This document shows, in pieces, positions 1 to 64,000 of a stretch of DNA of 64,000 bases. The number at the start of each line of letters is the position of its first letter. Within the stretch, counting starts at the first letter, position 1. The notes under the pieces were generated by a model. It did no database searches. It saw only the letters and a list, made by a program, of their open reading frames with translations, and was not told the DNA's origin. The position numbers and the translations under genes were made by a program. The stretch is from Streptomyces sp. NBC_01465 (GTDB lineage Bacteria > Actinomycetota > Actinomycetes > Streptomycetales > Streptomycetaceae), in contig NZ_CP109467.1 in assembly GCF_036227325.1 (NCBI RefSeq), forward strand, positions 6,262,001-6,326,000, given 5' to 3'.

Positions 1-1
1 C

Positions 2-1423
2 CTCCTCACGGAGCCGGACGTCGGCTCGGACCCGGCGCGCCTCGCGACGACGGCGGTGCCCGACGGCGATGCGTACATCCTCGACGGCGTAAAACTCTGG
101 ACGACCAATGGCGTGGTCGCCGATCTCCTGGTCGTCATGGCGCGCGTCCCCAAGTCCGAGACGTCCAAGGGCGGCATCACCGCCTTCGTGGTCGAGGCGG
201 ACGCGCCGGGCGTCACGGTCGAGAACCGCAACGCCTTCATGGGGCTGCGCGGTCTGGAGAACGGCGTCACCCGCTTCCACCAGGTCCGCGTCCCTGCGGC
301 GAACCGCATCGGCCCGGAGGGCGCGGGCCTCAAGATCGCCCTGACCACGCTCAATACGGGGCGCTTGTCCCTTCCCGCGATGTGCGTGGGCGCGGGGAAG
401 TGGTGTCTGAAGATCGCCCGCGAGTGGTCCTCGGTACGGGAACAGTGGGGCAAGCCGGTCGCCCAGCACGAGGCGGTGGGCGGGAAGATCGCCTTCATCG
501 CGGCGACGACGTTCGCCCTGGAGGCGATCCTGGACCTTTCGTCACAGATGGCGGACGAGGACCGCAACGACATCCGCATCGAGGCGGCGCTCGCCAAGCT
601 CTACGGCTCGGAGATGGGCTGGCTGATGGCGGACGAACTGGTCCAGATCAGGGGCGGCCGCGGCTTCGAGACGGCCGACTCCCTTGCCGCACGCGGCGAG
701 CGGGCCGTTCCTGCCGAGCAGGTCCTGCGCGACATGCGCATCAACCGCATCTTCGAGGGCTCGACGGAGATCATGCACCTGCTGATCGCCCGCGAGGCGG
801 TCGACGCCCACCTGAAGGTCGCAGGCGACCTGATCGACCCGGAGAAGAACCTCTCGGCCAAGGCGAAGGCGGGCGCCCAGGCCGGGGCCTTCTATGCCCG
901 CTGGCTCCCGAAGCTGGTCGCGGGACCGGGTCAACTCCCGCGCAGTTACGCGGAGTTCCACCCGCAGGACCATCCTGACCTCTCGGGCCATCTGCGCTAC
1001 GTGGAACGTTCGGCGCGCAAGCTGGCCCGCTCGACGTTCTACGCGATGTCGCGCTGGCAGGGCCGCATGGAGACCAAACAGGGCTTCCTCGGCCGGATCG
1101 TGGACATCGGCGCGGAGCTCTTCGCGATGAGCGCGGCCTGCGTACGGGCCGAACTCCTGCGCACCACCGAGGAGTACGGCCGCGAGGCGTACCAGCTGGC
1201 GGACGCGTTCTGCCGCCAGTCCCGCATCCGCACCGACGAACTCTTCGCCCGCCTCTGGACGAACACCGACGACCTGGACCGCAAGGTCGTCACGGGCGTC
1301 CTGTCGGGTACGTACAACTGGCTGGAACAGGGCATCGTCGACCCCTCGGGCGAAGGCCCCTGGATCGCGGACGCCACCCCCGGCCCGACGACGAAGGACA
1401 ACGTCCACCGCCCCGTCCGCTGA
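2..1423 (+). CDS. Acyl-CoA dehydrogenase, C-terminal part (5' end outside window)
   Basis: FAD-dependent acyl-CoA dehydrogenase of fatty-acid or branched acyl-CoA beta-oxidation. The reading frame is open from base 2, so the start codon lies upstream and 473 residues are visible. The fragment begins with the family signature LTEPDVGSD. The FAD/substrate core follows, with GRLSLPAMCVG and the stretch from REWSSVREQWGKP. The catalytic-base segment RINRIFEGSTE places the presumed catalytic Glu at about residue 252 of the fragment. About 200 residues follow it, so this is the long (about 600-residue) very-long-chain/ACAD9-like type rather than the 380-residue short type. Substrate cannot be told from sequence. 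It converges with the small membrane-protein gene that ends at 1437. The family call is firm; the chain-length assignment is inference. Confidence 0.93.
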   Translation, partial: LLTEPDVGSDPARLATTAVPDGDAYILDGVKLWTTNGVVADLLVVMARVPKSETSKGGITAFVVEADAPGVTVENRNAFMGLRGLENGVTRFHQVRVPAANRIGPEGAGLKIALTTLNTGRLSLPAMCVGAGKWCLKIAREWSSVREQWGKPVAQHEAVGGKIAFIAATTFALEAILDLSSQMADEDRNDIRIEAALAKLYGSEMGWLMADELVQIRGGRGFETADSLAARGERAVPAEQVLRDMRINRIFEGSTEIMHLLIAREAVDAHLKVAGDLIDPEKNLSAKAKAGAQAGAFYARWLPKLVAGPGQLPRSYAEFHPQDHPDLSGHLRYVERSARKLARSTFYAMSRWQGRMETKQGFLGRIVDIGAELFAMSAACVRAELLRTTEEYGREAYQLADAFCRQSRIRTDELFARLWTNTDDLDRKVVTGVLSGTYNWLEQGIVDPSGEGPWIADATPGPTTKDNVHRPVR

Positions 1424-1436
1424 GACGCGGACCGGC

Positions 1437-1625
1437 TCAGGCGCTGTCGCGCTCCGCGCGGCGGCGCCTTGCGACGTACACCGCAGCGCCCGCGAACCCT
1501 GCGGCGACGACGGTGAACTCGGCCACCAGCCCCCAGCGGTGCGCGACGAGGACCGTGCGCAGGCTGCCCAGAGTCATGACGGCCATGAAGACGAACAGCC
1601 AGAAGAGAACGCGCCATTTGGGCAT
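1437..1625 (-). CDS. Small two-helix membrane protein
   Basis: A 62-residue hypothetical protein starting MPKWRVLFWLFVF. It has two hydrophobic helices, at about residues 6-22 and 33-52. These are separated by a short polar loop (RTVLVAHRW) and followed by a basic tail (ARRRRAER), so both termini are probably cytoplasmic. No family was recognised. Codon use is normal for the window, with G/C third positions. The gene diverges from the AroA-like gene, with about 97 bp between the starts. Function is unknown. Confidence 0.6.
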   Translation of the reverse strand: MPKWRVLFWLFVFMAVMTLGSLRTVLVAHRWGLVAEFTVVAAGFAGAAVYVARRRRAERDSA

Positions 1626-1722
1626 GCGCGGATGCTACCTGCGCCTCGCACGCTCCCGCAGCGCGTCCAACGCGTGAAACGCACCCCCGCCCCTCACTCC
1701 GGACCGGGCAAAATCTCCCCTC

Positions 1723-2949
1723 ATGACCGAGATCGAAATCCCCGGCTCCAAGTCCGTGACCGCCCGCGCCCTCTTCCTCGCCGCGGCGGCCGAGGGCACC
1801 ACCACCCTCCTTCGGCCCCTCGTCTCAGACGACACCGAGGGCTTCGCCGAGGGCCTCGTCAGTCTCGGTTACGACGTCGAGCGCGCCCCCGGCGCCTGGC
1901 GCATCCAGGGCCGCCCCGAAGGCCCCGCGGCCACCGACGCGGACGTCTACTGCCGCGACGGCGCGACCACCGCCCGCTTCCTGCCCACCCTCGCCGCCGC
2001 CGGCCACGGTACGTACCGCTTCGACGCCTCCGCCCAGATGCGCCGCCGCCCCCTGGCCCCGCTCACCCGCGCCCTCCAGGAACTCGGCGTCGACCTCACC
2101 CACGACGGGGCCGAAGGCCACCACCCCCTGCGCATCGCCGCACACGGGATCAAGGGCGGCGAACTCACCCTGGATGCAGGCCAGTCGTCCCAGTACCTGA
2201 CCGCCCTGCTCCTCCTCGGCCCACTCACCGCCGAGGGCCTGCGCATCACCGTCACGGACCTCGTCTCGGCCCCGTACATCGAGATCACCCTTGCGATGAT
2301 GCGCAGTTTCGGCGCCCGCCCCACCCGCGAGGGCAACGTCTTCTCAGTCCCGCCCACCGGCTACCGCGCCACTACATACGCGATCGAGCCCGACGCCTCC
2401 ACCGCGAGCTACTTCTTCGCGACGGCCGCCCTCACGCCCGGCCGCGAGGTGACGGTCCCCGGCCTGGGCACCGGAGCCCTCCAGGGCGACCTGGGCTTCG
2501 TCGAGGTCCTGTCGCGCATGGGCGCGGACGTCCGTACGACGGCCGACGCGACCACCGTCACGGGACCGGACCGCCTCACCGGCCTCACGGTCAACATGCG
2601 TGACATCTCCGACACGATGCCGACGCTGGCGGCGATCGCCCCGTACGCATCAACTCCCGTACGGATCGAGGACGTCGGCAACACCCGCGTCAAGGAGTGC
2701 GACCGCCTGGAGGCCTGCGCCGACAACCTTCGCGCGCTCGGTATCGAGGTCGCCACAGGCCCGGACTGGATCGAGATCCGGCCGGGGACACCTCGCCCGG
2801 CCGAGATCACCACGCACGGCGACCACCGCATCGTGATGTCGTTCGCGGTGACGGGCCTGCGCACCCCGGGCATCACCTTCGACGACCCGGGCTGCGTCCG
2901 CAAAACCTTCCCCGGCTTCCACGAGGCCTTCGCGGCGTTCACGCGGTAG
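1723..2949 (+). CDS. aroA: 3-phosphoshikimate 1-carboxyvinyltransferase (EPSP synthase), Ala-variant
   Basis: EPSP synthase joins shikimate-3-phosphate and phosphoenolpyruvate in the chorismate pathway. Its 408 residues are normal for the family. Visible motifs are GSKSVTAR (Lys10/Ser11, substrate binding), QSSQYLTALLL, SDTMPTLAAIAP, RVKECDRLEA, HGDHRIVMS and the C-terminal CVRKTFPGF. The phosphoenolpyruvate loop reads DGATTAR. This puts Ala81 where glyphosate-sensitive enzymes have Gly (NAGTAMR in E. coli), the same change seen in glyphosate-tolerant class II enzymes. The segment FDASAQMRRRP also resembles class II more than E. coli. It stands alone rather than in an aro operon, so it may be a second copy; the window cannot show this. 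The last 11 bp overlap the convergent ArsR gene. No good ribosome-binding site precedes ATG 1723. Confidence 0.9.
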   Translation: MTEIEIPGSKSVTARALFLAAAAEGTTTLLRPLVSDDTEGFAEGLVSLGYDVERAPGAWRIQGRPEGPAATDADVYCRDGATTARFLPTLAAAGHGTYRFDASAQMRRRPLAPLTRALQELGVDLTHDGAEGHHPLRIAAHGIKGGELTLDAGQSSQYLTALLLLGPLTAEGLRITVTDLVSAPYIEITLAMMRSFGARPTREGNVFSVPPTGYRATTYAIEPDASTASYFFATAALTPGREVTVPGLGTGALQGDLGFVEVLSRMGADVRTTADATTVTGPDRLTGLTVNMRDISDTMPTLAAIAPYASTPVRIEDVGNTRVKECDRLEACADNLRALGIEVATGPDWIEIRPGTPRPAEITTHGDHRIVMSFAVTGLRTPGITFDDPGCVRKTFPGFHEAFAAFTR

Positions 2950-3277
2950 GCGGGGTCCACTCTCTCACCAGGTCGAGCAGCCCGGGGAAGCGGGCATCGA
3001 GGTCGTCGACGCGCACGAGGCTGCGCCGCTCGAGACCGTACTGCCGCTGTCTGGTCACGCCCGCCTCGCGCAGCGCCTTGAAGTGATGGGTCAGCGACGA
3101 CTTGGGCCGGTCGATCCCGAACCAGGCGCAGGTGCGGTCCGACTCCGGTGATTCCAGCAGGAGTTTGCGGACGATGCCCAGCCGGAGCGGATCGCTGAGC
3201 GCGCCGAGGACGGTCTCCAGGCGCAGCTCGGCGACGGCGGGTTCGGGCAGGGGCTCCGGGAGGACTGCGGACGGCAC
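2939..3277 (-). CDS. ArsR-family winged-helix regulator
   Basis: A 112-residue DNA-binding repressor. The ArsR core runs from LGALSDPLRLGIVRKLL to the recognition region DRPKSSLTHHFKALREAGV, then the wing RQRQYGLERRSLVR. No obvious metal-binding CxC motif is visible, so it is probably not a metal sensor. I chose GTG 3277 because GAGGGAG lies 7 bases upstream of it. ATG codons at 3292 and 3301 are in frame but lack that spacing. The gene diverges from an MFS exporter, and the intergenic region holds repeated TCGTACTG-type half sites. This is the usual picture of a regulator controlling itself and an efflux pump. The inducer is unknown. Confidence 0.85.
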   Translation of the reverse strand: MPSAVLPEPLPEPAVAELRLETVLGALSDPLRLGIVRKLLLESPESDRTCAWFGIDRPKSSLTHHFKALREAGVTRQRQYGLERRSLVRVDDLDARFPGLLDLVREWTPPTA

Positions 3278-3301
3278 GGGGGTCTCCCTCATCGATCTCA
3301 T

Positions 3302-3351
3302 CAGTACGACTTGAATCGTACTGCATGCTAAGTTCGAGAAAACTCGTACTG
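3302..3351. promoter_or_regulatory. Probable operator between arsR-type gene and MFS gene
   Basis: A perfect 8-bp inverted repeat, CAGTACGA (3302-3309) and TCGTACTG (3316-3323), is separated by 6 bp. A third copy of TCGTACTG lies at 3344-3351. It sits in the divergent promoter region, the expected position for the adjacent ArsR-family repressor to act on both genes. Binding is inferred, not shown. Confidence 0.6.
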
Positions 3352-3373
3352 AAGCTCGGTGAGGGAGACCCCC

Positions 3374-4600
3374 GTGACGTCTGTCCGGCATGCCCGCGTA
3401 CCAGCCCGGTCCACCCACAACCCGTCGCCCCCGGCCCCCCGCCGCTGGATCTGGCTCGCGGCCTGGCCGGTGACGGCGGTGTTCGTCCTCTCCAACGCGG
3501 CGACCCCGCTCTACGGCCTCTGGCAGCGCGAAATCGGCTTCTCCAGGGGCGTGTTGACCGTCGTCTTCGCCTGCTACATCGCCGGCCTGATCGCCTCGCT
3601 CCTCGTTTCCGGCGTCCTCTCCGACCGCATCGGCCGCAAACCGGTCCTCCTCCCCGCCCTGGCCCTCGCCCTCCTCGCCTGCGGAATCTTCGCCACGGCC
3701 GACTCGGTGGCGGCACTGATCGCGGCCCGGCTGCTCACCGGCATCGCGGTCGGGGCCGCCGTCTCGGCCGGAATGGCGGCGGTGACGGACGTGGCGGGCC
3801 CCGACCGCACCCGCCTGGCGGCGCTCCTCGCCTCCTGCGCGATGGTGCTGGGCGCCGGGCTCGGCCCGCTGCTCTCGGGCGTACTGTCTGAACTCGCCCC
3901 CGCCCCGACGGTCACGGTCTTCGCGGTGGAGGCGGCCCTCCTGGTCTCGGCGCTCGTGGTCGCCGTACGGATGCCGCTGCGCCGCCCGGACCGCGCACAG
4001 GCCCCCGCGTCCTGGATCCGCATCCCCTCGGTCCCGCGCGCGAACCGGCGCCAACTCGCCCTCGGGATCGCGGTGTTCGCCCCCGGAATCACCGCAACGT
4101 CCTTCGTCCTCTCGCTCGGCCCCTCCCTCCTCTCCTCCCTCCTCGGCACGGAGAGCCGGATGGTGGCCGGGGCGATGGCCTTCGTGATGTTCCTGGCCGC
4201 GACAGCGGTGCAGTTCGCGGTCCGCGCCCTGCGGATCAGGTCCGTCCTCCTGGCCGGCGCGACGAGCACGGCCCTGGCGATGCTGGCCCTGATCGCAGCC
4301 GTACGCACCGAATCGCCCGCCCTGCTGATCACCGCCGCGATCCTGGCCGGCGCGGGTCAGGGTGCGGGTCAGCTCGGCGGCCTCACGCTGCTGAACTCCA
4401 CGATCCCGGCCCGCCGCCTGGCCGAGGCCAACTCGGCGCTGAACATGGGCGGTTACCTCCCGGCGGGCGCGCTCCCCGTCGCCGCCGGCTATCTCAGCGA
4501 TGCGGTGGGGCTGTCCACGGGGGCGACGGTCTTCGCCGTACTGCTGACCGCCCTGGCGGCGCTCGGGGCCGTCACGGTCTTGCGGGTCCCGGCCGAATGA
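3374..4600 (+). CDS. MFS efflux transporter
   Basis: A 408-residue major-facilitator membrane protein, probably a drug/proton antiporter with 12 membrane helices. It shows the loop 2-3 signature SGVLSDRIGRKPVLL. The antiporter-like helix 5 segment is degenerate. An upstream GTG at 3359 is in frame. GTG 3374 is preferred because GAGGGAG (3361-3367) is correctly placed for it. The divergent ArsR gene has the mirror-image arrangement, and the two 5' leaders are near-perfect inverted copies. Regulation by the neighbouring ArsR protein is likely from position. The substrate cannot be predicted. Confidence 0.88.
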   Translation: MTSVRHARVPARSTHNPSPPAPRRWIWLAAWPVTAVFVLSNAATPLYGLWQREIGFSRGVLTVVFACYIAGLIASLLVSGVLSDRIGRKPVLLPALALALLACGIFATADSVAALIAARLLTGIAVGAAVSAGMAAVTDVAGPDRTRLAALLASCAMVLGAGLGPLLSGVLSELAPAPTVTVFAVEAALLVSALVVAVRMPLRRPDRAQAPASWIRIPSVPRANRRQLALGIAVFAPGITATSFVLSLGPSLLSSLLGTESRMVAGAMAFVMFLAATAVQFAVRALRIRSVLLAGATSTALAMLALIAAVRTESPALLITAAILAGAGQGAGQLGGLTLLNSTIPARRLAEANSALNMGGYLPAGALPVAAGYLSDAVGLSTGATVFAVLLTALAALGAVTVLRVPAE

Positions 4601-4607
4601 CTTAATC

Positions 4608-4635
4608 TAACCAAGTTAAATTCGTAACTCGGTTA
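4608..4635. promoter_or_regulatory. Two TAACC-N-RGTTA operator-like sites upstream of helD
   Basis: TAACCAAGTTA (4608-4618) and TAACTCGGTTA (4625-4635) both fit the near-palindrome TAACYNRGTTA, read on either strand. Their centres are 17 bp apart. They lie between the MFS stop codon and the helD start. The same pattern occurs as GTAACCGGGTTAC upstream of the convergent TetR gene. The TetR protein therefore probably controls helD as well as itself. This is an inference from sequence identity of the sites. Confidence 0.6.
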
Positions 4636-4656
4636 AAGTTGTTCAGGGGGTGCTGG

Positions 4657-6591
4657 ATGAAGGAACTCGACCAGGAGCGCGCATACGTAGAGCGGTGCAG
4701 GGCCGGACTGCGCCGGATGCTGGAGGGGGCCCACGAGAACGTCATCGCGGGCGAGACCGTCTCCGCCGACCGCTTCGGCGCCGAGCGGCTCGGCCGGTAT
4801 CTGAAGAGCCTGGCCAAGGAGATGAGCGAGGAGCCCGACGGGCCGCCGTTCTTCGGGCGCCTGGACTTCGACTCCGGGGAGCACGGCGGCCGCAGCCACC
4901 ACATCGGCCGGCGGCACATCTCCGGCGAGACGGGCGCGCTGCCCGTGGTGATCGACTGGCGCGCACCGGTGTCGAAGGTCTTCTACCAGGCGAGCGGCCG
5001 CGACCCGCAAGGCGTGGCCGTACGCCGCCGCTTCGGCTGGTCCGGTTCGGGTACGGAGCTGACCGGGTTCGAGGACGAGCTCCTGGCGGACGGAGCGGAG
5101 ACGAGCAGCAAGCTCCTGGCGGCCGAGATCGAGCGCCCCAGGGTCGGCCCGATGCGCGACATCGTCGCCACCATCCAGCCCGAACAGGACGACCTGGTCC
5201 GCGCCCGCCTGGAGGAGTCCCTCTGCGTCCAGGGCGCACCGGGCACGGGGAAGACCGCCGTCGGACTGCACCGGGCGGCCTATCTCCTCTACTCCCACCG
5301 CCAACGGCTCCAGCGCGCAGGGGTGTTGGTGCTGGGCCCGAACCGGGCCTTCCTCGGATACATCTCGGCCGTGCTCCCCGCGCTCGGCGAGGTCGACGTC
5401 GAACAGAGCACCATGGAGGAGTTCCTGGCGCGCGGCCCCGTCCTCGGCACCGACAGCGAAGAGGCCGCCGTCATCAAGCACGGCGCCGGCATGGCGCAGG
5501 CGCTGCGCACCGTGCTCTACGGCCGGATCACCAAGCCCACCGAGCCCGTCGCCGTCCGGGACGGTGCGTTCGTCTGGCGCGTGGACGCGGACGACCTGCG
5601 CCGCATCGTCGACGACACCGTGCGCGCGGCGGTCCCGTACAGCGTCGGCCGTGAGCGCGTCCGGTCGCGGATCGTGGCGCTGATGCAACTGCAGGCGGAG
5701 CGGCGCGCGCTGCCGGTCAACGCGGCCTGGGTGCAGCGGACGGGCCGTAGGGTGACGCCCTTCCTCGACGAGGTGTGGCCGACGGTCAAACCGGAGCAGG
5801 TGCTCTTCGAGTTTCTCTGCGAACCGCCGCAGGAGCTGGCAGCCCTCCGGTGGCCCAAGCGGCCGCGCTCCTTCAAGAGCGCGAAGTGGACGGCGGCCGA
5901 CGCCGTACTCCTCGACGAACTCTCAGGCCTGATCGAGCGGCCCGCCGGCTACGGACACGTGATCATCGACGAGGCCCAGGACCTGTCCCCGATGCAGTGC
6001 CGCGCGGTCGCCCGCCGCAGTGAGCACGGCTCGATCACCGTCCTCGGCGACCTCGCCCAGGGCACCGCGCCCTGGGCGGCCCGCTCCTGGACCGAACAAC
6101 TGGAGCTCCTGGGCAAGCCGCAGGCGCAGGTGATCGCCCTGACCACCGGGTTCAGGGTGCCGGCCGCGGTGGTGGAGCTGGCCAACGAGCTCCTGGCCGA
6201 GCTGCACGTGGACGTCCCCGCGACTCGTTCCTTCCGTACCGACGGCCGGCTGCGCACCACCGACGTCACCGACCTCGAGAAGGCGGTCGTCGAGGCGGCG
6301 CGCGAGGCGCTCGGCCACGAGGGATCGATCGGCGTACTGGTCCCGGACGTGCTCACGGAGAGCGTGACGGCGGCGCTCGTCGGCGCACAACTGCCCGTAG
6401 GGGGCGAGAGGTTGACCGTCATGCCGGTCTCGACGGTCAAGGGCCTGGAGTACGACCACGTGATCGTCGCGGAGCCGGCCGACATCGTCGAAGCGGAGAC
6501 CCGCGGCCTCAACCGGCTCTATGTCGCCCTGACCCGGGCGGTGTCACGGCTCGACATCCTCAGTAGCCGTGACTGGATGCCCCGTCACTGA
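4657..6591 (+). CDS. helD: HelD-like superfamily I ATPase (RNA polymerase recycling factor)
   Basis: A UvrD/Rep-like ATPase of the HelD family, which binds RNA polymerase and releases it from stalled complexes or nucleic acid. Start ATG 4657 has AGGGGG 6-7 bases upstream and gives 644 residues, somewhat short for HelD. An N-terminal coiled-coil-like segment (ELDQERAYVERCRAGLRRM) matches the arm that enters the polymerase channel. The Walker A GAPGTGKTAVG is near residue 193. Walker B, IIDEAQDLSP, is near residue 438. The C-terminal helicase motifs VSTVKGLEYDHVIV and LNRLYVALTRA are present. The 3' end overlaps the convergent TetR gene by 32 bp. Some actinobacterial HelD proteins protect against rifampicin; whether this one does is unknown. 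Confidence 0.88.
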   Translation: MKELDQERAYVERCRAGLRRMLEGAHENVIAGETVSADRFGAERLGRYLKSLAKEMSEEPDGPPFFGRLDFDSGEHGGRSHHIGRRHISGETGALPVVIDWRAPVSKVFYQASGRDPQGVAVRRRFGWSGSGTELTGFEDELLADGAETSSKLLAAEIERPRVGPMRDIVATIQPEQDDLVRARLEESLCVQGAPGTGKTAVGLHRAAYLLYSHRQRLQRAGVLVLGPNRAFLGYISAVLPALGEVDVEQSTMEEFLARGPVLGTDSEEAAVIKHGAGMAQALRTVLYGRITKPTEPVAVRDGAFVWRVDADDLRRIVDDTVRAAVPYSVGRERVRSRIVALMQLQAERRALPVNAAWVQRTGRRVTPFLDEVWPTVKPEQVLFEFLCEPPQELAALRWPKRPRSFKSAKWTAADAVLLDELSGLIERPAGYGHVIIDEAQDLSPMQCRAVARRSEHGSITVLGDLAQGTAPWAARSWTEQLELLGKPQAQVIALTTGFRVPAAVVELANELLAELHVDVPATRSFRTDGRLRTTDVTDLEKAVVEAAREALGHEGSIGVLVPDVLTESVTAALVGAQLPVGGERLTVMPVSTVKGLEYDHVIVAEPADIVEAETRGLNRLYVALTRAVSRLDILSSRDWMPRH

Positions 6592-7201
6592 GCAGCGAGA
6601 ACGCCAGCTCGGCGGCGGCCACGGCCTCGGGGTGCACCTGACGGACACTGCGGCCGCCCGCCAGCTCGGCCCAGTTCCTCCGGGCGAGCATCTGCCGTAC
6701 GACGATGAACTGCGCGGCCACCAGCGAGTGGGCGAGCGGCCCCGACGCCGTGCCGGGCGCTTCGGCCAGCGCCCCGGCCAGTGCCTCGGTGTCCGCCGCG
6801 GCGTACTCGGCGACCCTGGCCGTCAGGCTCGGGGTGTCGAACACCAGCCGGTGGAAGGCCAGTACCTGCGGGTGGTCGCAGAGCCCGGTGACCGGATCGT
6901 GCGCGTCGAGTCCCGCCCGGAAGTGCCGGTGCAGCGCCTGCAGCGGAGTGTCGCCGGCCTCGCGGTCCCGCACGACCCCGGCCGACTCGCCCTGGTGATC
7001 GGCGAACCGGTGGAGGACGAGGTCCTCCTTGGACGCGAAGTAGCGGAAGAGCGTCGGCTTGGAGACCTCGGCCGCGGCCGCGATGTCGGCGACGCCCACC
7101 CGGTCGAAGCCGTCGGCCAGGAACATCTCGATGGCGGTGTCGGAGAGGAGCTGGCGGGTGCGGTCCTTCTTGCGCTCGCGCAGACCGGCGGGTTCACTCA
7201 T
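6560..7201 (-). CDS. TetR-family transcriptional regulator
   Basis: A 213-residue regulator with an N-terminal TetR helix-turn-helix (core VADIAAAAEVSKPTLFRYF at about residues 37-55). A ligand-binding C-terminal domain follows, of the type often annotated TetR_C with an AcrR-like fold. A perfect 13-bp palindrome lies 26 bp upstream of the start codon. Related sites occur in front of helD, whose 3' end overlaps this gene by 32 bp. The arrangement suggests a repressor of itself and helD. The ligand is unknown, possibly a hydrophobic antibiotic-like compound, given the family. Confidence 0.9.
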   Translation of the reverse strand: MSEPAGLRERKKDRTRQLLSDTAIEMFLADGFDRVGVADIAAAAEVSKPTLFRYFASKEDLVLHRFADHQGESAGVVRDREAGDTPLQALHRHFRAGLDAHDPVTGLCDHPQVLAFHRLVFDTPSLTARVAEYAAADTEALAGALAEAPGTASGPLAHSLVAAQFIVVRQMLARRNWAELAGGRSVRQVHPEAVAAAELAFSLLSDGASSHGY

Positions 7202-7226
7202 GCCACCACGATATACGGGAACGTTT

Positions 7227-7239
7227 GTAACCGGGTTAC
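7227..7239. promoter_or_regulatory. TetR operator palindrome
   Basis: GTAACCGGGTTAC is a perfect 13-bp palindrome centred on one G. It lies 26 bp upstream of the tetR start and overlaps the stop codon of the upstream ridA-like gene. The core TAACCGGGTTA matches the two sites in front of helD. It is the most likely autoregulatory site of the TetR protein. Confidence 0.65.
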
Positions 7240-7625
7240 GCGGGGAGTGCGGCGAGCGCCTCGATCTCCACCCGGAACGCCGGATGGACCAGCCCCACCA
7301 CCTGCACCAGCGAGCAGGCGGGCGGCCGTTCGACGTCGATGAACTCGTCCCGCACCTTCCGGAACGCCCCCAGATCGGCCAAGTCCGTGAGAAAGACGGT
7401 GAGTTTGGCGACGTCGGCGAGCTCCGCGCCCGCCCCGGCCAGCGCAGCCCGCAGATTCACGAACACCTGCCGTATCTGGGCCTCGGCATCGCCCTCGCCG
7501 ACGATCCGCCCCTCCGCATCCACCGGCACCTGGCCGGAGACGGCGACGGACTTCCCGCTGAAAGCGACCGCGTGGCTGTATCCATTCGTCGGCGGCGTCC
7601 CCTCGGGGCGCAGAAAATGCTCCAC
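7236..7625 (-). CDS. RidA/YjgF/UK114-family protein lacking the catalytic Arg
   Basis: A 129-residue member of the RidA superfamily, which forms trimers with ligand sites between subunits. Recognisable segments are FSGKSVAVSGQVPVD, QIRQVFVNLRAALAGAGA, VAKLTVFLTDL and the C-terminal VEIEALAAL. In true RidA imine deaminases the segment PARSCVEV holds the Arg that binds the substrate carboxylate. Here it reads PACSLVQV, with Cys104 in that place, so 2-iminoacid deaminase activity is doubtful. The start is GTG 7625, with AGGAGG four bases upstream. It is co-directional with tetR. Role unknown. Confidence 0.88.
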   Translation of the reverse strand: MEHFLRPEGTPPTNGYSHAVAFSGKSVAVSGQVPVDAEGRIVGEGDAEAQIRQVFVNLRAALAGAGAELADVAKLTVFLTDLADLGAFRKVRDEFIDVERPPACSLVQVVGLVHPAFRVEIEALAALPA

Positions 7626-7657
7626 CGGACCTCCTCGTCCCGTCCCTACAATCGGTC

Positions 7658-7681
7658 TCTGATCGACGCCAGTTGATCAGA
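7658..7681. promoter_or_regulatory. Inverted repeat between ridA-like and lipoprotein genes
   Basis: TCTGATC (7658-7664) and GATCAGA (7675-7681) form a perfect 7-bp inverted repeat with a 10-bp spacer. It lies in the divergent promoter region. Its position and spacing suit a dimeric regulator, but no candidate regulator is adjacent to the lipoprotein gene. Confidence 0.35.
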
Positions 7682-7705
7682 CTTCAGGGGCGGGGAGCCA
7701 GACAC

Positions 7706-8437
7706 ATGAACCAGCACCACAGACGACGCGCAGCGGCCGGCGCACTCGTGGCCGTGCTCTGCGCAGGAGCAGCGGCATGCGGCGGCGACAGCAAGGACAA
7801 GGCCGACGCCAAGCCGTCCGCGTCCAAGAGCGTCAAGGCCCCCGCACCGCTCACCAAGGCCCGGTTGACCGCAGCCTCCCTCACCGACGGCGAGCCCGTC
7901 GGCCCGTACACCGCCTCCGAACCCGCCCTCGACGGCCCGTTCAGCGACGAGTACACCGCAGACCCCGAGGTCTGCCAGCCGCTCGTCAGCCTCAAGGAGG
8001 CCAGCGGCCAGTACGGCGCCCCCGTCGCCGAGGTCAACCGCACCGTCGACAAGCCCGACGAGATGCTCGGCGAGAGCGTCGACGTCCAGCTCAGGACGTA
8101 CGCCGAAGGAAACGCGGCCCGCGTCATGCAGGCCCTCACCAAGGCCGGCACGGCCTGCGCGGCAGGCTTCACCGAGGAGCGGGCCGTCGCCAAGGGGAAG
8201 TACCTCAAGGTCGAGACGCTCAAGGCCCCGGCCATCGGCGACGAGGCCAAGGCCTTCCGTTTCACGGTCCTCGACGTCAAGGGCGAACTGAAGCTCTACC
8301 GCTACCTCACCGTCGCCCGCTCCGGCTCCACCACCCTCTCCTTCCGCGCCTCGATCCTCTCCACGAAGGACATCGGGGGAGTGCCGCAGGAGATCGTCGA
8401 CGCGCAGTGGAAGAAATTCCAGGCGGCCAAGAACTGA
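7706..8437 (+). CDS. Secreted lipoprotein
   Basis: A 243-residue lipoprotein. The signal peptide [19 protein letters not shown] ends at a lipobox-like AGAAAC with lipidated Cys25. A charged linker and a globular domain of about 200 residues follow. ATG 7706 is supported by GGGGAG 8 bases upstream. The mature part contains two isolated cysteines (in EVCQPLVS and GTACAAGF) that may pair outside the cell. No enzymatic motif or named domain was recognised. Many Streptomyces surface lipoproteins of this form have no known function. It precedes dxr by 43 bp in the same direction and could share some transcription with it. Confidence 0.8.
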
Positions 8438-8480
8438 CGCCCCTGTCATTCCGCACAGTCGATGCGGCAAGAATGGGGGC

Positions 8481-9731
8481 ATGAGCGACAGCCCTGCCCC
8501 CCTCGCCGACCCGCACATCGCCTTCGACGCGTCCGAAGGAAGCCGGGACATCGTCGTCCTCGGCTCCACCGGGTCCATCGGCACCCAGGCCATCGACCTG
8601 GTCCTCCGCAACCCCGACCGCTTCCGCGTCACCGCGCTCTCCGCCGCGGGAGGCCGGGTCGCTCTCCTCGCCGAGCAGGCGCGGCAGCTCGGTGTCCGTA
8701 CCGTCGCCGTCGCCCGCGAGGACACCGTGCCCGCACTGCGCGAGGCCTTGCGCGCGCAGTACGGAAACGATCCGCTGCCCGAGATCCTGGCCGGCCCCGA
8801 CGCCGCCACCCAGCTCGCGGCCTCCGACTGCCACACCGTGCTCAACGGGATCACCGGATCGATCGGCCTGGCCCCCACGCTCGCCGCTCTCGAAGCGGGC
8901 CGCACGCTCGCCCTCGCCAACAAGGAGTCGCTGATCGTCGGCGGCCCCCTGGTGAAGGCCCTCGCCAAGCCCGGCCAGATCATCCCGGTCGACTCCGAGC
9001 ACGCCGCGCTCTTCCAGGCCCTGGCCGCCGGAAAGCGCGCCGACGTACGGAAGCTGGTCGTCACCGCGTCGGGAGGTCCCTTCCGCGGCCGTACGAGGTC
9101 GGAACTCGCGGACGTCACCGTCGAGGACGCGCTCGCGCACCCGACCTGGGCGATGGGCCCGATCATCACCGTGAATTCGGCCACCCTGGTCAACAAGGGA
9201 CTGGAGGTCATCGAGGCGCACCTCCTCTACGACATCCCCTTCGACCGCATCGAGGTCGTCGTCCACCCGCAGTCCTACGTGCACTCCATGGTCGAGTTCA
9301 CCGACGGCTCGACCCTCGCCCAGGCCACCCCGCCCGACATGAGCGGCCCCATCGCGATCGGCATCGGCTGGCCGGAGCGCGTCCCGGACGCGGCGCCCGC
9401 CTTCGACTGGACGAAGGCCTCCAGCTGGGAGTTCTTCCCGCTGGACACCGAGGCCTTCCCGTCGGTCGGCCTCGCCCGCCACGTCGGCGGCCTGGGAGGC
9501 ACGGCGCCGGCCGTCTTCAACGCGGCGAACGAGGAGTGCGTGGAGGCGTTCCTCGCGGGGCGGCTTCCGTTCAACGGCATCATGGATACGGTCACAGCGG
9601 TCGTGACCGAGCACGGAACCCCGACAGCGGGAACTTCTCTGACGGTCGCGGACGTCTTGGAAGCGGAGACCTGGGCACGCGCCCGGGCCCGTGAACTCGC
9701 CCAGAAGGCCACAGCGGAGGCTCGCGCATGA
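8481..9731 (+). CDS. dxr: 1-deoxy-D-xylulose 5-phosphate reductoisomerase
   Basis: Second enzyme of the MEP isoprenoid pathway: it converts DXP to 2-C-methyl-D-erythritol 4-phosphate with NADPH and a divalent metal, in the cytosol. The 416-residue protein carries the NADPH loop [13 protein letters not shown] and the nucleotide/substrate segment [12 protein letters not shown]. The metal-binding region includes [12 protein letters not shown], and [16 protein letters not shown] is also present. The N-terminus is about 20 residues longer than in E. coli. The stop codon overlaps the ATG of the site-2 protease gene (ATGA). Together with ispG downstream this keeps two MEP-pathway genes around a membrane protease, an order also found in mycobacteria. 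Confidence 0.97.
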
Positions 9732-11032
9732 CCACGATTCTGTTGTCGGTCCTCGGCATCGTCATTTTCGCCTTCGGGCTGCTCTTCTCGATCGCCTGGC
9801 ACGAGCTGGGTCACCTGTCGACGGCCAAGCTCTTCGGCATCCGCGTACCGCAGTACATGGTCGGCTTCGGCCCGACGATCTGGTCGCGCAAGAAGGGCGA
9901 CACGGAGTACGGGGTCAAGGCGATCCCCGCGGGCGGCTACATCCGCATGATCGGGATGTTCCCGCCGGGCCCCGACGGCAAGATCGAGGCCCGCTCGTCC
10001 TCGCCGTTCCGCTCCATGATCGAGGACGCCCGCTCGGCGGCCTTCGAGGAACTGCAGCCGGGCGACGAGACCCGCCTCTTCTACACGCGCAAGCCGTGGA
10101 AGCGCGTCATCGTGATGTTCGCCGGTCCGTTCATGAACCTGATCCTCGCCGTGGTGATCTTCATGGGCGTTGCGATGGGCTTCGGTTTCCAGACCAGCAC
10201 CACCAAGGTCGCCAGCGTCTCGAACTGCGTGATCTCGGCGAGCGAGAACCGTGAAACCTGCAAGAAGGGCGACGCGGCCTCGCCCGCCAAGGCCGCCGGC
10301 CTGCAGGTCGGCGACAAGATCGTGGCCTTCAACGGGACCCCGGTGACCAAGTGGTCGGAGCTCTCGGACCACATCCGCGCCACGATCGGCAAGGCCACCG
10401 TCACGGTCGAGCGCGACGGCAAGCGGATCGACCTGCACCCGGTCCTGGCCAAGAACACGGTGAACAAGAAGGACTCCAACGGCGACGCCGTGCCCGGGGA
10501 GTACGTACCGGCCGGGTTCCTCGGATACTCGCCGGCCTCCGAGATCCAGCCCCTCTCCTTCGGCGACTCCGTCAGCCGCATGGGCGACATGATCTCCAAC
10601 GGCGTCGACTCGATCATCGCCCTCCCGACCAAGATCCCCGACCTCTGGAACGCGGCCTTCGACGGCGGCGACCGCAAGGCCGACTCCCCGGTCGGAGTCG
10701 TCGGCGCGGCCCGCATCGGCGGCGAGGTCATGACCCTGGACGTCCCCGCCGAGAACCAGATCGCGATGATGCTGTTCCTCCTCGCGGGCTTCAACCTCTC
10801 CCTCTTCCTCTTCAACATGCTGCCGCTGCTGCCCCTCGACGGCGGGCACATCGCGGGAGCGCTCTGGGAGTCGCTGCGGCGCAACCTCGCCCGCCTCACC
10901 AAGCGCCCCGACCCGGGCCCATTCGACGTGGCGAAGCTGATGCCCGTCGCCTACGTCGTTGCCGGGATCTTCATCTGCTTCACCGTCCTGGTGCTCGTGG
11001 CGGACATCGTCAATCCCGTCAAAATCACCTAG
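9728..11032 (+). CDS. Site-2 intramembrane zinc protease (RseP/Rip1-like)
   Basis: A 434-residue M50-family protease that cuts transmembrane proteins such as anti-sigma factors within the membrane. The zinc-binding HELGH is at residues 25-29 in the first helix. A central PDZ-like region follows (residues about 170-240, with [18 protein letters not shown]). The second active-site segment is [13 protein letters not shown], whose Asp is the third zinc ligand. About four membrane helices are visible. Its ATG overlaps the dxr stop, so the two are translationally coupled. Mycobacterial Rip1 occupies the same place. The substrate anti-sigma factor cannot be named from this window. Confidence 0.94.
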
Positions 11033-11048
11033 GAAAGAACACTTGGGG

Positions 11049-11077
11049 ACGGCCGGACACGTTTTGTGTCCGGCCGT
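11049..11077 (+). terminator. Hairpin terminator after the site-2 protease gene
   Basis: A perfect 12-bp stem, ACGGCCGGACAC (11049-11060) with GTGTCCGGCCGT (11066-11077), has a GTTTT loop. It lies 16 bp after the stop codon. There is no long U tract, as usual in Streptomyces. It should separate dxr-protease transcription from ispG. Confidence 0.8.
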
Positions 11078-11195
11078 TCACGTTTGGGGGGATTCCCGAC
11101 CGCAGTGCGCTGCCGCGCCCTCCGGTGACGTAATCTCGGAAGCCGAAGCCCGCTGATCTCGGGACCTCGATCCACACCTTGGGGATGCACTGCGC

Positions 11196-12350
<1,155 letters not shown>

Positions 12351-12369
12351 CACACGGCTTCAGGTGTCC

Positions 12370-12399
12370 GAGCCCCGTCCGGTACTCCGGGCGGGGCTC
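12370..12399 (+). terminator. Hairpin terminator after ispG
   Basis: GAGCCCCGTCCG (12370-12381) pairs with CGGGCGGGGCTC (12388-12399) around a 6-base loop, with one G-U type mismatch. It begins 20 bp after the ispG stop. Read-through into the downstream GNAT gene is probably limited. Confidence 0.7.
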
Positions 12400-12451
12400 A
12401 GACGCGCCAGGTACAGTTCGGAGATCAGCAGACCGTTTGGTGAGGCCCCTT

Positions 12452-13297
12452 GTGTTGACGCATACCGCCACCCGGGTCCTCGAACCCAGCGACCTCGACG
12501 CCGCGCTCGCCATCCTCCACAGCGAGCCCGTCGCGAACGCCTTCGTGACCTCCCGCGTGCAGGTCGCCGGGCTCGATCCCTGGCGGCTCGGCGGTGAGAT
12601 GTGGGGCTGGTACGAACACGGCCGGCTCCGCTCCCTCTGCTACTCCGGGGCGAACCTCGTCCCCATCTGCGCCACCCCCGACGCCGTCCGCGCCTTCGCC
12701 GACCGGGCCCGCCGCAGCGGCCGCCGCTGCTCCTCCATCGTCGGCCCCGCCGAGCCGACCTCCCTGCTCTGGAAGCTCCTGGAGCCGAACTGGGGCCCCG
12801 CCCGCGACGTCCGCGCGCACCAGCCCCTGATGGTCACCGAACAGCCCTCGCCCGAGGTCAGGCCCGATCCGCTGGTCCGCCGCATCCGCAAGGACGAGAT
12901 GGAGGTGATCATGCCGGCCTGTGTCGCCATGTTCACCGAGGAGGTCGGCGTCTCCCCGCTGGCCGGTGACGGCGGGCTGCTCTACCAGGCGCGGGTGGCC
13001 GAACTGGTCGGCGCGGGCCGCTCGTTCGCCCGGATCGAGGACGGCAGGGTCGTCTTCAAGGCGGAGATCGGTGCCGCCACCGTACGGGCCTGCCAGATCC
13101 AGGGCGTCTGGGTCGCCCCCGAGTACCGCGGCCGCGGGCTCTCCGAGACCGGCATGGCGGCCGTACTGAACTTCGCGCTCGCCGACGTCGCCCCGGTCGT
13201 CAGCCTGTACGTGAACGACTTCAACACCGCCGCCCGCGCCTCCTACCGCCGCGTCGGCTTCCGGGAGACCGGCGCGTTCATGAGTGTCCTGTTCTGA
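12452..13297 (+). CDS. GNAT acetyltransferase with N-terminal DUF4081-like domain
   Basis: A 281-residue two-domain protein. The N-terminal half (to about residue 130, including SSIVGPAEPTSLLWKLL) resembles the actinobacterial DUF4081 region. The C-terminal half is a GNAT acyltransferase with the acetyl-CoA motif VWVAPEYRGRGLSETGM and a late motif NDFNTAARASYRRVGF. GTG 12452 is chosen because TGAGG lies 6 bases upstream; an in-frame TTG at 12437 lacks this. A GNAT gene follows ispG at the same place in mycobacteria, so the linkage is old. The acceptor substrate is unknown. Confidence 0.87.
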   Translation: MLTHTATRVLEPSDLDAALAILHSEPVANAFVTSRVQVAGLDPWRLGGEMWGWYEHGRLRSLCYSGANLVPICATPDAVRAFADRARRSGRRCSSIVGPAEPTSLLWKLLEPNWGPARDVRAHQPLMVTEQPSPEVRPDPLVRRIRKDEMEVIMPACVAMFTEEVGVSPLAGDGGLLYQARVAELVGAGRSFARIEDGRVVFKAEIGAATVRACQIQGVWVAPEYRGRGLSETGMAAVLNFALADVAPVVSLYVNDFNTAARASYRRVGFRETGAFMSVLF

Positions 13298-13309
13298 AGC
13301 ACTACCGAT

Positions 13310-14032
13310 GTGAGCGAGTACGACATGGCCGAGAAGACACCCGCCGAGCAGTCCTGGGACCAGTGGCAGGCCGAGCGCCTGCGCTCGCTCACCGCACCCC
13401 AGGGCAACCTCGCCCTCGTCGAGACCCGCTGGCTGCCCGCAGGCGAGCGCCCCGACACCGAAGCCGCCCTCGAAGGGCAGCCGTCGAGCGTGACCGTCAC
13501 CACCGTCGAGCGCACCGACATCGTCACCGGCGAGCCCGAGTTCGCGCTGCGCTTCTGGGACGCGAAGTCCCCGGCCATCGAGCACTTCGAGCGCACGGAC
13601 GTCTTCCCGTACGACCCCGCATGGGTCCTGGAGGCCGACTACACGCCGGTCGCCGACGCCCGCAAGGTCTCCTTCGAGCACATCCGCGACAACGGCGGCA
13701 CCCGTGAGCTCGTCGTCCCCGGCGACATCACGCTCACCGTGGACTCCACCCCGTACACGCTCAGCGCCTTCGACGACGACGGGACGCTGCTGCTGGTCTT
13801 CGGCGACCCCACCAACGGCGTCTCCACGTACGGCGCCGGGCGCTTCCTCTTCGTCCACCGCGAGGAGGGCAGCAGCCGGGTCGTCCTCGACTTCAACCGC
13901 GCCTTCGTCCCGCCGTGCGGCTTCTCGATCCAGTACAACTGCCCGATGCCGCCCCGGCAGAACCGATTTCACCTGCCCGTCGAGGCCGGCGAGAAGCTTC
14001 CGGTCTTCCGCGACGGCTTCGAGGCGTACTGA
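13310..14032 (+). CDS. DUF1684 family protein
   Basis: A 240-residue cytosolic protein of the DUF1684 family. It is recognised from the sequence block FGDPTNGVSTYGAGRFLF and the C-terminal signature FVPPCGFSIQYNCPMPPRQN. No signal peptide or membrane segment is visible. The family is conserved in actinobacteria and proteobacteria and has no established activity. The start is uncertain: GTG 13310 is used, but ATG 13325 (MAEKTPAEQSW) is equally plausible. It lies 12 bp after the DUF4081-GNAT gene and 26 bp before the next GNAT gene, so the three are probably one transcript. Confidence 0.8.
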   Translation: MSEYDMAEKTPAEQSWDQWQAERLRSLTAPQGNLALVETRWLPAGERPDTEAALEGQPSSVTVTTVERTDIVTGEPEFALRFWDAKSPAIEHFERTDVFPYDPAWVLEADYTPVADARKVSFEHIRDNGGTRELVVPGDITLTVDSTPYTLSAFDDDGTLLLVFGDPTNGVSTYGAGRFLFVHREEGSSRVVLDFNRAFVPPCGFSIQYNCPMPPRQNRFHLPVEAGEKLPVFRDGFEAY

Positions 14033-14058
14033 CCGCGCCCTGACATAAGGTGCCGGGC

Positions 14059-14598
14059 ATGGTGGATGACGTCGTGGTCGGTCCGGTCAACCTCGCCGAG
14101 CGCGTGGACGAGGCCCTCGCCGTACAGGCCCTCGCCTTCGGGCTCAGCGCGGACGAGGTCGGCGTCCGCCGCCACATCGTGCTGCGGCACCTCCTCAACC
14201 CCGGTGCTCGCGCGCTCGGCGCGACCTCCCTCGACGGCCGGCTGGTCGGCTTCGTCTACGGCATGCCCAACGACCGCAACCACTGGTGGTCCACCGTCGT
14301 CGAGCCCTACCTGCGTACCAACGGCGCCGCCGACTGGCTCGACGACTCGTTCGTCATCACCGAACTGCACGTCCACCCCGACTTCCAGGGCCGGGGCGCA
14401 GGCCGCCGCCTGATCACCCAGATCACCGACAGCGCCGAGCAGCCGCGCTCGATCCTCTCCGCGATCGACACCGAGTCCCCGGCCCGCGGGCTCTACCGGA
14501 AGCTGGGCTACGAGGACCTGGCCGAGCAGGTCCACTTCCCCTCGGCGGCGCTCCCGTACGCGGTGATGGGCGCCCCGCTGCCGCTCCGCCGCCGTTAA
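14059..14598 (+). CDS. GNAT family N-acetyltransferase
   Basis: A 179-residue single-domain GNAT protein. The acetyl-CoA-binding motif A is ITELHVHPDFQGRGAGRRL, followed by IDTESPARGLYRKLGY as motif B. ATG 14059 is used with AAGG 8 bases upstream; an in-frame GTG at 14050 overlaps that site. It has a Trp-rich central loop (NHWWSTVVEPYL) that could shape the acceptor pocket. The acceptor is unknown. It is the last gene before proS, from which it is separated by a short region with its own hairpin. Confidence 0.85.
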   Translation: MVDDVVVGPVNLAERVDEALAVQALAFGLSADEVGVRRHIVLRHLLNPGARALGATSLDGRLVGFVYGMPNDRNHWWSTVVEPYLRTNGAADWLDDSFVITELHVHPDFQGRGAGRRLITQITDSAEQPRSILSAIDTESPARGLYRKLGYEDLAEQVHFPSAALPYAVMGAPLPLRRR

Positions 14599-14631
14599 CC
14601 AATTACCGCAGCCGCCCGCCCCCCGGCTAAC

Positions 14632-14661
14632 CTCCTGCTATCACCGATTCGCAAGCAGGAG
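14632..14661 (+). promoter_or_regulatory. Hairpin that can mask the proS ribosome-binding site
   Basis: CTCCTGCT (14632-14639) is complementary to AGCAGGAG (14654-14661), which is the ribosome-binding site of proS (ATG 14670). If transcription starts upstream of 14632, the leader RNA can fold to hide the site, with a 14-base loop. No T-box features were found. Regulation is inferred only. Confidence 0.4.
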
Positions 14662-14669
14662 TTGTCACC

Positions 14670-16364
14670 ATGGCCCAGGTCCAGCGCATGTCCAAGTTGA
14701 TGGTCAAGACACTGCGCGACGACCCGGCGGACGCCGAGACACTCAGCCACAAGCTGCTGGTCCGCGCCGGCTACGTCCGCCGCAACGCGGCCGGCATCTG
14801 GACCTGGCTGCCCCTGGGCAAGAAGGTCCTCGACAACATCACCCGTGTCGTACGGGAAGAGATGGACGCCATCGGCGCCCAGGAGGTCCTCCTCCCCGCC
14901 CTCCTGCCCAAGGAGGCCTACGAGGCGTCCGGCCGCTGGGAGGAGTACGGCGACCTGCTCTTCCGCCTCAAGGACCGCAAGGGCGCGGACTACCTGCTCG
15001 GCCCGACGCACGAAGAGATCTTCACGCAGACGGTCAAGGACCAGTGCTCGTCCTACAAGGACCTGCCGGTGATGCTGTACCAGATCCAGACGAAGTACCG
15101 CGACGAGGCGCGTCCGCGCTCCGGCGTGCTGCGCGGCCGTGAGTTCCAGATGAAGGACTCGTACTCCTTCGACACCACGGACGAGGGCCTCGCCGAGTCG
15201 TACGCGCTGCACCGCGCCGCGTACATCAAGATCTTCACGCGCCTCGGCCTCGACCACCGCATCGTCTCCGCCGTCTCCGGCGCGATGGGCGGCTCGGCCT
15301 CCGAGGAGTTCCTGGCCCCCGCGGCGGCCGGCGAGGACACCTTCGCCGACTGCCCGAACTGCGACTACGCCGCCAATACCGAGGCCGTCACCTTCAAGGC
15401 CGCGGTCGCCGCAGCCGAGGCCCCGGGCGCGGTGGAGGAGCTGGACACCCCCGACACCCCGACGATCGAGACCCTGGCCGCCCACCTCGGCGTCCCGGCC
15501 TCCGCGACCCTCAAGAACCTCCTGGTGAAGATCGACGGCGAGATCGTCGCCATCGGCGTCCCCGGCGACCGCGAGGTCGACCTCGGCAAGCTGGAGGAGC
15601 AGCTGGCCCCGGCGGTCGTGGAGCTGGTCACGGCCGAGGACTTCGAGGGCCGTCCGGATCTCGTACGCGGCTACGTCGGCCCCCAGGGCCTGGACAAGGT
15701 CCGCTACATCGCCGACCCGCGCATCGCGGCCGGCACGTCCTGGATCACCGGCGCCAACAAGGAGGGCAAGCACGCGAAGAACGTCGTCGCGGGCCGTGAC
15801 TTCGAGGTCGACGACTACCTCGACGTCGTCGTGGTCGAGGCGGGCGACCCCTGCCCGAACTGCGGCACCGGCCTCACGCTGGACCGCGCTATCGAGATCG
15901 GCCACATCTTCCAGCTGGGCCGCAAGTACGCGGACACCTTCCAGCTCGACGTGCTCGGCCAGCAGGGCAAGCCGGTCCGCGTGACCATGGGCTCGTACGG
16001 CATCGGCGTCTCGCGCGCGGTCGCGGCCCTCGCCGAGCAGACCGCCGACGACAAGGGCCTGGCGTGGCCCAAGGAGATCGCCCCGGCCGACGTGCACGTC
16101 GTCGCGGCGGGCAAGGCGCTCCAGACGGAGCTGGCCCTGGACGTCTCCGAGAAGCTGGGCGCCGCGGGCGTGCGGGTCCTGGTCGACGACCGTCCCGGTG
16201 TCTCGCCGGGCGTGAAGTTCACGGACGCGGAGCTCATCGGCGTACCGCAGATCCTGGTGGCGGGCCGCCGCTCGTCCGAGGGCGTCCTGGAGCTGAAGGA
16301 CCGCCGTACGGGCGAGCGCGAGGAGCTCACGGTCGAGGAAGCGATCGCACGCCTCGTAGGCTAA
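14670..16364 (+). CDS. proS: Prolyl-tRNA synthetase (bacterial type with editing insertion)
   Basis: Class II aminoacyl-tRNA synthetase that charges tRNA-Pro. The 564-residue length and the YbaK-like editing insertion identify the long bacterial type. The insertion spans about residues 230-390 and contains [19 protein letters not shown]. Class II motif 2 is [19 protein letters not shown] and motif 3 is [17 protein letters not shown]. The C-terminal anticodon-binding domain follows ([17 protein letters not shown]). It is monocistronic in appearance, followed by a hairpin terminator 11 bp downstream. Confidence 0.97.
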
Positions 16365-16375
16365 ATGTCTGGTTT

Positions 16376-16406
16376 TCCCGGGATGGGCGGAATGCTCATC
16401 CCGGGA
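16376..16406 (+). terminator. Hairpin terminator after proS
   Basis: A perfect 10-bp stem, TCCCGGGATG (16376-16385) with CATCCCGGGA (16397-16406), has an 11-base loop. It starts 11 bp after the proS stop and separates proS from the flavin-transfer module. Confidence 0.8.
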
Positions 16407-16490
16407 TCACTGCTGTCTCAGCCTGCTCTCATCTGAAGCGCCCACCGTAGGGCGTGGAGCGACAGCCCTTGTCGCTCGGACGGGAGAGTG

Positions 16491-16859
16491 ATGACGGGCC
16501 GGGTGAGCAGAGGAAGGCGCCGGATAGCGGCGGTGACGGCAGCGACCGCGCTGGCCGGCACGGCGGCGGTGGCGGCGCTGGTCGGCACGATGCAGGCGGA
16601 CGCGGCAGAGACGACGGGGAGCGGTACGGACACGGGCTCCACGCCCAGCTCCACCCCGAGCAAGGAGAGCGCGTCCAGCACGGACGACAGCTCCTCCAGC
16701 TCGAGCTCCACGGACGACAGTTCCTCCAGCTCCAGCTCCAGCTCCAGCTCGGACTCCAGCTCCACGGCCGACGACTCCTCCCAGCTCCAGTCCCCGAGCT
16801 CGACCCCGTCCGCGAGCACGGACACCGGCTCCAGCGACACGACGTCGGGGAGCTCGTGA
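16491..16859 (+). CDS. Exported serine-rich protein, candidate flavinylation substrate
   Basis: A 122-residue protein. A positively charged start (MTGRVSRGRRRIAAV) leads into a hydrophobic segment (about residues 13-33, ending near ADAAE), which is a signal peptide or anchor. The remaining 85 or so residues are almost only Ser, Thr, Asp and Pro, with runs such as STDDSSSSSS. No FMN-binding domain is present, although ApbE substrates often have one. The last seven residues, DTTSGSS, resemble the Dxx(S/T)G(A/S)(T/S) sequence to which ApbE attaches FMN. The stop codon overlaps the apbE start (TGATG). ATG 16491 is used; GTG 16488 is also in frame. Function is inferred from position and the C-terminal motif. 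Confidence 0.7.
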   Translation: MTGRVSRGRRRIAAVTAATALAGTAAVAALVGTMQADAAETTGSGTDTGSTPSSTPSKESASSTDDSSSSSSSTDDSSSSSSSSSSSDSSSTADDSSQLQSPSSTPSASTDTGSSDTTSGSS

Positions 16860-17890
16860 TGGCACCCGCGACCGCACCGCGTACCCGTACCGCATCCGCC
16901 GACTCCTACGCCCTCGGCAGCCGGGTGCGCCTGGTCGTCACCGACCCCGAGCACCTCGACGCCTGCAGCTGGCTGCTGGCCCGCAGCCTCGCCGAGGTCG
17001 ACGCGGCCTGCAGCCGGTTCCGCAAGGACTCCGAGCTGGTCGCCCTGGACTCCGCGGGCGGCCTGACCACCCCCGTCAGCCCCCTGCTCGCCGACGCCCT
17101 GGCCACCGCCCTGCGGGCCGCCCGCCTCACGAAGGGTGCGGTGGACCCCACGGTCGGCTCCGCCATGGAGGCCATCGGCTACGACCGCGACTACCGCCTG
17201 GTCGAGCGCGACGGGCTTCCCGTACGCCTCGAAGTCCACTCGGTCCCCGGCCACCACCGCATCACCCTCGACTGCGAAGCCGGCACGGTCACCGTCCCGC
17301 GCGGCATCCGCCTCGATCTCGGCGCGACTGCCAAGGCCTGGGCCGCGGACCGCGCCGCCCGGCACCTCGCGGAGGCCTCGGGCTGCGGCGTCCTGGTCAG
17401 CCTGGGCGGCGACACCGCCGTCGCGGGCCCGCCGCCCGCCGACGGCTGGCGCATCCGCGTCCAGGACATCACCGGCCACCCGCACGCGGTGACGGACGGC
17501 CCTCAGTCGACGGTGACGATCCGCGAGGGAGGCCTGGCCACGTCGGGCACGGCAGCCCGCAACTGGCTGCGCGGCGGCCGCCCGCTGCACCACATCATCG
17601 ACCCGACCACGGGCACCAGCGCGGATTCCCCCTGGCGCACGGTGTCGGTGGCGGCGGCCACCTGCGCAGACGCCAACACGGCGTCCACGGCCACACTCGC
17701 CAAGGGCCCCCAGGGCGAGTCCTGGCTGCGCTCCCAGAACCTCCCGTCCCGCCTGGTCGCCCACGACGGCACGGTCCTCACCCTGAACGGCTGGCCCCCC
17801 GAACCGCTCCCGTGGCGCAAAGCAGTGAGCCGCACCAGGGCGGCCCTGTCCCGCATAGCCCCCCTCCCGACCGAAGGGGGCCCCGCATGA
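16859..17890 (+). CDS. apbE: FAD:protein FMN transferase (ApbE family)
   Basis: A 343-residue ApbE enzyme, which splits FAD and links FMN covalently to Ser/Thr of redox proteins. Family segments are CSRFRKDSELVALD, KGAVDPTVGSAMEAIGYD, RLDLGATAKAWAADRAA, VLVSLGGDTAV and the metal/active-site region HHIIDPTTGTS with DANTASTATLA. No lipoprotein signal or membrane helix is visible, unlike many Gram-negative ApbEs, so it may act in the cytoplasm or be exported later. It sits between the Ser-rich protein and a ferric-reductase-like cytochrome with overlapping stop/start codons on both sides, so its target is probably in this operon. Confidence 0.93.
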   Translation: MAPATAPRTRTASADSYALGSRVRLVVTDPEHLDACSWLLARSLAEVDAACSRFRKDSELVALDSAGGLTTPVSPLLADALATALRAARLTKGAVDPTVGSAMEAIGYDRDYRLVERDGLPVRLEVHSVPGHHRITLDCEAGTVTVPRGIRLDLGATAKAWAADRAARHLAEASGCGVLVSLGGDTAVAGPPPADGWRIRVQDITGHPHAVTDGPQSTVTIREGGLATSGTAARNWLRGGRPLHHIIDPTTGTSADSPWRTVSVAAATCADANTASTATLAKGPQGESWLRSQNLPSRLVAHDGTVLTLNGWPPEPLPWRKAVSRTRAALSRIAPLPTEGGPA

Positions 17891-18525
17891 CCGCCGACAG
17901 CCCCCTCCTCTGGTACGTCAGCCGGGCCACCGGTGTCGTGTGCCTCGTCCTCTTCACCGCCGTCGTGCTCCTCGGCATCCTCGTCCACCTGCGCAAACGC
18001 CTTCCCGGGCTGCCCCGCTTCGGCACCGTCGGGCTGCACCGGACCCTCTCGCTCCTCGCCGTCGTCTTCCTCGCCGTCCACATCGGCAGCTCGGTCTTCG
18101 ACAGCTACGTCAACATCTCCCTCCTCGACGTCCTCGTCCCCTTCGCCTCCGACTACCAGCCCCTCTGGCTGGGACTCGGCACCGTCGCCTTCGACCTGAT
18201 GCTCGCCGTCGTCGCCACCAGCCTGCTCCGGCGCCGCATCGGCCACCGCGTCTGGCGTGCCGTGCACTGGCTCGCCTATCTCTCCTGGCCCGTCGCCCTC
18301 GTCCACGGCATCGGGATCGGCACGGACACCGGCGTCGACTGGATGACCTGGCTCACCGTCGTGTGCGTCGTCGCCGTCGTCGGCGGGGTCACCGTGCGCG
18401 TCCTGTACGAGGTACGGGCCGGCCGGCGCCCCGAGACCCCCGCGTCGCTGCTCGACGGCGCCCGCCCGCTCCCGCGGCAGCAGGCAGCGCCCCAACCCCC
18501 TGCCCGCGTACGGAAAGGAGCGTGA
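17887..18525 (+). CDS. Ferric-reductase-like b-type cytochrome membrane protein
   Basis: A 212-residue integral membrane protein with about six helices and paired histidines fit for two haems. These are in LHRTLSLLAV and FLAVHIGSS on one pair of helices, and RAVHWLAY and VALVHGIGIG on another. This is the layout of the ferric-reductase-like transmembrane domain. The C-terminus is a basic, Pro-rich cytoplasmic tail. ATG 17887 overlaps the apbE stop (ATGA), which makes the upstream in-frame GTG unlikely. Probable role: moving electrons across the membrane between the cytoplasmic NuoF-like/ferredoxin pair and the flavinylated exported protein. Direction and acceptor are inferred. Confidence 0.85.
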   Translation: MTADSPLLWYVSRATGVVCLVLFTAVVLLGILVHLRKRLPGLPRFGTVGLHRTLSLLAVVFLAVHIGSSVFDSYVNISLLDVLVPFASDYQPLWLGLGTVAFDLMLAVVATSLLRRRIGHRVWRAVHWLAYLSWPVALVHGIGIGTDTGVDWMTWLTVVCVVAVVGGVTVRVLYEVRAGRRPETPASLLDGARPLPRQQAAPQPPARVRKGA

Positions 18526-18529
18526 CCCC

Positions 18530-19738
18530 ATGACCACCGCGATCCGCACCCTCCCCGGCCGGCTCCTTCCGCCGGAGGGCACCGAGCCCCTTGCCCACGG
18601 GCCGCTCCCCGCCACCCTGCGGCTCGACGCCGTCGAGGCGTCCGGGCTCACCGGGCGCGGCGGGGCCGCCTTCCCCGTGCACCGCAAGCTCGCCGCCGTC
18701 GCGGCCGCCGGGGGCTCGCCCGTGGTCGTCGCCAACGGGTCCGAGGGAGAGCCCGCCAGCGCCAAGGACAAGACACTCCTGGCTCGCAATCCCCAACTCG
18801 TCCTCGACGGGCTCCAGTTGGCGGCCGGGTTCCTCGGGGCGAAAGCCGCCTTCCTCACCCTCGAAGAGGGCACCGGGCTGACCCGCACCCTCCGCGACGC
18901 CATCGCCTCCCGCCCGCACGACCCCCGCCCCGTCCACCTCACCGAGGTCCCCGCGCGGTTCCTCTCCGGCGAGTCCTCCGCCCTGGCCGAGCACCTCAGC
19001 GGCAGACCCGCCCGCCCCCGTCACCCCCAACCGCCCGTGCGCGAACAGGGAGTTGGCGGCGCCCCCACCCTCGTCCAGAATGTCGAGACCCTCGCCCATC
19101 TGGCCCTGATCGCCCGCTACGGCCCCGACTGGTTCCGTACCGCGGGCACCGCGTCCGAGCCGGGCACCATGCTCTGCACCGTGCACACCGCGACCGCCCC
19201 GCCCCAGGTCGTCGAGACCCCCGTCGGCACCCCGCTGCGCAGGCTCCTGCCGCTCGACGGCGCCTCCGCGGTCCTGATCGGCGGCTACCACGGCGCCTGG
19301 CTGCCCGCGGCCGACGCCGCCCGCCTCAACCTCGGCGCCAAGAGCCTCACACCGTACGGAGCCGCCCCCGGCGCAGGAGTGCTGGCGGCTCTCCCCGCCG
19401 ACCGCTGCGGCCTCGTCGAGACCGCCCGCGTGCTGCGTTACCTCGCCCTGCAGTCGGCCGGCCAGTGCGGCCCCTGCCTCAACGGGCTGCCCCGTATCGC
19501 GGGCGCGTTCTCCCAACTCGCCCACCCAGGACCGCAGTCGACCCTGCGCCAGGACGTGACCCGCTGGTCGGGCCTGGTCGAGGGCCGCGGCGCCTGCCAC
19601 CACCCCGACGGCACGGTACGGCTCGTCCGCAGCGCCCTCACCGTCTTCGCCGCCGAACTCGACCACCACGCGACGGGCCACTGCACGGCGAGCGACTTCA
19701 CGCCGCTGCTCCCCGTCCCCGAGGAGACACCCCGATGA
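18530..19738 (+). CDS. NuoF-like (51 kDa subunit type) FMN/NADH-binding protein
   Basis: A 402-residue protein related to NADH dehydrogenase subunit F and RnfC-type electron-entry subunits. It shows the FMN/NADH-binding regions LTGRGGAAFPVHRKL and VVVANGSEGEPASAKDK, then TLVQNVETLAHLALI, and an SLBB-like middle. The iron-sulfur region reads AGQCGPC (Cys313, Cys316) with Cys356 in GRGACHH. The usual first Cys of CGxCxxC is Ala here, so the cluster may have fewer ligands or another type. It follows the cytochrome gene by 4 bp and overlaps the ferredoxin ATG. Likely role: electron entry from NAD(P)H. Confidence 0.85.
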   Translation: MTTAIRTLPGRLLPPEGTEPLAHGPLPATLRLDAVEASGLTGRGGAAFPVHRKLAAVAAAGGSPVVVANGSEGEPASAKDKTLLARNPQLVLDGLQLAAGFLGAKAAFLTLEEGTGLTRTLRDAIASRPHDPRPVHLTEVPARFLSGESSALAEHLSGRPARPRHPQPPVREQGVGGAPTLVQNVETLAHLALIARYGPDWFRTAGTASEPGTMLCTVHTATAPPQVVETPVGTPLRRLLPLDGASAVLIGGYHGAWLPAADAARLNLGAKSLTPYGAAPGAGVLAALPADRCGLVETARVLRYLALQSAGQCGPCLNGLPRIAGAFSQLAHPGPQSTLRQDVTRWSGLVEGRGACHHPDGTVRLVRSALTVFAAELDHHATGHCTASDFTPLLPVPEETPR

Positions 19739-19959
19739 GCCGGACCCACATCGAGATCGACTGGACGTCCTGTACGGGCCACCGCCTCTGCGTCGAGCAG
19801 CTGCCCGACCACATCACGTCGGACGAGTGGGGCTACCCCCTGATCGTCGACACCCTGGTGAACACCAGGGCCGCCCGTCGCGCCGAGGCCGACTGCCCGG
19901 TCCTGGCCCTGCGGCTCACAGCCAGTCCGCGAACTCCAGCAGCAGTTCCGCGTCCTTAG
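19735..19959 (+). CDS. 3Fe-4S-type ferredoxin with CxxHxxC motif
   Basis: A 74-residue ferredoxin of the actinobacterial single-cluster type. The ligands are Cys13 and Cys19 in CTGHRLC and Cys54 in DCPVLAL. Standard 4Fe-4S motifs have a Cys where this protein has His16, so the cluster is 3Fe-4S or a His-ligated variant. Similar CxxHxxC ferredoxins occur beside cytochrome P450 genes in mycobacteria. Its ATG overlaps the NuoF-like stop, indicating a dedicated partner. The last 44 bp overlap the convergent kinase-like gene, which encodes the C-terminal tail on the opposite strand. Confidence 0.88.
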   Translation: MSRTHIEIDWTSCTGHRLCVEQLPDHITSDEWGYPLIVDTLVNTRAARRAEADCPVLALRLTASPRTPAAVPRP

Positions 19960-20818
19960 GGCGCCCCACGCGCAGCGCCCGCACCCCGGACTCCACGGCC
20001 CGGAAGAGGGTCCAGCCGCGCAGGCGCTCCTGGTCCACCTCCAGCGACTCGGCCAGCTTCTTCACCCGGCGACGGGTGGTCGAAGCGCCCGTCGAGGCCG
20101 CGATCAGGTCTTCGACCCGGTCGCGCACCAGGCGGGCCAGGTCGAATGCCGTCTCGCCGACCACGGGGTCGGGACCGATCGCCAGCCAGGGCATCCGTTC
20201 GGAGGACAGCACCTTGCTCTGGCGGAACGTGCCGTGCAGCAGCCGTGTCTCCGGGGGCAGCATCACGAGTTCGTCCCGTACACCCACGGCCGCGTCGACC
20301 AGCGGCGCGATCTCGGGAAACGCGGCCACCGAGGCGCGCATGGCGGCGGCCTGCCGGCCCGTGCGCTCCGTCACCGTCTCGCAGTTGCGGCCCGGCGGAG
20401 GCTCGATCCACAGGCGGCGCAGCGTGCCGGCTGCTTCGAGCAGGGCCCTCGACTCGGGCAGGGAGCGCACCGAGACCTCGGGTCGCAGCCGCTCCATGAG
20501 CAGCGCACCGTCGCCCGTGTCGGGACCGAGGAGCTGAACCGCCCCGAAGCCGTTCCACTGTGTGAGGGCCGCCCGCTCCGGTTCGGGCCGGCCCCGCCCG
20601 GGCGCCAGCTTCAGCGTGGCGGGGGTGCCGTCGGCCTGCCGCACCAGGGCCACCAGACTGCTGCGTCCGCCGGGCATCTGGATCCGCTCGACCGTCAACT
20701 CGCGCTGCAGGGCAGCCTCTTGGAGGAGCCGCGGCAGATCCTTCAGCCACTGCTCCGCCTGCCCGTCCTGCGCCTCGCCGAGCGCGTTCACCAGCCGCTG
20801 CGGCGGTTCAAAAGTCAT
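19916..20818 (-). CDS. Aminoglycoside/hydroxyurea-kinase-like protein, probably inactive
   Basis: A 300-residue relative of the APH(6)/hydroxyurea phosphotransferase family: PATLKLAPGRGRPEPERAA, then the brenner-loop region LLHGTFRQSKVL and WLAIGPDPVVGETAFDLARL. Active members have HGDLHxxN and IDPxxxxG. Here the catalytic Asp is Thr197, and the Mg-binding Asp of IDP is Gly. Asn of the loop is Lys. The ATP-binding Lys (LKLAPG) is kept. It may therefore be a pseudokinase or a binding protein rather than a resistance enzyme. Its start overlaps the stop of the DUF4439 gene by 4 bp; the two belong to one operon. Confidence 0.85.
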   Translation of the reverse strand: MTFEPPQRLVNALGEAQDGQAEQWLKDLPRLLQEAALQRELTVERIQMPGGRSSLVALVRQADGTPATLKLAPGRGRPEPERAALTQWNGFGAVQLLGPDTGDGALLMERLRPEVSVRSLPESRALLEAAGTLRRLWIEPPPGRNCETVTERTGRQAAAMRASVAAFPEIAPLVDAAVGVRDELVMLPPETRLLHGTFRQSKVLSSERMPWLAIGPDPVVGETAFDLARLVRDRVEDLIAASTGASTTRRRVKKLAESLEVDQERLRGWTLFRAVESGVRALRVGRPKDAELLLEFADWL

Positions 20819-21273
20819 ACCTGCGGTGTTCCCTCATCGGCGGTCTTGGTCGTCACGGTGCGCTCCACGAGCCCAGGAAAGGCTACGCTCCCGCCGCCCC
20901 GCCACCGCACCGCCCGCACCGCGGACTCCCGCAGCGCACCGGCGGCCTCACGGCGCAGGGGGCCTTCCGCAGCCCGTACGAGATCCGAGTAGACGTCCGC
21001 CACCCGGTCCTCCAGGACGGCCGCCAGCCGCACCGCCGCGTCGGACCCGGTCACCGCGAAGGGCAGCGCGTAGGCGGCGTCGGCCACCACCGGCGTCCCG
21101 CCCAGGTCACGCACGGTACGGACGAGACCGTCGCGCCGGGAACGGTGAGCGGCGTACGCCTCACGCGCCTCGTCGCGCCGCCCCGCACGCACCCGCCCGC
21201 CGACGACCCCGTACCCGTACACGGCGGCATGCTCGGCAGCCAGCGCGGCCTGCGCCGCGTCCAGAGCGCTCAT
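20815..21273 (-). CDS. DUF4439 ferritin-like protein
   Basis: A 152-residue all-helical protein of the DUF4439 ferritin-like family. The N-terminal AAQAALAAEHAAVYGYGVVGG carries the Glu/His/Tyr typical of the fold, and helices at about 45-80 and 85-125 follow. Most ferritin-like domains bind a di-iron centre, but full ligand sets cannot be confirmed here. The start overlaps the upstream lipoprotein stop by one base (TGATG) and the end overlaps the kinase-like gene by 4 bp, so the three genes are translationally coupled. The biological role is unknown. Confidence 0.82.
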   Translation of the reverse strand: MSALDAAQAALAAEHAAVYGYGVVGGRVRAGRRDEAREAYAAHRSRRDGLVRTVRDLGGTPVVADAAYALPFAVTGSDAAVRLAAVLEDRVADVYSDLVRAAEGPLRREAAGALRESAVRAVRWRGGGSVAFPGLVERTVTTKTADEGTPQV

Positions 21274-21752
21274 CAGCGGTTCCCCTCGGTCAGCAGATAC
21301 GCGTGCACCTCGCCCGCGGCCGCCACGGAAGCCAGCAGCCGGGCCAGCTCGGCGGGGGCGGCGTCCAGCGATGCGGTGTGGGCACCGGCGGTACGCCGCT
21401 CGGCGGCGATCAGCGCCTTCACGGCGGAGGCGCGGTCCGCGGGGGCGGCGGGTACCCGCGCAGCCGGTGTCCGTACCGGGGACAGCGCCTGGACATGCGC
21501 CGCGACAGCCTCCCGCATCGGCCGCAGCAACCGCGCCGTCACCGGATGCCGGGCGAGCACGGCGTCGTACTGCCCCAGCAGCGCCCGGCTCGCAGCGGCG
21601 GAACGCTTCCGCAGTACGGTCTCGGGATCGGCGGCGGCCGGAGCCGGCTTCGGCGCGCTCTTCACCGGTTCTTCGGAGGAGCAGCCGGCTGCCAGCAGCC
21701 CCGCCCCCGTCATGATCAGCGCACGCCTGCGTGTGGTCCCCGTGCGCGGCAC
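21273..21752 (-). CDS. Lipoprotein, possibly Tat-exported
   Basis: A 159-residue protein. The N-terminus has three arginines (TTRRRALIM), a short hydrophobic stretch and the lipobox LAAGC, so it is lipid-anchored at the cell surface. The run of arginines is compatible with Tat export but does not match the full consensus. A Pro/Ala linker and a helical domain follow; the helix MREAVAAHVQAL and the C-terminal AAAGEVHAYLL suggest a ferritin-like or DUF4439-related bundle. GTG 21752 is supported by GAGGGAGA 5-6 bases upstream. It is the first gene of the operon with DUF4439 and the kinase-like gene and diverges from rimP. Confidence 0.8.
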   Translation of the reverse strand: MPRTGTTRRRALIMTGAGLLAAGCSSEEPVKSAPKPAPAAADPETVLRKRSAAASRALLGQYDAVLARHPVTARLLRPMREAVAAHVQALSPVRTPAARVPAAPADRASAVKALIAAERRTAGAHTASLDAAPAELARLLASVAAAGEVHAYLLTEGNR

Positions 21753-21905
21753 GTGTGTCTCCCTCGGCCCCTCGAAGTGATCACCGCAGGCGAGCGTACC
21801 CGCGGGCCCGCGGCCGAGGGACGGCAACACCCCCCGCGACCGGATACCCTTTGACCTGACACGCGACAAACCCACAACAGCAGACGCGGCCGAGGAGTCA
21901 CCCGG

Positions 21906-22421
21906 ATGAGCACCACCCAGAGCGAGAGGCTGCGCGGGCTGCTGGAACCGCTCGTCGCCGCCAAGGACCTGGATCTGGAAGAGATCGAGGTGTCCCGGGC
22001 AGGCCGCCGCGGCATGCTGCGCGTCATCGTGGATTCCGAGGAGGGCGTCGAGCTCGACGCCTGCGCCGAGCTGAGCCGTGAGATCTCCGCGAAGCTCGAC
22101 GAGAGCGATGTCATGGGCGAGGGCGAGTACGTCCTCGAGGTGAGCTCGCCGGGCGCGGACCGCCCGCTGACCGAGCACCGCCACTACGTACGCAACATCG
22201 GCCGCCTCGCCAAGCTGACGCTGACCGAGGGCGGCGAACTGGTCGCGCGCGTCCTGAAGGTGGACGACGAGGGCCTCGACCTCGAAGTGCCGGGCGTGAA
22301 GGGGCGCAAGCCCACCGCCCGCCGCGTCGCCTTCTCGGAGATCGCCAAGGCGCGCGTCGAGCTGGAATTCAGCCGCAAGGACAAGAACGACGAGAACGAC
22401 GAGAAGGAAGAGGAGGCGTAG
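21906..22421 (+). CDS. rimP: Ribosome maturation factor RimP
   Basis: A 171-residue factor for 30S subunit maturation. The N-terminal alpha/beta domain contains [19 protein letters not shown] and LELSREI-like segments; the Sm-like C-terminal domain contains [20 protein letters not shown]. An acidic/basic tail ([14 protein letters not shown]) extends past the usual end. It heads the nusA-infB operon, and its stop is 2 bp before the nusA start, with GAGGAGG inside its own last codons serving nusA. The order rimP-nusA-ylxR-infB is standard. Confidence 0.96.
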
Positions 22422-22423
22422 CC

Positions 22424-23425
22424 ATGGACATCGACGTAAAGCTTCTGAAGGGCTTGGCGAAGGAGAAGGAGATTTCCTTCGACCAGCTGGCCGATGCGAT
22501 CGAGTCGGCCCTCCTCATCGCCTACCACCGCACCGAGGGAGCGCGCCGTCACGCGCGCGTCAGCCTCGACCGTGAGAACGGGCATGTGACGGTGTGGGCG
22601 AAGGAGGACCCCGCAGACCTCGAAGAGGGCCAGGAGCCCAAGGAGTTCGACGACACCCCGGGCGACTTCGGCCGGATCGCCGCGACCACCGCCAAGCAGG
22701 TCATCCTGCAGCGGCTGCGCGACGCCGAGGACGATCTGACGTTCGGCGAGTACGCGGGCCGTGAGGGCGATGTCGTCGCGGGCGTCGTGCAGCAGGGCAA
22801 GGACCCCAAGAACGTCCTGGTCGACATCGGCAAGCTGGAGGCCATCCTGCCGGTGCAGGAGCAGGTCCCCGGCGAGGACTACACGCACGGGCTGCGCCTG
22901 CGCACGTACGTCGTCCGTGTCGCCAAGGGCGTCCGCGGCCCGTCCGTGACGCTCTCGCGCACCCACCCGAACCTGGTGAAGAAGCTCTTCGCGCTGGAGG
23001 TCCCGGAGATCGCGGACGGCTCGGTCGTCATCGAGGCGATCGCCCGCGAGGCCGGCCACCGCACGAAGATCGCGGTGCGCTCCACGCGCTCCGGCCTCAA
23101 CCCCAAGGGCGCCTGCATCGGCCCGATGGGCAGCCGTGTGCGCAATGTCATGGCCGAGCTGCTCGGCGAGAAGATCGACATCGTGGACTGGTCGGACGAC
23201 CCGGCCGAGATGGTCGCCAACGCCCTCTCGCCGGCCCGCGTCAACAAGGTCGAGATCGTGGACCTCGGCATGCGTTCGGCCCGGGTCACCGTCCCCGATT
23301 ACCAGCTGTCCCTTGCGATCGGCAAGGAAGGCCAGAACGCCCGGCTCGCCGCGCGCCTGACCGGCTGGCGGATCGACATCCGCCCGGACACCGAGCAGCC
23401 CGAGGCCGACGAAGACCGCGACTGA
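22424..23425 (+). CDS. nusA: Transcription termination/antitermination factor NusA
   Basis: A 333-residue RNA-polymerase-associated factor that controls pausing, termination and antitermination. The N-terminal polymerase-binding domain is at about residues 1-105, S1 at about 110-180 ([20 protein letters not shown]), then KH1 and KH2 ([40 protein letters not shown]). It lacks the C-terminal acidic repeats of E. coli NusA, as is normal for actinobacteria. It is translationally close to rimP. An AT-richer gap with possible promoter elements separates it from ylxR. Confidence 0.97.
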
Positions 23426-23503
23426 TCATCAACGACTGATCACAACATCCGTTCGATTTTTCCCCCAAAGGGGTGAGGTCGTTACGGGGAGGTAGACTTA
23501 ACC

Positions 23504-23788
23504 GTGTCTGGCCGTACGCATACTCCCGCGTGCCCTGAGCGAACCTGTGTGGGATGCCGGGAGCGAGCGGCCAAGAGCGATCTGCTGCGCATCGTCGCGG
23601 TCGAGGGCACTTGTGTCCCTGATCCGCGCGGTACGCTGCCCGGCCGGGGTGCTTATCTGCACCCCGCCTCGGTCTGTCTCGACCTGGCGGTCCGCCGCCG
23701 GGCGTTCCTCCGGGCCTTCAAGGTCCAGGGTCCGCTCGACAGCGAGACATTGAGCCGGTACGTCGAGCAGAGCACCGCAACACCGTAA
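23504..23788 (+). CDS. ylxR: YlxR/DUF448 RNA-binding protein
   Basis: A 94-residue YlxR-family protein with the diagnostic RTCVGCRERAAKSDLLRIV and GRGAYLHPASVCLDLAVRR. The family is small and basic, binds RNA and is always linked to nusA/infB; in Bacillus-type bacteria it influences rnpB expression or dehydrogenase genes. The start is GTG 23504. GGGGAGG lies 11 bases upstream, longer than usual. TAGACT at 23493-23498 could be a -10 element, so a short-leader or leaderless transcript is possible. Confidence 0.92.
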   Translation: MSGRTHTPACPERTCVGCRERAAKSDLLRIVAVEGTCVPDPRGTLPGRGAYLHPASVCLDLAVRRRAFLRAFKVQGPLDSETLSRYVEQSTATP

Positions 23789-23854
23789 GAAGAGAACGGC
23801 ACGGGACCCCGTGCGGTCAGGTACCTCGCGAGTTGGAAGTAGGTCGAGATTGCG

Positions 23855-23897
23855 ATGAGCACTCGATGAGTACGCGATGAGTACGCCCATGAAGTAG
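23855..23897 (+). CDS. Three overlapping micro-ORFs in the infB leader
   Basis: Three tiny reading frames are chained stop-to-start. ATG 23855 encodes MSTR and stops at 23869. ATG 23866 encodes MSTR and stops at 23880. ATG 23877 encodes MSTPMK and stops at 23897. Each new ATG overlaps the previous TGA as ATGA. The sequence is a repeated 11-bp unit (ATGAGYACKCG). A weak GTCGAG is upstream of the first. They end 39 bp before the infB start. They may be translated leader peptides or only a DNA/RNA repeat; translation is not shown. Confidence 0.45.
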
Positions 23898-23901
23898 CGA
23901 C

Positions 23902-23922
23902 GGTCCGGCGGTAACCCGGACC
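23902..23922 (+). promoter_or_regulatory. Hairpin just before the infB ribosome-binding site
   Basis: GGTCCGG (23902-23908) pairs perfectly with CCGGACC (23916-23922) around a 7-base loop. It ends 2 bp before AAAGGAG (23925-23931), the infB ribosome-binding site, and follows the micro-ORFs. Ribosomes on the third micro-ORF would stop next to this stem, so it could couple leader translation to infB translation. Confidence 0.5.
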
Positions 23923-23935
23923 TAAAAGGAGCGAA

Positions 23936-26900
23936 GTGGCTAAGGTCCGGGTATACGAACTCGCCAAGGAGTTCGGGGTTGAGAGCAAGGTCGTCATGGC
24001 CAAGCTCCAAGAACTCGGTGAATTCGTACGTTCGGCGTCCTCGACGATCGAGGCGCCGGTTGTACGCAAGTTGACTGACGCACTGCAGGGGCCCGGCGGC
24101 AACGCCGGCAAGTCCGCTGCAAAGCCCGGCGCGCCCCGCAAGGCGACGCCCTCGAAGCCCGCAGCGCCCTCCCCGGCGGCTGCGGCACGTCCTGCTGCCC
24201 CGAAGCCCGGCGCACCGGCTCCCAAGCCGGCCGCCGCCGAGGCCCCCGAGGTCAGCACCCCCGCGCCCAGCACCCCTGCTGCGGCGCCTTCCACGCCGGC
24301 GGCTGCCGGTCCGCGTCCGGGCCCCAAGCCCGCCGCGGCCAAGCCCGCCCCGGTGACTCCGGTCCCGGCCGCCGAGTTCTCGGCTCCGGCTCCGGCCCAG
24401 CCCGCCGCTGCCCCGCAGCAGCAGGCCCCGCGTCCCGCGGGTGCCACCCCCGGCCCGCGCCCCGCGCCCGCCCGTCCGGCTCCGGCCGGCGGTCAGCGTG
24501 ACGGCGGCCAGGGCGGCGCACGTGGTGGCGAGCGCGGCGGCGACCGTCCCGCGCGTCCCGCAGGCCAGGGCGCCCCGCGTCCCGGCGGCGCACGTCCGGC
24601 CGGTCCCCGTCCGGGCAACAACCCCTTCACCTCCGGTGGCTCCACGGGCATGGCCCGTCCGGGCGCGCCTCGTCCCCAGGGCGCCCCGCGTCCCGGCGGC
24701 GACCGCCCCGGTGGCGACCGTTCCGGCGCTCCGCGCCCGCAGGGCGGCCCCGGTGGCGCCCCGCGTCCGCAGGGTCAGGGCGGCCCCGGCCGTCCGAGCC
24801 CGGGTGGCATGCCCCGTCCGCAGGGCGGCGCCCCGCGTCCGGGTGGTGCTCCGGGCGGTAACCGTCCGAACCCCGGCATGATGCCGCAGCGTCCCGCTGC
24901 AGCTCCCCGTCCCGGCGGCGGCCCCGGTGGCCGTGGTCCCGGTGGCGGTCCCGGCCGTCCCGGTGGCGCAGGCGGCGCAGGCCGTCCGGCCGGCGGTGGC
25001 TTCCAGGGTCGTCCGGCAGGTCCGGGCGGCGGCGGTCGTCCCGGTGGCGGCGGCGGCTTCGGCGGTCGTCCGGGTGGCGGTGGCGCTCCCGGCGGTGGCG
25101 GCGGCTTCGGCGGTCGTCCCGGCTTCGGTGGACGTCCCGGCGGTCCCGGTGCCCGTGGTGGCACACAGGGTGCCTTCGGCCGTCCCGGCGGGCCCGCCCG
25201 TCGTGGCCGTAAGTCGAAGCGCCAGAGGCGCCAGGAATACGAGTCGATGCAGGCTCCGTCGGTGGGCGGCGTCATGCTGCCCCGTGGCAACGGACAGTCC
25301 GTCCGTCTGTCCCGCGGTGCTTCGCTGACCGACTTCGCCGAGAAGATCAACGCCAACCCGGCGTCGCTCGTCGGCGTGATGATGAACCTCGGCGAGATGG
25401 TCACGGCCACTCAGTCGGTCCCCGACGAGACGCTGCGGCTTCTCGCGGACGAGATGAACTTCGTCCTGGAGATCGTCAGCCCCGAGGAGGAGGACCGCGA
25501 GCTGCTCGAGTCCTTCGACATCGAGTTCGGCGAGGACGAGGGCGGCGAAGAGGCTCTGGTCTCGCGTCCGCCGGTCGTGACCGTCATGGGTCACGTCGAC
25601 CACGGTAAGACCCGACTTCTGGACGCGATCCGCAAGACGAACGTCGTTGCGGGCGAGGCCGGCGGTATTACGCAGCACATCGGTGCGTACCAGGTCGCCA
25701 CCGAGGTCAACGGTGAAGACCGCAAGATCACCTTCATCGACACCCCGGGTCACGAGGCGTTCACCGCCATGCGTGCCCGTGGTGCCAAGTCCACCGACAT
25801 CGCGATCCTCGTGGTGGCGGCGAACGACGGTGTGATGCCCCAGACGATCGAGGCGCTGAACCACGCCAAGGCGGCCAACGTGCCGATCGTGGTCGCGGTC
25901 AACAAGATCGACGTCGAGGGCGCGGACCCGACCAAGGTGCGCGGTCAGCTCACCGAGTTCGGTCTGGTGGCCGAGGAGTACGGCGGCGACACGATGTTCG
26001 TCGACATCTCCGCCAAGCAGGGCCTCAACATCGAGTCCCTCCTGGAGGCCGTCGTCCTCACCGCCGACGCCTCGCTCGACCTGCGGGCCAACCCGGAGCA
26101 GGACGCACAGGGCATCGCGATCGAGTCCCACCTGGACAAGGGCCGCGGCGCCGTCGCGACCGTCCTCGTCCAGCGCGGAACGCTGCGGGTCGGCGACACG
26201 ATGGTCGTGGGCGACGCCTACGGCCGAGTGCGCGCCATGCTCGACGACAAGGGCGAGAACGTGGAAGAGGCGGGTCCCTCGACTCCGGTCCTCGTCCTCG
26301 GTCTCACCAACGTCCCGGGTGCCGGCGACAACTTCCTGGTTGTCGACGAGGACCGCACCGCCCGTCAGATCGCCGAGAAGCGTGCAGCGCGTGAGCGCAA
26401 CGTCCGCTTCGCCCGCAAGGGTGTCCGGTTCTCCCTGGAGAACCTGGACGAGGCGCTCAAGGCCGGTCTGGTGCAGGAACTCAACCTCATCATCAAGGGC
26501 GACGCGTCCGGTTCGGTGGAGGCCCTCGAGGCCTCGCTGCTCCAGCTCGACGTCGGCGAAGAGGTCGACATCCGCGTCCTGCACCGCGGTGTGGGTGCGG
26601 TCACCGAGTCGGACATCGACCTGGCGACCGGCTCCGACGCGATCGTGATCGGGTTCAACGTCCGTGCGGCCGGTCGTGCCGCGCAGATGGCCGACCGCGA
26701 AGGTGTGGACGTCCGGTACTACTCGGTCATCTACCAGGCGATCGAAGAGATCGAAGCGGCCCTCAAGGGCATGCTCAAGCCGGAGTACGAAGAGGTCGAG
26801 CTCGGTACGGCGGAGATCCGCGAGATCTTCCGCTCGTCCAAGCTGGGCAACATCGCCGGTGTGCTGGTCCGCTCCGGCGAGGTCAAGCGCAACACCAAGG

Positions 26901-27088
26901 CGCGCCTGCTCCGCGATGGCAAGGTCATCTCGGAGAACCTCAACATCACCGGTCTGCGCCGCTTCAAGGACGACGTCACCGAGATCCGCGAAGGCTTCGA
27001 GGGTGGTATCAACCTCGGTAACTTCAACGACATCAAGATCGACGACGTCATCGCGACGTACGAGATGCGCGAGAAGCCGCGCGGCTAG
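23936..27088 (+). CDS. infB: Translation initiation factor IF-2
   Basis: A 1,050-residue GTPase that brings initiator tRNA to the 30S subunit and drives subunit joining. An N-terminal IF2 helix domain ([19 protein letters not shown]) is followed by a low-complexity Ala/Pro then Gly/Pro/Arg region (about residues 55-430). The G domain starts at residue 552 (GHVDHGKT), with DTPGHEAF and NKID. Domains II, III and the fMet-tRNA-binding C-domain follow ([37 protein letters not shown]). Start GTG 23936 has AAAGGAG 4 bases upstream. The leader holds micro-ORFs and a hairpin. A strong terminator-like hairpin lies downstream. Confidence 0.97.
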
Positions 27089-27120
27089 TCGCTGCGTGAC
27101 TGATCCGTACAGCATCAGTC

Positions 27121-27159
27121 GGGGCCGCTCGGCGGAAGTTATTTCCGTCGAGCGGCCCC
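27121..27159 (+). terminator. Strong hairpin after infB
   Basis: GGGGCCGCTCG (27121-27131) pairs with CGAGCGGCCCC (27149-27159). The inner bases CGGAA/TTCCG continue the stem with one mismatch, so only 6 bases are left in the loop. Located 32 bp after the infB stop, it probably separates infB from the DUF503-rbfA-truB group, at least in part. Confidence 0.8.
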
Positions 27160-27242
27160 GGCCGTTGCGTGTACGGTTCTTGTGTCCCTGCCAACAGATG
27201 TGGCGGGGCGCGAACCCGAACCGGCGGGACATCCGGGCACAC

Positions 27243-27539
27243 ATGTATGTGGGGACTCTGTCCTTCGATCTGCTCCTCGGCGACGTACGGTCGCTGAAGG
27301 AGAAACGCTCCGTCGTCCGGCCGATCGTGGCCGAGCTCCACCGCAAGTTCGCGGTGAGCGTGGCCGAAGTCGGCGACCAGGATCTCCATCGCAGGGCCGA
27401 GATCGGTGTGGCGATGGTGTCCGGGGAGACGGGGCATCTCAAAGAAGTACTCGACCGGTGCGAGCGACTCGTCGCCGCCCGGCCGGAGGTGGAGCTGCTG
27501 TCCGTCAGGCGGCGGCTGCACGGCGACGAAGACGATTAG
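27243..27539 (+). CDS. DUF503 (YlxP-like) protein
   Basis: A 98-residue protein of the DUF503/YlxP family, recognised from MYVGTLSFDLLLGDVRSLKEKRSVVRP and the late VEVAEVGDQ-like segment. The family has a ferredoxin-like fold and is often encoded between infB and rbfA; it has been linked to ribosome assembly but the activity is not settled. ATG 27243 is chosen by family length; the ribosome-binding site is weak, and the frame is open further upstream without a good start. It lies 25 bp before rbfA. Confidence 0.85.
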   Translation: MYVGTLSFDLLLGDVRSLKEKRSVVRPIVAELHRKFAVSVAEVGDQDLHRRAEIGVAMVSGETGHLKEVLDRCERLVAARPEVELLSVRRRLHGDEDD

Positions 27540-27564
27540 CAAGGCTTGAGAAGGAGACGGACCA

Positions 27565-28005
27565 GTGGCCGACAACGCGCGGGCGAAGAAGCTGGCGGAC
27601 CTCATCCGCAAGGTGATCGCCGAGAAGCTGCAGCGCGGCATCAAGGACCCGCGTCTGGGCACGCATGTGACCATCACGGACACACGGGTCACCGGCGATC
27701 TGCAGGAGGCCACGGTCTTCTACACGGTCTACGGCGACGACGAGGACCGGGCCAGTGCGGCAGCGGGCCTGGAGAGCGCCAAGGGCATCCTGCGCTCGGC
27801 CGTGGGCGCGGCGGCGGGGACCAAGTTCACCCCGACCCTGACGTTCATCGCCGACGCACTGCCCGACAACGCCAAGGCGATCGAGGACCTCCTCGACAAG
27901 GCACGGGCCCAGGACGCCAAGGTGCGCGAGGCGTCCTCGGGCGCCACGTACGCCGGCGACGCCGACCCGTACAAGGCCCCGGGCGAGGACGACGCCGCAG
28001 AATGA
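27565..28005 (+). CDS. rbfA: 30S ribosome-binding factor RbfA
   Basis: A 146-residue assembly factor needed for maturation of the 16S rRNA 5' end and for growth in the cold. The KH-like core is visible in ARAKKLADLIRKVIAEKL, DPRLGTHVTITDTRVTGDL and LESAKGILRSAVG. The acidic C-terminal tail (DPYKAPGEDDAAE) is typical of Streptomyces. The start is GTG 27565, with AAGGAGA upstream. Its stop overlaps the truB ATG (ATGA). Confidence 0.96.
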   Translation: MADNARAKKLADLIRKVIAEKLQRGIKDPRLGTHVTITDTRVTGDLQEATVFYTVYGDDEDRASAAAGLESAKGILRSAVGAAAGTKFTPTLTFIADALPDNAKAIEDLLDKARAQDAKVREASSGATYAGDADPYKAPGEDDAAE

Positions 28006-28907
28006 GCCAGCAGAGCACCATGAAGACGCCGGACGGCCTTGTCATCGTCGACAAGCCGTCCGGCTTCACTTCGCACGACGTCGTGGCCAAGATGCGCGGG
28101 ATCGCCAAGACCCGCCGCGTGGGCCACGCCGGCACCCTCGACCCGATGGCCACGGGCGTGCTCGTCCTCGGCGTCGAGCGCGCCACCAAGCTGCTCGGGC
28201 ACCTCGCGCTGACCGAGAAGGAGTACCTCGGTACGATCCGCCTCGGCCAGGACACGATCACCGACGACGCCGAGGGCGAGATCATCTCCTCCACGGACGC
28301 CTCGGGGGTCACCCGTGAGGGCATCGACGCGGGGGTCGCGAAACTGACCGGCGCCATCATGCAGGTGCCGTCCAAGGTCAGCGCCATCAAGATCGACGGC
28401 AAGCGGTCGTACGCGCGGGTGCGCGGCGGCGAGGAGTTCGAGATCCCCGCCCGCCCGGTCACCGTCTCGCAGTTCACGGTGTACGACGTCCGTGAGGCCA
28501 CCGCCGAGGACGGCACTCCCGTCGTCGACCTGGTCGTCTCCGTCGTCTGCTCCTCGGGTACGTACATCCGCGCCCTCGCCCGCGACCTGGGCGCCGGGCT
28601 CGGTGTGGGCGGGCATCTGACGGCCCTGCGCCGCACGCGCGTCGGTCCGTACAAGCTCGATGTCGCCAAGACCCTGGACCAGCTCCAGGAGGAGCTGACC
28701 GTCATGCCCGTCGCGGAGGCCGCCACGGCCGCCTTCCCGCGCTGGGACGTCGACGAGAAGCGGGCGGGGCTGCTGCTCAACGGGGTGCGCATCGAGATGC
28801 CGGCGTATCCGCCGGGTCCGGTGGCGGTCTTCGGACCCGACGGAACCTTCCTGGTTCTCGTTGAGGACCAGAACGGCAAGGCCAAGAGTCTCGCCGTCTT
28901 CGCATAG
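28002..28907 (+). CDS. truB: tRNA pseudouridine(55) synthase TruB
   Basis: Makes pseudouridine 55 in the T-loop of tRNAs. The protein has 301 residues; the catalytic Asp47 is in VGHAGTLDPMATGVLVLG. Other family segments are LVIVDKPSGFTSHDVV, KLTGAIMQVPSKVSAIKIDG and CSSGTYIRALARDLG. The C-terminal part is the usual short PUA-like extension. ATG 28002 overlaps the rbfA stop, while an internal ATG at 28020 is a weaker alternative. A perfect hairpin follows immediately. Confidence 0.97.
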   Translation: MSQQSTMKTPDGLVIVDKPSGFTSHDVVAKMRGIAKTRRVGHAGTLDPMATGVLVLGVERATKLLGHLALTEKEYLGTIRLGQDTITDDAEGEIISSTDASGVTREGIDAGVAKLTGAIMQVPSKVSAIKIDGKRSYARVRGGEEFEIPARPVTVSQFTVYDVREATAEDGTPVVDLVVSVVCSSGTYIRALARDLGAGLGVGGHLTALRRTRVGPYKLDVAKTLDQLQEELTVMPVAEAATAAFPRWDVDEKRAGLLLNGVRIEMPAYPPGPVAVFGPDGTFLVLVEDQNGKAKSLAVFA

Positions 28908-28912
28908 CCCAC

Positions 28913-28946
28913 CGTGGAGCGGGCAAGGCCGCATGCCCGCTCCACG
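28913..28946 (+). terminator. Hairpin terminator after truB
   Basis: A perfect 13-bp stem, CGTGGAGCGGGCA (28913-28925) with TGCCCGCTCCACG (28934-28946), has an 8-base loop. It lies 5 bp after the truB stop codon and ends the ribosome-maturation operon. Confidence 0.85.
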
Positions 28947-29088
28947 ATCCCCCTCGGAAGGTGTCTATCCGCTTCCACCCCCGGATTCACCCCTTCGGGC
29001 AGGCGCTCGGAGTGAATGGAGGGGCGTTCGGGGGCGCTTTCGCCGGGCGTTCTTCTCTTGCTGATCACTCCATGCCTACCGTCGGGGT

Positions 29089-32000
29089 ATGGGACGCGGG
29101 GACCGGGAGACGCTGGTACGCATCTGCGATCTGGCGGGGCGCCCGCGCGGCACCGGCTTCGTCGCGGACGACCGGGGCACGGTGGTGACCAGTCATGAGG
29201 CCGTCGACGGGCTGAGCAGGGTCGTGCTGCACGCGGACGGGCAGCGGACCTTCCTCGCCGAGGCCGGGGACGTGACCTCGTTGCCGGAGCTCGGTCTTGC
29301 ATTGCTGCGGACCGATGGGCTCGGGGTGCGGCCGCTGCCGATCGCCGTACGGGAGGCGGGGGTCGAGGCGGGGACGTATGTGCGGATCGCCGCGCACGGG
29401 TGGCGCGAGGCGCGGATCCTGGGCGAGGCGGAGGTCACGTACACCGCGACGGACCGCTTCCATCTGCTGGGCGCCGCACTGGAGTTGGCGGTCGGTACGG
29501 ATGGCAGCAATGCGCTGCGGCTCGGCGGGGAGGCGGCCGGGGGGCCGGTTCTGGACGCCGTCACGGGGGCCGTGCTCGGGGTGATCGGGACCGCGCTGGA
29601 GGCGGGGCGGTCGGCGGCGGGGTTCGCGGTGCCGTTGCGCGGGGCGGGGCTCGGGGAGCTGCTGCGGCGGAACGGGGCGGTCGTGCCGGCGTACGGGCGC
29701 GATCTGAATCTGGCGGGGGTGCTGGAGCTGACGGCCACCTCGGTGGGGGCGGTCGACGTGCGGCTGGACGTGGTCGAACGACCGGATGTCGTACGGGAGT
29801 TGGACTCCTTCGCCGGGCTGGTCCTCGGCGTCGTCGGGGATCCGGGCAGTGGTCGTACGACAGAACTCGGCGCGCTCGCCGCACGGCGGGCCCGGGGCGC
29901 CGAGCCCGCGCCGACGCTCTGGCTGCGCGGCGCCGATCTGCGCGCCGGGGACGCGTCGGTCGCCGACGCGGTGGCCCGTACCCTCCAACAGGCCGGGCGG
30001 ATCGTCGCCCCGGGCGGTCTGGGGGCGGCCACGCCCGAGGGGGTCGCACGTCTCGCGGCGGACGCGGGCCAGCCCCTGCTCGTGCTGCTCGACGGGCCCG
30101 AGGAGATGGCGCCCGTACTGGCACACCGGATGGCCGACTGGGCGGCGGGGACGGCGAGTTGGCTGCGGGCGCACCGGGTGCGGATGGTTGTCGCGTGCCG
30201 TCCCGAGCACTGGGAGCAGGCGTCCGCGCTCTATCCGGAGGGAGCGGCGGACGTCGTACGGATCGGGGATCTGACGGCGGCGGAGGCGGAGCGTGCGCGC
30301 GTACGGAACGGAATCCCGGACGGCGCCCTCGCGCCCGCCGACGCGGCGCACCCCCTCGCCCTGCGGCTCCTCGCGGAGGTGCGCGAGGCGCTCCCGGAGG
30401 GGGCGGAGGGCTGCCCGTCCCGCGAGGAGATCTTCACCGCGCACCTGGACCTGATGTGCCTGCGGATCGCGGTCCGCATCGCGGCCGGGGCTGGGCCCGC
30501 GCTGCGGGGGAGCGCGGTGCGGAGGCTGGCGGCGCGGGTGTCGGGGCGGGTGCACGAGGCGGCGCGGCGGTGTCTGGGGCCGGGGCAGGGGGAGTTGGAC
30601 CGCGAGGCCTTCGAGGAGCTGTTCCCGTGGCGTACGGGCTGGGCGTCGGCGGTACTCACCGAGGGGTTGATCACCCCGGCGGGCACCGGCTACCGCTTCG
30701 CGCACGAGGAGCTGGCCGACTGGATCCAGGGCGAACACCTGGACGTGGACGGGGCGTTGAGGGCGCTGGTCCACCGCTGGCACGAGGGCAAGGGCCCGAC
30801 GGACCCGACGGTACGGCTCCCCTCCCGCCCCGGCCCGAGCGACGCACCGGTACCAGGCGCACGCGACGCCTCCCGCGCCCTGCCGGTACCCCGCCACCGG
30901 ATCGGCCCGGTGATCCGCGCGCTGCTCGTGCTGGGCCGGGAGCGGGGACCGGCTGAACTGGGCCGCAGGCTGGGGGAGTTGTTGGAGGCCGTGGACCGGC
31001 TGGCGCCCCCTCCGGCGGAGATCCGGCTCCCGCAGCAGACCCCCGCGCCGGAACGAGTCCCCGCACCCACAGGGGAGCTCCATGTCCGCCTCGACGACGC
31101 GCGCTGGTGGGCCGTGCATCTCCTTGCCGAGGTGCTGCTGCGGTTGTCCGACGCCGAGGAGCAGCGTGCCGTGCTGCGGCGGCTGGCCGACCGGATTGCC
31201 GTGAGCGGCGAACACCCCGGCGCCTACGGGCTGTTCGGGCCCGGCTTCTGGGAGCGGGTCGCCATCGGCGACGAGGTGCGCCTCGATCTGCTGCGGCGGC
31301 TCGTGCCGGTCGACGGGGTTCCCGGGGACGAGCCGGGGCGGGACCGGTATCTCGATGCCGTTGCGCGGCGGCTCGTGGCGGCGCCCCGCTTTGTGCAGGT
31401 GCTGCTCTGTGGGTGGTTCGCCGACGAGCGGGCGCTGCCCGCCTCCCCGGGGGCAGACGTGCTGCCCACCGTCGCACGTGCCGCGCAGGCGCTGCTCTAC
31501 GCCCGGCGGCGCCTCGCCGTGGACGATCTCACCGAGGCCCTCGCCGCCGCCTCGCACCCCCGCGCCGACGAACTCCTCGCCGCGCTCGCCGAGGACGAGA
31601 CCCCCGCCCTCTGCCGGGCCGTCGACCGCTGGGCCCACGACGACCGCCCCGCCCGCCGGGCCGCCGCTGCCGTCCACGGTCTCCTCGTCGCCCCGCACGT
31701 CACCACCGAAGCCGACCGCGAGCTGCTGCGGTACGCCGCCCTCGCCCTCCTCGGGCGTACCGCCGACACCGACCTCCACGGGCCCGCGCTCGCCCTCCTC
31801 GTGACCGACCCGGCGACCCGGACCCGCTATCTGCCCCGCGCCCTGCTCCTCCTCTCCTCCGGCCGGCTCCCCGCCTCCGCCGCAGCCGTCGCGCTCGCCA
31901 CCCACCCGGACCAGGTCCTCGCCGCCTTCCGGGCCCGGCTGGACGAGCCCGGCGACGGCGCGGGCGAGGTGCTGCGGGCGCTCGCCGAGGTGGACACCCC

Positions 32001-32607
32001 CGCGCTCGCGCGCCGGGCCGCCGACCTCGTACGCGAGTACGTCGACCGCCACCCGGAGGGCGCAGCCCATGCCGCCGCCTTCGTCGACCGGCGCTTCGAG
32101 CACGGGCCCGCCGCCAGGGCCGTCCTCTTTCCGCTGGTCACCGGGATGCTGCGGGGCCATCCGCCCCAGGTCCGGGCCGCCCTGGCGCCCGTCCTCGCCG
32201 CGCCCGGCAGTCGGGTCTCGCGGGCGATGCGGGCCGAGCTCGTGGACGTACTCCTCGATCACGAGCGGTACGCGGGCTGCGACCACACCGTTCTGGACGC
32301 CCTGCTGCAGGCCGCCGCCCAGGGATCACCGCACCGCTCCGAGCCCCGGACCCGGGACCTCGTCCACCGCACCGGGCTCCTCCTGGTCCGTACGCCCGAA
32401 GGCGCCTCCTGTTTCGATCGACGCCTGGTGGAGCTGGCGGAGGAGGTCCCCGGATTCGCCGCGCAGATCGTGGACTGGTTCGCCGACGCCCCTGATGAAT
32501 GGGCCGCCGTCATCGGACCGAGCGCCCGCAGAACGGTCGAGTCGCTCGGCGGACCCATGCCGATGCGGGCCGGGACGGCCGGGCATGGCAGTCTTAGACC
32601 TGCGTGA
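29089..32607 (+). CDS. Degenerate trypsin-like domain fused to a STAND-type NTPase
   Basis: A 1,172-residue protein. The first 200 residues match a trypsin-fold domain (GTGFVADDRGTVVTSHEAV, then LGLALLRTD and GGPVLDAVTGAVLGV). None of the three catalytic residues is in place: Glu37 at the His position (His36 is one off), Gly for Asp, and Ala150 for Ser (EAAGGP). An NTPase module follows with P-loop GDPGSGRTT at residue 250 (Arg for the usual Lys) and Walker B LLVLLDG at about 335. The last 500 residues are Leu/Ala-rich helical repeats, HEAT-like. This is the architecture of protease-STAND signalling or conflict proteins. It is co-directional between truB and ribF. Function unknown. Confidence 0.8.
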   Translation: MGRGDRETLVRICDLAGRPRGTGFVADDRGTVVTSHEAVDGLSRVVLHADGQRTFLAEAGDVTSLPELGLALLRTDGLGVRPLPIAVREAGVEAGTYVRIAAHGWREARILGEAEVTYTATDRFHLLGAALELAVGTDGSNALRLGGEAAGGPVLDAVTGAVLGVIGTALEAGRSAAGFAVPLRGAGLGELLRRNGAVVPAYGRDLNLAGVLELTATSVGAVDVRLDVVERPDVVRELDSFAGLVLGVVGDPGSGRTTELGALAARRARGAEPAPTLWLRGADLRAGDASVADAVARTLQQAGRIVAPGGLGAATPEGVARLAADAGQPLLVLLDGPEEMAPVLAHRMADWAAGTASWLRAHRVRMVVACRPEHWEQASALYPEGAADVVRIGDLTAAEAERARVRNGIPDGALAPADAAHPLALRLLAEVREALPEGAEGCPSREEIFTAHLDLMCLRIAVRIAAGAGPALRGSAVRRLAARVSGRVHEAARRCLGPGQGELDREAFEELFPWRTGWASAVLTEGLITPAGTGYRFAHEELADWIQGEHLDVDGALRALVHRWHEGKGPTDPTVRLPSRPGPSDAPVPGARDASRALPVPRHRIGPVIRALLVLGRERGPAELGRRLGELLEAVDRLAPPPAEIRLPQQTPAPERVPAPTGELHVRLDDARWWAVHLLAEVLLRLSDAEEQRAVLRRLADRIAVSGEHPGAYGLFGPGFWERVAIGDEVRLDLLRRLVPVDGVPGDEPGRDRYLDAVARRLVAAPRFVQVLLCGWFADERALPASPGADVLPTVARAAQALLYARRRLAVDDLTEALAAASHPRADELLAALAEDETPALCRAVDRWAHDDRPARRAAAAVHGLLVAPHVTTEADRELLRYAALALLGRTADTDLHGPALALLVTDPATRTRYLPRALLLLSSGRLPASAAAVALATHPDQVLAAFRARLDEPGDGAGEVLRALAEVDTPALARRAADLVREYVDRHPEGAAHAAAFVDRRFEHGPAARAVLFPLVTGMLRGHPPQVRAALAPVLAAPGSRVSRAMRAELVDVLLDHERYAGCDHTVLDALLQAAAQGSPHRSEPRTRDLVHRTGLLLVRTPEGASCFDRRLVELAEEVPGFAAQIVDWFADAPDEWAAVIGPSARRTVESLGGPMPMRAGTAGHGSLRPA

Positions 32608-32666
32608 GTAGGCGTGATGAGACGTACACAGGTTCGGTTTCGGTTTTCGGGCGAGGAGCGGTATCA

Positions 32667-33617
32667 GTGCAGCGCTGGCGTGGCTTGGAGGACATCCCCC
32701 AGGACTGGGGACGCAGCGTCGTCACCATCGGCTCCTACGACGGCGTGCACCGCGGGCATCAGCTGATCATGGGGCGTGCCGTGCAGCGCGCCCGTGAGCT
32801 GGGCATTCCCTCGGTCGTCGTCACCTTCGACCCGCACCCCAGCGAGGTCGTGCGCCCCGGCACACACCCCCCGCTGCTCGCCCCGCACCACCGGCGCGCG
32901 GAGCTGATGGAGGAGCTGGGCGTCGACGCGCTGCTGATCCTCCCCTTCACCGCCGAGTTCTCGAAGCTGTCGCCCGCCGACTTCGTCGTGAAGGTGCTCG
33001 TCGACAAGCTGCACGCGCGGCTCGTCGTCGAGGGCCCCAACTTCCGCTTCGGGCACAAGGCCGCAGGCAATGTGGCGTTCCTGGCCGAGACCGGCGAGAC
33101 GTACGACTTCGAGGTCGAGGTCATCGACCTGTTCGTGAGCGGGGACGCGGGCGGCGGCGAGCCCTTCTCGTCGACGCTCACCCGCCGCCTCATCGCCGAG
33201 GGCGATCTGACGGGCGCACGCGAGATCCTGGGCCGCCCGCACAGCGTCGAGGGCGTCGTCGTGCACGGCGCGAAGCGCGGCCGCGAGCTGGGCTACCCGA
33301 CGGCGAACGTCGAGACGCTGCCGCACTCCGCGATCCCGGCCGACGGGGTCTACGCGGGCTGGCTGACGGCGGACGGCGAGCGGATGCCCGCGGCGATCTC
33401 TGTGGGGACGAACCCGCAGTTCGACGGCGTGATGCGGACGGTCGAGGCGTACGCGATCGACCGGGTGGGTCTTGATCTGTACGGGATGCACGTGGCCGTG
33501 GACTTCCTGGCGTACGTGCGCGGGCAGGAGAAGTTCGACTCCATCGAGTCGCTGCTCGTCGCGATTGCGGCGGACGTGAAGCGGTCGACGGAGCTGGTGG
33601 AGGCGTACGAGGCGTAG
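32667..33617 (+). CDS. ribF: Bifunctional riboflavin kinase/FAD synthetase
   Basis: Makes FMN from riboflavin and FAD from FMN. The protein has 316 residues. The N-terminal adenylyltransferase domain shows VVTIGSYDGVHRGHQ, VVVTFDPHP and GPNFRFGHKAAG; the C-terminal kinase domain shows RGRELGYPTANVE and SVGTNPQFDG. GTG 32667 is chosen because GAGGAG lies 8 bases upstream and the encoded start matches the family's usual first residues; an in-frame start at 32604 overlaps the end of the STAND gene. No FMN riboswitch was seen. FAD made here would feed the ApbE reaction encoded at 16.9 kb. Confidence 0.95.
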   Translation: MQRWRGLEDIPQDWGRSVVTIGSYDGVHRGHQLIMGRAVQRARELGIPSVVVTFDPHPSEVVRPGTHPPLLAPHHRRAELMEELGVDALLILPFTAEFSKLSPADFVVKVLVDKLHARLVVEGPNFRFGHKAAGNVAFLAETGETYDFEVEVIDLFVSGDAGGGEPFSSTLTRRLIAEGDLTGAREILGRPHSVEGVVVHGAKRGRELGYPTANVETLPHSAIPADGVYAGWLTADGERMPAAISVGTNPQFDGVMRTVEAYAIDRVGLDLYGMHVAVDFLAYVRGQEKFDSIESLLVAIAADVKRSTELVEAYEA

Positions 33618-33620
33618 GCC

Positions 33621-33998
33621 TCAGGCGGCCTGGCGTGCGGTGGCGTCGCGTACGTCGTCCAGGTAGCTGGTGATGGCGTCCCTGTTGCGTACGAGGCAGC
33701 GGATGCGCTCGCTCATGCTGTTCAGCTCCTGTTCCAGCGTGGCGATCGTCTCCGGTGTCGCGTCCGAGATGCTGATGGTCCGGGGGCTGTTGAGGCACGG
33801 CAGGATCTGCCGGATGACCCGGGTGGGGAGCCCGGCGTCGAGGAGGCCTCTGATCTGCAGCACCTTGTCGACGTACTCGTCGCCGTAGTCGCGGTAGCCG
33901 TTCGCGGCGCGCGTGGACGCGATCAGGTCCTGTTCCTCGTAGTAGCGCAGCAGCCTGCGGGACGTTCCGGTGAGCTCGGACAGCTGCCCGATACGCAT
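33621..33998 (-). CDS. MerR-family regulator
   Basis: A 125-residue MerR-type activator/repressor. The N-terminal winged helix is MRIGQLSELTGTSRRLLRYYE with the wing RAANGYRDYGDEYVDKV. A dimerisation coiled coil follows (ETIATLEQELNSMSERIRCLV). Cysteines at 86 or so and about 108 are not arranged like metal-sensing MerR proteins, so it is more likely a drug or stress sensor. It diverges from an MFS exporter, with a TCACAT-TG-ATGTGA palindrome between them inside an over-long promoter spacer. Its stop is 3 bp from the convergent ribF stop. Confidence 0.9.
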   Translation of the reverse strand: MRIGQLSELTGTSRRLLRYYEEQDLIASTRAANGYRDYGDEYVDKVLQIRGLLDAGLPTRVIRQILPCLNSPRTISISDATPETIATLEQELNSMSERIRCLVRNRDAITSYLDDVRDATARQAA

Positions 33999-34023
33999 GT
34001 GACCTGCCTCATCTAGCCCTGGC

Positions 34024-34044
34024 TTGACCTTCACATTGATGTGA
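34024..34044 (+). promoter_or_regulatory. MerR-type promoter/operator of the MFS gene
   Basis: TTGACC (34024-34029) can serve as -35. It is followed by the perfect inverted repeat TCACAT-TG-ATGTGA (34031-34044), placed where MerR proteins bind between promoter elements. A weak -10 lies about 20 bp downstream. ATG 34064 follows. The arrangement fits MerR-controlled expression of the exporter; the exact -10 is uncertain. Confidence 0.5.
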
Positions 34045-34063
34045 GGGTTCGAGCATACGAGGC

Positions 34064-35263
34064 ATGACAACAACCTGCACACAACGCGGGCTGCCCTGGG
34101 GTGCGTTGCTCGCGCTCGCCACCGCGGCCTTCATGGGAATCCTGACCGAGGCGCTGCCCGCCGGGGTTCTGCCTGCGATGAGCCACGACCTCGGGGTCGG
34201 CCAGCCGGCCATGGGGCAGGCGCTCACTGTTTATGCCATTGCCTCGTCCGTTACTGCGATCCCCTTGTCCATGGCCACCGCGACCTGGCGGCGCAAGCCG
34301 CTGCTGCTGGGTGCGATGGTGACGTTCGCCTTGGCCAATACGGTCACGGCTGTTTCGGCGGACTATCTGGTGACGATGGTGGCCCGGTTCGTCGCGGGGG
34401 TCGGCGCCGGTTTCGTATGGGCGCTTCTTGTCGGGTACGCACGGAAGTTGGCGCCCGCCCATCTGCAGGGCAGGGCGATCGCGATCACCATGTCGGGGGT
34501 TCCGCTGGCTCTGTCGCTGGGCATTCCCGTGGGCACGCTGCTGGGGGGAGTGCTGGGCTGGCGGCCGACGTTCGGGCTGGTGACCGTTCTTGCTGTCGGG
34601 CTGGTGGGGTGGATCTACGTGGCCGTCCCGGACTTTCCCGGGCAGGGGGCGGAGAGCCGGGAGCCGGTGCTGCGGGCGCTGGGCCGGCCGGGGGTGGTGG
34701 CGGTGCTGTTCGTGGTGGCGGCGTATGTGCTGGCGCACAACATCCTTTACACGTACATTGCCACGTTCCTCGACGCGTACGGGATGGGGGACTCCGTGGA
34801 TGTGGTGCTGCTCGTCTTCGGCGTCGCGTCGATCGTGAGCATCCTGGTCGTCGGGGCGCGGGCCGACAGCTTGTTGAGGGTTCTGACGATCGCTGCTGTG
34901 GTGCTGTTTGGCGCCGGGGCTGCGCTGCTTGCGGTGCTGGCCGACCATTCCGGCGCGGTGTACGTCGCCGTGACGCTGTGGGGGCTCGGCTGGGGAGGTG
35001 TGGGCGCGCTGCTGCAGACCGCGGTGACCGACGCGGGGGGCGACTCGGCTCAGGCCTTGCTGGTGACCGTGTGGAACGGGTTCATGGCGGTGGGCGGGGC
35101 GGTTGGGGGCCTGTTGCTGAGTTGGTTCGGGCCGATGTCGTTCCCGTGGAGCGTGATCGTGCTCCTGGTGGCGGTGCTGGGTGTGGTCGTTCGGGCTCGG
35201 GAGCGGGGGTTTCCTGCGGAACGGCCGGGGGTTGTCGGCGTCAGGGTTGAGTCGCGTACGTGA
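34064..35263 (+). CDS. MFS transporter (DHA1-like drug exporter)
   Basis: A 399-residue, 12-helix major-facilitator protein of the drug:H+ antiporter-1/CmlA-Cmx type. The start MTTTCTQRGLPWGALLALATAAFMG leads into helix 1; TEALPAGVLPAMSHDLGVG is the typical periplasmic loop, and RFVAGVGAGFVWALL and GRAIAITMSGVPLAL follow. The ribosome-binding site is poorly spaced (GAGG next to the ATG). It is divergent from a MerR regulator with a shared palindromic promoter. The last 23 bp overlap the convergent DUF397 gene. The substrate is unknown. Confidence 0.88.
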   Translation: MTTTCTQRGLPWGALLALATAAFMGILTEALPAGVLPAMSHDLGVGQPAMGQALTVYAIASSVTAIPLSMATATWRRKPLLLGAMVTFALANTVTAVSADYLVTMVARFVAGVGAGFVWALLVGYARKLAPAHLQGRAIAITMSGVPLALSLGIPVGTLLGGVLGWRPTFGLVTVLAVGLVGWIYVAVPDFPGQGAESREPVLRALGRPGVVAVLFVVAAYVLAHNILYTYIATFLDAYGMGDSVDVVLLVFGVASIVSILVVGARADSLLRVLTIAAVVLFGAGAALLAVLADHSGAVYVAVTLWGLGWGGVGALLQTAVTDAGGDSAQALLVTVWNGFMAVGGAVGGLLLSWFGPMSFPWSVIVLLVAVLGVVVRARERGFPAERPGVVGVRVESRT

Positions 35264-35486
35264 CGAAGCGGGTCCAAGTGGCGGGGGGCAGGGCGAGTTG
35301 GGGTCCCTGGGGCGACTTGGAGTCGCGGACGTGGATGGTGGTGGGGCAGGGGGCGATCTCTACGCAGTCGTCGCCGGAGCCGCTGCTGTAGCTGGACTTG
35401 CTCCAATCCAGGGCGACTTCGACGCAGTCGCCATCGCCGCCACTGCTGTAACTGCTCTTGAACCAGGCGAGTTCGGGGGTGCTCAT
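35241..35486 (-). CDS. DUF397 protein with duplicated half-motif
   Basis: An 81-residue DUF397 protein. The signature WFKSSYSSGGDGDCVEVA is followed at once by a second copy, WSKSSYSSGSGDDCVEIA, and then by IHVRDSKSPQGPQLALP. In Streptomyces, DUF397 proteins are small partners encoded beside XRE-DUF5753 regulators, as in the whiJ-like clusters. Its ATG overlaps the stop of the XRE gene (ATGA), so the pair is co-translated. The internal duplication is not standard. Confidence 0.9.
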   Translation of the reverse strand: MSTPELAWFKSSYSSGGDGDCVEVALDWSKSSYSSGSGDDCVEIAPCPTTIHVRDSKSPQGPQLALPPATWTRFVTYATQP

Positions 35487-36328
35487 AGTTCTCCTCGCAT
35501 CCGTTGCAGCAGGCTCACGGAGTCTACGAGGGAGAGAGCCTGTGACCGCATCCTGGCATATCGCATCTGCAGGACGCTGATCTCCTTTGCGACGGAGACG
35601 AATTGCCCGCCTCGTTGCCCCTCGCAGTACGCGAAGCACCGGTTTTCCGGTGTCTCCAGCAGCTGCATGGGGCCATCCAACCCGGCATGCGTGTTCCGTA
35701 CCAGAGGCATGACCTGGATCTCGATGTTCCGTTGATCGGCGAGGTTGAGGACGTGATCGATGAGCCCCTGTGTGACTTCCGGACCACCCATCTCGCGCAG
35801 GAACAGGTGCTCCTCCAGGATGAAGCTGTACGCCGTGTTCGGCCGCTCCCGCAGCAGCCCCTGCCGCTCGGCCCGCGCCACCCACTGGGCCTCGACCTGC
35901 GCGTCGTCCAGCGGCGGGAGCTGCTCCGTGAACAGCGTCCGTGCGTACGCCTCCGTCTGCAACAGGCCTGGAACCAGGCGGCATTCGTACGTGTAGAGCG
36001 TGATCGCCTCCGCCTCCAGCTTCGCCCACTGCCTGAACCAGCTCGCCAGCCCCGGCTGTCGCGACAAATGCCGTGCCGCACCCCTGATCACGCCGAAGGC
36101 GTCCAGCAGCTCCTCCGCCTGCTCCACGAACCCCGGCGGCGGAAGGCGCCTGCCCTGTTCGATGGAGGCGATGGTCGGCAGTGAGTAGCCGACCAGTGGT
36201 GCGAACTCCTCCTGTGTGTAGCCCGCGCGTTTGCGGAAGATCTTGACGACCTCGCCGAATGCCTTGAGGCTGTCCGATGACTCTGGCTCGCCGCCACCCG
36301 TACCGTCTGTCATGTCGGCTATGGTCAC
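35483..36328 (-). CDS. XRE helix-turn-helix regulator with DUF5753 (WhiJ-like)
   Basis: A 281-residue regulator. The N-terminal XRE helix-turn-helix (KIFRKRAGYTQEEFAPLVGY, then LPTIASIEQGRRLPP) is at about residues 28-70. The DUF5753 domain (about 90-270) contains VPGLLQTEAYARTLF and FILEEHLFLREMGG. Such proteins form the whiJ-type cassettes of Streptomyces together with DUF397 and an ATPase-only kinase, and affect development and antibiotic production in some strains. ATG 36328 is used; a second ATG at 36313 is possible. It diverges from the ATPase gene across a perfect 10-bp inverted repeat. Confidence 0.92.
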   Translation of the reverse strand: MTIADMTDGTGGGEPESSDSLKAFGEVVKIFRKRAGYTQEEFAPLVGYSLPTIASIEQGRRLPPPGFVEQAEELLDAFGVIRGAARHLSRQPGLASWFRQWAKLEAEAITLYTYECRLVPGLLQTEAYARTLFTEQLPPLDDAQVEAQWVARAERQGLLRERPNTAYSFILEEHLFLREMGGPEVTQGLIDHVLNLADQRNIEIQVMPLVRNTHAGLDGPMQLLETPENRCFAYCEGQRGGQFVSVAKEISVLQMRYARMRSQALSLVDSVSLLQRMRGEL

Positions 36329-36358
36329 GGGCAGTTACCGCTACTGTCTACCCCGCGT

Positions 36359-36385
36359 ACCCGTACGCTTGCAGAGCGTACGGGT
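36359..36385. promoter_or_regulatory. Perfect inverted repeat between XRE gene and ATPase gene
   Basis: ACCCGTACGC (36359-36368) and GCGTACGGGT (36376-36385) are separated by 7 bp. It is in the 101-bp divergent region and is the most symmetric element there. Likely operator of the XRE regulator; binding is not shown. Confidence 0.55.
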
Positions 36386-36429
36386 CCCTGATCTGGTGAA
36401 CAGCCCCAGCAGCGCGCCACATTGGGCCC

Positions 36430-36861
36430 ATGACGCACCCCCACACCCACCAAGAGCCGGTCACCGTACGTGTGTTCACCCAGCGCTTCAGCTCGACGCG
36501 GCTCGGGGCCCGCCTCGCCCGGCACCTTGCCCTGCATCAGCTGCACTCCTGGGGCATCCCGCGCGGTACCGCCGTCTCCGACAGTGCCGCCGTGATCATC
36601 GCGGAGCTGGCGGCGAACGCCACGACCCACGGGCTCGTTCCGGGGCGGGACTTCGAGCTCCGGCTCCTGCAGACGCCCGTCTTCCTCCGTATCGACGTCT
36701 CCGACACCCGCACCGAGCGCCGCCCGCACCTCACCGCCCCCGCGCCCGACGCGGACTCCGGGCGCGGGCTGCTCCTCGTCGAGGCGCTCGCCGACCGGTG
36801 GGAGGTGCTGGACCGCGTACCGCTCGGCAAGACGGTCCGTGCCGAGCTGGACCTGATGTGA
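36430..36861 (+). CDS. ATPase-only anti-sigma-type kinase (RsbW/AbaA-like)
   Basis: A 143-residue GHKL-type ATP-binding protein, with the N box IIAELAANATTHG and the G box DSGRGLLLVEALADRW. There is no sensor or histidine phosphorylation site. Such proteins are serine-kinase-like anti-sigma factors or, in Streptomyces, the third partner of the XRE-DUF5753/DUF397 cassette. It diverges from that pair here, so it is probably its partner. The C-terminus is 1 bp from the stop of the convergent methyltransferase gene. Confidence 0.88.
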   Translation: MTHPHTHQEPVTVRVFTQRFSSTRLGARLARHLALHQLHSWGIPRGTAVSDSAAVIIAELAANATTHGLVPGRDFELRLLQTPVFLRIDVSDTRTERRPHLTAPAPDADSGRGLLLVEALADRWEVLDRVPLGKTVRAELDLM

Positions 36862-36862
36862 G

Positions 36863-37657
36863 TCAGCCGGCGTCCTTCGTGAAGCAGCCGCGCCAGACCT
36901 CCAGGGTGCCGTCCGTGAGCGCGGTCGCGTAGTTGATGAGCCGGGTGTAGCCGTCGTCCAGGAGCATCGGCAGGGAGGGGCCTTCGGGCAGGCCGTCCGC
37001 GAAGGTGCGGGTGATCCAGTTCTGGACCCAGGCCGACTCGTTCATCCACTCCGTCGTGGTGAATCCCGCGTCCTCGATGCGGGTGCGCAGCGTCTCGGCG
37101 GGCACGACGAAGCTGTCCGTACCGTCCAGCGACCAGGGCATGGGCCAGTGGAGCTCGGCCGCATCGTCCGGCTGGCAGACGTCCCAGATCGCCAAGTGTG
37201 CGCCCGGGGTGAGGCGTTCGGCGATGTGGTGGAACCAGGTGGTTTTGTCCTGGACGTTCATCTGGACGTGCATGGTGAGCGCGGCCGCGAAGGGCGCGTC
37301 GGGGCGGTAGTCCGCGATGTCGCCCGCGTGGAAGCGGACGCGGTCGCCGAGCCCGGCCCTGGCGGTGAGGTCGCGCGCGGTGTCGACGTACGCCGGGGTG
37401 ATGTCGAGGCCGACGACCGACTGGCCTGTGCGGCGGGCGATCTGGCGTGCGGGACCGCCGAAGCCGGAGCCGACGTCCAGGACCGTGTCGCCGGGCGCGA
37501 GGGCCAGGGTGGGGATGAGCCGGTCGACCGCCTCGGCGCCGCCGATGTGGAACTGGTCGAGGTTGTCCAGGGCTCCTTCGGCGGAGGCGTCGACCTCGGC
37601 ATGGTCGTTCAAGAGGCGGTCGACGGTCCCGTCGAGGCCGGATTCTCCGTAGGTCAT
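36863..37657 (-). CDS. SAM-dependent methyltransferase
   Basis: A 264-residue class I methyltransferase. Motif I is DTVLDVGSGFGGPARQIA, motif II is QSVVGLDITPAYVDTA, and the catalytic-side segment is PFAAALTMHVQMNVQDKT. It resembles the sarcosine/dimethylglycine or ubiE-like small-molecule group (LAIWDVCQPDD; WPMPWSLDGTDSFV). The acceptor cannot be determined. It is convergent with the anti-sigma-type ATPase gene and divergent from the STAS gene, so it is likely monocistronic. Confidence 0.86.
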   Translation of the reverse strand: MTYGESGLDGTVDRLLNDHAEVDASAEGALDNLDQFHIGGAEAVDRLIPTLALAPGDTVLDVGSGFGGPARQIARRTGQSVVGLDITPAYVDTARDLTARAGLGDRVRFHAGDIADYRPDAPFAAALTMHVQMNVQDKTTWFHHIAERLTPGAHLAIWDVCQPDDAAELHWPMPWSLDGTDSFVVPAETLRTRIEDAGFTTTEWMNESAWVQNWITRTFADGLPEGPSLPMLLDDGYTRLINYATALTDGTLEVWRGCFTKDAG

Positions 37658-37925
37658 GGCACGGGTCCCTTCAGTCGGGGTACGCCTAAGTCCGGAGGCT
37701 CGGTGTCCGCATTGTGACGGTGATCAGGCGTACGGTCGATATGACTCCGTAGATGCCCCCACCGTTGCGAGCGCTGCTCCGGTGCCGGCATACGGCGGCC
37801 CCGAAGAGGGGAGTCCCTCCTGCCCGCCGGCGGACGCGCTCCGGTCCTCTGCGGCCGGCCGACAGCCATACCGCGTCCCGGCTCCGGTCTGGGCGGTCCA
37901 CGGTGTGCGGAGGGACGAGGTCCCG

Positions 37926-38291
37926 GTGCCCGCGTACTACGCCGATTCCCAACTGAAGATCTGGTGCACCACCGACCCACCCGGAGTGCGCCTCGCCGGA
38001 CAGGTGGATCTCACGAACCAGGCCGCCCTGGCGGCCCTGCTGCTCGCTTCCGACTCCCACCCGGGCCCCGCCCCTGCCCCCGCCCCGGACCTCACGGTGG
38101 ACCTGTCCGAAGTGACCTTCCTGAACTTCTCCGCACTTCATGTGCTCGTCACGTACGCCTCAATGATGGACCGCGGCCGTCGCCTCGTCCTGTGCACCCG
38201 AAAGCCCGTCGTCGCCGAGATGCTCGGCGCGTGCGGGTGGGACCGGATCGAACTGCCGCTCACTCTCCTGGAGTTGATCCCCGATGACTGA
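37926..38291 (+). CDS. STAS-domain anti-sigma factor antagonist
   Basis: A 121-residue STAS protein. The core is VRLAGQVDLTNQAALAALL and VDLSEVTFLNFSALHVLV. The Ser in NFSAL occupies the place of the phosphorylated Ser of SpoIIAA/RsbV. GTG 37926 with GAGG 5 bases upstream is preferred; the frame continues far upstream but that part (Arg/Pro/Ala-rich) looks untranslated. It overlaps the next gene by 8 bp. The pair is a probable partner-switch: this antagonist and the MEDS-ATPase anti-sigma kinase. Confidence 0.8.
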   Translation: MPAYYADSQLKIWCTTDPPGVRLAGQVDLTNQAALAALLLASDSHPGPAPAPAPDLTVDLSEVTFLNFSALHVLVTYASMMDRGRRLVLCTRKPVVAEMLGACGWDRIELPLTLLELIPDD

Positions 38292-39279
38292 ACCCCGAGG
38301 GCCGTCCGGGCGGAGGCCGGCCACTCACCTCCACAGCCTGCTGATGTACAGCGAGGACGAGCAGTTCCTGGCCACCGCGGTGCCCTTCGCCAGGGCCGGA
38401 CTGTCCGCGGGGGAGCCGGTGTTCATCGCCACCGGCCCGTACAACACCCGTCTGTTACGCCGCCATCTGGGCCCGCGCGCCGACGCCGTGACCTTCGCGC
38501 CCGCCGACTGGTACACCACACCCGCCCGTACGCTCCTCGCCTACCACGACCAGGCGCACCGCGAGCCGGGTCCCTCCCGGGTGGTGGGCGAGGCCCCCTG
38601 GGACGGCCGGAGCGAGGACGAGGCGAGGGAGTGGATCCGCTACGAGGCACTGCTCACCCTCGCCCTCGCGTCGAGCGGCGCCCGGCACCTCTGTCCGTAC
38701 GACACCCGCGCACTGCCCGGGGCGATCCTGCGCGCCGCCCAGCTGACGCACCCCTCCCTGACGGGAGCGGGAGCGGGGGCGGATGCGGTGATGGCGGCCG
38801 TGCGGCCCAATCCGGCGCACATGGACCCGGCCGAGTTCAGCGCGGCCTGCGATGCGGCGCCGCTGCCCGAACCGCCGCCGAAGCGGGACGAGTTCCACTT
38901 CGACGGGCCGCAACAGTTCGCCCGATTAAGGGAGTTCACCGCACAGTACGCGCGGGCGGCAGGGCTGGCCGCCGCCCGCCTCGACTCGCTGCTGGTCTGC
39001 GTCGACGAGGCGGCCTCCAACGCCGTACGCCACGGAGGCAGCGGCGGCATGTGCCGGATCTGGGTCGCGGCGGGCGAACTGGTCTGCGAGGTGACCGACC
39101 CGCAGGGGACCCTGGACACCGCGCTGGCCGGGTACCTGCCGCCGAGCACCGGGCTCCTCAACGGCCGCGGGCTGTGGATCGTACGGCAACTGAGCGACGC
39201 CGCCGACATGCGGACGACACCCGGAGGCACCGTCATCCGCATCCGGATGAGGCTGGCGGGCAGTACGGCCCGGGGATGA
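38284..39279 (+). CDS. MEDS-domain sensor with anti-sigma-type ATPase domain
   Basis: A 331-residue protein. The first half (about residues 15-190) is the MEDS sensory domain, including HLHSLLMYSEDEQF and AGEPVFIATGPYNTRLLRRH. The last 120 residues are a HATPase with N box LVCVDEAASNAVRHGG and G box NGRGLWIVRQLSDA. MEDS domains are thought to bind hydrocarbons or related ligands. It is probably a serine-kinase-type anti-sigma regulator switched by the overlapping STAS gene. The cognate sigma factor is not adjacent. It ends 14 bp from the convergent winged-helix regulator. Confidence 0.87.
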   Translation: MTEPRGPSGRRPATHLHSLLMYSEDEQFLATAVPFARAGLSAGEPVFIATGPYNTRLLRRHLGPRADAVTFAPADWYTTPARTLLAYHDQAHREPGPSRVVGEAPWDGRSEDEAREWIRYEALLTLALASSGARHLCPYDTRALPGAILRAAQLTHPSLTGAGAGADAVMAAVRPNPAHMDPAEFSAACDAAPLPEPPPKRDEFHFDGPQQFARLREFTAQYARAAGLAAARLDSLLVCVDEAASNAVRHGGSGGMCRIWVAAGELVCEVTDPQGTLDTALAGYLPPSTGLLNGRGLWIVRQLSDAADMRTTPGGTVIRIRMRLAGSTARG

Positions 39280-39293
39280 CAGGCCTCGCTCCT

Positions 39294-40268
39294 CTACAGG
39301 CGGGCGCCGGCTTCGACCAGCGTGTCCCCGGCCGCCGTACGGAAGTAGAGCACCGAGCGCCCCGCCCTTCTGCGCCCGGCCAGCCCCGCATCCAGCAGCA
39401 CCTTCAGGTGGCGGCCCACCGACCCCAGCCCCTGGCCGGTCAGCGCCACCAGTTGGGTGGTGCTCAGCGGAGTGGCGATGAGGGTGAGGACCGCCGCCCG
39501 GCCGGGTCCCAGCAACCTGGACAGGGCCTCCGGTGCGGGTGACCGGTCGGACTCCGACAGGGCTCCCGCGTACGGGTACACCGCCGCGAAACGCCGCTCG
39601 GCCTCGTCCCAGGCCACCCAGCCCGCCCGGCCGCCGGTCGGGACGAAGAGGAGCTCCGCGCCCGACACCGTCCGCGGCGGGTAGTCCTGGTGGTTGATGC
39701 GCAGCTGCCCGTCGCCCAGCCAGCGCATCTCCGGCCGTATGCCGTCCAGCGCCGCCGCCCACCCGCCGGTGGTCAACTGCTGTGTACGGGACAGGACATC
39801 GGCCTCCATGAGGCGCCGGCGGCGCGGCCAGTACGGCAGGACCGTCTCCTCCCACACCCAGGTGAACAGATCGGCGGCGCGGTCCGGCAGGTCGTCGCGT
39901 ACGAGAGCGGCAGGGAGCCGGCCGTCCATCGACACCCGCAGGCATTCGACCGCCACCTCCGGCGGTGTCGCGCGGACCACCGCCACCTCGGCCTCGAAGG
40001 AGAGGGGTCCCGTGGAGGGCGGCACGGGGGTGAAGAAGTCCGCCATCCAGCGCGGGCGCAGCGCCGCCCGTACCAGCTGATGCGTGACGGGATCGGCCGC
40101 CATCAGCTGCCGGTACGCGGGGCGGTGCGCCGCCAGCCAGGTCCGCTCGCCGGGGTGGGCGGCATCTCCGCGCTCCAGCAGGACCAGGCAGGCCACCGTC
40201 TCGGACAGCGTGGACAGGACGAAGCGGCTGTTCGCCAGTGTGTCGGCGTCGATCAGCCACAGCCCCAT
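39294..40268 (-). CDS. Winged-helix (ArsR-type) regulator with long N-terminal domain
   Basis: A 324-residue protein with start ATG 40268. The N-terminal two thirds (from MGLWLIDADTLANSRF) are an actinobacterial DUF5937-like domain that probably senses a ligand. The C-terminal third is an ArsR-like winged helix (ATPLSTTQLVALTGQGLGSVGRHLKVLLDAGL) ending in the wing RRAGRSVLYFRT. It diverges from an MFS gene, and the start codon lies at the edge of a perfect 9-bp inverted repeat, so it almost certainly represses itself and the exporter. The ligand is unknown. Confidence 0.86.
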   Translation of the reverse strand: MGLWLIDADTLANSRFVLSTLSETVACLVLLERGDAAHPGERTWLAAHRPAYRQLMAADPVTHQLVRAALRPRWMADFFTPVPPSTGPLSFEAEVAVVRATPPEVAVECLRVSMDGRLPAALVRDDLPDRAADLFTWVWEETVLPYWPRRRRLMEADVLSRTQQLTTGGWAAALDGIRPEMRWLGDGQLRINHQDYPPRTVSGAELLFVPTGGRAGWVAWDEAERRFAAVYPYAGALSESDRSPAPEALSRLLGPGRAAVLTLIATPLSTTQLVALTGQGLGSVGRHLKVLLDAGLAGRRRAGRSVLYFRTAAGDTLVEAGARL

Positions 40269-40290
40269 GTTTCGCCCCTCCGCGAAACAT
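40267..40290. promoter_or_regulatory. Operator overlapping the regulator start codon
   Basis: ATGTTTCGC (40267-40275) and GCGAAACAT (40282-40290) form a perfect 9-bp inverted repeat with a 6-bp spacer. It overlaps the start codon of the winged-helix regulator and lies 37 bp upstream of the MFS ATG. Occupancy would block both. Confidence 0.65.
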
Positions 40291-40326
40291 TGTGCCCGCT
40301 CTCCGGCGCCGCGCAGGCTCCGTTCC

Positions 40327-41520
40327 ATGCGCAGCTACCAAGACCTCTTCCGCACACCGGAGTTCACCCCGCTCTTCGCGACGGTCTCGCTCACGGGAGC
40401 GGCCTCAACGGTCAGCGGCATCGCGCTGGGTGTCCTCGTCTACGAGACGACCGGCTCGCCCCTGCTGTCCGCGCTGTCCATGTTCGGCGGCTCCTTCGCG
40501 CAGGTCGTCGGGGCGGTGGCGCTGCTCTCGGCGGCCGACCGGCTGCGGCCGCGCGCCGCTCTGGTCGCCCTTGCCCTCGTCTTCGGTGCGGGATCCGCGG
40601 TGCTGGCCGTCCCCGGGCTGCCGCTCTGGGGCTCCTTCGCGGTGATCCTTCTGCTGGGGCTGGCTGGTTCCGTGGGCGGCGGCGTGCGGTACGGGCTGCT
40701 CGCCGAGATCCTTCCGAAGGAGGGGTACGTCCTGGGGCGGTCGGTCTTCAACATGTCCGGTGGGATCGTGCAGATCTGCGGATTCGGCCTGGGCGGGGTG
40801 CTGGTCGCCGCCGTTTCGCCGAGGCCAACTCTCCTGATCGCGGCGGGGTTTGATGTTCTCGGGGCGGTCGTTGCCCGCTATGGACTGAGCCTCCGGCCCA
40901 CGCGCGCCACGGGCCGGCCCTCGGTGCGGGAGACCTGGCGGGTGAATGTCCTGCTCTTCTCGTCCGCGCCCCGGCGGGCCGTTCTCTTCGCGCTGTGGGT
41001 GCCCAACGGGCTGATCGTGGGGTGCGAGGCGCTCTTCGTCCCGTACGCACCCGAGCGGGCCGGACTGCTGCTCGCTGTCGCCGCCTTCGGGATGTTCACG
41101 GGTGACGTGCTGGTGGGGCGGGTGGTCCCGGTGGCGTGGCGGGCCCGGCTCGCCACCCCGCTGCGGCTGCTGCTCGCCGTGCCGTATCTGGTCTTCGTGC
41201 TGCGGCCGGGGATGCCGGTGGTGCTCGTCGCCGTCGCCGTCGCCGTGGCCTCGGTCGGGTACGCGGCGAGCCTGGTGCTGATGGAGCAGCTCGTGGAGCT
41301 GACACCGCCCGACGTACAGGGGCAGGCGCTCGGGCTGCACACGGCGGGGATGCTCACGATGCAGGGAGTGGGGGCGGCGCTGGCGGGGGCCGTGGCCCAG
41401 TACGTGCCGGCCGGGGGCGCGATGGCGGTGATGGCCGGGGCATCGGTGCTGGTGTCGGTGGTGCAGACGCCGGGGCTGCGGCGGGTGCCGGGTGCGGTGG
41501 TGAACGCGGCTGTTCCGTAA
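40327..41520 (+). CDS. MFS transporter
   Basis: A 397-residue, 12-helix transporter of the MFS superfamily, similar in layout to MdfA/enterobactin-exporter-like proteins. ATG 40327 (MRSYQDLFRTPEFTPLF) fits the typical short cytoplasmic start. Helices 2-3 carry VGAVALLSAADRLRPRAAL instead of a clear DRxGRR motif, so the antiporter motif is weak. It is controlled by the divergent winged-helix regulator, to judge from the palindrome between them. Substrate unknown. Confidence 0.87.
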   Translation: MRSYQDLFRTPEFTPLFATVSLTGAASTVSGIALGVLVYETTGSPLLSALSMFGGSFAQVVGAVALLSAADRLRPRAALVALALVFGAGSAVLAVPGLPLWGSFAVILLLGLAGSVGGGVRYGLLAEILPKEGYVLGRSVFNMSGGIVQICGFGLGGVLVAAVSPRPTLLIAAGFDVLGAVVARYGLSLRPTRATGRPSVRETWRVNVLLFSSAPRRAVLFALWVPNGLIVGCEALFVPYAPERAGLLLAVAAFGMFTGDVLVGRVVPVAWRARLATPLRLLLAVPYLVFVLRPGMPVVLVAVAVAVASVGYAASLVLMEQLVELTPPDVQGQALGLHTAGMLTMQGVGAALAGAVAQYVPAGGAMAVMAGASVLVSVVQTPGLRRVPGAVVNAAVP

Positions 41521-41562
41521 AGGAGTTGATCCTTTGGAGGCGGGGCCCGGACAATGCGGCCC

Positions 41563-42150
41563 ATGCCTGCACTGGTCACCCCTGCGATAGCCGCCGGTTC
41601 ACTGTCCGCGACCGAGCAGCCGGTTCTGCCGGTCGGGGTCGAAGGAGACGTTGTTCTGCGGCCGTGGCTGCCCGGCGATGCCGGTGCTGTCATGGTGGCG
41701 TACCAGGATCCGGCGATCCAGCGCTGGCATGCGCGCCGGATGGACTCCCTGGCGGAGGCGGGCGAGTGGGTCGAGCGGTGGCGGGGCTCCTGGAAGGGGG
41801 AGCAGGGGGCGCACTGGGCTGTCGCCGACTCGGGCTCGGGAGCTGTGCTGGGCAAGATGTCGCTGCGGGACCTCAATCTCGTCGACGGCACCGCCACCAT
41901 CTCCTACTGGGTGGCGCCGGAGGCGCGGGGTAGTGGTGTCTGCCCGCGGGCGCTTGGTGTGCTGGCTCAGTGGGCGTTGGGTGAAGTGGGCTTCCATCGG
42001 CTGGAGTTGGAGCACTCGACGGGGAATCCGGCGTCCTGTCGGGTCGCGGAGAAGGCGGGGTTCGCGGCGGAGGGGGTACGGCGCGGGGCGGCGCTCCACG
42101 CCGACGGGTGGCACGACATGCACCTCCATGCGCGGGTTCGTCAGGCCTGA
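41563..42150 (+). CDS. GNAT acetyltransferase (RimJ-like)
   Basis: A 195-residue GNAT protein of the RimJ/RimL type, which N-acetylates proteins or small amines. Motif A is SYWVAPEARGSGVCPRAL; the downstream STGNPASCRVAEKAGF is the motif B/late Asn-Ser-Cys signature of the RimJ group. An in-frame start at 41554 adds three residues; 41563 is used. The 3' end overlaps the convergent oligopeptide ATPase gene by 10 bp. The acceptor is unknown. Confidence 0.86.
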   Translation: MPALVTPAIAAGSLSATEQPVLPVGVEGDVVLRPWLPGDAGAVMVAYQDPAIQRWHARRMDSLAEAGEWVERWRGSWKGEQGAHWAVADSGSGAVLGKMSLRDLNLVDGTATISYWVAPEARGSGVCPRALGVLAQWALGEVGFHRLELEHSTGNPASCRVAEKAGFAAEGVRRGAALHADGWHDMHLHARVRQA

Positions 42151-43148
42151 CTTGTTTTCGCGGGTGCCGTTGCCCAGTGGCATGCCACCTGTTGGGCCGG
42201 GGCTCCGCCGCTGAGTACGGGGAGGTCCTCCGTACGGCATCGGTCCGCGACCCCTGCGCGCTCCGCCTCGCCGCTCGCCAGGATCTGGCAGCGGGCGTGG
42301 AAGCGGCAGCCGGAGGGGATGCGGGTGGGGTCCGGGGGCTCGCCGGAGAGGACGACCGGTTCGCCGTCCGCCTCCGGGAGGACGGAGAGCAGGGCTTGTG
42401 TGTACGGGTGTTGGGGGTTGGTGAGGACCTCCTCCACCGGGCCCGACTCGACGATGCGGCCCAGGTACATGACGGCCACGCGGTCGGCGATGTTCCAGGC
42501 GAGGCCCAGGTCGTGGGTGACCACGAGGGCGGAGAGGCCGAGTTCGTCGCGGAGGGAGAGGAGGAGGGCAAGGATCTCACCGCGTACGGAGGCGTCGAGG
42601 GAGGCGACCGGTTCGTCGGCGATGATCAGCTCGGGGTCGAGGACGAGCGCGCCCGCGATGACGACGCGCTGGCGCTGGCCGCCGGAGAGCTCGTGGGGGT
42701 AGCGGAGGAAGAAGCGCTCCGGGGGGCGGAGGCCGGCGCGGGAGAGGGCTCGGGAGACGGCTTCGCGTTCGTCGCCGTCGTGGGTGTTCGTGCCGTGGAT
42801 GCGGAGGCCTTCCGCGACCGCGTCGTACACGGTGTGACGGGGGTTGAGGGAGCCGCTCGGGTCCTGGAGGACGAGCTGGACGCGCTTGCGGTACGCCTTG
42901 AGGGTGCGGGCGGTGTGGGCGAGGGGTTCGCCCGCGAAGGTGACTTGGCCGGAGGTGGGCTGGACGAGGCCGAGGAGGGTGCGGGCGAGGGAGGTCTTGC
43001 CGCAGCCGGACTCGCCTACGAGGGCGACGATTTCGCCGGGGGCGATGTCCAGGTCCACGCCGTCCACTGCGTGGGCGGGTGGGGCGCCTCGGCGGCCGGG
43101 GAAGGTGACGCGGAGGGCGTCGGCGGAGAGGAGGGGGGTCTTCGTCAT
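42141..43148 (-). CDS. Oligopeptide ABC transporter ATP-binding protein (OppF-type)
   Basis: A 335-residue ATPase of a peptide-type importer. Walker A is GESGCGKTSLARTLLG, the ABC signature LSGGQRQRVVIAGAL, and Walker B ELIIADEPVASLD, with the H-loop TTHDLGL-like VVTHDLGLA. The C-terminal opp extension ends with a CRFHARCQIL segment (Cys-rich, probably a 4Fe-4S in some family members). The start is ATG 43148. It is separated from the other ATPase gene by a 382-bp gap containing the inverted-repeat element, so its transcription may be partly uncoupled from the operon. Confidence 0.93.
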   Translation of the reverse strand: MTKTPLLSADALRVTFPGRRGAPPAHAVDGVDLDIAPGEIVALVGESGCGKTSLARTLLGLVQPTSGQVTFAGEPLAHTARTLKAYRKRVQLVLQDPSGSLNPRHTVYDAVAEGLRIHGTNTHDGDEREAVSRALSRAGLRPPERFFLRYPHELSGGQRQRVVIAGALVLDPELIIADEPVASLDASVRGEILALLLSLRDELGLSALVVTHDLGLAWNIADRVAVMYLGRIVESGPVEEVLTNPQHPYTQALLSVLPEADGEPVVLSGEPPDPTRIPSGCRFHARCQILASGEAERAGVADRCRTEDLPVLSGGAPAQQVACHWATAPAKTSQA

Positions 43149-43221
43149 GGGTACTCCTGGGCTGGTTGGACGGTGTCGGGGTGGGCCGGGGGTGCGCCTG
43201 CAGCGGGCTGGTCTCCCCAAT

Positions 43222-43557
43222 CCCGCCCCTTCCCGAAACTGGGGCTGCGCCCCAGACCCCCTGGCGGGGTTTCAGTGGTGCGGCCCCGGTTCGGGGGCGC
43301 TGCCCCCGGACCGCTGGTTTTGCGCCTAAACCGGCGCCGCTCTCGCGGAGGTTGCTGGCGTGGGTGGGGGTTGCTCAATGGCCGCTTGCGGTCCGTTCGG
43401 ATGCGACACCGGAAAGCCCACACCAGCAAAATCCAGCCCGTCCGGCGATTGAGGACACGCGGCCGAAGGTCGCGTACGGGGGCGCAGGGGGCGAAGCCCC
43501 CGCAAAGGCGGGGCCCGGGGGGCCGGGGGTTCACCCCCGGTTTCGGGAAGGGGCGGG
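43222..43557. repeat. Inverted-repeat-bounded intergenic element
   Basis: The 382-bp gap (43149-43530) between the two oligopeptide ATPase genes contains no gene. It holds a GC-rich element bounded by perfect 18-bp inverted repeats, CCCGCCCCTTCCCGAAAC (43222-43239) and its complement (43540-43557). Between them are several stem-loops, such as GGGGGCGAAGCCCCC and GGGGCTGCGCCCC. It resembles the small repeated intergenic sequences common in Streptomyces. Its right end runs into the last codons of the upstream ATPase gene, whose C-terminal tail (PHPAPSRNRG) is encoded by it. No transposase; it may act as an attenuator. Confidence 0.7.
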
Positions 43558-44529
43558 GTGGGGGATGGATGCCGCGCCCACCCGGACGCATGCCGCCCGC
43601 CTCCCCGGCCCCGCCACCCTCAGCGCCTGGTCCTCCGTCGCGCACACCGCCTCCGCCACCCCGCACCGCGGATGGAACGTACAGCCCGAAGGAAGCGCCG
43701 ACGGATCCGGCGGATCCCCGGGCAGACCCCTCGGCGCCCGCCGCGACCCCGCGTCCCCGATCCGGGGGAACGCCGACGACAGCGCCCGTGCGTACGGGTG
43801 CTCCGCCGCCGCGAAGACGTCTGCCGCCGGGCCCTCCTCCACCACCCGGCCCGCGTACATCACCGCGAGCCGGTCGCACGTGTCGGACAGCACCGCCAGG
43901 TCGTGGCTGATCATCAGCAGGCTGATGGACTTCTCCGCCACCAACTCCTCGATCAGGCGCAGGATCTGCGCCTGGATCATCACGTCCAGCGCCGTCGTCG
44001 GCTCGTCCGCCACGATGAGCTGCGGATCGCACGCCAGCGCCATCGCGATCATCACGCGCTGCCGCTGCCCGCCCGACAGCTCGTGCGGGTACGCGTCCGA
44101 CCGCGCCGCCGGCAGCCCCACCTGTTCCAGGAGCTCGCCCACGCGCCGCCGCGCCGCGGCCGGGCTCGCCTGCCCGTGTACGAGCAGCGGTTCCGCGATC
44201 TGGTCGCCGATGCGGTGCACCGCGTTGAGCGAGTGCATCGCGCCCTGGAAGACGATCGACGCCCCCGCCCAGCGCACCGCCCGCAGCCGGCCCCACTTCA
44301 TCGTGAGGACGTCCTCGCCGTCGAGCAGGATCTCGCCCGACAGATGTGCCGACGCCGGGAGCAGCCGTAGCAGGGCCAGCGCCAGCGTCGACTTTCCGCA
44401 GCCCGACTCGCCCGCGATGCCCAACTTCTGGCCCGCGTCGACCGTCAGGTCCACGCCTCGTACGGCAGGCACCGCACCGGGGCCCGAGCCGTACGTGACC
44501 TCCAGGTTCTTGATCTCCAGCGCGCTCAA
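43531..44529 (-). CDS. Oligopeptide ABC transporter ATP-binding protein (OppD-type)
   Basis: A 332-residue ATPase with Walker A GESGCGKSTLALALLR, signature LSGGQRQRVMIAMAL and Walker B QLIVADEPTTALD. The start is TTG 44529, overlapping the stop of the permease gene as TTGA. The late HPRCGVAEAVC is the Cys-containing opp tail. The final residues (from about PHPAPSRNRG) come from the adjacent repeat element, so the original end of the gene was probably altered by its insertion. It pairs with the OppF-type ATPase on the cytoplasmic side of the importer. Confidence 0.9.
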   Translation of the reverse strand: MSALEIKNLEVTYGSGPGAVPAVRGVDLTVDAGQKLGIAGESGCGKSTLALALLRLLPASAHLSGEILLDGEDVLTMKWGRLRAVRWAGASIVFQGAMHSLNAVHRIGDQIAEPLLVHGQASPAAARRRVGELLEQVGLPAARSDAYPHELSGGQRQRVMIAMALACDPQLIVADEPTTALDVMIQAQILRLIEELVAEKSISLLMISHDLAVLSDTCDRLAVMYAGRVVEEGPAADVFAAAEHPYARALSSAFPRIGDAGSRRAPRGLPGDPPDPSALPSGCTFHPRCGVAEAVCATEDQALRVAGPGRRAACVRVGAASIPHPAPSRNRG

Positions 44530-45434
44530 CGGCCCGCCCCCAGCTTCGGGTTGAGTACGGACTCGATCGCCCGTCCGCACAGGGTGAAGGAGAGCGCGAC
44601 CAGGGCGATCGCGATCCCGGGCGGCGCCAGGTACCACCAGTGGCCGGACGACACCGCGCCCGCCTCGCGCGCGTCCTGGAGCATGCCGCCCCAGGAGATG
44701 ACCGTGGGGTCGCCCAGGCCCAGGAAGGCCAGGGTGGCTTCCGTGAGGATCGCGTTGGAGATGCCGAGCGTCGTCTGCGCCAGGACCAGCGGCATGACGT
44801 TCGGCAGGACGTGCCGCGACATGACGTGGCCGTGGCCGCCGCCGAGCGCCTTCGCGCGTTCGATGTACGGACGTGACTCGACGGCCAGCGTCTGGGCGCG
44901 GACCAGCCGCGCCGTCGTCGGCCAGCTCGTCACGCCGATCGCGAGGATCACCGTCCAGATCGAGTGGTCGAGGACCGTCGCGAGGACGATCGCCAGGACC
45001 AGCGTCGGCATCACCAGGAACCAGTCGGTGATCCGCATCAGGACGGTCGCGAACCAGCCGCCGAAGTGCCCGGCGATGATCCCGACGAGCGTCCCGATCG
45101 CCACCGAGAGGAACGCGGCCAGCAGGCCGACCACGAGGGAGATCCTGGCGCCCCAGATGAGGAGGCCGAGGAGCGAGCGGCCGAACTGGTCCGTGCCCAG
45201 AAGGAATTCACCGCTCGGTGATTCCAGGGCCCCGCCCGGCGCGCTCGTGACGCTCTGCACGTCGCTGCCCACAAGGAGGGGAGCGAAGATCGCCACCAGC
45301 GCGATCAGCGCCAGGCCTGACAGGCCGATCAGTCCCGCCTTGTGTGCGCGGTACGTCGTCCAGAAGCGGGCGACGGACGCGCGGCGACGGGTCCAGGCGA
45401 GGGACTTGGACGCGGGCTGTTGTGCGGTCGTCAT
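44526..45434 (-). CDS. Oligopeptide ABC transporter permease (OppC/DppC-type)
   Basis: A 302-residue membrane protein of about six helices. The N-terminal domain (FWTTYRAHKAGLIGLSGLALI) precedes the first helix. The EAA loop is at IERAKALGGGHGHVMSRHVLPN, which docks the ATPase. Its ATG overlaps the stop of the other permease gene (ATGA). It forms the membrane channel with the DppB-type permease. Substrates are probably oligopeptides, judging from the family; see the binding protein. Confidence 0.93.
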   Translation of the reverse strand: MTTAQQPASKSLAWTRRRASVARFWTTYRAHKAGLIGLSGLALIALVAIFAPLLVGSDVQSVTSAPGGALESPSGEFLLGTDQFGRSLLGLLIWGARISLVVGLLAAFLSVAIGTLVGIIAGHFGGWFATVLMRITDWFLVMPTLVLAIVLATVLDHSIWTVILAIGVTSWPTTARLVRAQTLAVESRPYIERAKALGGGHGHVMSRHVLPNVMPLVLAQTTLGISNAILTEATLAFLGLGDPTVISWGGMLQDAREAGAVSSGHWWYLAPPGIAIALVALSFTLCGRAIESVLNPKLGAGR

Positions 45435-46510
45435 CGGCCCACCCTGGGGTCCAGCAGCGGATAGAGCAGGTCGGCCAGGAGGTTCATCAGGATCATCGCG
45501 CCCGCGAAGACCACGAACAGGCCCTGGACCAGGGGGAGATCGGGCACGCTCAGCGCCTGGTAGAAGAGCCCGCCGAGCCCCGGCCAGGAGAAGACCGTCT
45601 CGACGAGGATCGAACCGGCCGCCACATGGCCGAGGTTGATGAAGACCATCGTGACCGTCGGCAGGAGCGCGTTGGGGACGGCATGGCGGCGGCGTACGAG
45701 ATCGTCCCGGAGCCCCTTGGCCCGCGCCGTCGTGAGGTAGTCGTTGCCCATCTCGTCGAGGAGCGAGGAGCGCATCACGAGCAGGGTCTGGGCGTACCCG
45801 ACCGCCACCAGCGTCAGCACCGGCAGGACCATGTGGTGGGCCACGTCGAAGACGTACGCGATCCCTGTCGTGTCGCCCGACTCCATGCCGCCTGTGGGGA
45901 ACAGGCCGGGGATCGGGCCGATGCCGACCGAGAAGACGATGATCAGGAGCAGGCCCAGCCAGAAGGACGGGACCGACCAGAGCGTGAGGGCGACGCCCGT
46001 GGAGATCTTGTCCCCGAGGCCGCCGTGGTTCCACGCCGAGCGCGTGCCCAGCCAGAGGCCGAGCATCGAGTAGATCACCACGGCCACGCCCGTGAGCAGC
46101 AGCGTCGCGGGGAGCTTCTGGGCGATGAGGTCGCCGACCGGTGCGTGGAACTGGTACGAGGTGCCGAGGTCGCCGGTGAGGGCCTTGCCGCAGTACTCGG
46201 TGAACTGCTGCCAGGTCGGCAGGTCCAGGCCCAACTGCTTCCGCAATTGGATGAGTTGGTCGTGCGAGACCGGGCGGCCGTGCGTCATCGTACGGACCGG
46301 GTCGCCGGGGACGATCCGGAAGAGGAAGAAGCTGGTGACCAGCACGGCGAGCAGGGAGACGGCGGCGCCGCCCAGTTTGCCCGCGACGTAGAGGAGATAG
46401 GCGGTCGCATTGCTGCGGGTGCGGGTGCGGGGGCCCGACGGCCCGGTCCTGACCTGGACCGGGCCGTCGGCCGCACCCTCCGCCAGCGGTGTGGTGGAGG
46501 CAGTGCTCAT
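45431..46510 (-). CDS. Oligopeptide ABC transporter permease (OppB/DppB-type)
   Basis: A 359-residue inner-membrane permease. A long Pro/Thr-rich N-terminus (about 35 residues) precedes the first helix. The motif RIVPGDPVRTMTHGRPVSHDQL is the DppB-type periplasmic signature, and the EAA loop is at LTTARAKGLRDDLVRRRHAVPN. It has about six helices. Its stop overlaps the other permease start. The binding-protein stop is 4 bp upstream of this ATG, so all are one operon. Confidence 0.93.
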   Translation of the reverse strand: MSTASTTPLAEGAADGPVQVRTGPSGPRTRTRSNATAYLLYVAGKLGGAAVSLLAVLVTSFFLFRIVPGDPVRTMTHGRPVSHDQLIQLRKQLGLDLPTWQQFTEYCGKALTGDLGTSYQFHAPVGDLIAQKLPATLLLTGVAVVIYSMLGLWLGTRSAWNHGGLGDKISTGVALTLWSVPSFWLGLLLIIVFSVGIGPIPGLFPTGGMESGDTTGIAYVFDVAHHMVLPVLTLVAVGYAQTLLVMRSSLLDEMGNDYLTTARAKGLRDDLVRRRHAVPNALLPTVTMVFINLGHVAAGSILVETVFSWPGLGGLFYQALSVPDLPLVQGLFVVFAGAMILMNLLADLLYPLLDPRVGR

Positions 46511-46513
46511 CAG

Positions 46514-48373
46514 TTACTCACGGTCTTCCGCGGTGGAGCGGCGGCGGAGGGCGAGGAAGCCCCCGAGCCCGGCGACGACGACGATCGCGGCGACGATGCC
46601 GACGACGACGCCCGTGGACGTACCCGAGTCGGACTTCGCGGTGGCGCCGGCCGGGACCGCCGACCACCAGGACCAGTAGCCGTCCTGGCCCCAGATGTTG
46701 CCCGCGGCCAGCGGCATGGTGTCGATGGACTTGATCTGGTCGGTGCGGTAGGCCTCGACGGCGTTCGGGTAGGCCATGACGTTCATGTACCCGGTGTCGT
46801 AGAGCCGCGATTCGGCCTGCTTGACGAGGTCGGCGCGCTTGGCCGGGTCGTACTCGACGGCCTGCTTGGCGTAGAGCTCGTCGAACTGCTTGTCGCAGAT
46901 GAAGTTGTCCGTGGCGCCGGTGTCCTTGGCGGTCGCGGGGAGCGCCGCGCAGGTGTGGATCGACAGGACGTAGTCGGGGTCGGGGTTGACCGAGTAGCCG
47001 TCGAAGGCCAGGTCGTACTCGCCGGCCACCCAGGGGTCGGAGACGTTGTCCAGGCAGTCGACCTTGAGGCCGATGCCGAGCTTGGACCACCACTCCTGCA
47101 TGTACTTGCCGATGGCCTTGTCGTTCGGGTCGGTGGCGTGGCAGAGGATGCGGAAGCTCAGCGGCTTGCCGTCCTTGCCGACGCGCTTGCCGTCGCCGTT
47201 CTTCTTGTAGCCCGCCTCGTCGAGGAGCTGGGCCGCCTTGGCCGGGTCGTAGGCGATCTTCTGGCTCGCGTCCGGCTGCCAGTGGTAGTCGGTGAAGCGC
47301 GGCGGGATGTAGCCCTCGCCCTGGACGGCGTGGCCCTGGAAGACCTTGTCGATGATGGTCTTGGTGTCGGTGGCGGCGAACAGGGCCTGGCGGACCTTCT
47401 GGTCGAGCAGGGCCGGGTTGCCGTTGCCGATCTTGGTGCCGTCCTTGGCCTTGGCGCCGGGGTTGGTGGCGAGCGCGTAGAAGCGGCGGCCCGGGGCGTC
47501 GTTGACCTTGATGTTCGGCGCCGACTTCAGGGCTGCGGCCTGCGCGGGGGTGAGGCCCTGGACGAAGGAGACCTCGCCCTTCTGGAGGGCTGCGACCGCC
47601 GCGTCGTTGTCCTTGTAGTACTTGAAGTCCAGCTCGTCGAACTTCGGCGCACCGCGCCAGAAGGTCTTGTTCGGCTTGAACTTGAGGTACTGGTCGACCT
47701 TGTAGTCGGTGAGGATGAAGGGGCCGTTTCCGACCACCGGGAACTTCTGGTCGTTGTTGAACTTCGAGAAGTCCTTGACCGACTCCCAGACGTGCTTCGG
47801 GACGATCGGCACATCGAGCGCGGTCATCGTCGCCTGGGGCTTCTTCAGCTCGACGACGAGCGTCTGCGGGTCCGGGGCGGTGACCTTCTTGAAGTTGGAC
47901 GTGAAGCTGCCGTTGGCGGTGGCCGCGCCGGGGTCGGACATCATCTTGTTGAACGTCCAGGCGGCGTCGTCGGCGGTGGCCTGCTGGCCGTCCGACCACT
48001 TGGAGTTCTTCCGGATCGTGTACGTCCAGGTCAGTTTGTCCGCCGAGGACTTCCAGGCGGTGGCCAGACCGGGGACCGTGTGCCCGTCCTTGACGTCGTA
48101 GTTGGTCAAGTAGTCGTACATCAGGCGCAGCGCGGTCGTGGAGACCAGGCGCGTCGCCAGGAACGGGCTCATCGAGTCGACGCTCTGCGCGACCGCGACG
48201 GTGAGGACCTTCTTCCCGCCGTCGGCGGCCTGGGCCTGCTGGGGCGCCGGGTTCAGCGGGGTCGCGGTGGCCGCCGCGAGGGCGAACGCGGTGGCTCCGG
48301 TGGCCAGAAGCAGCCGGAATCGAGGGCGGCTCCGGGGATGCCGGGTGATGCCTGGCGTCATTCTTCTGTCCAT
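46514..48373 (-). CDS. Extracellular solute-binding protein (family 5) with C-terminal membrane anchor
   Basis: A 619-residue binding protein of the peptide/nickel family 5. The signal peptide (LLLATGATAFALAAATATPL) lacks a lipobox Cys. The family core runs from VLTVAVAQSVDSMSPFLATR to about residue 575. The C-terminus has a membrane helix (TGVVVGIVAAIVVVAGLGGF) and a basic stop LALRRR, so the protein is anchored at its end rather than by lipid. ATG 48373 with GAGGTC upstream is used; 48403 is in frame but poorly preceded. Two DasR-like sites lie upstream. It probably captures oligopeptides or related compounds. Confidence 0.9.
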   Translation of the reverse strand: MDRRMTPGITRHPRSRPRFRLLLATGATAFALAAATATPLNPAPQQAQAADGGKKVLTVAVAQSVDSMSPFLATRLVSTTALRLMYDYLTNYDVKDGHTVPGLATAWKSSADKLTWTYTIRKNSKWSDGQQATADDAAWTFNKMMSDPGAATANGSFTSNFKKVTAPDPQTLVVELKKPQATMTALDVPIVPKHVWESVKDFSKFNNDQKFPVVGNGPFILTDYKVDQYLKFKPNKTFWRGAPKFDELDFKYYKDNDAAVAALQKGEVSFVQGLTPAQAAALKSAPNIKVNDAPGRRFYALATNPGAKAKDGTKIGNGNPALLDQKVRQALFAATDTKTIIDKVFQGHAVQGEGYIPPRFTDYHWQPDASQKIAYDPAKAAQLLDEAGYKKNGDGKRVGKDGKPLSFRILCHATDPNDKAIGKYMQEWWSKLGIGLKVDCLDNVSDPWVAGEYDLAFDGYSVNPDPDYVLSIHTCAALPATAKDTGATDNFICDKQFDELYAKQAVEYDPAKRADLVKQAESRLYDTGYMNVMAYPNAVEAYRTDQIKSIDTMPLAAGNIWGQDGYWSWWSAVPAGATAKSDSGTSTGVVVGIVAAIVVVAGLGGFLALRRRSTAEDRE

Positions 48374-48437
48374 GGTGCGGTGACCTCGCGTCAGATGAAT
48401 CAAGGGGCGTCCACTGGTGAAGCGAAGGTTTATCAGC

Positions 48438-48544
48438 GGTGGTCTAGACGTGTCAACGGATGTCCGTACCCTGTCTGGGCTGCGGAAATGCCATACGGAA
48501 GAGTGAAGTTGTGGTGCAGTGGTCCGCCAGTGGTCTACACCAAT
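48438..48544. promoter_or_regulatory. Two DasR (dre)-like operator sites
   Basis: GGTGGTCTAGACGTGT (48438-48453) and AGTGGTCTACACCAAT (48529-48544) resemble the 16-bp dre consensus recognised by the GntR regulator DasR (A-S-TGGTCTAGACCA-S-T). The first keeps TGGTCTAGAC; the second differs by one base in the core. They lie 65 and about 156 bp upstream of the binding-protein start, between it and the DUF397 gene. Binding by DasR or another HutC-type regulator is inferred. Confidence 0.45.
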
Positions 48545-48640
48545 CTTGCTTCCCAGTTGAGGAACTGACGCCGGTCGGCCGGGGGCTGGGCGCTACAGTC
48601 CTCGAAGAGCGTCAAGGGCAAGCGGAACGGAGTGAGCGCG

Positions 48641-48871
48641 GTGGCGACCGAGCAGGAAAAGGCTGAGCTGTACGCCATGGACATCAGCGGTGCCGAGTGG
48701 GTCAGCGCACCCGGCGGCCCCGAGGAGGAGAAGGTCGAGATCGCCTATCTGGAGGGCGGGGCGGTCGCGATGCGCAGCTCGGCGGACCCGGACACGGTGC
48801 TGCGGTTCACGGAGGGCGAGTGGACGGCCTTCGTACTGGGGGCGCGCGACGGGGAGTTCGACCTCACGTAG
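48641..48871 (+). CDS. DUF397 protein, orphan
   Basis: A 76-residue DUF397 protein (GAEWVSAPGGPEEEKVEIAYLEGGAVAMRSS, then VLRFTEGEWTAFVLGARDGEFD). Unlike most DUF397 genes it has no XRE-DUF5753 partner beside it; the nearest such cassette is at 35.2-36.3 kb. GTG 48641 is used with GGAG 8 bases upstream; GTG 48632 is also in frame. It points toward the ESX locus. Function unknown. Confidence 0.8.
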   Translation: MATEQEKAELYAMDISGAEWVSAPGGPEEEKVEIAYLEGGAVAMRSSADPDTVLRFTEGEWTAFVLGARDGEFDLT

Positions 48872-48955
48872 CCGTACGGGGTCATGGGGAAGGGGTCCGT
48901 CCGGTGCGGTGTTCGCGCCGGACCCCCTTGCCCAGCCCCTTGCCCATCCCCTCGC

Positions 48956-49684
48956 TCATTCGAAGCTGACCCCTGCGATGCTCGTACGGAACATCTCGGC
49001 GTGGCCGGCCACCTTCTCGGCGTGGCCGTGCATCAACTCCGCGCGCTCCTGCAGTACTTCGGGGTGGATCTCGAAGCCGGTCCCGCCCTGGGCTCCGTCG
49101 GCCGACACCCCGAGCGCCGACTCCGCGGCCTGGAACATCAGACCGCTCACCGCCCGGCCCACCACCTCGATCAGGGGGTCGATGGCGGCCTCGATGATCT
49201 GCCCGATGACGTACTGCTCCAGCTGCTGGACCAGGAAGTCCACCAGCTTCTCCGCCGCTTCGATGATCAGCGCCACGGCCGCCTCGGCCAGGCCGAGTGT
49301 CGCCACCGCCGCCGCCTGGTCGGCCACGAACGTGGCGGCGAGGACGACGAGTTCCGCGATGACCTCGACCTTCATCGCCACGATCACGTCGGCGCCGATG
49401 TCGAGGGCGGTCGCCACGACGTGGCACGCCTGGATCATCTCGGTCATATGGCCGTCGGAGAGCTGCGCCCACTTCGCGAGGAGCGCCTCGTACGACGCCC
49501 CCTGGTACACATCGGCCAGCTGCTTCACCGTCGCCGTGGAGTCCGAGTGCGTCTCCTCGAGCTTCGTCGCGAACTCCCGTACGTGCCCGGCGAATTCACG
49601 GACCTTGTCCTCGTTCACCGTCGGCCAGTTCACGCCGATGAACTGAAGGAACGAAACGACTTCCCCTGGCAGCTCGATCGCCAC
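48956..49684 (-). CDS. WXG100-superfamily protein, CpnT N-domain-like, without toxin domain
   Basis: A 242-residue, almost entirely helical protein. Residues 1-100 (LPGEVVSFLQFIGVNWPTVNEDKV) carry the WXG100-like 'outer-membrane channel CpnT N-terminal' pattern, with a W followed by PTV instead of WxG. Long amphipathic helices follow (ADQAAAVATLGLAEAAVALI; LVDFLVQQLEQYVIGQII). In CpnT-type proteins this domain is fused to a C-terminal toxin; here the protein ends after it. It is adjacent to the ESX locus and probably a secreted or chaperone-like component of it. No immunity gene is seen next to it. Confidence 0.75.
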   Translation of the reverse strand: MAIELPGEVVSFLQFIGVNWPTVNEDKVREFAGHVREFATKLEETHSDSTATVKQLADVYQGASYEALLAKWAQLSDGHMTEMIQACHVVATALDIGADVIVAMKVEVIAELVVLAATFVADQAAAVATLGLAEAAVALIIEAAEKLVDFLVQQLEQYVIGQIIEAAIDPLIEVVGRAVSGLMFQAAESALGVSADGAQGGTGFEIHPEVLQERAELMHGHAEKVAGHAEMFRTSIAGVSFE

Positions 49685-49801
49685 AGCAATCCCCCGTGAT
49701 AGCCCTCATGACAGCGTGGCAGGGGAGGGTCAACAGGGGTTCAAGGGCGGTTCAACGGCGGACTTGGAATCGGTCATGGACATTCCAAGTATGGGGACGG
49801 C

Positions 49802-49837
49802 GAAGGGGCCGGCACCGTGAGGGTGCCGGCCCCTTTC
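49802..49837 (-). terminator. Hairpin terminator after the EspI-like gene
   Basis: A 15-bp GC-rich stem, GAAGGGGCCGGCACC (49802-49816) with GGTGCCGGCCCCTTTC (49822-49837, one bulge), has a 5-base loop. It is 15 bp beyond the stop codon of the minus-strand EspI-like gene and ends that arm of the ESX locus. Confidence 0.85.
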
Positions 49838-49852
49838 GTGAGGTTCCGCTGT

Positions 49853-52594
49853 TTACTGCGTCCAGCCCGACGGCGGTCCCGCGGGCGGCTGTTGCTGCTG
49901 CCAGTCCTGGCCCGGCTGGGGCTGCTGCTGCGGGTAACCGGGCTGCTGCTGCGGCGGCTGCTGCTGCGGGGGCGGGGCTCCCCAGCCCTGGCCCTGCTGG
50001 GGCTGGGCGTACGGCTGCTGGCCCTGCGGGGGCTGCTGCTGAGGTGCGTAACCCTGCTGCGGCTGCTGTTGCTGCTGGCCGCCCCAGCCCTGGCCCTGCT
50101 GGACGCGGGAGATGTCCTCGGCGACGAGCGCCGAGAGGTTGAAGTACGCCTCGCGGGTCTTGGGCCGCATCATGTTGAGGTCGACCTCGGCGCCGGCCGC
50201 GAGGTGCTCGTCGAAGGGGACCACGACGACCGCGCGGCAGCGGGTCTCGAAGTGAGCGACGATGTCGTCCACCTTGATCATCTTGCCGGTCTCGCGGACA
50301 CCCGAGATGACGGTGATCGACCGCTGGACGAGGTCCGCGAAGCCGTGCGCGGAGAGCCAGTCGAGCGTGGTCGATGCGGAGCTCGCACCGTCGACCGACG
50401 GGGTCGAGATGATGATCAACTGGTCGGCGAGGTCGAGGACTCCGCGCATCGCGCTGTAGAGGAGACCCGTGCCCGAGTCGGTGAGGATGATCGGGTACTG
50501 GCGGCCGAGGACCTCCAGCGCACTGCGGTAGTCCTGGTCGTTGAAGGTCGTGGAGACCGCCGGGTCCACGTCGTTGGCGATGATCTCCAGCCCTGACGGG
50601 GCCTGCGAGGTGAAGCGGCGGATGTCCATGTAGCTGTTGAGCTGCGGGATCGCCTGGACCAGGTCACGGATGGTCGCACCGGTCTCGCGCCGTACGCGGC
50701 GGCCGAGCGTACCGGCGTCCGGGTTGGCGTCGATCGCGAGGATCTTGTCCTGGCGCTCGGAGGCGAGGGTCGCGCCGAGGGAGATCGTCGTCGTGGTCTT
50801 GCCGACGCCGCCCTTGAGGCTGATCACCGCGATGCGGTAGCAGGACATCACCGGGGTGCGGATGAGCTGCAGCTTGCGCTGGCGCTCCTCCTCTTCCTTC
50901 TTCGCGCCGAGCTTGAAGCGGGAGGGACCGGTGTTGTTCTTACGGCTCTTGGGCTGGTTGCGCAGAAGCCGGTCGGAGGAGAGCTCGACCGCCGCGTTGT
51001 AGCCGAGGGGCGCACCGGCCGGCATGCCCGTGGGCTGCTGGCCGGGGCCACCGGGCTGAGGGCCCGTGGGTGCGGACCAGCCCTGCTGGGGCTGGGGTGC
51101 CTGAGGCGCCTGAGGCGCCTGAGGCTGTACGGGCTGCTGCTGCGGAGGCTGCTGCTGTTGCTGGGGCGCGGGCTGCTGCTGGGCCTGCGGGGGCATCTGC
51201 TGCTGCGGGTAGCCGTATCCGGGCTGGGGCTCCTGGGGGGCCTGCTGCGGGTAGCCGTAACCCGGCTGCGGCTGCTGCTGCATCGGCTGCTGCGGGGGAG
51301 CGGCCTGGGGCTGCATCGGCTGCTGAGGCTGCGGCTGGCCGGGCTGCTGCGGGTAGCCGTACCCGGGCTCGGGCTGCTGCGGCATCGGCTGGCCCTGCTG
51401 CGGATAGCCGTAACCGCCCTGCTGCGGAGGCTGCTGCTGCGCCTGCGGCATCGGCTGCGCGGGGCCGAACCCGCCCTGGGCGGCGGGCTGTTGGGGCTGC
51501 TGCTGTACGGGCGCGGGCTGGGCCTGCGGGGGCAGCGGCTGGCCGGGGCCTGGCGCGGGCTGCACCGGCTGGTACCCCTCCGGCAGCGGCGGCAGCTGCG
51601 CCGCCTGCGGCTGCGGCTGGGCCTGCGGCGGGTAGGGGGCGGCCTGCGGCGGGATCGCGGCGGACTCGGGGGCCGGGGCCGGCGCGGGCTCGGGCAGGAC
51701 GACGGAACCGGTCTCCGGGGAGGGCGCGGCGGCCGCGGGAGGCTGGGTGACTTCGGGCTCGGGCGCGGGCTCGGGGTCCGGAACGGCCTCCGGTTCCGGC
51801 GCGGGCTCGGGGGCCTGGGCCTGCTCGGGCTCCGGCTCCTCCTCGGCCTGCTCGGGCTCGGGCTCGGGCTCCGGGTCGCCGAAGAGGGCTGCGGCCTCGG
51901 CGTCGGCGGCGGCGAAGTTCACCACCACGTGTGGCTCGGGCTCGGGCGCGACGGGCTCGGGCTCCGGCTCGGGGGCGGGCGCAGGAGCGGGCTCGCTCTC
52001 CGCGTCGACGGCCCGAAGGACGGGGAAGCCGGGAGGCGAGAGCTGCCCTGCGGCGGGCGCACTCTGCTGCTGCGGGGCCTGGGGGGCGGGCTGTTGGGGC
52101 GCGGCCTGCTGCGGCTCCTGGGGAGGAACCTGGAACTGCTGGGACTGCTGCGGCTGGTACAGCGGCGTCTGCTGCGGATACCCGTAACCGCCCTGCGTCT
52201 GCTGCTGGGGCGGCACGGGCTGCTGCTGCGCCTGCTGCGGGTAGCCGTAACCACCCTGTGTGTCCTGCTGAGGTGGCACGGGCTGCTGGGGTGCCTGCGG
52301 ATACCCGTAGCCCCCCTGCGTCTGCTGCTGCGGAGGCACCGGCTGCTGCGGTGCGGCGGGCGGCGGCGTCACCGGCGGGCCCTGCGGCGCGGCCCCGGGC
52401 GGGCCGAGCGGAGCACCGGTGGGCGGCGGCGGACCCGCAGGTCCGGACTGTGCGCCGCCGCCGTTCGTCTGGTCGTACCAGGCCATGTAGGCAGGCGGCG
52501 CGTAATCGATCTCGAACTCACCCGTGAGGTCGATGTCGCGCTCTTCGCCGTCCGGGGACGGGCTTCCGCTGTACTCGGAACGGTCCCTGCTCAC
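49853..52594 (-). CDS. EspI-like ESX-associated ATPase with long Gln/Pro-rich region
   Basis: A 913-residue protein. An acidic N-terminal segment ([16 protein letters not shown]) is followed by about 500 residues of PQ-rich repeats (GYGYPQQ units, PPQQQTQGG, and an Ala/Pro/Glu block). The C-terminal MinD/ParA-type ATPase has the deviant Walker [15 protein letters not shown] and the segment [16 protein letters not shown]. This is the architecture of mycobacterial EspI and its Streptomyces ESX counterpart. Role: ATP-dependent control or positioning of the secretion system. The start is GTG 52594 with AGGAGG 7 bases upstream. Codon use in the repeat block is normal. A terminator follows. Confidence 0.88.
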
Positions 52595-52754
52595 TGCACT
52601 GCCTCCTGGTCAACTGCTGCATGCGTCGTGATGTAACGGGCGGATGGGGCGCGGGCTGCACATCCACGACGTCACCGCATCACCAGACGAGCCTAAGCTT
52701 TCTCAGGCCACTGCGGACACGTGATGTTGTCCTCAATTCGGACTCACCCGGCCA

Positions 52755-52785
52755 GACCGGGACCGGATACGGTCCCGATCCGGTC
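52755..52785 (-). terminator. Hairpin after the 276-residue ESX gene
   Basis: GACCGG (52755-52760) pairs with CCGGTC (52780-52785), and GGGACCG with CGGTCCC inside, giving a two-part stem with a GATA loop. It lies downstream of the minus-strand gene 52821-53651. The rest of the 226-bp gap to the EspI-like gene holds its promoter region; nothing else was recognised. Confidence 0.6.
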
Positions 52786-52820
52786 TCGGTCGCCCGTAAG
52801 CGGAGCCGCCGGCCGACCCG

Positions 52821-53651
52821 TCAGTCGAGCCGTCGCGCGGTCCCGAGCAGGCCGGTCTCCGCATCGGTGGGCGTGGTCATCACGTACTTGCGGTGCTTGC
52901 GGGTCGACCAGAGCGCCACATTGTCGGAGAGCGTCGGCAGCACTTCCAGATCCGACGCGGGAATGCCGAGCGTCTCCCGTACGAGAACCGTCTCCTGCGG
53001 CGAAATCCGCTGAATCCCGACCAGTTGGGCCTGAGACAGCCAACGCGGGCCGTACTCCCCGATAAAGGGCAGAACGGTCACCACGGCCTGCCACGGCAGC
53101 GACGAGACGCGCCCGCGCGGCGGACGCACACCGCAGTCGCGGATCAGCACCACGGGGCTGGAGACCGAAGGACCCTGCGGGGGCACCTGGCCCACCGGGT
53201 ACACGGTGACGCACTGCTGACCGCCGCCCGCCACCTGCGCGAGCTGCGCCCACGCCTGCGGACGGCCGGTCTCCACGGCGACGCGCGCGCCGGTCGCGGC
53301 CGCGCGCAGCGCGAGCACCTGCGACATCCACAGGCCGCCGACGAGCACGACGTCGAAGCGGGTCGGCCGGGCGAGGCCGAGGACCGCGGGCATGTTCTCG
53401 GTGTCCGTACCGATGACGACACCGTCGTCGCCGATCGGCAGCGAGATCGCGTTGACCTCGTCGGGGGAGACGACGTGGCGGTTGCGGCGCGGGCCGCGCA
53501 GCCCGAACCCCGGCGCGAAGATGCGCCGTTGCTGCTGGGAGGCGGGCTCCGGCTGCTGGACGATCGGGATGAGTCCGGTGTCGCCGGGGGCGGCCACGTG
53601 CGCGGGGCGGCGCTGCTCGGGGGGAGCGGGGGCGGGGGCGGGGTAAGACAT
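52821..53651 (-). CDS. Conserved ESX-locus protein, unknown function
   Basis: A 276-residue protein without membrane helices. A Pro/Gln-rich start (APAPAPPEQRRP) leads into a globular core from VVSPDEVNAISLPIGDDG to the C-terminus. The core has a Rossmann-like beginning (PTRFDVVLVGGLWMSQVLAL) and Trp-containing segments such as YGPRWLSQAQLVGIQ. It overlaps eccE by one base (TGATG), and the ESX context makes a role in the secretion machine likely. No named domain was recognised; it is not EccD (no membrane helices). Confidence 0.7.
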   Translation of the reverse strand: MSYPAPAPAPPEQRRPAHVAAPGDTGLIPIVQQPEPASQQQRRIFAPGFGLRGPRRNRHVVSPDEVNAISLPIGDDGVVIGTDTENMPAVLGLARPTRFDVVLVGGLWMSQVLALRAAATGARVAVETGRPQAWAQLAQVAGGGQQCVTVYPVGQVPPQGPSVSSPVVLIRDCGVRPPRGRVSSLPWQAVVTVLPFIGEYGPRWLSQAQLVGIQRISPQETVLVRETLGIPASDLEVLPTLSDNVALWSTRKHRKYVMTTPTDAETGLLGTARRLD

Positions 53652-54967
53652 CAGTACGTACCTCCCAGCGGCAGCGTGGCGAGCACTCCGGGAACCTGTT
53701 CCCGGTCGAGTCGGACCAGGCCGACCTTGGCGGCGTTCGCCGTGCGCTCCAACTCCTGGCGGATATTGGTCAGTTCGTCCTCACCGCGGCCGGTGATCCG
53801 GACGTGACCGGTGAGCGACGTACCGCGGTTGCCGGCCCGGCTCAGCGTCATCGAGAAGGTCGACGCGAGCACCGGCATCGAGGTGAACTGCGTGACCAGC
53901 TGCGGCAGGGCGACCCCGCCCTGACCGAGCTGCGGCCACTTGGAGATCCAGTACGTGGAGTGCCAGCGGTCGTCCACGCGCCAGTTGCGTACGGACTCGG
54001 CGGTACGGCGCTGCGCCGGACCCCCGTTCTGCCCGCGCTGGGCGTTGGCCCGCGGGTTGAGGCAGCTGGACGTCGCGATCGCCTGCACGAGTTCGGCCTC
54101 GTCGAGGATCGTCGCCTCGAAGCCCGCGCCCGCAAGACGGCTGGCCAGCTGGTCGGCGATGCGCAGCAGCGCACGCTGCGCACCGGGCACACCGTCGCCG
54201 CGCGCCTCGACGGCCTCCGGGCAGAGCTCGGGGTCGAGCTTGAGCGCGACCCACGTCAGCCGCAGCGCCGGGGAACCGGCCTGGGCCTGCACGGGCGCGT
54301 ACGAACGGGCAGCCACCGACTGCGGCGGAAGGTGCGGCGCCGGAGCGGGCTGGGTGTGCTGGACGACCTGCGCGGAGGCGAGCTTGATCCCGTCGACCTC
54401 CAGGCATTCCTGCACCAGATCCAGCGGCAGTTGACGCCGGCCGACGGACGGGCGCAGCGGCTCGTCACCGGGCTGGACGAAGAGGACGGCGGTCAGGAAC
54501 GTCCCGTCCCCGATCATTCCGATCGAACGGTCGTCCCTGGACACGAAGTTGTACGTACGCAGCGCCGGATCGCACTCGACGGCAGGCGCGAGCCACGGCT
54601 CCGTGCCGGGCGGCACGGGCAGTTTGGCCGCGCGCTGACGGCCCTTGAGGGCGCGCGTGGTGTCGTACCACTCGACGAGCGGACGGTGGTGCAGCCGCAG
54701 TACGGCAAAGAGCAGCAGCACGGCGGCCACCACGACCGCGGGTGCCACGAGCCACTTCTCGGTGACCCAGGCGCCGACCACGAGAGCGGCGGCGACCTCG
54801 AGGAGTACGAGCTGCTGGAGCCGGAGCGGGCCGATGCCGCCGGGCCTCGGCAAGGTGCGCGGCGACGCGGCCAGTACGGCCGAAGGGGCCGGAACCGGGG
54901 CCGCGGCCTGCCGTGGTGTGCGGCGATCACGTCGAGAGCGGGTAGCGCTGGTCATCCCCCGGGACAT
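53651..54967 (-). CDS. eccE: Type VII secretion protein EccE
   Basis: A 438-residue inner-membrane component of the ESX machine. Two adjacent helices are near the N-terminus (VLLEVAAALVVGAWVTE and LVAPAVVVAAVLLLFAVL), followed by a large soluble domain (RPLVEWYDTTRALKGRQR onward) typical of EccE. ATG 54967 is used; ATG 54955 (MTSATRS) is possible, and neither has a well-spaced ribosome-binding site. It is divergent from eccB across a 199-bp gap that should hold both promoters. Confidence 0.85.
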   Translation of the reverse strand: MSRGMTSATRSRRDRRTPRQAAAPVPAPSAVLAASPRTLPRPGGIGPLRLQQLVLLEVAAALVVGAWVTEKWLVAPAVVVAAVLLLFAVLRLHHRPLVEWYDTTRALKGRQRAAKLPVPPGTEPWLAPAVECDPALRTYNFVSRDDRSIGMIGDGTFLTAVLFVQPGDEPLRPSVGRRQLPLDLVQECLEVDGIKLASAQVVQHTQPAPAPHLPPQSVAARSYAPVQAQAGSPALRLTWVALKLDPELCPEAVEARGDGVPGAQRALLRIADQLASRLAGAGFEATILDEAELVQAIATSSCLNPRANAQRGQNGGPAQRRTAESVRNWRVDDRWHSTYWISKWPQLGQGGVALPQLVTQFTSMPVLASTFSMTLSRAGNRGTSLTGHVRITGRGEDELTNIRQELERTANAAKVGLVRLDREQVPGVLATLPLGGTY

Positions 54968-55166
54968 CCCTTTCCGAAGCGGTGCCTTCTCAGCGACCTC
55001 TGCTGGGTCCTCTGCGTCGCTCGCAGATGTGAAGCAAGAGACGCATGCGAATGGTCACCGTACAACCCCCGGCCCCCCGCGGGGGCAAGCGGGCAGGGCA
55101 TAGTAGGGGCCTGCTCGGCTTCACACAGGCCTTAAGTACGTCGCGAAACGGGGAGAACCGGCACAC

Positions 55167-56792
55167 ATGGCAACGCGTAAGGATGAGCTCAGCGCCTACT
55201 CGTTCGCTCGCAAGCGCACAGTGGCGGCGTTCCTCGCGCCGTCGCCGGGCGGTTCCGAGGAAGGTGCACCGCGGCCGTTCAAGACGGTCATGCCCAGTCT
55301 GATCGTGGGGGTGATCCTGGTCGTGGGCTGCGTCGGCTGGGGTGTGATCAAGCCTTCCGCGCCCAAGGGCTGGGACGAACCGGGGAAGTACATCATCGTC
55401 GACTCCGACTCGACGACCCGATATGTCGTGCTCCCGGACAAGGGCCCGGGCGGCAAGAAGGTGCCCACGCTGCACCCGGTCCTCAACTACGCCTCGGCGA
55501 AGCTCCTGCTCGACAAGGGCAAGGGCGAGGTCCTGGAGGTCAAGGGCTCGGAGATCGACAAGAGCGGGATCGCGCACGGCTCGACGCTCGGCATTCCGTA
55601 CGCGCCCGACCGGCTGCCGACTGCCGGGGACGCGGAGAAGGCGAAGGTCTGGGCGGTGTGCGAGCGGCCCTCGGTCGGGACGGGCACCAACATCGACCGC
55701 GCGGTGTTCGTACTGAACGAGAAGGAAGCCTCGGCCGTCACCGACCAGAAGAAGGGCGCGCTGGGACCGGCGGACGTCCTGTACGTGGTCGACTCCAGCA
55801 CGACGGACGGCACGCACCCCGGTGCGCAGTACATCATCGACAGCAACGGCTCGAAGTTCCTGGTGGGCGACCCGACGGCCGTGCCCAACACCCTGCCCGG
55901 AACCACGCAGGAACAGCTGCGTACCGCGGTCATCGGCGGTGCGGCCGACCCGCAGAGGGTCAGCAAGGAGTGGCTGGCCTCGCTGAACGACGGCGGTCAC
56001 ATCGAGTTCCCGACGATCCCGGGACTCGGCGAACAGACCTCGATGCAGGGCATGCCCGACAAGGCGCGGACCGTCGGCATGGTCCTCCAGTCGCAGGACA
56101 CTTCGGGGACCCAGTTCTATGTGGTCCTGAAGGACCACGTCGCCAGGGTGTCGCCGTTCGTCGCACAGCTGCTCCGGGGGCTCCCCGACGCCTCGAAGCT
56201 GTACGCGGACGCCTCCACGGACCCCGTGAAGGTGAGCGCGACGGACCTGATCAAGGCCAACGGCGGCTCGATGGACGTCTTCGAGGCCGGGAAGGGCTGG
56301 CCCAAGCTGAGCCCGAAGTGGGCGAACACCTCGGCGCCGACGGAGGGGGCGAAGGCGCACGACACCGCGTGCAGCGTCTACAAGGGCACGCCCGACCCGG
56401 CCACCAAGAAGCCGCTGCTGACGGCGTGGGCCGGATCGTCGTACCCGAAGAACGTGTCCGCCGAATCACTCAACGCCTATGTGTCCTCGGGCTCGGGGCT
56501 GCTCTTCACGGAGCTGTCCGGTACGGCGGAGGGGGGTGGCGCGAAGTATCTGCTCACGGACACCGGGCTGCGCTACGCACTGCCGTCGGGCAACGACTCC
56601 ACGAAGAAGAACGGGTCGACCACGACGTCGCCGTCCACTGGCGAGGACGCCTCGGAGACGGACAAGGCGAGGGCACGACTGGGGTACGAAAAGACCACGG
56701 ACTCGGCGCCCGTACCGGCGACCTGGGCCGAATTCATCCCCAAGGGACCGACGCTCGACACCGGTGCGGCAGCCCAGCCGCAGAGTCAGTGA
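55167..56792 (+). CDS. eccB: Type VII secretion protein EccB
   Basis: A 541-residue ESX core-complex protein. A short cytoplasmic N-terminus (MATRKDELSAYSFARKRTV) matches the family start exactly. A single membrane helix lies at about residues 42-61, followed by a periplasmic/extracellular domain with R-repeat regions. EccB joins the complex and its extracellular part reaches across the cell wall. It heads the plus-strand arm, with a 208-bp gap before the WXG100 pair. Confidence 0.93.
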   Translation: MATRKDELSAYSFARKRTVAAFLAPSPGGSEEGAPRPFKTVMPSLIVGVILVVGCVGWGVIKPSAPKGWDEPGKYIIVDSDSTTRYVVLPDKGPGGKKVPTLHPVLNYASAKLLLDKGKGEVLEVKGSEIDKSGIAHGSTLGIPYAPDRLPTAGDAEKAKVWAVCERPSVGTGTNIDRAVFVLNEKEASAVTDQKKGALGPADVLYVVDSSTTDGTHPGAQYIIDSNGSKFLVGDPTAVPNTLPGTTQEQLRTAVIGGAADPQRVSKEWLASLNDGGHIEFPTIPGLGEQTSMQGMPDKARTVGMVLQSQDTSGTQFYVVLKDHVARVSPFVAQLLRGLPDASKLYADASTDPVKVSATDLIKANGGSMDVFEAGKGWPKLSPKWANTSAPTEGAKAHDTACSVYKGTPDPATKKPLLTAWAGSSYPKNVSAESLNAYVSSGSGLLFTELSGTAEGGGAKYLLTDTGLRYALPSGNDSTKKNGSTTTSPSTGEDASETDKARARLGYEKTTDSAPVPATWAEFIPKGPTLDTGAAAQPQSQ

Positions 56793-56843
56793 GGTCCAAC
56801 AGCCTTACCCGCGTGACGACTTGGGCATGTTCACTGCAAGCCG

Positions 56844-56853
56844 GTCACGTGAC
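56844..56853. promoter_or_regulatory. Palindrome upstream of the WXG100 pair
   Basis: GTCACGTGAC is a perfect 10-bp palindrome, 148 bp upstream of the first WXG100 gene and 52 bp after the eccB stop. A related TGTGTGAC follows at about 56890. The 208-bp gap probably contains the promoter of the WXG100 pair; a binding protein is not identified. Confidence 0.35.
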
Positions 56854-57000
56854 TGTGTGAAATCTGTAACTGATCGCATCTGCCCATAGCTGTGTGACAG
56901 ACGGGCGATAGAGTGAGCACAGAGCTCATTGACGTGAAGCTTATTCCGGGGGCTGACAACGGCTACCCGGTCACCAACGAAGCATGGGGGAAGGTGCACC

Positions 57001-57312
57001 ATGGCCGGCCAGTTTCAGGTAACTGAGGACGAACTCCGCGTCCTCTCGGGGAAGATCGACACCGTTCGGGGTCAGATCCAGGGCGAGATTTCGCGGCTCA
57101 ACGGCGTGATCGACCAGATCGCGTCCGGATGGAAGGGCGAGGCGGCGACCTCGTACCACCAGCTGCAGAACCGCTGGAACGAGGACGCTCGCAAGATGAA
57201 CGGCATCCTGGGCGACATCAAGGACGCCGTGGACTCGACGCGTACGAACTACAACGCGTCCGAGGACCAGCAGAACTCTGAGATCAGCAAGATCATGTCC
57301 GACTTCGGCTGA
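57001..57312 (+). CDS. esxB: WXG100 secreted protein (EsxB-type)
   Basis: A 103-residue substrate of the type VII system. The WXG hinge is Trp44-Lys-Gly46 in IASGWKGEAA, between two amphipathic helices. The C-terminal secretion signal YxxxE is present as YNASE. WXG100 proteins form helical-hairpin heterodimers; the partner is the next gene, 68 bp downstream. The assignment to EsxB rather than EsxA rests on the C-terminal extension and the order, and is tentative. AGGTG/GGAAGG precedes the ATG. Confidence 0.9.
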   Translation: MAGQFQVTEDELRVLSGKIDTVRGQIQGEISRLNGVIDQIASGWKGEAATSYHQLQNRWNEDARKMNGILGDIKDAVDSTRTNYNASEDQQNSEISKIMSDFG

Positions 57313-57380
57313 TCTGCCCGCTCTTCACAGCACTGCCATCGAACGTACCGACTTCCTTCTTCTGTAAAGGAGCATTGGCG

Positions 57381-57665
57381 ATGCCCATTCTCGTCAATTT
57401 CGCCACCATCACCCAGGCGTCGCAGGACGTCTCGGGTACCGCCCAGCGCATCAAGCAGCAGCTCGATGACCTGGAGGCGTCCGTCAAGCGCGTCGCCAAC
57501 ACCTGGGAAGGCGAGGCCCAGCAGGGCTACCAGGCCAAGCAGCAGCAGTGGGACACCACCGCCGCCGACCTGCACGCCACCCTGCTGAAGATCTCTTCCG
57601 CGCTGCAGAACTCGGCCGACAACTACCAGGCGACGGAGAAGAGCAACGCCGCCACCTGGGGCTGA
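57381..57665 (+). CDS. esxA: WXG100 secreted protein (EsxA-type)
   Basis: A 94-residue WXG100 protein. The hinge is Trp42-Glu-Gly44 in VANTWEGEAQQGY, and the C-terminal YQATE matches YxxxE. The ATG 57381 is set by AAAGGAG 8 bases upstream; an upstream in-frame TTG is rejected. It is the presumed heterodimer partner of the preceding gene. A perfect 17-bp hairpin follows within 11 bp of the stop, limiting read-through into the mycosin gene. Confidence 0.9.
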   Translation: MPILVNFATITQASQDVSGTAQRIKQQLDDLEASVKRVANTWEGEAQQGYQAKQQQWDTTAADLHATLLKISSALQNSADNYQATEKSNAATWG

Positions 57666-57675
57666 GCAAGTCATG

Positions 57676-57721
57676 GACGTGGGTCGACCCGGTCAGCGCT
57701 GCTGCCGGGTCGACCCACGTC
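57676..57721 (+). terminator. Perfect 17-bp hairpin after the WXG100 pair
   Basis: GACGTGGGTCGACCCGG (57676-57692) and CCGGGTCGACCCACGTC (57705-57721) pair completely around a 12-base loop. It lies 11 bp after the second WXG100 stop and 48 bp before the mycosin start, with no other promoter apparent in between. Confidence 0.9.
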
Positions 57722-57768
57722 TGTCGGTAGGCACTTCACCTTTCACGCAAGCCCTGGGAGTCCTGAAC

Positions 57769-59049
57769 ATGGGGGTCCTGATGCCCCGTACGAGTGGAAC
57801 CCGCGCACTGCAGCGGGTCTTTGGCGTACTCGCGGCCACGGGAGCCTGCCTGGCGGCAGTCCCCGCAGCGTCCGCCGCCGCCTCCGACAAGCACGACAAA
57901 CCTGACTTCGGCCTGGCCTCCAGCTCCGAATGCGTCTTCGGCGGCGGCAACATCAAGCCCACGCCGTGGTCGCTGCAGCGCATCCTCCTCGACCAGCTCC
58001 GTGAGGAGTCGAAGGGCGCGGGTGTCACGGTGGCGGTGATCGACACCGGCGTGGACAAGGGAAACGATCAGCTGGCCGGGGCGCTGGCCCCCGGCGGCAG
58101 GGACTTCGTGGGCAGCACGGACGGCACCGTGGACCTCGAGGGCCACGGCACCCGGGTCGCGGGCATCATCGCGGCGCGCCCGGCCAAGGGCAGCGGCTTC
58201 GCGGGGCTTGCTCCGGAGGCCAAGATCCTGCCGCTCCGGTACACGGGCAGCGGCAGCGACGATCCGAAGAAGCAGGGCAACTCGGGCACGATGTCTGCCG
58301 CGATCGATTACGCGGTCAGCAAGCACGCCTCGATCATCAACATCTCCTCGGACACGGTGAAGCGCCAGGACAATGCGCAACTGCGGGCAGCAGTGGCGCG
58401 GGCGGTGACTGCGGGAGCCCTGATCATCGCGGCGGCGGGCAACGAAGGCGCGGACGGCAATCAGCTGGCCACCTATCCGGCGTCGTACGAGGGGGTCCTC
58501 GCGGTAGGTGCCTCCGACCGCAACGACGAGAGGGCGTTCTTCTCGCAGTCGGGCAAGTTCGTGGACGTGGCGGCGCCCGGCGTAGGCATGATCTCGACGG
58601 TCCCCAAGGGCGGCCAGTGCACGGCCGACGGCACGAGCTTCGCGGCCCCGTACGTGGCGGGCGTGGCAGCCCTGCTGAAGTCCAAGCACCCGGACTGGAC
58701 GGCGAAGCAGCTCACCACACGCATAGAGGAATCAGCCAAGCGCACGGGCCGCGGCCCGAACCAGTTCCTCGGCTGGGGCGTCGTGGACCCGATCGCGGCC
58801 CTGGGTGACGACTCCGAGCCGGCGGACGACGCGGTCATGGACCCCAAGCCCGACGTGGTGGCGGGCCAGGTGGTCCCGATGTCGGTCACGATGGGCGAGA
58901 CCCAAGCCGAACGCGATCGGCGGACGGCGATGTACGTGATGGGCGGATCGCTGGTGCTGGTGCTGACGGTGGCCGGCAGCGGTGTGGTGGTCCGCGACTG
59001 GCGACGGAAGCAGACGCGGGCTGCGGGTGCGGGCACGGGTTCGCTGTAG
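57769..59049 (+). CDS. mycP: Mycosin, membrane-anchored subtilisin-like protease of the ESX system
   Basis: A 426-residue serine protease of the S8 mycosin type. The signal peptide ends near AASAAA. The triad is Asp92 (VAVIDTGVD), His126 (GHGTRVAG) and Ser290 (GTSFAAP), with the oxyanion Asn225 in AAAGNEG. A membrane helix near the C-terminus (MYVMGGSLVLVLTVAGSGVV) anchors it, with the protease outside the cell. ATG 57769 has GGGAG 9 bases upstream; ATG 57781 is possible. Mycosins process ESX substrates or stabilise the complex. It follows the WXG100 pair across a hairpin. Confidence 0.93.
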   Translation: MGVLMPRTSGTRALQRVFGVLAATGACLAAVPAASAAASDKHDKPDFGLASSSECVFGGGNIKPTPWSLQRILLDQLREESKGAGVTVAVIDTGVDKGNDQLAGALAPGGRDFVGSTDGTVDLEGHGTRVAGIIAARPAKGSGFAGLAPEAKILPLRYTGSGSDDPKKQGNSGTMSAAIDYAVSKHASIINISSDTVKRQDNAQLRAAVARAVTAGALIIAAAGNEGADGNQLATYPASYEGVLAVGASDRNDERAFFSQSGKFVDVAAPGVGMISTVPKGGQCTADGTSFAAPYVAGVAALLKSKHPDWTAKQLTTRIEESAKRTGRGPNQFLGWGVVDPIAALGDDSEPADDAVMDPKPDVVAGQVVPMSVTMGETQAERDRRTAMYVMGGSLVLVLTVAGSGVVVRDWRRKQTRAAGAGTGSL

Positions 59050-59098
59050 TCGTCTGGCAACAAAGACATATAGGTAACAGGGGAGAGGAAACGGGGTT

Positions 59099-59458
59099 AT
59101 GGCGGGCGACGGTAGCGGGATGCGGGTCGATCTCAGCGCGATGGATGAGGTCATCCGGAAGCTCTGGGGACTGCTCGACGAGATGGACACTGCGGGGACG
59201 ACGGCGAAGTACAACACGGAGATCCCGGCGACGGCTCTGGGGCACGAGTCGTTCAAGGAAGCGGCGAAGCTTCACGCTGCACACGGCGAGATGAAGACCA
59301 GTATCGAGGCCATGATCAAAAAGCTGCACGGGCTGATCGACGAGTTCGGCACGAGCACCTCGAAGGTCAGGGACAAGTACAGCGAGCAGGAAAACGCGAA
59401 CAAGACCCAGATGGGGGGCAACTCCGGTGGCCCCAAGACGAAGCCCGGACTTGAGTAA
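59099..59458 (+). CDS. Small WXG100-like ESX protein
   Basis: A 119-residue protein of helical-hairpin type (RVDLSAMDEVIRKLWGLLDEM and EMKTSIEAMIKKLHGLIDEF). It has Trp at 23 but no WxG turn. The Glu-rich C-terminal end has YSEQE, a YxxxE secretion motif, then a disordered Gly/Pro/Lys tail. It lies between a mycosin and the PPE-like gene, 40 bp before the latter. It is probably the WXG100-type partner of that protein. Confidence 0.8.
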   Translation: MAGDGSGMRVDLSAMDEVIRKLWGLLDEMDTAGTTAKYNTEIPATALGHESFKEAAKLHAAHGEMKTSIEAMIKKLHGLIDEFGTSTSKVRDKYSEQENANKTQMGGNSGGPKTKPGLE

Positions 59459-59498
59459 ACGCATTCCTGGCTAGGGCCACTGACGGAGGGGAAGTTCA

Positions 59499-61076
59499 AT
59501 GGCATACGGATACACGACGCCTCAGCAGCAAGAGGCGATCCGGAAGGCGAATGAGGAAAGGCTTCAGAAGGAGCACGACGAGAAGCTGGAGGAGCAGCCG
59601 AACGGTGGAATGGACCGTCCCACCGGGCTGGACACCAACTTCATGGAGTACTCGATCAAGGGCTTGAAGCGCATGGTCGAGGATGCAGATCCGGGCAAGA
59701 TCCTCGAGATCAGCCAGCACTGGAAGTCGGTCCACCACACCCTTTCCGGCGGCGAGGGAGACAAAACGGGGCGAGTGGACGGCGTGTCTGCCGGGGACAG
59801 CGTCGCCGGGATGCTGGACAAGGCAGTTTCGAACGTCCTTGAGCACTGGGAGGGGCAGGCAGCCCAGGCCTTCCAGAGGAAGGCTCAGGAAGTTTCCACC
59901 AGCATCCGCAATGCTGCCGCGTACGCCAGCCTGACAGCAGGGCAGATGGATGCGGTCCAGAACGACCTGCGCCAGGCCAAGGAGACGATGCGGAGCATCA
60001 AGGAGCCTGGATTCTGGGACAAGGTCGGCGACAAGCTTTCCGACTACGACCGCGACGACACGCAGATGCAGAAGGACCTTGCGAACGGAGTCGACGCGAA
60101 GGCTGCGGCTGCGGCGAACGCGGACCGGCTCTCGGCCACCAAGGAGAGGCAGCTGCAGGCCGTCTCCGTGATGGAGAGTCTTGGGTCGAACTACCAGACG
60201 TACGCGAAGAACATCAAGACAGACAACATTGACCAGCAAAAGCCCATCACCCCGCCGAACAACCAGGTGACGGTGCCGCCGCCGGTCCACATCCCGACTT
60301 CCAATGCCAAGGTGCCGGGGAAGGCGGGTACGACGGACAAGTGGAGTTCGGGTCAGGTCAAGCCTGTTCAGACCGCCCCGACGGTTCCGCACGACTCAAG
60401 CCTTCCGCCGGCCCACACGCTCCCGTCGACGGGTAGTCACGACATCGGCAGCTACACGCCGCCGTCAGTCGGAACCAGCGTCGACGGCATCACCACGCCG
60501 ACACCCACCACCGGAATCGGTAGTGGCGGCATCGGCAGTGGCGGCGGTGGCGTCGGTGGAGGTGTCGGAACAGGTGGCCTCGGCGGTGGCGGCGTCGGTG
60601 GAGGATCCGGTTCTGGCTTCGGCGTTGCCGGTGCAGGCGGTCTGGCCGGCGGCATGGCAGCCGGTGCCGGTGGTCGTGGCGGCGGCGTCGGTGGCGCCGC
60701 AGGTGCGGGCCGAGGTGGTGCCGCTGCTGGCCGTGGAATGGGCGGAATGGGCGGCGGCGCCGGTGCGGGTGCACGCGGTGGCGCTTCCGGAGCTGGTGGC
60801 CGAGGGGCACTTGCCCGGGCCCGTGGCGGCGCGGTCGGCGCAGCCAAGGGAGTCACCAACAAGACCGGCGCAGGTGCCGGTTCCGGTCTGCACGGCAGCC
60901 GCGGCGGCTCGCAGCGTGGAGCGTCGGGCGCAGGCGGCATGGGCGGCGCTGCTGGCCGCGGCAAGGGCAAGAAGGGCCAGGGCGAGGGCAGCGATCGTCC
61001 GGACTACCTGGTCGAGGACGAGGAGACCTGGATCTCCGAAGAGCAGGGCCGGATCGTACCGCCCACCATCCAGTAG
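59499..61076 (+). CDS. PPE/EspB-like ESX protein with Gly-rich region
   Basis: A 525-residue protein. The N-terminal 250 residues are helical with the WXG-type hinge VLEHWEGQAAQAFQRKA. A Pro-rich linker (ITPPNNQVTVPPPVHIPTSN) is followed by about 180 residues of Gly/Ala/Arg-rich sequence, and a conserved acidic end, RPDYLVEDEETW, contains YLVED, a YxxxD signal. The layout (helical secretion module plus extended low-complexity tail) is that of PPE/EspB-like substrates. Arginine-rich Gly repeats could bind nucleic acid or cell-wall polymers. A terminator follows 5 bp after the stop. Confidence 0.83.
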   Translation: MAYGYTTPQQQEAIRKANEERLQKEHDEKLEEQPNGGMDRPTGLDTNFMEYSIKGLKRMVEDADPGKILEISQHWKSVHHTLSGGEGDKTGRVDGVSAGDSVAGMLDKAVSNVLEHWEGQAAQAFQRKAQEVSTSIRNAAAYASLTAGQMDAVQNDLRQAKETMRSIKEPGFWDKVGDKLSDYDRDDTQMQKDLANGVDAKAAAAANADRLSATKERQLQAVSVMESLGSNYQTYAKNIKTDNIDQQKPITPPNNQVTVPPPVHIPTSNAKVPGKAGTTDKWSSGQVKPVQTAPTVPHDSSLPPAHTLPSTGSHDIGSYTPPSVGTSVDGITTPTPTTGIGSGGIGSGGGGVGGGVGTGGLGGGGVGGGSGSGFGVAGAGGLAGGMAAGAGGRGGGVGGAAGAGRGGAAAGRGMGGMGGGAGAGARGGASGAGGRGALARARGGAVGAAKGVTNKTGAGAGSGLHGSRGGSQRGASGAGGMGGAAGRGKGKKGQGEGSDRPDYLVEDEETWISEEQGRIVPPTIQ

Positions 61077-61081
61077 GTGAA

Positions 61082-61119
61082 CGAGCAGCCCACCCGGCAA
61101 GCGCTGGGTGGGCTGCTCG
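61082..61119 (+). terminator. Hairpin terminator after the PPE-like gene
   Basis: A perfect 14-bp stem, CGAGCAGCCCACCC (61082-61095) with GGGTGGGCTGCTCG (61106-61119), has a 10-base loop. It separates the PPE-like gene from the two tandem mycosins. Confidence 0.85.
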
Positions 61120-61156
61120 CTGGCGTGACCAGTTGTAGTTGAGTGAGGAGCAAGGA

Positions 61157-62470
61157 ATGGGTTTCAAACGAGTCTGGCCCACGACGGGAGTTGTGGCCTT
61201 GACGGGAGCCTTGCTCCTTGGTTCAGCCACGAGTGCGTCGGCGGACTACATCAGGGACAAGCAATGGCCTTTGACGGCGTTCAACGCCAAGAAGGTCTGG
61301 ACTGTGTCGCAAGGGCAGGGCGTGACGGTCGCCGTTGTGGACTCCGGAGTGGTCGGAACCCATCCTGACCTCACTGGGCAGGTACTGCCGGGGAAGGACT
61401 TTACGGGCGCAGGGAATCCTAACGAGGACACGCTCGGCCACGGCACGTCAATGGCTGGCATCATTGCGGCTCATGGGCATGGTGCAGGAAATGCCGATGG
61501 AGTGATGGGGCTGGCACCAAAGGCAAAAATCTTGCCAGTGCGAGTCACCACCCCGGACAATGACAATCCGGAAACCAATTGGGCACCGGCTGTCCGCTAC
61601 GCGGTGGATGCCGGCGCCAAGGTGATCAACCTCTCCTTCGCCGCTTCAAACGGATCGTCAACTTCCAAGGGTGCGGAAGCAATTGCTTACGCGCAGCAGC
61701 ATGATGTCGTTGTGGTGGCCGGTGCCGGAAACGATGGGATCGATAACATTGGGTTTCCGGCGTCCCTCCCCGGGGTGGTGTCCGTAGGGGCCGTCGACGA
61801 ATCATTGAAGGTCGGTAATGACTCGAACTGGGGCAAGGGTCTCGTTCTGACTGCTCCGGGCGTAAAGAACATCGTCGTGGCGCCAAATCAGCCAAACGGC
61901 TATGCGGAAGCTACGGGTACTTCAGACTCGACGGCCTACGTATCGGCTGAAGCCGCTCTGCTGCGTGCCAAGTTCCCGAATTTGACGGCCGGGCAGATCA
62001 TCAACCGGATGATCAAGTCGGCGACGTACGGCGACAATGCTGTATCGAAGAAGCCTGACGAGAAGCTTGGCTACGGGATGATCCGCCCGTATTCCGCGCT
62101 TACCATGGACATCCCGGCTGGTCCGAAGGAAGGTCCCCTCGCGCAGTCGCCCGTTGCGTCGAAGTCCGCAGCGAATCCGGAGAAGTCGGATACTCCCAAG
62201 AAGGACTCGTCCTCTTCATCATCGGACGACTCTTCGTCGGTGAGCCCGATCGCGATCGTCGCCGGCATCGCAGTAGTCGTGGTGATCGCCATTATCGTCG
62301 TGGTCATCATCCGTCGCCGTAACCGCGGTGGCCCGGGCGGCCCCGGCGGCGGCACCCCTGCACAGGGTTACGGCGGCTACCCGAATCAGCCGCAGTACCC
62401 GGCCAATGCTCCAGGCCAGGCGCCGCAGAATCCCCCCTACGCCCAGCAGCCCCCGTACCAGGGTCAGTAG
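61157..62470 (+). CDS. Second mycosin-like subtilisin protease
   Basis: A 437-residue S8 protease with a signal peptide (GVVALTGALLLGSATSASAD). The triad is Asp62 (VAVVDSGV), His95 (GHGTSMAG) and Ser256 (GTSDST), with Asn192 in GAGNDG. A Ser/Asp-rich linker, a membrane helix (PIAIVAGIAVVVVIAIIVVV), a basic stop and a Gly/Pro/Gln tail follow. The active-site segment reads GTSDSTAYVSA instead of GTSxAAP. ATG 61157 follows AAGGA. Third-position GC is lower than its neighbours. It is nearly identical in its first 50 residues to the next gene. Confidence 0.9.
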   Translation: MGFKRVWPTTGVVALTGALLLGSATSASADYIRDKQWPLTAFNAKKVWTVSQGQGVTVAVVDSGVVGTHPDLTGQVLPGKDFTGAGNPNEDTLGHGTSMAGIIAAHGHGAGNADGVMGLAPKAKILPVRVTTPDNDNPETNWAPAVRYAVDAGAKVINLSFAASNGSSTSKGAEAIAYAQQHDVVVVAGAGNDGIDNIGFPASLPGVVSVGAVDESLKVGNDSNWGKGLVLTAPGVKNIVVAPNQPNGYAEATGTSDSTAYVSAEAALLRAKFPNLTAGQIINRMIKSATYGDNAVSKKPDEKLGYGMIRPYSALTMDIPAGPKEGPLAQSPVASKSAANPEKSDTPKKDSSSSSSDDSSSVSPIAIVAGIAVVVVIAIIVVVIIRRRNRGGPGGPGGGTPAQGYGGYPNQPQYPANAPGQAPQNPPYAQQPPYQGQ

Positions 62471-62501
62471 TGCATTTCAGTGGTTGATTGAGGAGTAAGG
62501 A

Positions 62502-63866
62502 ATGGGCGTCAAGCGAGTCTGGGCCGCGACGGGAGTTGTGGCCCTGACGGGAGCCTTGCTCCTCGCTTCGGCTCCGATGGCGTCGGCCGACTACATCCGG
62601 GACAAGCAGTGGATTTTGAAGGCGTTCGACGCCGAATCTGTTTGGTCCCAGAGCAAAGGCCAAGGCGTGACGGTCGCAGTGGTCGACACGGGAGTGGACG
62701 GAAGTCATCCAGACCTGACTGGGCAGGTGCTTCCAGGCAAGGACTTCCTCAGTGCCGGTGGCAGTGCGCACAGGGACCTCGATGGCCACGGAACCTCCCT
62801 GGCCAGTGAGATTGCGGGGCATGGCCACGGCGCCCACCATGCAGACGGTGTGATGGGGCTTGCGCCTGCTGCGAAGATCCTTCCACTTCGGATTTCGTCC
62901 AATGGCAAGGATATTCACGACGCTACTTGGGCCCCGGCGGTTCGGTACGCAGTCGATCATGGCGCCAAGGTCATCAATCTGTCCTTTGGTGGCGGCGGGA
63001 CCAGGCCCGGCTCTGATGGCGCTGAAGCGGTTGCGTACGCGCAGGCGCACGATGTTGTCGTAGTCGCGGGTTCGGGAAATGACGGGCATGACTCGATTTC
63101 TTACCCGGCTGCCCTCCCTGGGGTGGTTTCCGTTGGCGCCGTTGACGGCAAGGCGAATGTCTGGGACGACTCCAACTACGGCCATGGTCTTACCATTACC
63201 GCCCCCGGTGTAAATATCGTGGGGGCCAAGACCTCCAGTCCCAGCGGTTACGCAGAGGGATCGGGTACATCCGATTCGACGGCCTATGTTTCGGCTGCAG
63301 TGGCTCTCGTGCGGGCCAAGTTCCCCGATCTGACTGCTGGGCAGGTCATCAACCGGCTCATCAAGTCGACGACGTACGGCGGCAACACGATCACCAAGAA
63401 GCCGGACGACAAGTTCGGCTACGGAATCCTGCGCCCGTACTCGGCGCTCACCATGAGCATCCCCGCAGGGCCCAAGGAAGGACCGCTCGGGCAGGCGCCG
63501 GCGGCCAAGGAGTCCGGAGGGGCTCCCGGCACCGACAGGTCGACCGACCGCAACTCCGAGGAGTCGGCTGCCTCGTCGAGCAGTCCGTCCTCGGGGGCCC
63601 TGCTCGCCATCGTCGGCGGGATCGCGGCTGTCGTGGTCATCGGCATCGGCATCGTCGTTGCGGTCATCATCCGTCGCCGCAATCGTGGCGGCCCGGGCGG
63701 CCCGGGCGGCCCTGGCGGTGGCACGCCCGTCCAGGGCTACGGCGGCTACCCACACCAGCCGCAGTACCCGGCTCACGTGCCGGGGCAGGCTCCGCCGAAT
63801 CCCCATCCGTACGCCCAGCAGCCCCCGCAGGGCTATCCCCAGCAGCCCCCGTATCAGGGTCTGTAG
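62502..63866 (+). CDS. Third mycosin-like subtilisin protease, tandem paralogue
   Basis: A 454-residue paralogue of the preceding gene, 31 bp downstream and in the same layout: signal peptide, Asp62, His96, Ser257 (again GTSDSTAYVSA), Asn193, Ser-rich linker (ESAASSSSPSSGALL), membrane helix (LLAIVGGIAAVVVIGIGIVV) and a Gly/Pro/Gln tail repeating GGTPVQGYGGYP. ATG 62502 follows GGAGTAAGG. The two look like a recent duplication, more diverged in the middle than at the ends. It may have a separate substrate set from the first mycosin. Confidence 0.9.
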   Translation: MGVKRVWAATGVVALTGALLLASAPMASADYIRDKQWILKAFDAESVWSQSKGQGVTVAVVDTGVDGSHPDLTGQVLPGKDFLSAGGSAHRDLDGHGTSLASEIAGHGHGAHHADGVMGLAPAAKILPLRISSNGKDIHDATWAPAVRYAVDHGAKVINLSFGGGGTRPGSDGAEAVAYAQAHDVVVVAGSGNDGHDSISYPAALPGVVSVGAVDGKANVWDDSNYGHGLTITAPGVNIVGAKTSSPSGYAEGSGTSDSTAYVSAAVALVRAKFPDLTAGQVINRLIKSTTYGGNTITKKPDDKFGYGILRPYSALTMSIPAGPKEGPLGQAPAAKESGGAPGTDRSTDRNSEESAASSSSPSSGALLAIVGGIAAVVVIGIGIVVAVIIRRRNRGGPGGPGGPGGGTPVQGYGGYPHQPQYPAHVPGQAPPNPHPYAQQPPQGYPQQPPYQGL

Positions 63867-63902
63867 GGCTGGAACAGTTCAATACTCGAGGAGCGCGGCG
63901 CA

Positions 63903-64000
63903 ATGGCCGTAAACGGTCCAATTCCGGGGACACCGGGGCCCTATGGGCAGTCGCAGCCGGGGTACGGGCCGCCGCAGCCGGCTGTGCCCCCACAACAGGG
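63903..64000 (+). CDS. Start of a further ESX-locus gene (cut by window end)
   Basis: ATG 63903 with GAGGAG 9 bases upstream opens a frame that runs off the window. Its first 32 residues, from MAVNGPIPGTPGPYG, are Gly/Pro/Gln-rich, as in the cytoplasmic or extracellular tails of other genes here. The product cannot be identified; the position after the mycosins suits another ESX gene. Confidence 0.55.
   Translation, partial: MAVNGPIPGTPGPYGQSQPGYGPPQPAVPPQQ

Follow-up and report, generated by a model that had tools for sequence, protein, structure and literature searches.

Overlapping micro-ORFs and two exclusive helices before infB in Streptomyces and its class: a possible translational attenuator of initiation factor IF2

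How the level of initiation factor IF2 is set in bacteria other than E. coli is, to our knowledge, an open question, and the leader of infB in Streptomyces raises it in a specific form: what do the minute overlapping reading frames that precede this gene do for its expression? The window that we have analysed (the whole stretch of DNA, 64 kb in length) belongs to a genome of 9.1 Mb in a single contig and carries what we take, from their sequences, to be the genes rimP, nusA, ylxR, infB, rbfA, and truB, in this order. A preliminary description of this DNA had claimed three chained micro-ORFs (MSTR, MSTR, and MSTPMK) with ATGA overlaps, an 11-bp repeat unit, and a perfect 7-bp stem ending 2 nt before the AAAGGAG of infB. 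All of these are present: the chain lies at 23855-23897, the repeat unit is called by Tandem Repeats Finder, and the stem is formed by GGTCCGG (23902-23908) and CCGGACC (23916-23922), with AAAGGAG 2 nt further on (Table 1). Our analyses go beyond this description in two respects, viz. the chain is conserved class-wide and the downstream arm of the hairpin also pairs with codons of infB. The reading that we favor, at a probability of about 0.5, is that the leader acts as a class-wide translational attenuator of infB which would exert negative feedback on IF2.

Table 1. Parts of the infB leader and the flanking genes, with their positions in the window.
Feature	Position	Strand	Evidence
ylxR (rnpM-type) gene, upstream of the leader	23504..23788	+	
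Shine-Dalgarno-like stretch GGAAGTAGGT preceding micro-ORF1	23835..23844	+	anti-SD duplex energy
micro-ORF1 ATGAGCACTCGATGA, ATG AGC ACT CGA TGA, MSTR	23855..23869	+	
micro-ORF2 ATGAGTACGCGATGA, ATG AGT ACG CGA TGA, MSTR; ATGA overlap with the ORF1 stop	23866..23880	+	
micro-ORF3 ATGAGTACGCCCATGAAGTAG, ATG AGT ACG CCC ATG AAG TAG, MSTPMK; ATGA overlap with the ORF2 stop	23877..23897	+	
L arm GGTCCGG, 4 nt 3' of the ORF3 stop; partner of the R arm (infB predicted open)	23902..23908	+	covariation
R arm CCCGGACC, common to both alternative helices	23915..23922	+	
infB Shine-Dalgarno AGGAG	23927..23931	+	anti-SD energy
infB start codon GTG	23936..23938	+	
C arm GGTCCGGG within infB codons 3-6 (K V R V); partner of the R arm (infB predicted closed)	23944..23951	+	covariation, swap tests, MFE
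infB, translation initiation factor IF2	23936..27088	+	

Within the window, both strands considered, the infB leader holds the sole ATG chain of at least 3 frames; 30 rounds of dinucleotide shuffling of one strand produced a single such chain. A loose pattern (ATGA-N7-10-ATGA-N7-10-ATGA) has 8 matches genome-wide, 2 of which are the infB leader locus, vs. 7 matches for the reversed control pattern; the spelling is thus not rare alone, and it is the in-frame chain and its conservation that carry weight. A second chain is found in the same genome (L330; G000:C1:1191365-1191390, minus strand), where ATGACACGGCG-ATGACTCCGCG-ATGA runs into an apparent gene start.

The preliminary description had named a comparison with relatives as one of the tests by which it could be refuted; in this comparison, the ATGA overlaps prove to be retained in the genus as well as throughout the class. 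The genus search matched 143 of 150 genomes, from which 118 loci were taken, representing 117 genomes (the genome of the window appears twice, as L001 and as L039), and the three-link chain is present in 118/118. These loci include 13 sequence variants of the chain, some with codon-sized insertions and, in 22 loci, the synonymous change of AGT to AGC, and three linked frames are kept in each variant. For the remainder of the class, 92 loci covering 42 further family labels were hand-picked for family spread from 252 matched genomes (the labels f15, f16, and f21 lie outside the class sample). A chain of at least 3 frames is found in 90 of these 92 loci when GTG or TTG is also allowed as a start, and in 77 with ATG starts alone; under the same any-start test it occurs in 49 of 2130 shuffled leaders. 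None of the 42 labels lacks a chain-bearing locus (39 have one with ATG alone), and a leader of chained micro-ORFs hence precedes infB in all 43 family labels sampled in the class.

The two class loci in which the three-link chain is missing are L248 (2 links) and L343 (1 link). L343 comes from a small-genome member of the family label f25, while its f25 relatives retain the chain, and the small-genome members of f25 have chains with quite different peptides (e.g., MKLK, MSSFRL, and MRSYN in L339). Five loci of the label f4 use a GTGA link, in which MSTP is followed by a GTG frame and then by an ATG frame. Strong PPE matches are present in 2 of the 3 f4 genomes searched, both of the genus g4, which we take to be mycobacterial for this reason; weaker matches are seen in f46. 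The peptides and nucleotides of ORF1-ORF3 thus differ between lineages and the stop/start overlaps persist. Among other classes of the phylum, a chain of three is found in 0 of 16 usable loci and two links (any start) in two; the other 4 of the 20 loci (L257, L258, L259, and L265) were dropped because no start codon was found. The infB start codon is GTG in 118/118, 71/71, 21/21, and 114/115 loci of the sets within the class (324/325 in total, including the pattern matches listed) and in just 6/16 loci outside it. The last of these sets comes from a scan of contigs in which a single frequent spelling of the chain was sought and which gave at least 118 loci, of which 115 lie directly before infB (L124, L198, and L202 are not upstream of infB). 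Loci of this pattern set were selected for the presence of the chain and are excluded as evidence for conservation, and the set fixes ATGAG and CGATGAG, thereby inflating codon counts, so that codon counts are given for the class loci instead.

Several properties of these frames bear on whether they are translated. A chain is in frame by definition and its frames are limited to 15 codons by the definition of the search; the evidence therefore lies in the share of loci with a chain (208/210) and not in the spacings, of which 11 spacing/length combinations occur when the genus and class sets are pooled (98 distinct chains). ORF1 has a Shine-Dalgarno (SD)-like site: its anti-SD duplex has a median of -6.1 kcal/mol in the genus, reaching -4 or lower in 54/54 distinct leaders, and sites at this threshold are present in 87-100% of the leaders of three sets. 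For ORF2 and ORF3, SD-like sites are found in 0-3% of leaders vs. 27-31% at random positions, so that the chain resembles ORFs coupled by termination and re-initiation both in its overlaps and in its downstream frames lacking an SD. The gene infB itself is not joined by an overlap or a short gap; it begins 31-66 nt after the ORF3 stop, with all three residues modulo 3 represented (50, 44, and 35 of 129 distinct spacers), and has its own SD (median anti-SD duplex of -8.1 kcal/mol in the genus).

The ylxR stop, counted as a link when it overlaps the start of the first frame or equals the ORF1 or ORF2 stop, is built into the chain in 23/54 class and 2/109 genus loci with a readable ylxR, and in 27/106 such pattern loci among the matches listed; ribosomes leaving ylxR would here enter the ladder directly. 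In L068, L076, L097, L116, L171, L239, and others, the frame of ylxR continues into micro-ORF1 or ORF2, so that the micro-ORF peptide is the C-terminus of YlxR. A separate hairpin, GCACGGGACCCCGTGC, lies between ylxR and the leader at 23799-23814; its sequence differs among Streptomyces and, by eye, seemingly remains self-complementary. As the overlaps are conserved in the genus and the class, a translated leader is strongly favored over a non-translated repeat, which is unlikely to be what the leader is. The preliminary suggestion of a translated leader is accordingly strengthened by the comparison with relatives, and the tie to initiation or ribosome supply that it had also suggested is a plausible inference.

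Some codons are preferred within the chain. Of 170 class links, 105 have CGA before the overlapped stop, and of 255 class frames, 168 have AGC or AGT after the start; in 53 long gene pairs of the named loci that are coupled through ATGA, the corresponding counts are 14 and 20. In five window genes, both CGA (4/155 Arg codons) and AGT (1/78 Ser codons) are seldom used. Slow decoding beside the stop, or further pairing of AUGAG with the anticodon loop of initiator tRNA, might explain these preferences.

The hairpin that follows the chain may be half of a switch, in which the R arm CCCGGACC has two alternative partners, the L arm GGTCCGG and the sequence GGTCCGGG at infB codons 3-6; pairing with the latter encloses the SD and the start codon. 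RNAalifold, applied to the gapped alignment, placed just 2 pairs in its consensus and recovered neither helix; the named helices were therefore counted instead. In alignment A1 (63 of the 105 listed leaders), 91.3% of the cells of the R:C helix are paired, 26 of them compensatory, and 87.5% of those of the L:R helix, 30 of them compensatory; 0/500 shuffles reach these values of pairing and compensation, and sliding the partner by one base lowers the pairing of either helix to about half. Redundant as well as divergent leaders, 42 in all, are missing from A1, and a second count was therefore made on the full 105, where both helices are 86.5% paired (R:C 726/839 and L:R 636/735 cells), which is weaker than on the 63; the permutation mean is 82.1%, and 0/1000 permutations are as high. 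The R:C signal is clearest at the synonymous third base of an Arg codon, where C-G, U-A, G-C, and A-U pairs all occur; three family labels have G-C there, and two separate lineages have A-U. The double-sided changes (2) and further pair types (10) of R:C are often equalled by shuffles, and the L:R pair 104:143 is broken in 27/63 rows. Because shuffles ignore relatedness, leaders and coding starts were also swapped between representatives, one for each of 41 families; the native duplexes are stronger in 10/10 draws (z -4.9 to -6.1, 0/1000 permutations each).

The positions of these parts were followed in 226 distinct leaders, which include loci of the pattern set (among the matches listed) and exclude L094 (chain ending 116 nt before infB), L245, and L248. 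The hairpin starts 0-4 nt past the ORF3 stop in 217/226, and the leader:coding helix uses at least 4 bases of the 3' side of the hairpin in 183/226. This helix is shorter than 5 bp in 22/226 leaders, and one of at least 5 bp is formed by 90.3% of native vs. 85.5% of swapped coding starts; as swapped starts pair nearly as often, the conservation of these codons accounts for part of the pairing. In four Nocardioides-type leaders with a weak R:C helix (L125, L135, L179, and L182), the leader sequence CTCCTTCTGG is fully complementary to CCAGAAGGAG around the infB SD. The architecture and both helices are supported by comparative computation, which yields the arrangement of a translational attenuator, viz. 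exclusive helices that share the R arm and of which one closes the downstream ribosome-binding site.

Folding places a constraint on how such a switch could work. The minimum free energy fold of the window leader is R:C, even with no masking ribosome. When the L arm is masked in the 226 leaders, the mean accessibility of the SD goes from 0.621 to 0.617 and that of the start codon rises from 0.458 to 0.545; the accessibility of the infB codons falls from 0.348 to 0.282, and that of the swapped controls falls equally (0.493 to 0.418). Masking thus leaves the SD and start codon, on average, no less accessible, a result that speaks against the model in a purely thermodynamic form. Since R:C is favored in folding, the model relies on a kinetic win, with L:R forming first during transcription.

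The mechanism that we propose would operate as follows. A ribosome would start at micro-ORF1 through its own SD, or arrive from ylxR where the ylxR stop joins the chain, then terminate and re-initiate at the overlapping ATG of ORF2 and again at that of ORF3, both of which lack an SD. A ribosome at a stop codon covers about 10 nt downstream; given a hairpin 0-4 nt from the stop, a ribosome terminating at ORF3 should cover the L arm. The freed R arm could then pair with infB codons 3-6, which would trap the SD and GTG in a closed loop and leave infB untranslated. Where the ladder is not completed, L:R would form first and infB would stay open. In E. coli, according to passages of PMC2268962 and PMC12548453, IF2 and formylated initiator tRNA are required for re-initiation, and an excess of IF3 lowers it. 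As each re-initiation needs IF2 and initiator tRNA, arrival at ORF3 would drop steeply when IF2 is short, approximately as the square of the re-initiation step for two serial re-initiations, and the outcome would be negative feedback on IF2. From this arrangement we infer the direction of the effect (repression), the masking of the L arm, the closing and opening of infB, and the sensing of IF2.

The opposite direction, positive coupling, in which the ladder delivers ribosomes or unfolds the RNA so that infB translation follows that of ylxR or the supply of ribosomes, draws on the fact that its stop/start overlaps are a known form of coupling (in passages of PMC12548453 and PMC6728339) and that ylxR feeds the chain in some lineages. 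The last frame, however, ends 31-66 nt from infB (129 spacers), with a hairpin between them and a strong SD belonging to infB itself; ribosomes stop before the L arm and hence would not unfold R:C; and structure right after a stop correlates with lower coupling, as reported in part of PMC12548453. Given that overlaps are evolvable and that the last frame nevertheless lies at this distance, we prefer repression over the delivery of ribosomes to infB, which comes close to what the preliminary description had in mind; both the pairing of the R arm with codons of infB and the place of the ORF3 stop speak against such delivery. We regard positive coupling as unlikely.

Equally doubtful, in our estimation, is the same switch with a different signal, where ribosome recycling, formylation of initiator tRNA, IF3, or antibiotic stress, and not IF2, would be sensed. 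Formylation, too, is needed for re-initiation, which IF3 diminishes (passages of PMC2268962), and the enrichment of the rare codon CGA before the overlapped stops (105/170 vs. 14/53) is likewise in its favor, but the controlled gene encodes IF2, so that IF2 is the simplest signal.

A repeated motif (CGAUGAGY) that is not translated, but serves as a binding site for a protein or as an RNA structure, would be in keeping with the very high nucleotide identity in Streptomyces, where an identical 43-nt block is shared by 66/118 genus loci, and with the preference for AGC or AGT after the start (168/255 vs. 20/53), by which some primary sequence is favored beyond the frames. We consider it very improbable, however, because the overlaps survive changes in length, some lineages form the chain with unrelated sequence (L339) or with GTGA overlaps, and in several lineages the chain incorporates ylxR. 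That translation of the ladder merely covers the ylxR-infB gap, otherwise open, against Rho or RNases would fit any translated spacer, but it predicts neither two exclusive covarying helices nor a near-fixed distance from stop to hairpin and has hardly any likelihood.

Other types of leader were also considered. An amino-acid attenuator was rejected, as there is no run of regulatory codons and no plus-strand terminator; the search for intrinsic terminators in 23400-24000 gave none on the plus strand and one match on the minus strand. No sigma-70-type promoter was found in the same interval, no known Rfam leader or riboswitch matches the leader at E values up to 5, and no conserved stalling sequence was found in the leader peptides, which vary among lineages in all of ORF1-ORF3.

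Two known forms of control resemble the attenuator that we propose. In ermC-type translational attenuation, a leader frame is combined with helices that exclude each other and one of which shuts the ribosome-binding region downstream, and in the eukaryotic control of GCN4 and ATF4, re-initiation at several uORFs gauges the carrier of initiator tRNA. The infB leader shares with ermC a short frame and exclusive helices of which one closes a ribosome-binding region; it differs in that a terminating ribosome would close the gene, in having no conserved stalling peptide, and in its three chained frames. The ermC leader is named in a passage of PMC2965389, and the paired uORFs of ATF4 appear in a literature abstract. 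With GCN4 and ATF4, the infB ladder would share the use of re-initiation at several uORFs as a gauge of the initiator-tRNA carrier, whereas it is bacterial, based on overlaps rather than on scanning, has an RNA switch as its output, and controls the gene for the carrier itself. We tentatively suggest, by analogy, that the ladder of SD-less micro-ORFs and its three-arm switch are a bacterial counterpart of GCN4 which gauges IF2/initiator-tRNA capacity, although we think this somewhat less probable than the attenuator as such.

The overlaps are identical to those of termination-re-initiation coupling through ATGA or TGATG, in which the downstream frames also lack an SD (as described in parts of PMC6728339 and PMC12548453); the frames of the infB leader differ from known coupling in being at most 15 codons long (by the search definition), in forming at least 3 serial units, and in having no overlap in the last link to the gene. 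The rimP leader (in a passage of PMC2965389) belongs to the same rimP-nusA-infB operon but is a transcription terminator before rimP, whereas the infB leader occupies the ylxR-infB gap. Mycobacterial interspersed repetitive units are likewise actinobacterial small frames coupled by -4 overlaps, and, unlike the infB leader, which is tied to infB, they are mobile and occur at many genes (from parts of PMC12548453). No account of the infB micro-ORF leader was found in the open-licence papers searched. Coupling overlaps and attenuator switches are thus known, and a ladder of micro-ORFs placed before an initiation-factor gene seems to be a novel variation on them.

The infB leader offers a definite and testable wiring in actinobacteria of industrial and medical importance. 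The mechanism of bacterial re-initiation (by the 30S or 70S ribosome, and with what role of factors) is not settled according to part of PMC12548453, and the leader provides evolution-tested material with which re-initiation could be measured. If the GCN4-like reading is true, the ladder would raise the probability of re-initiation to a power, the codons of infB would serve as an arm of the switch, and an initiation homeostat would be present throughout the class that includes Streptomyces, Nocardioides, and the mycobacterial-looking genomes.
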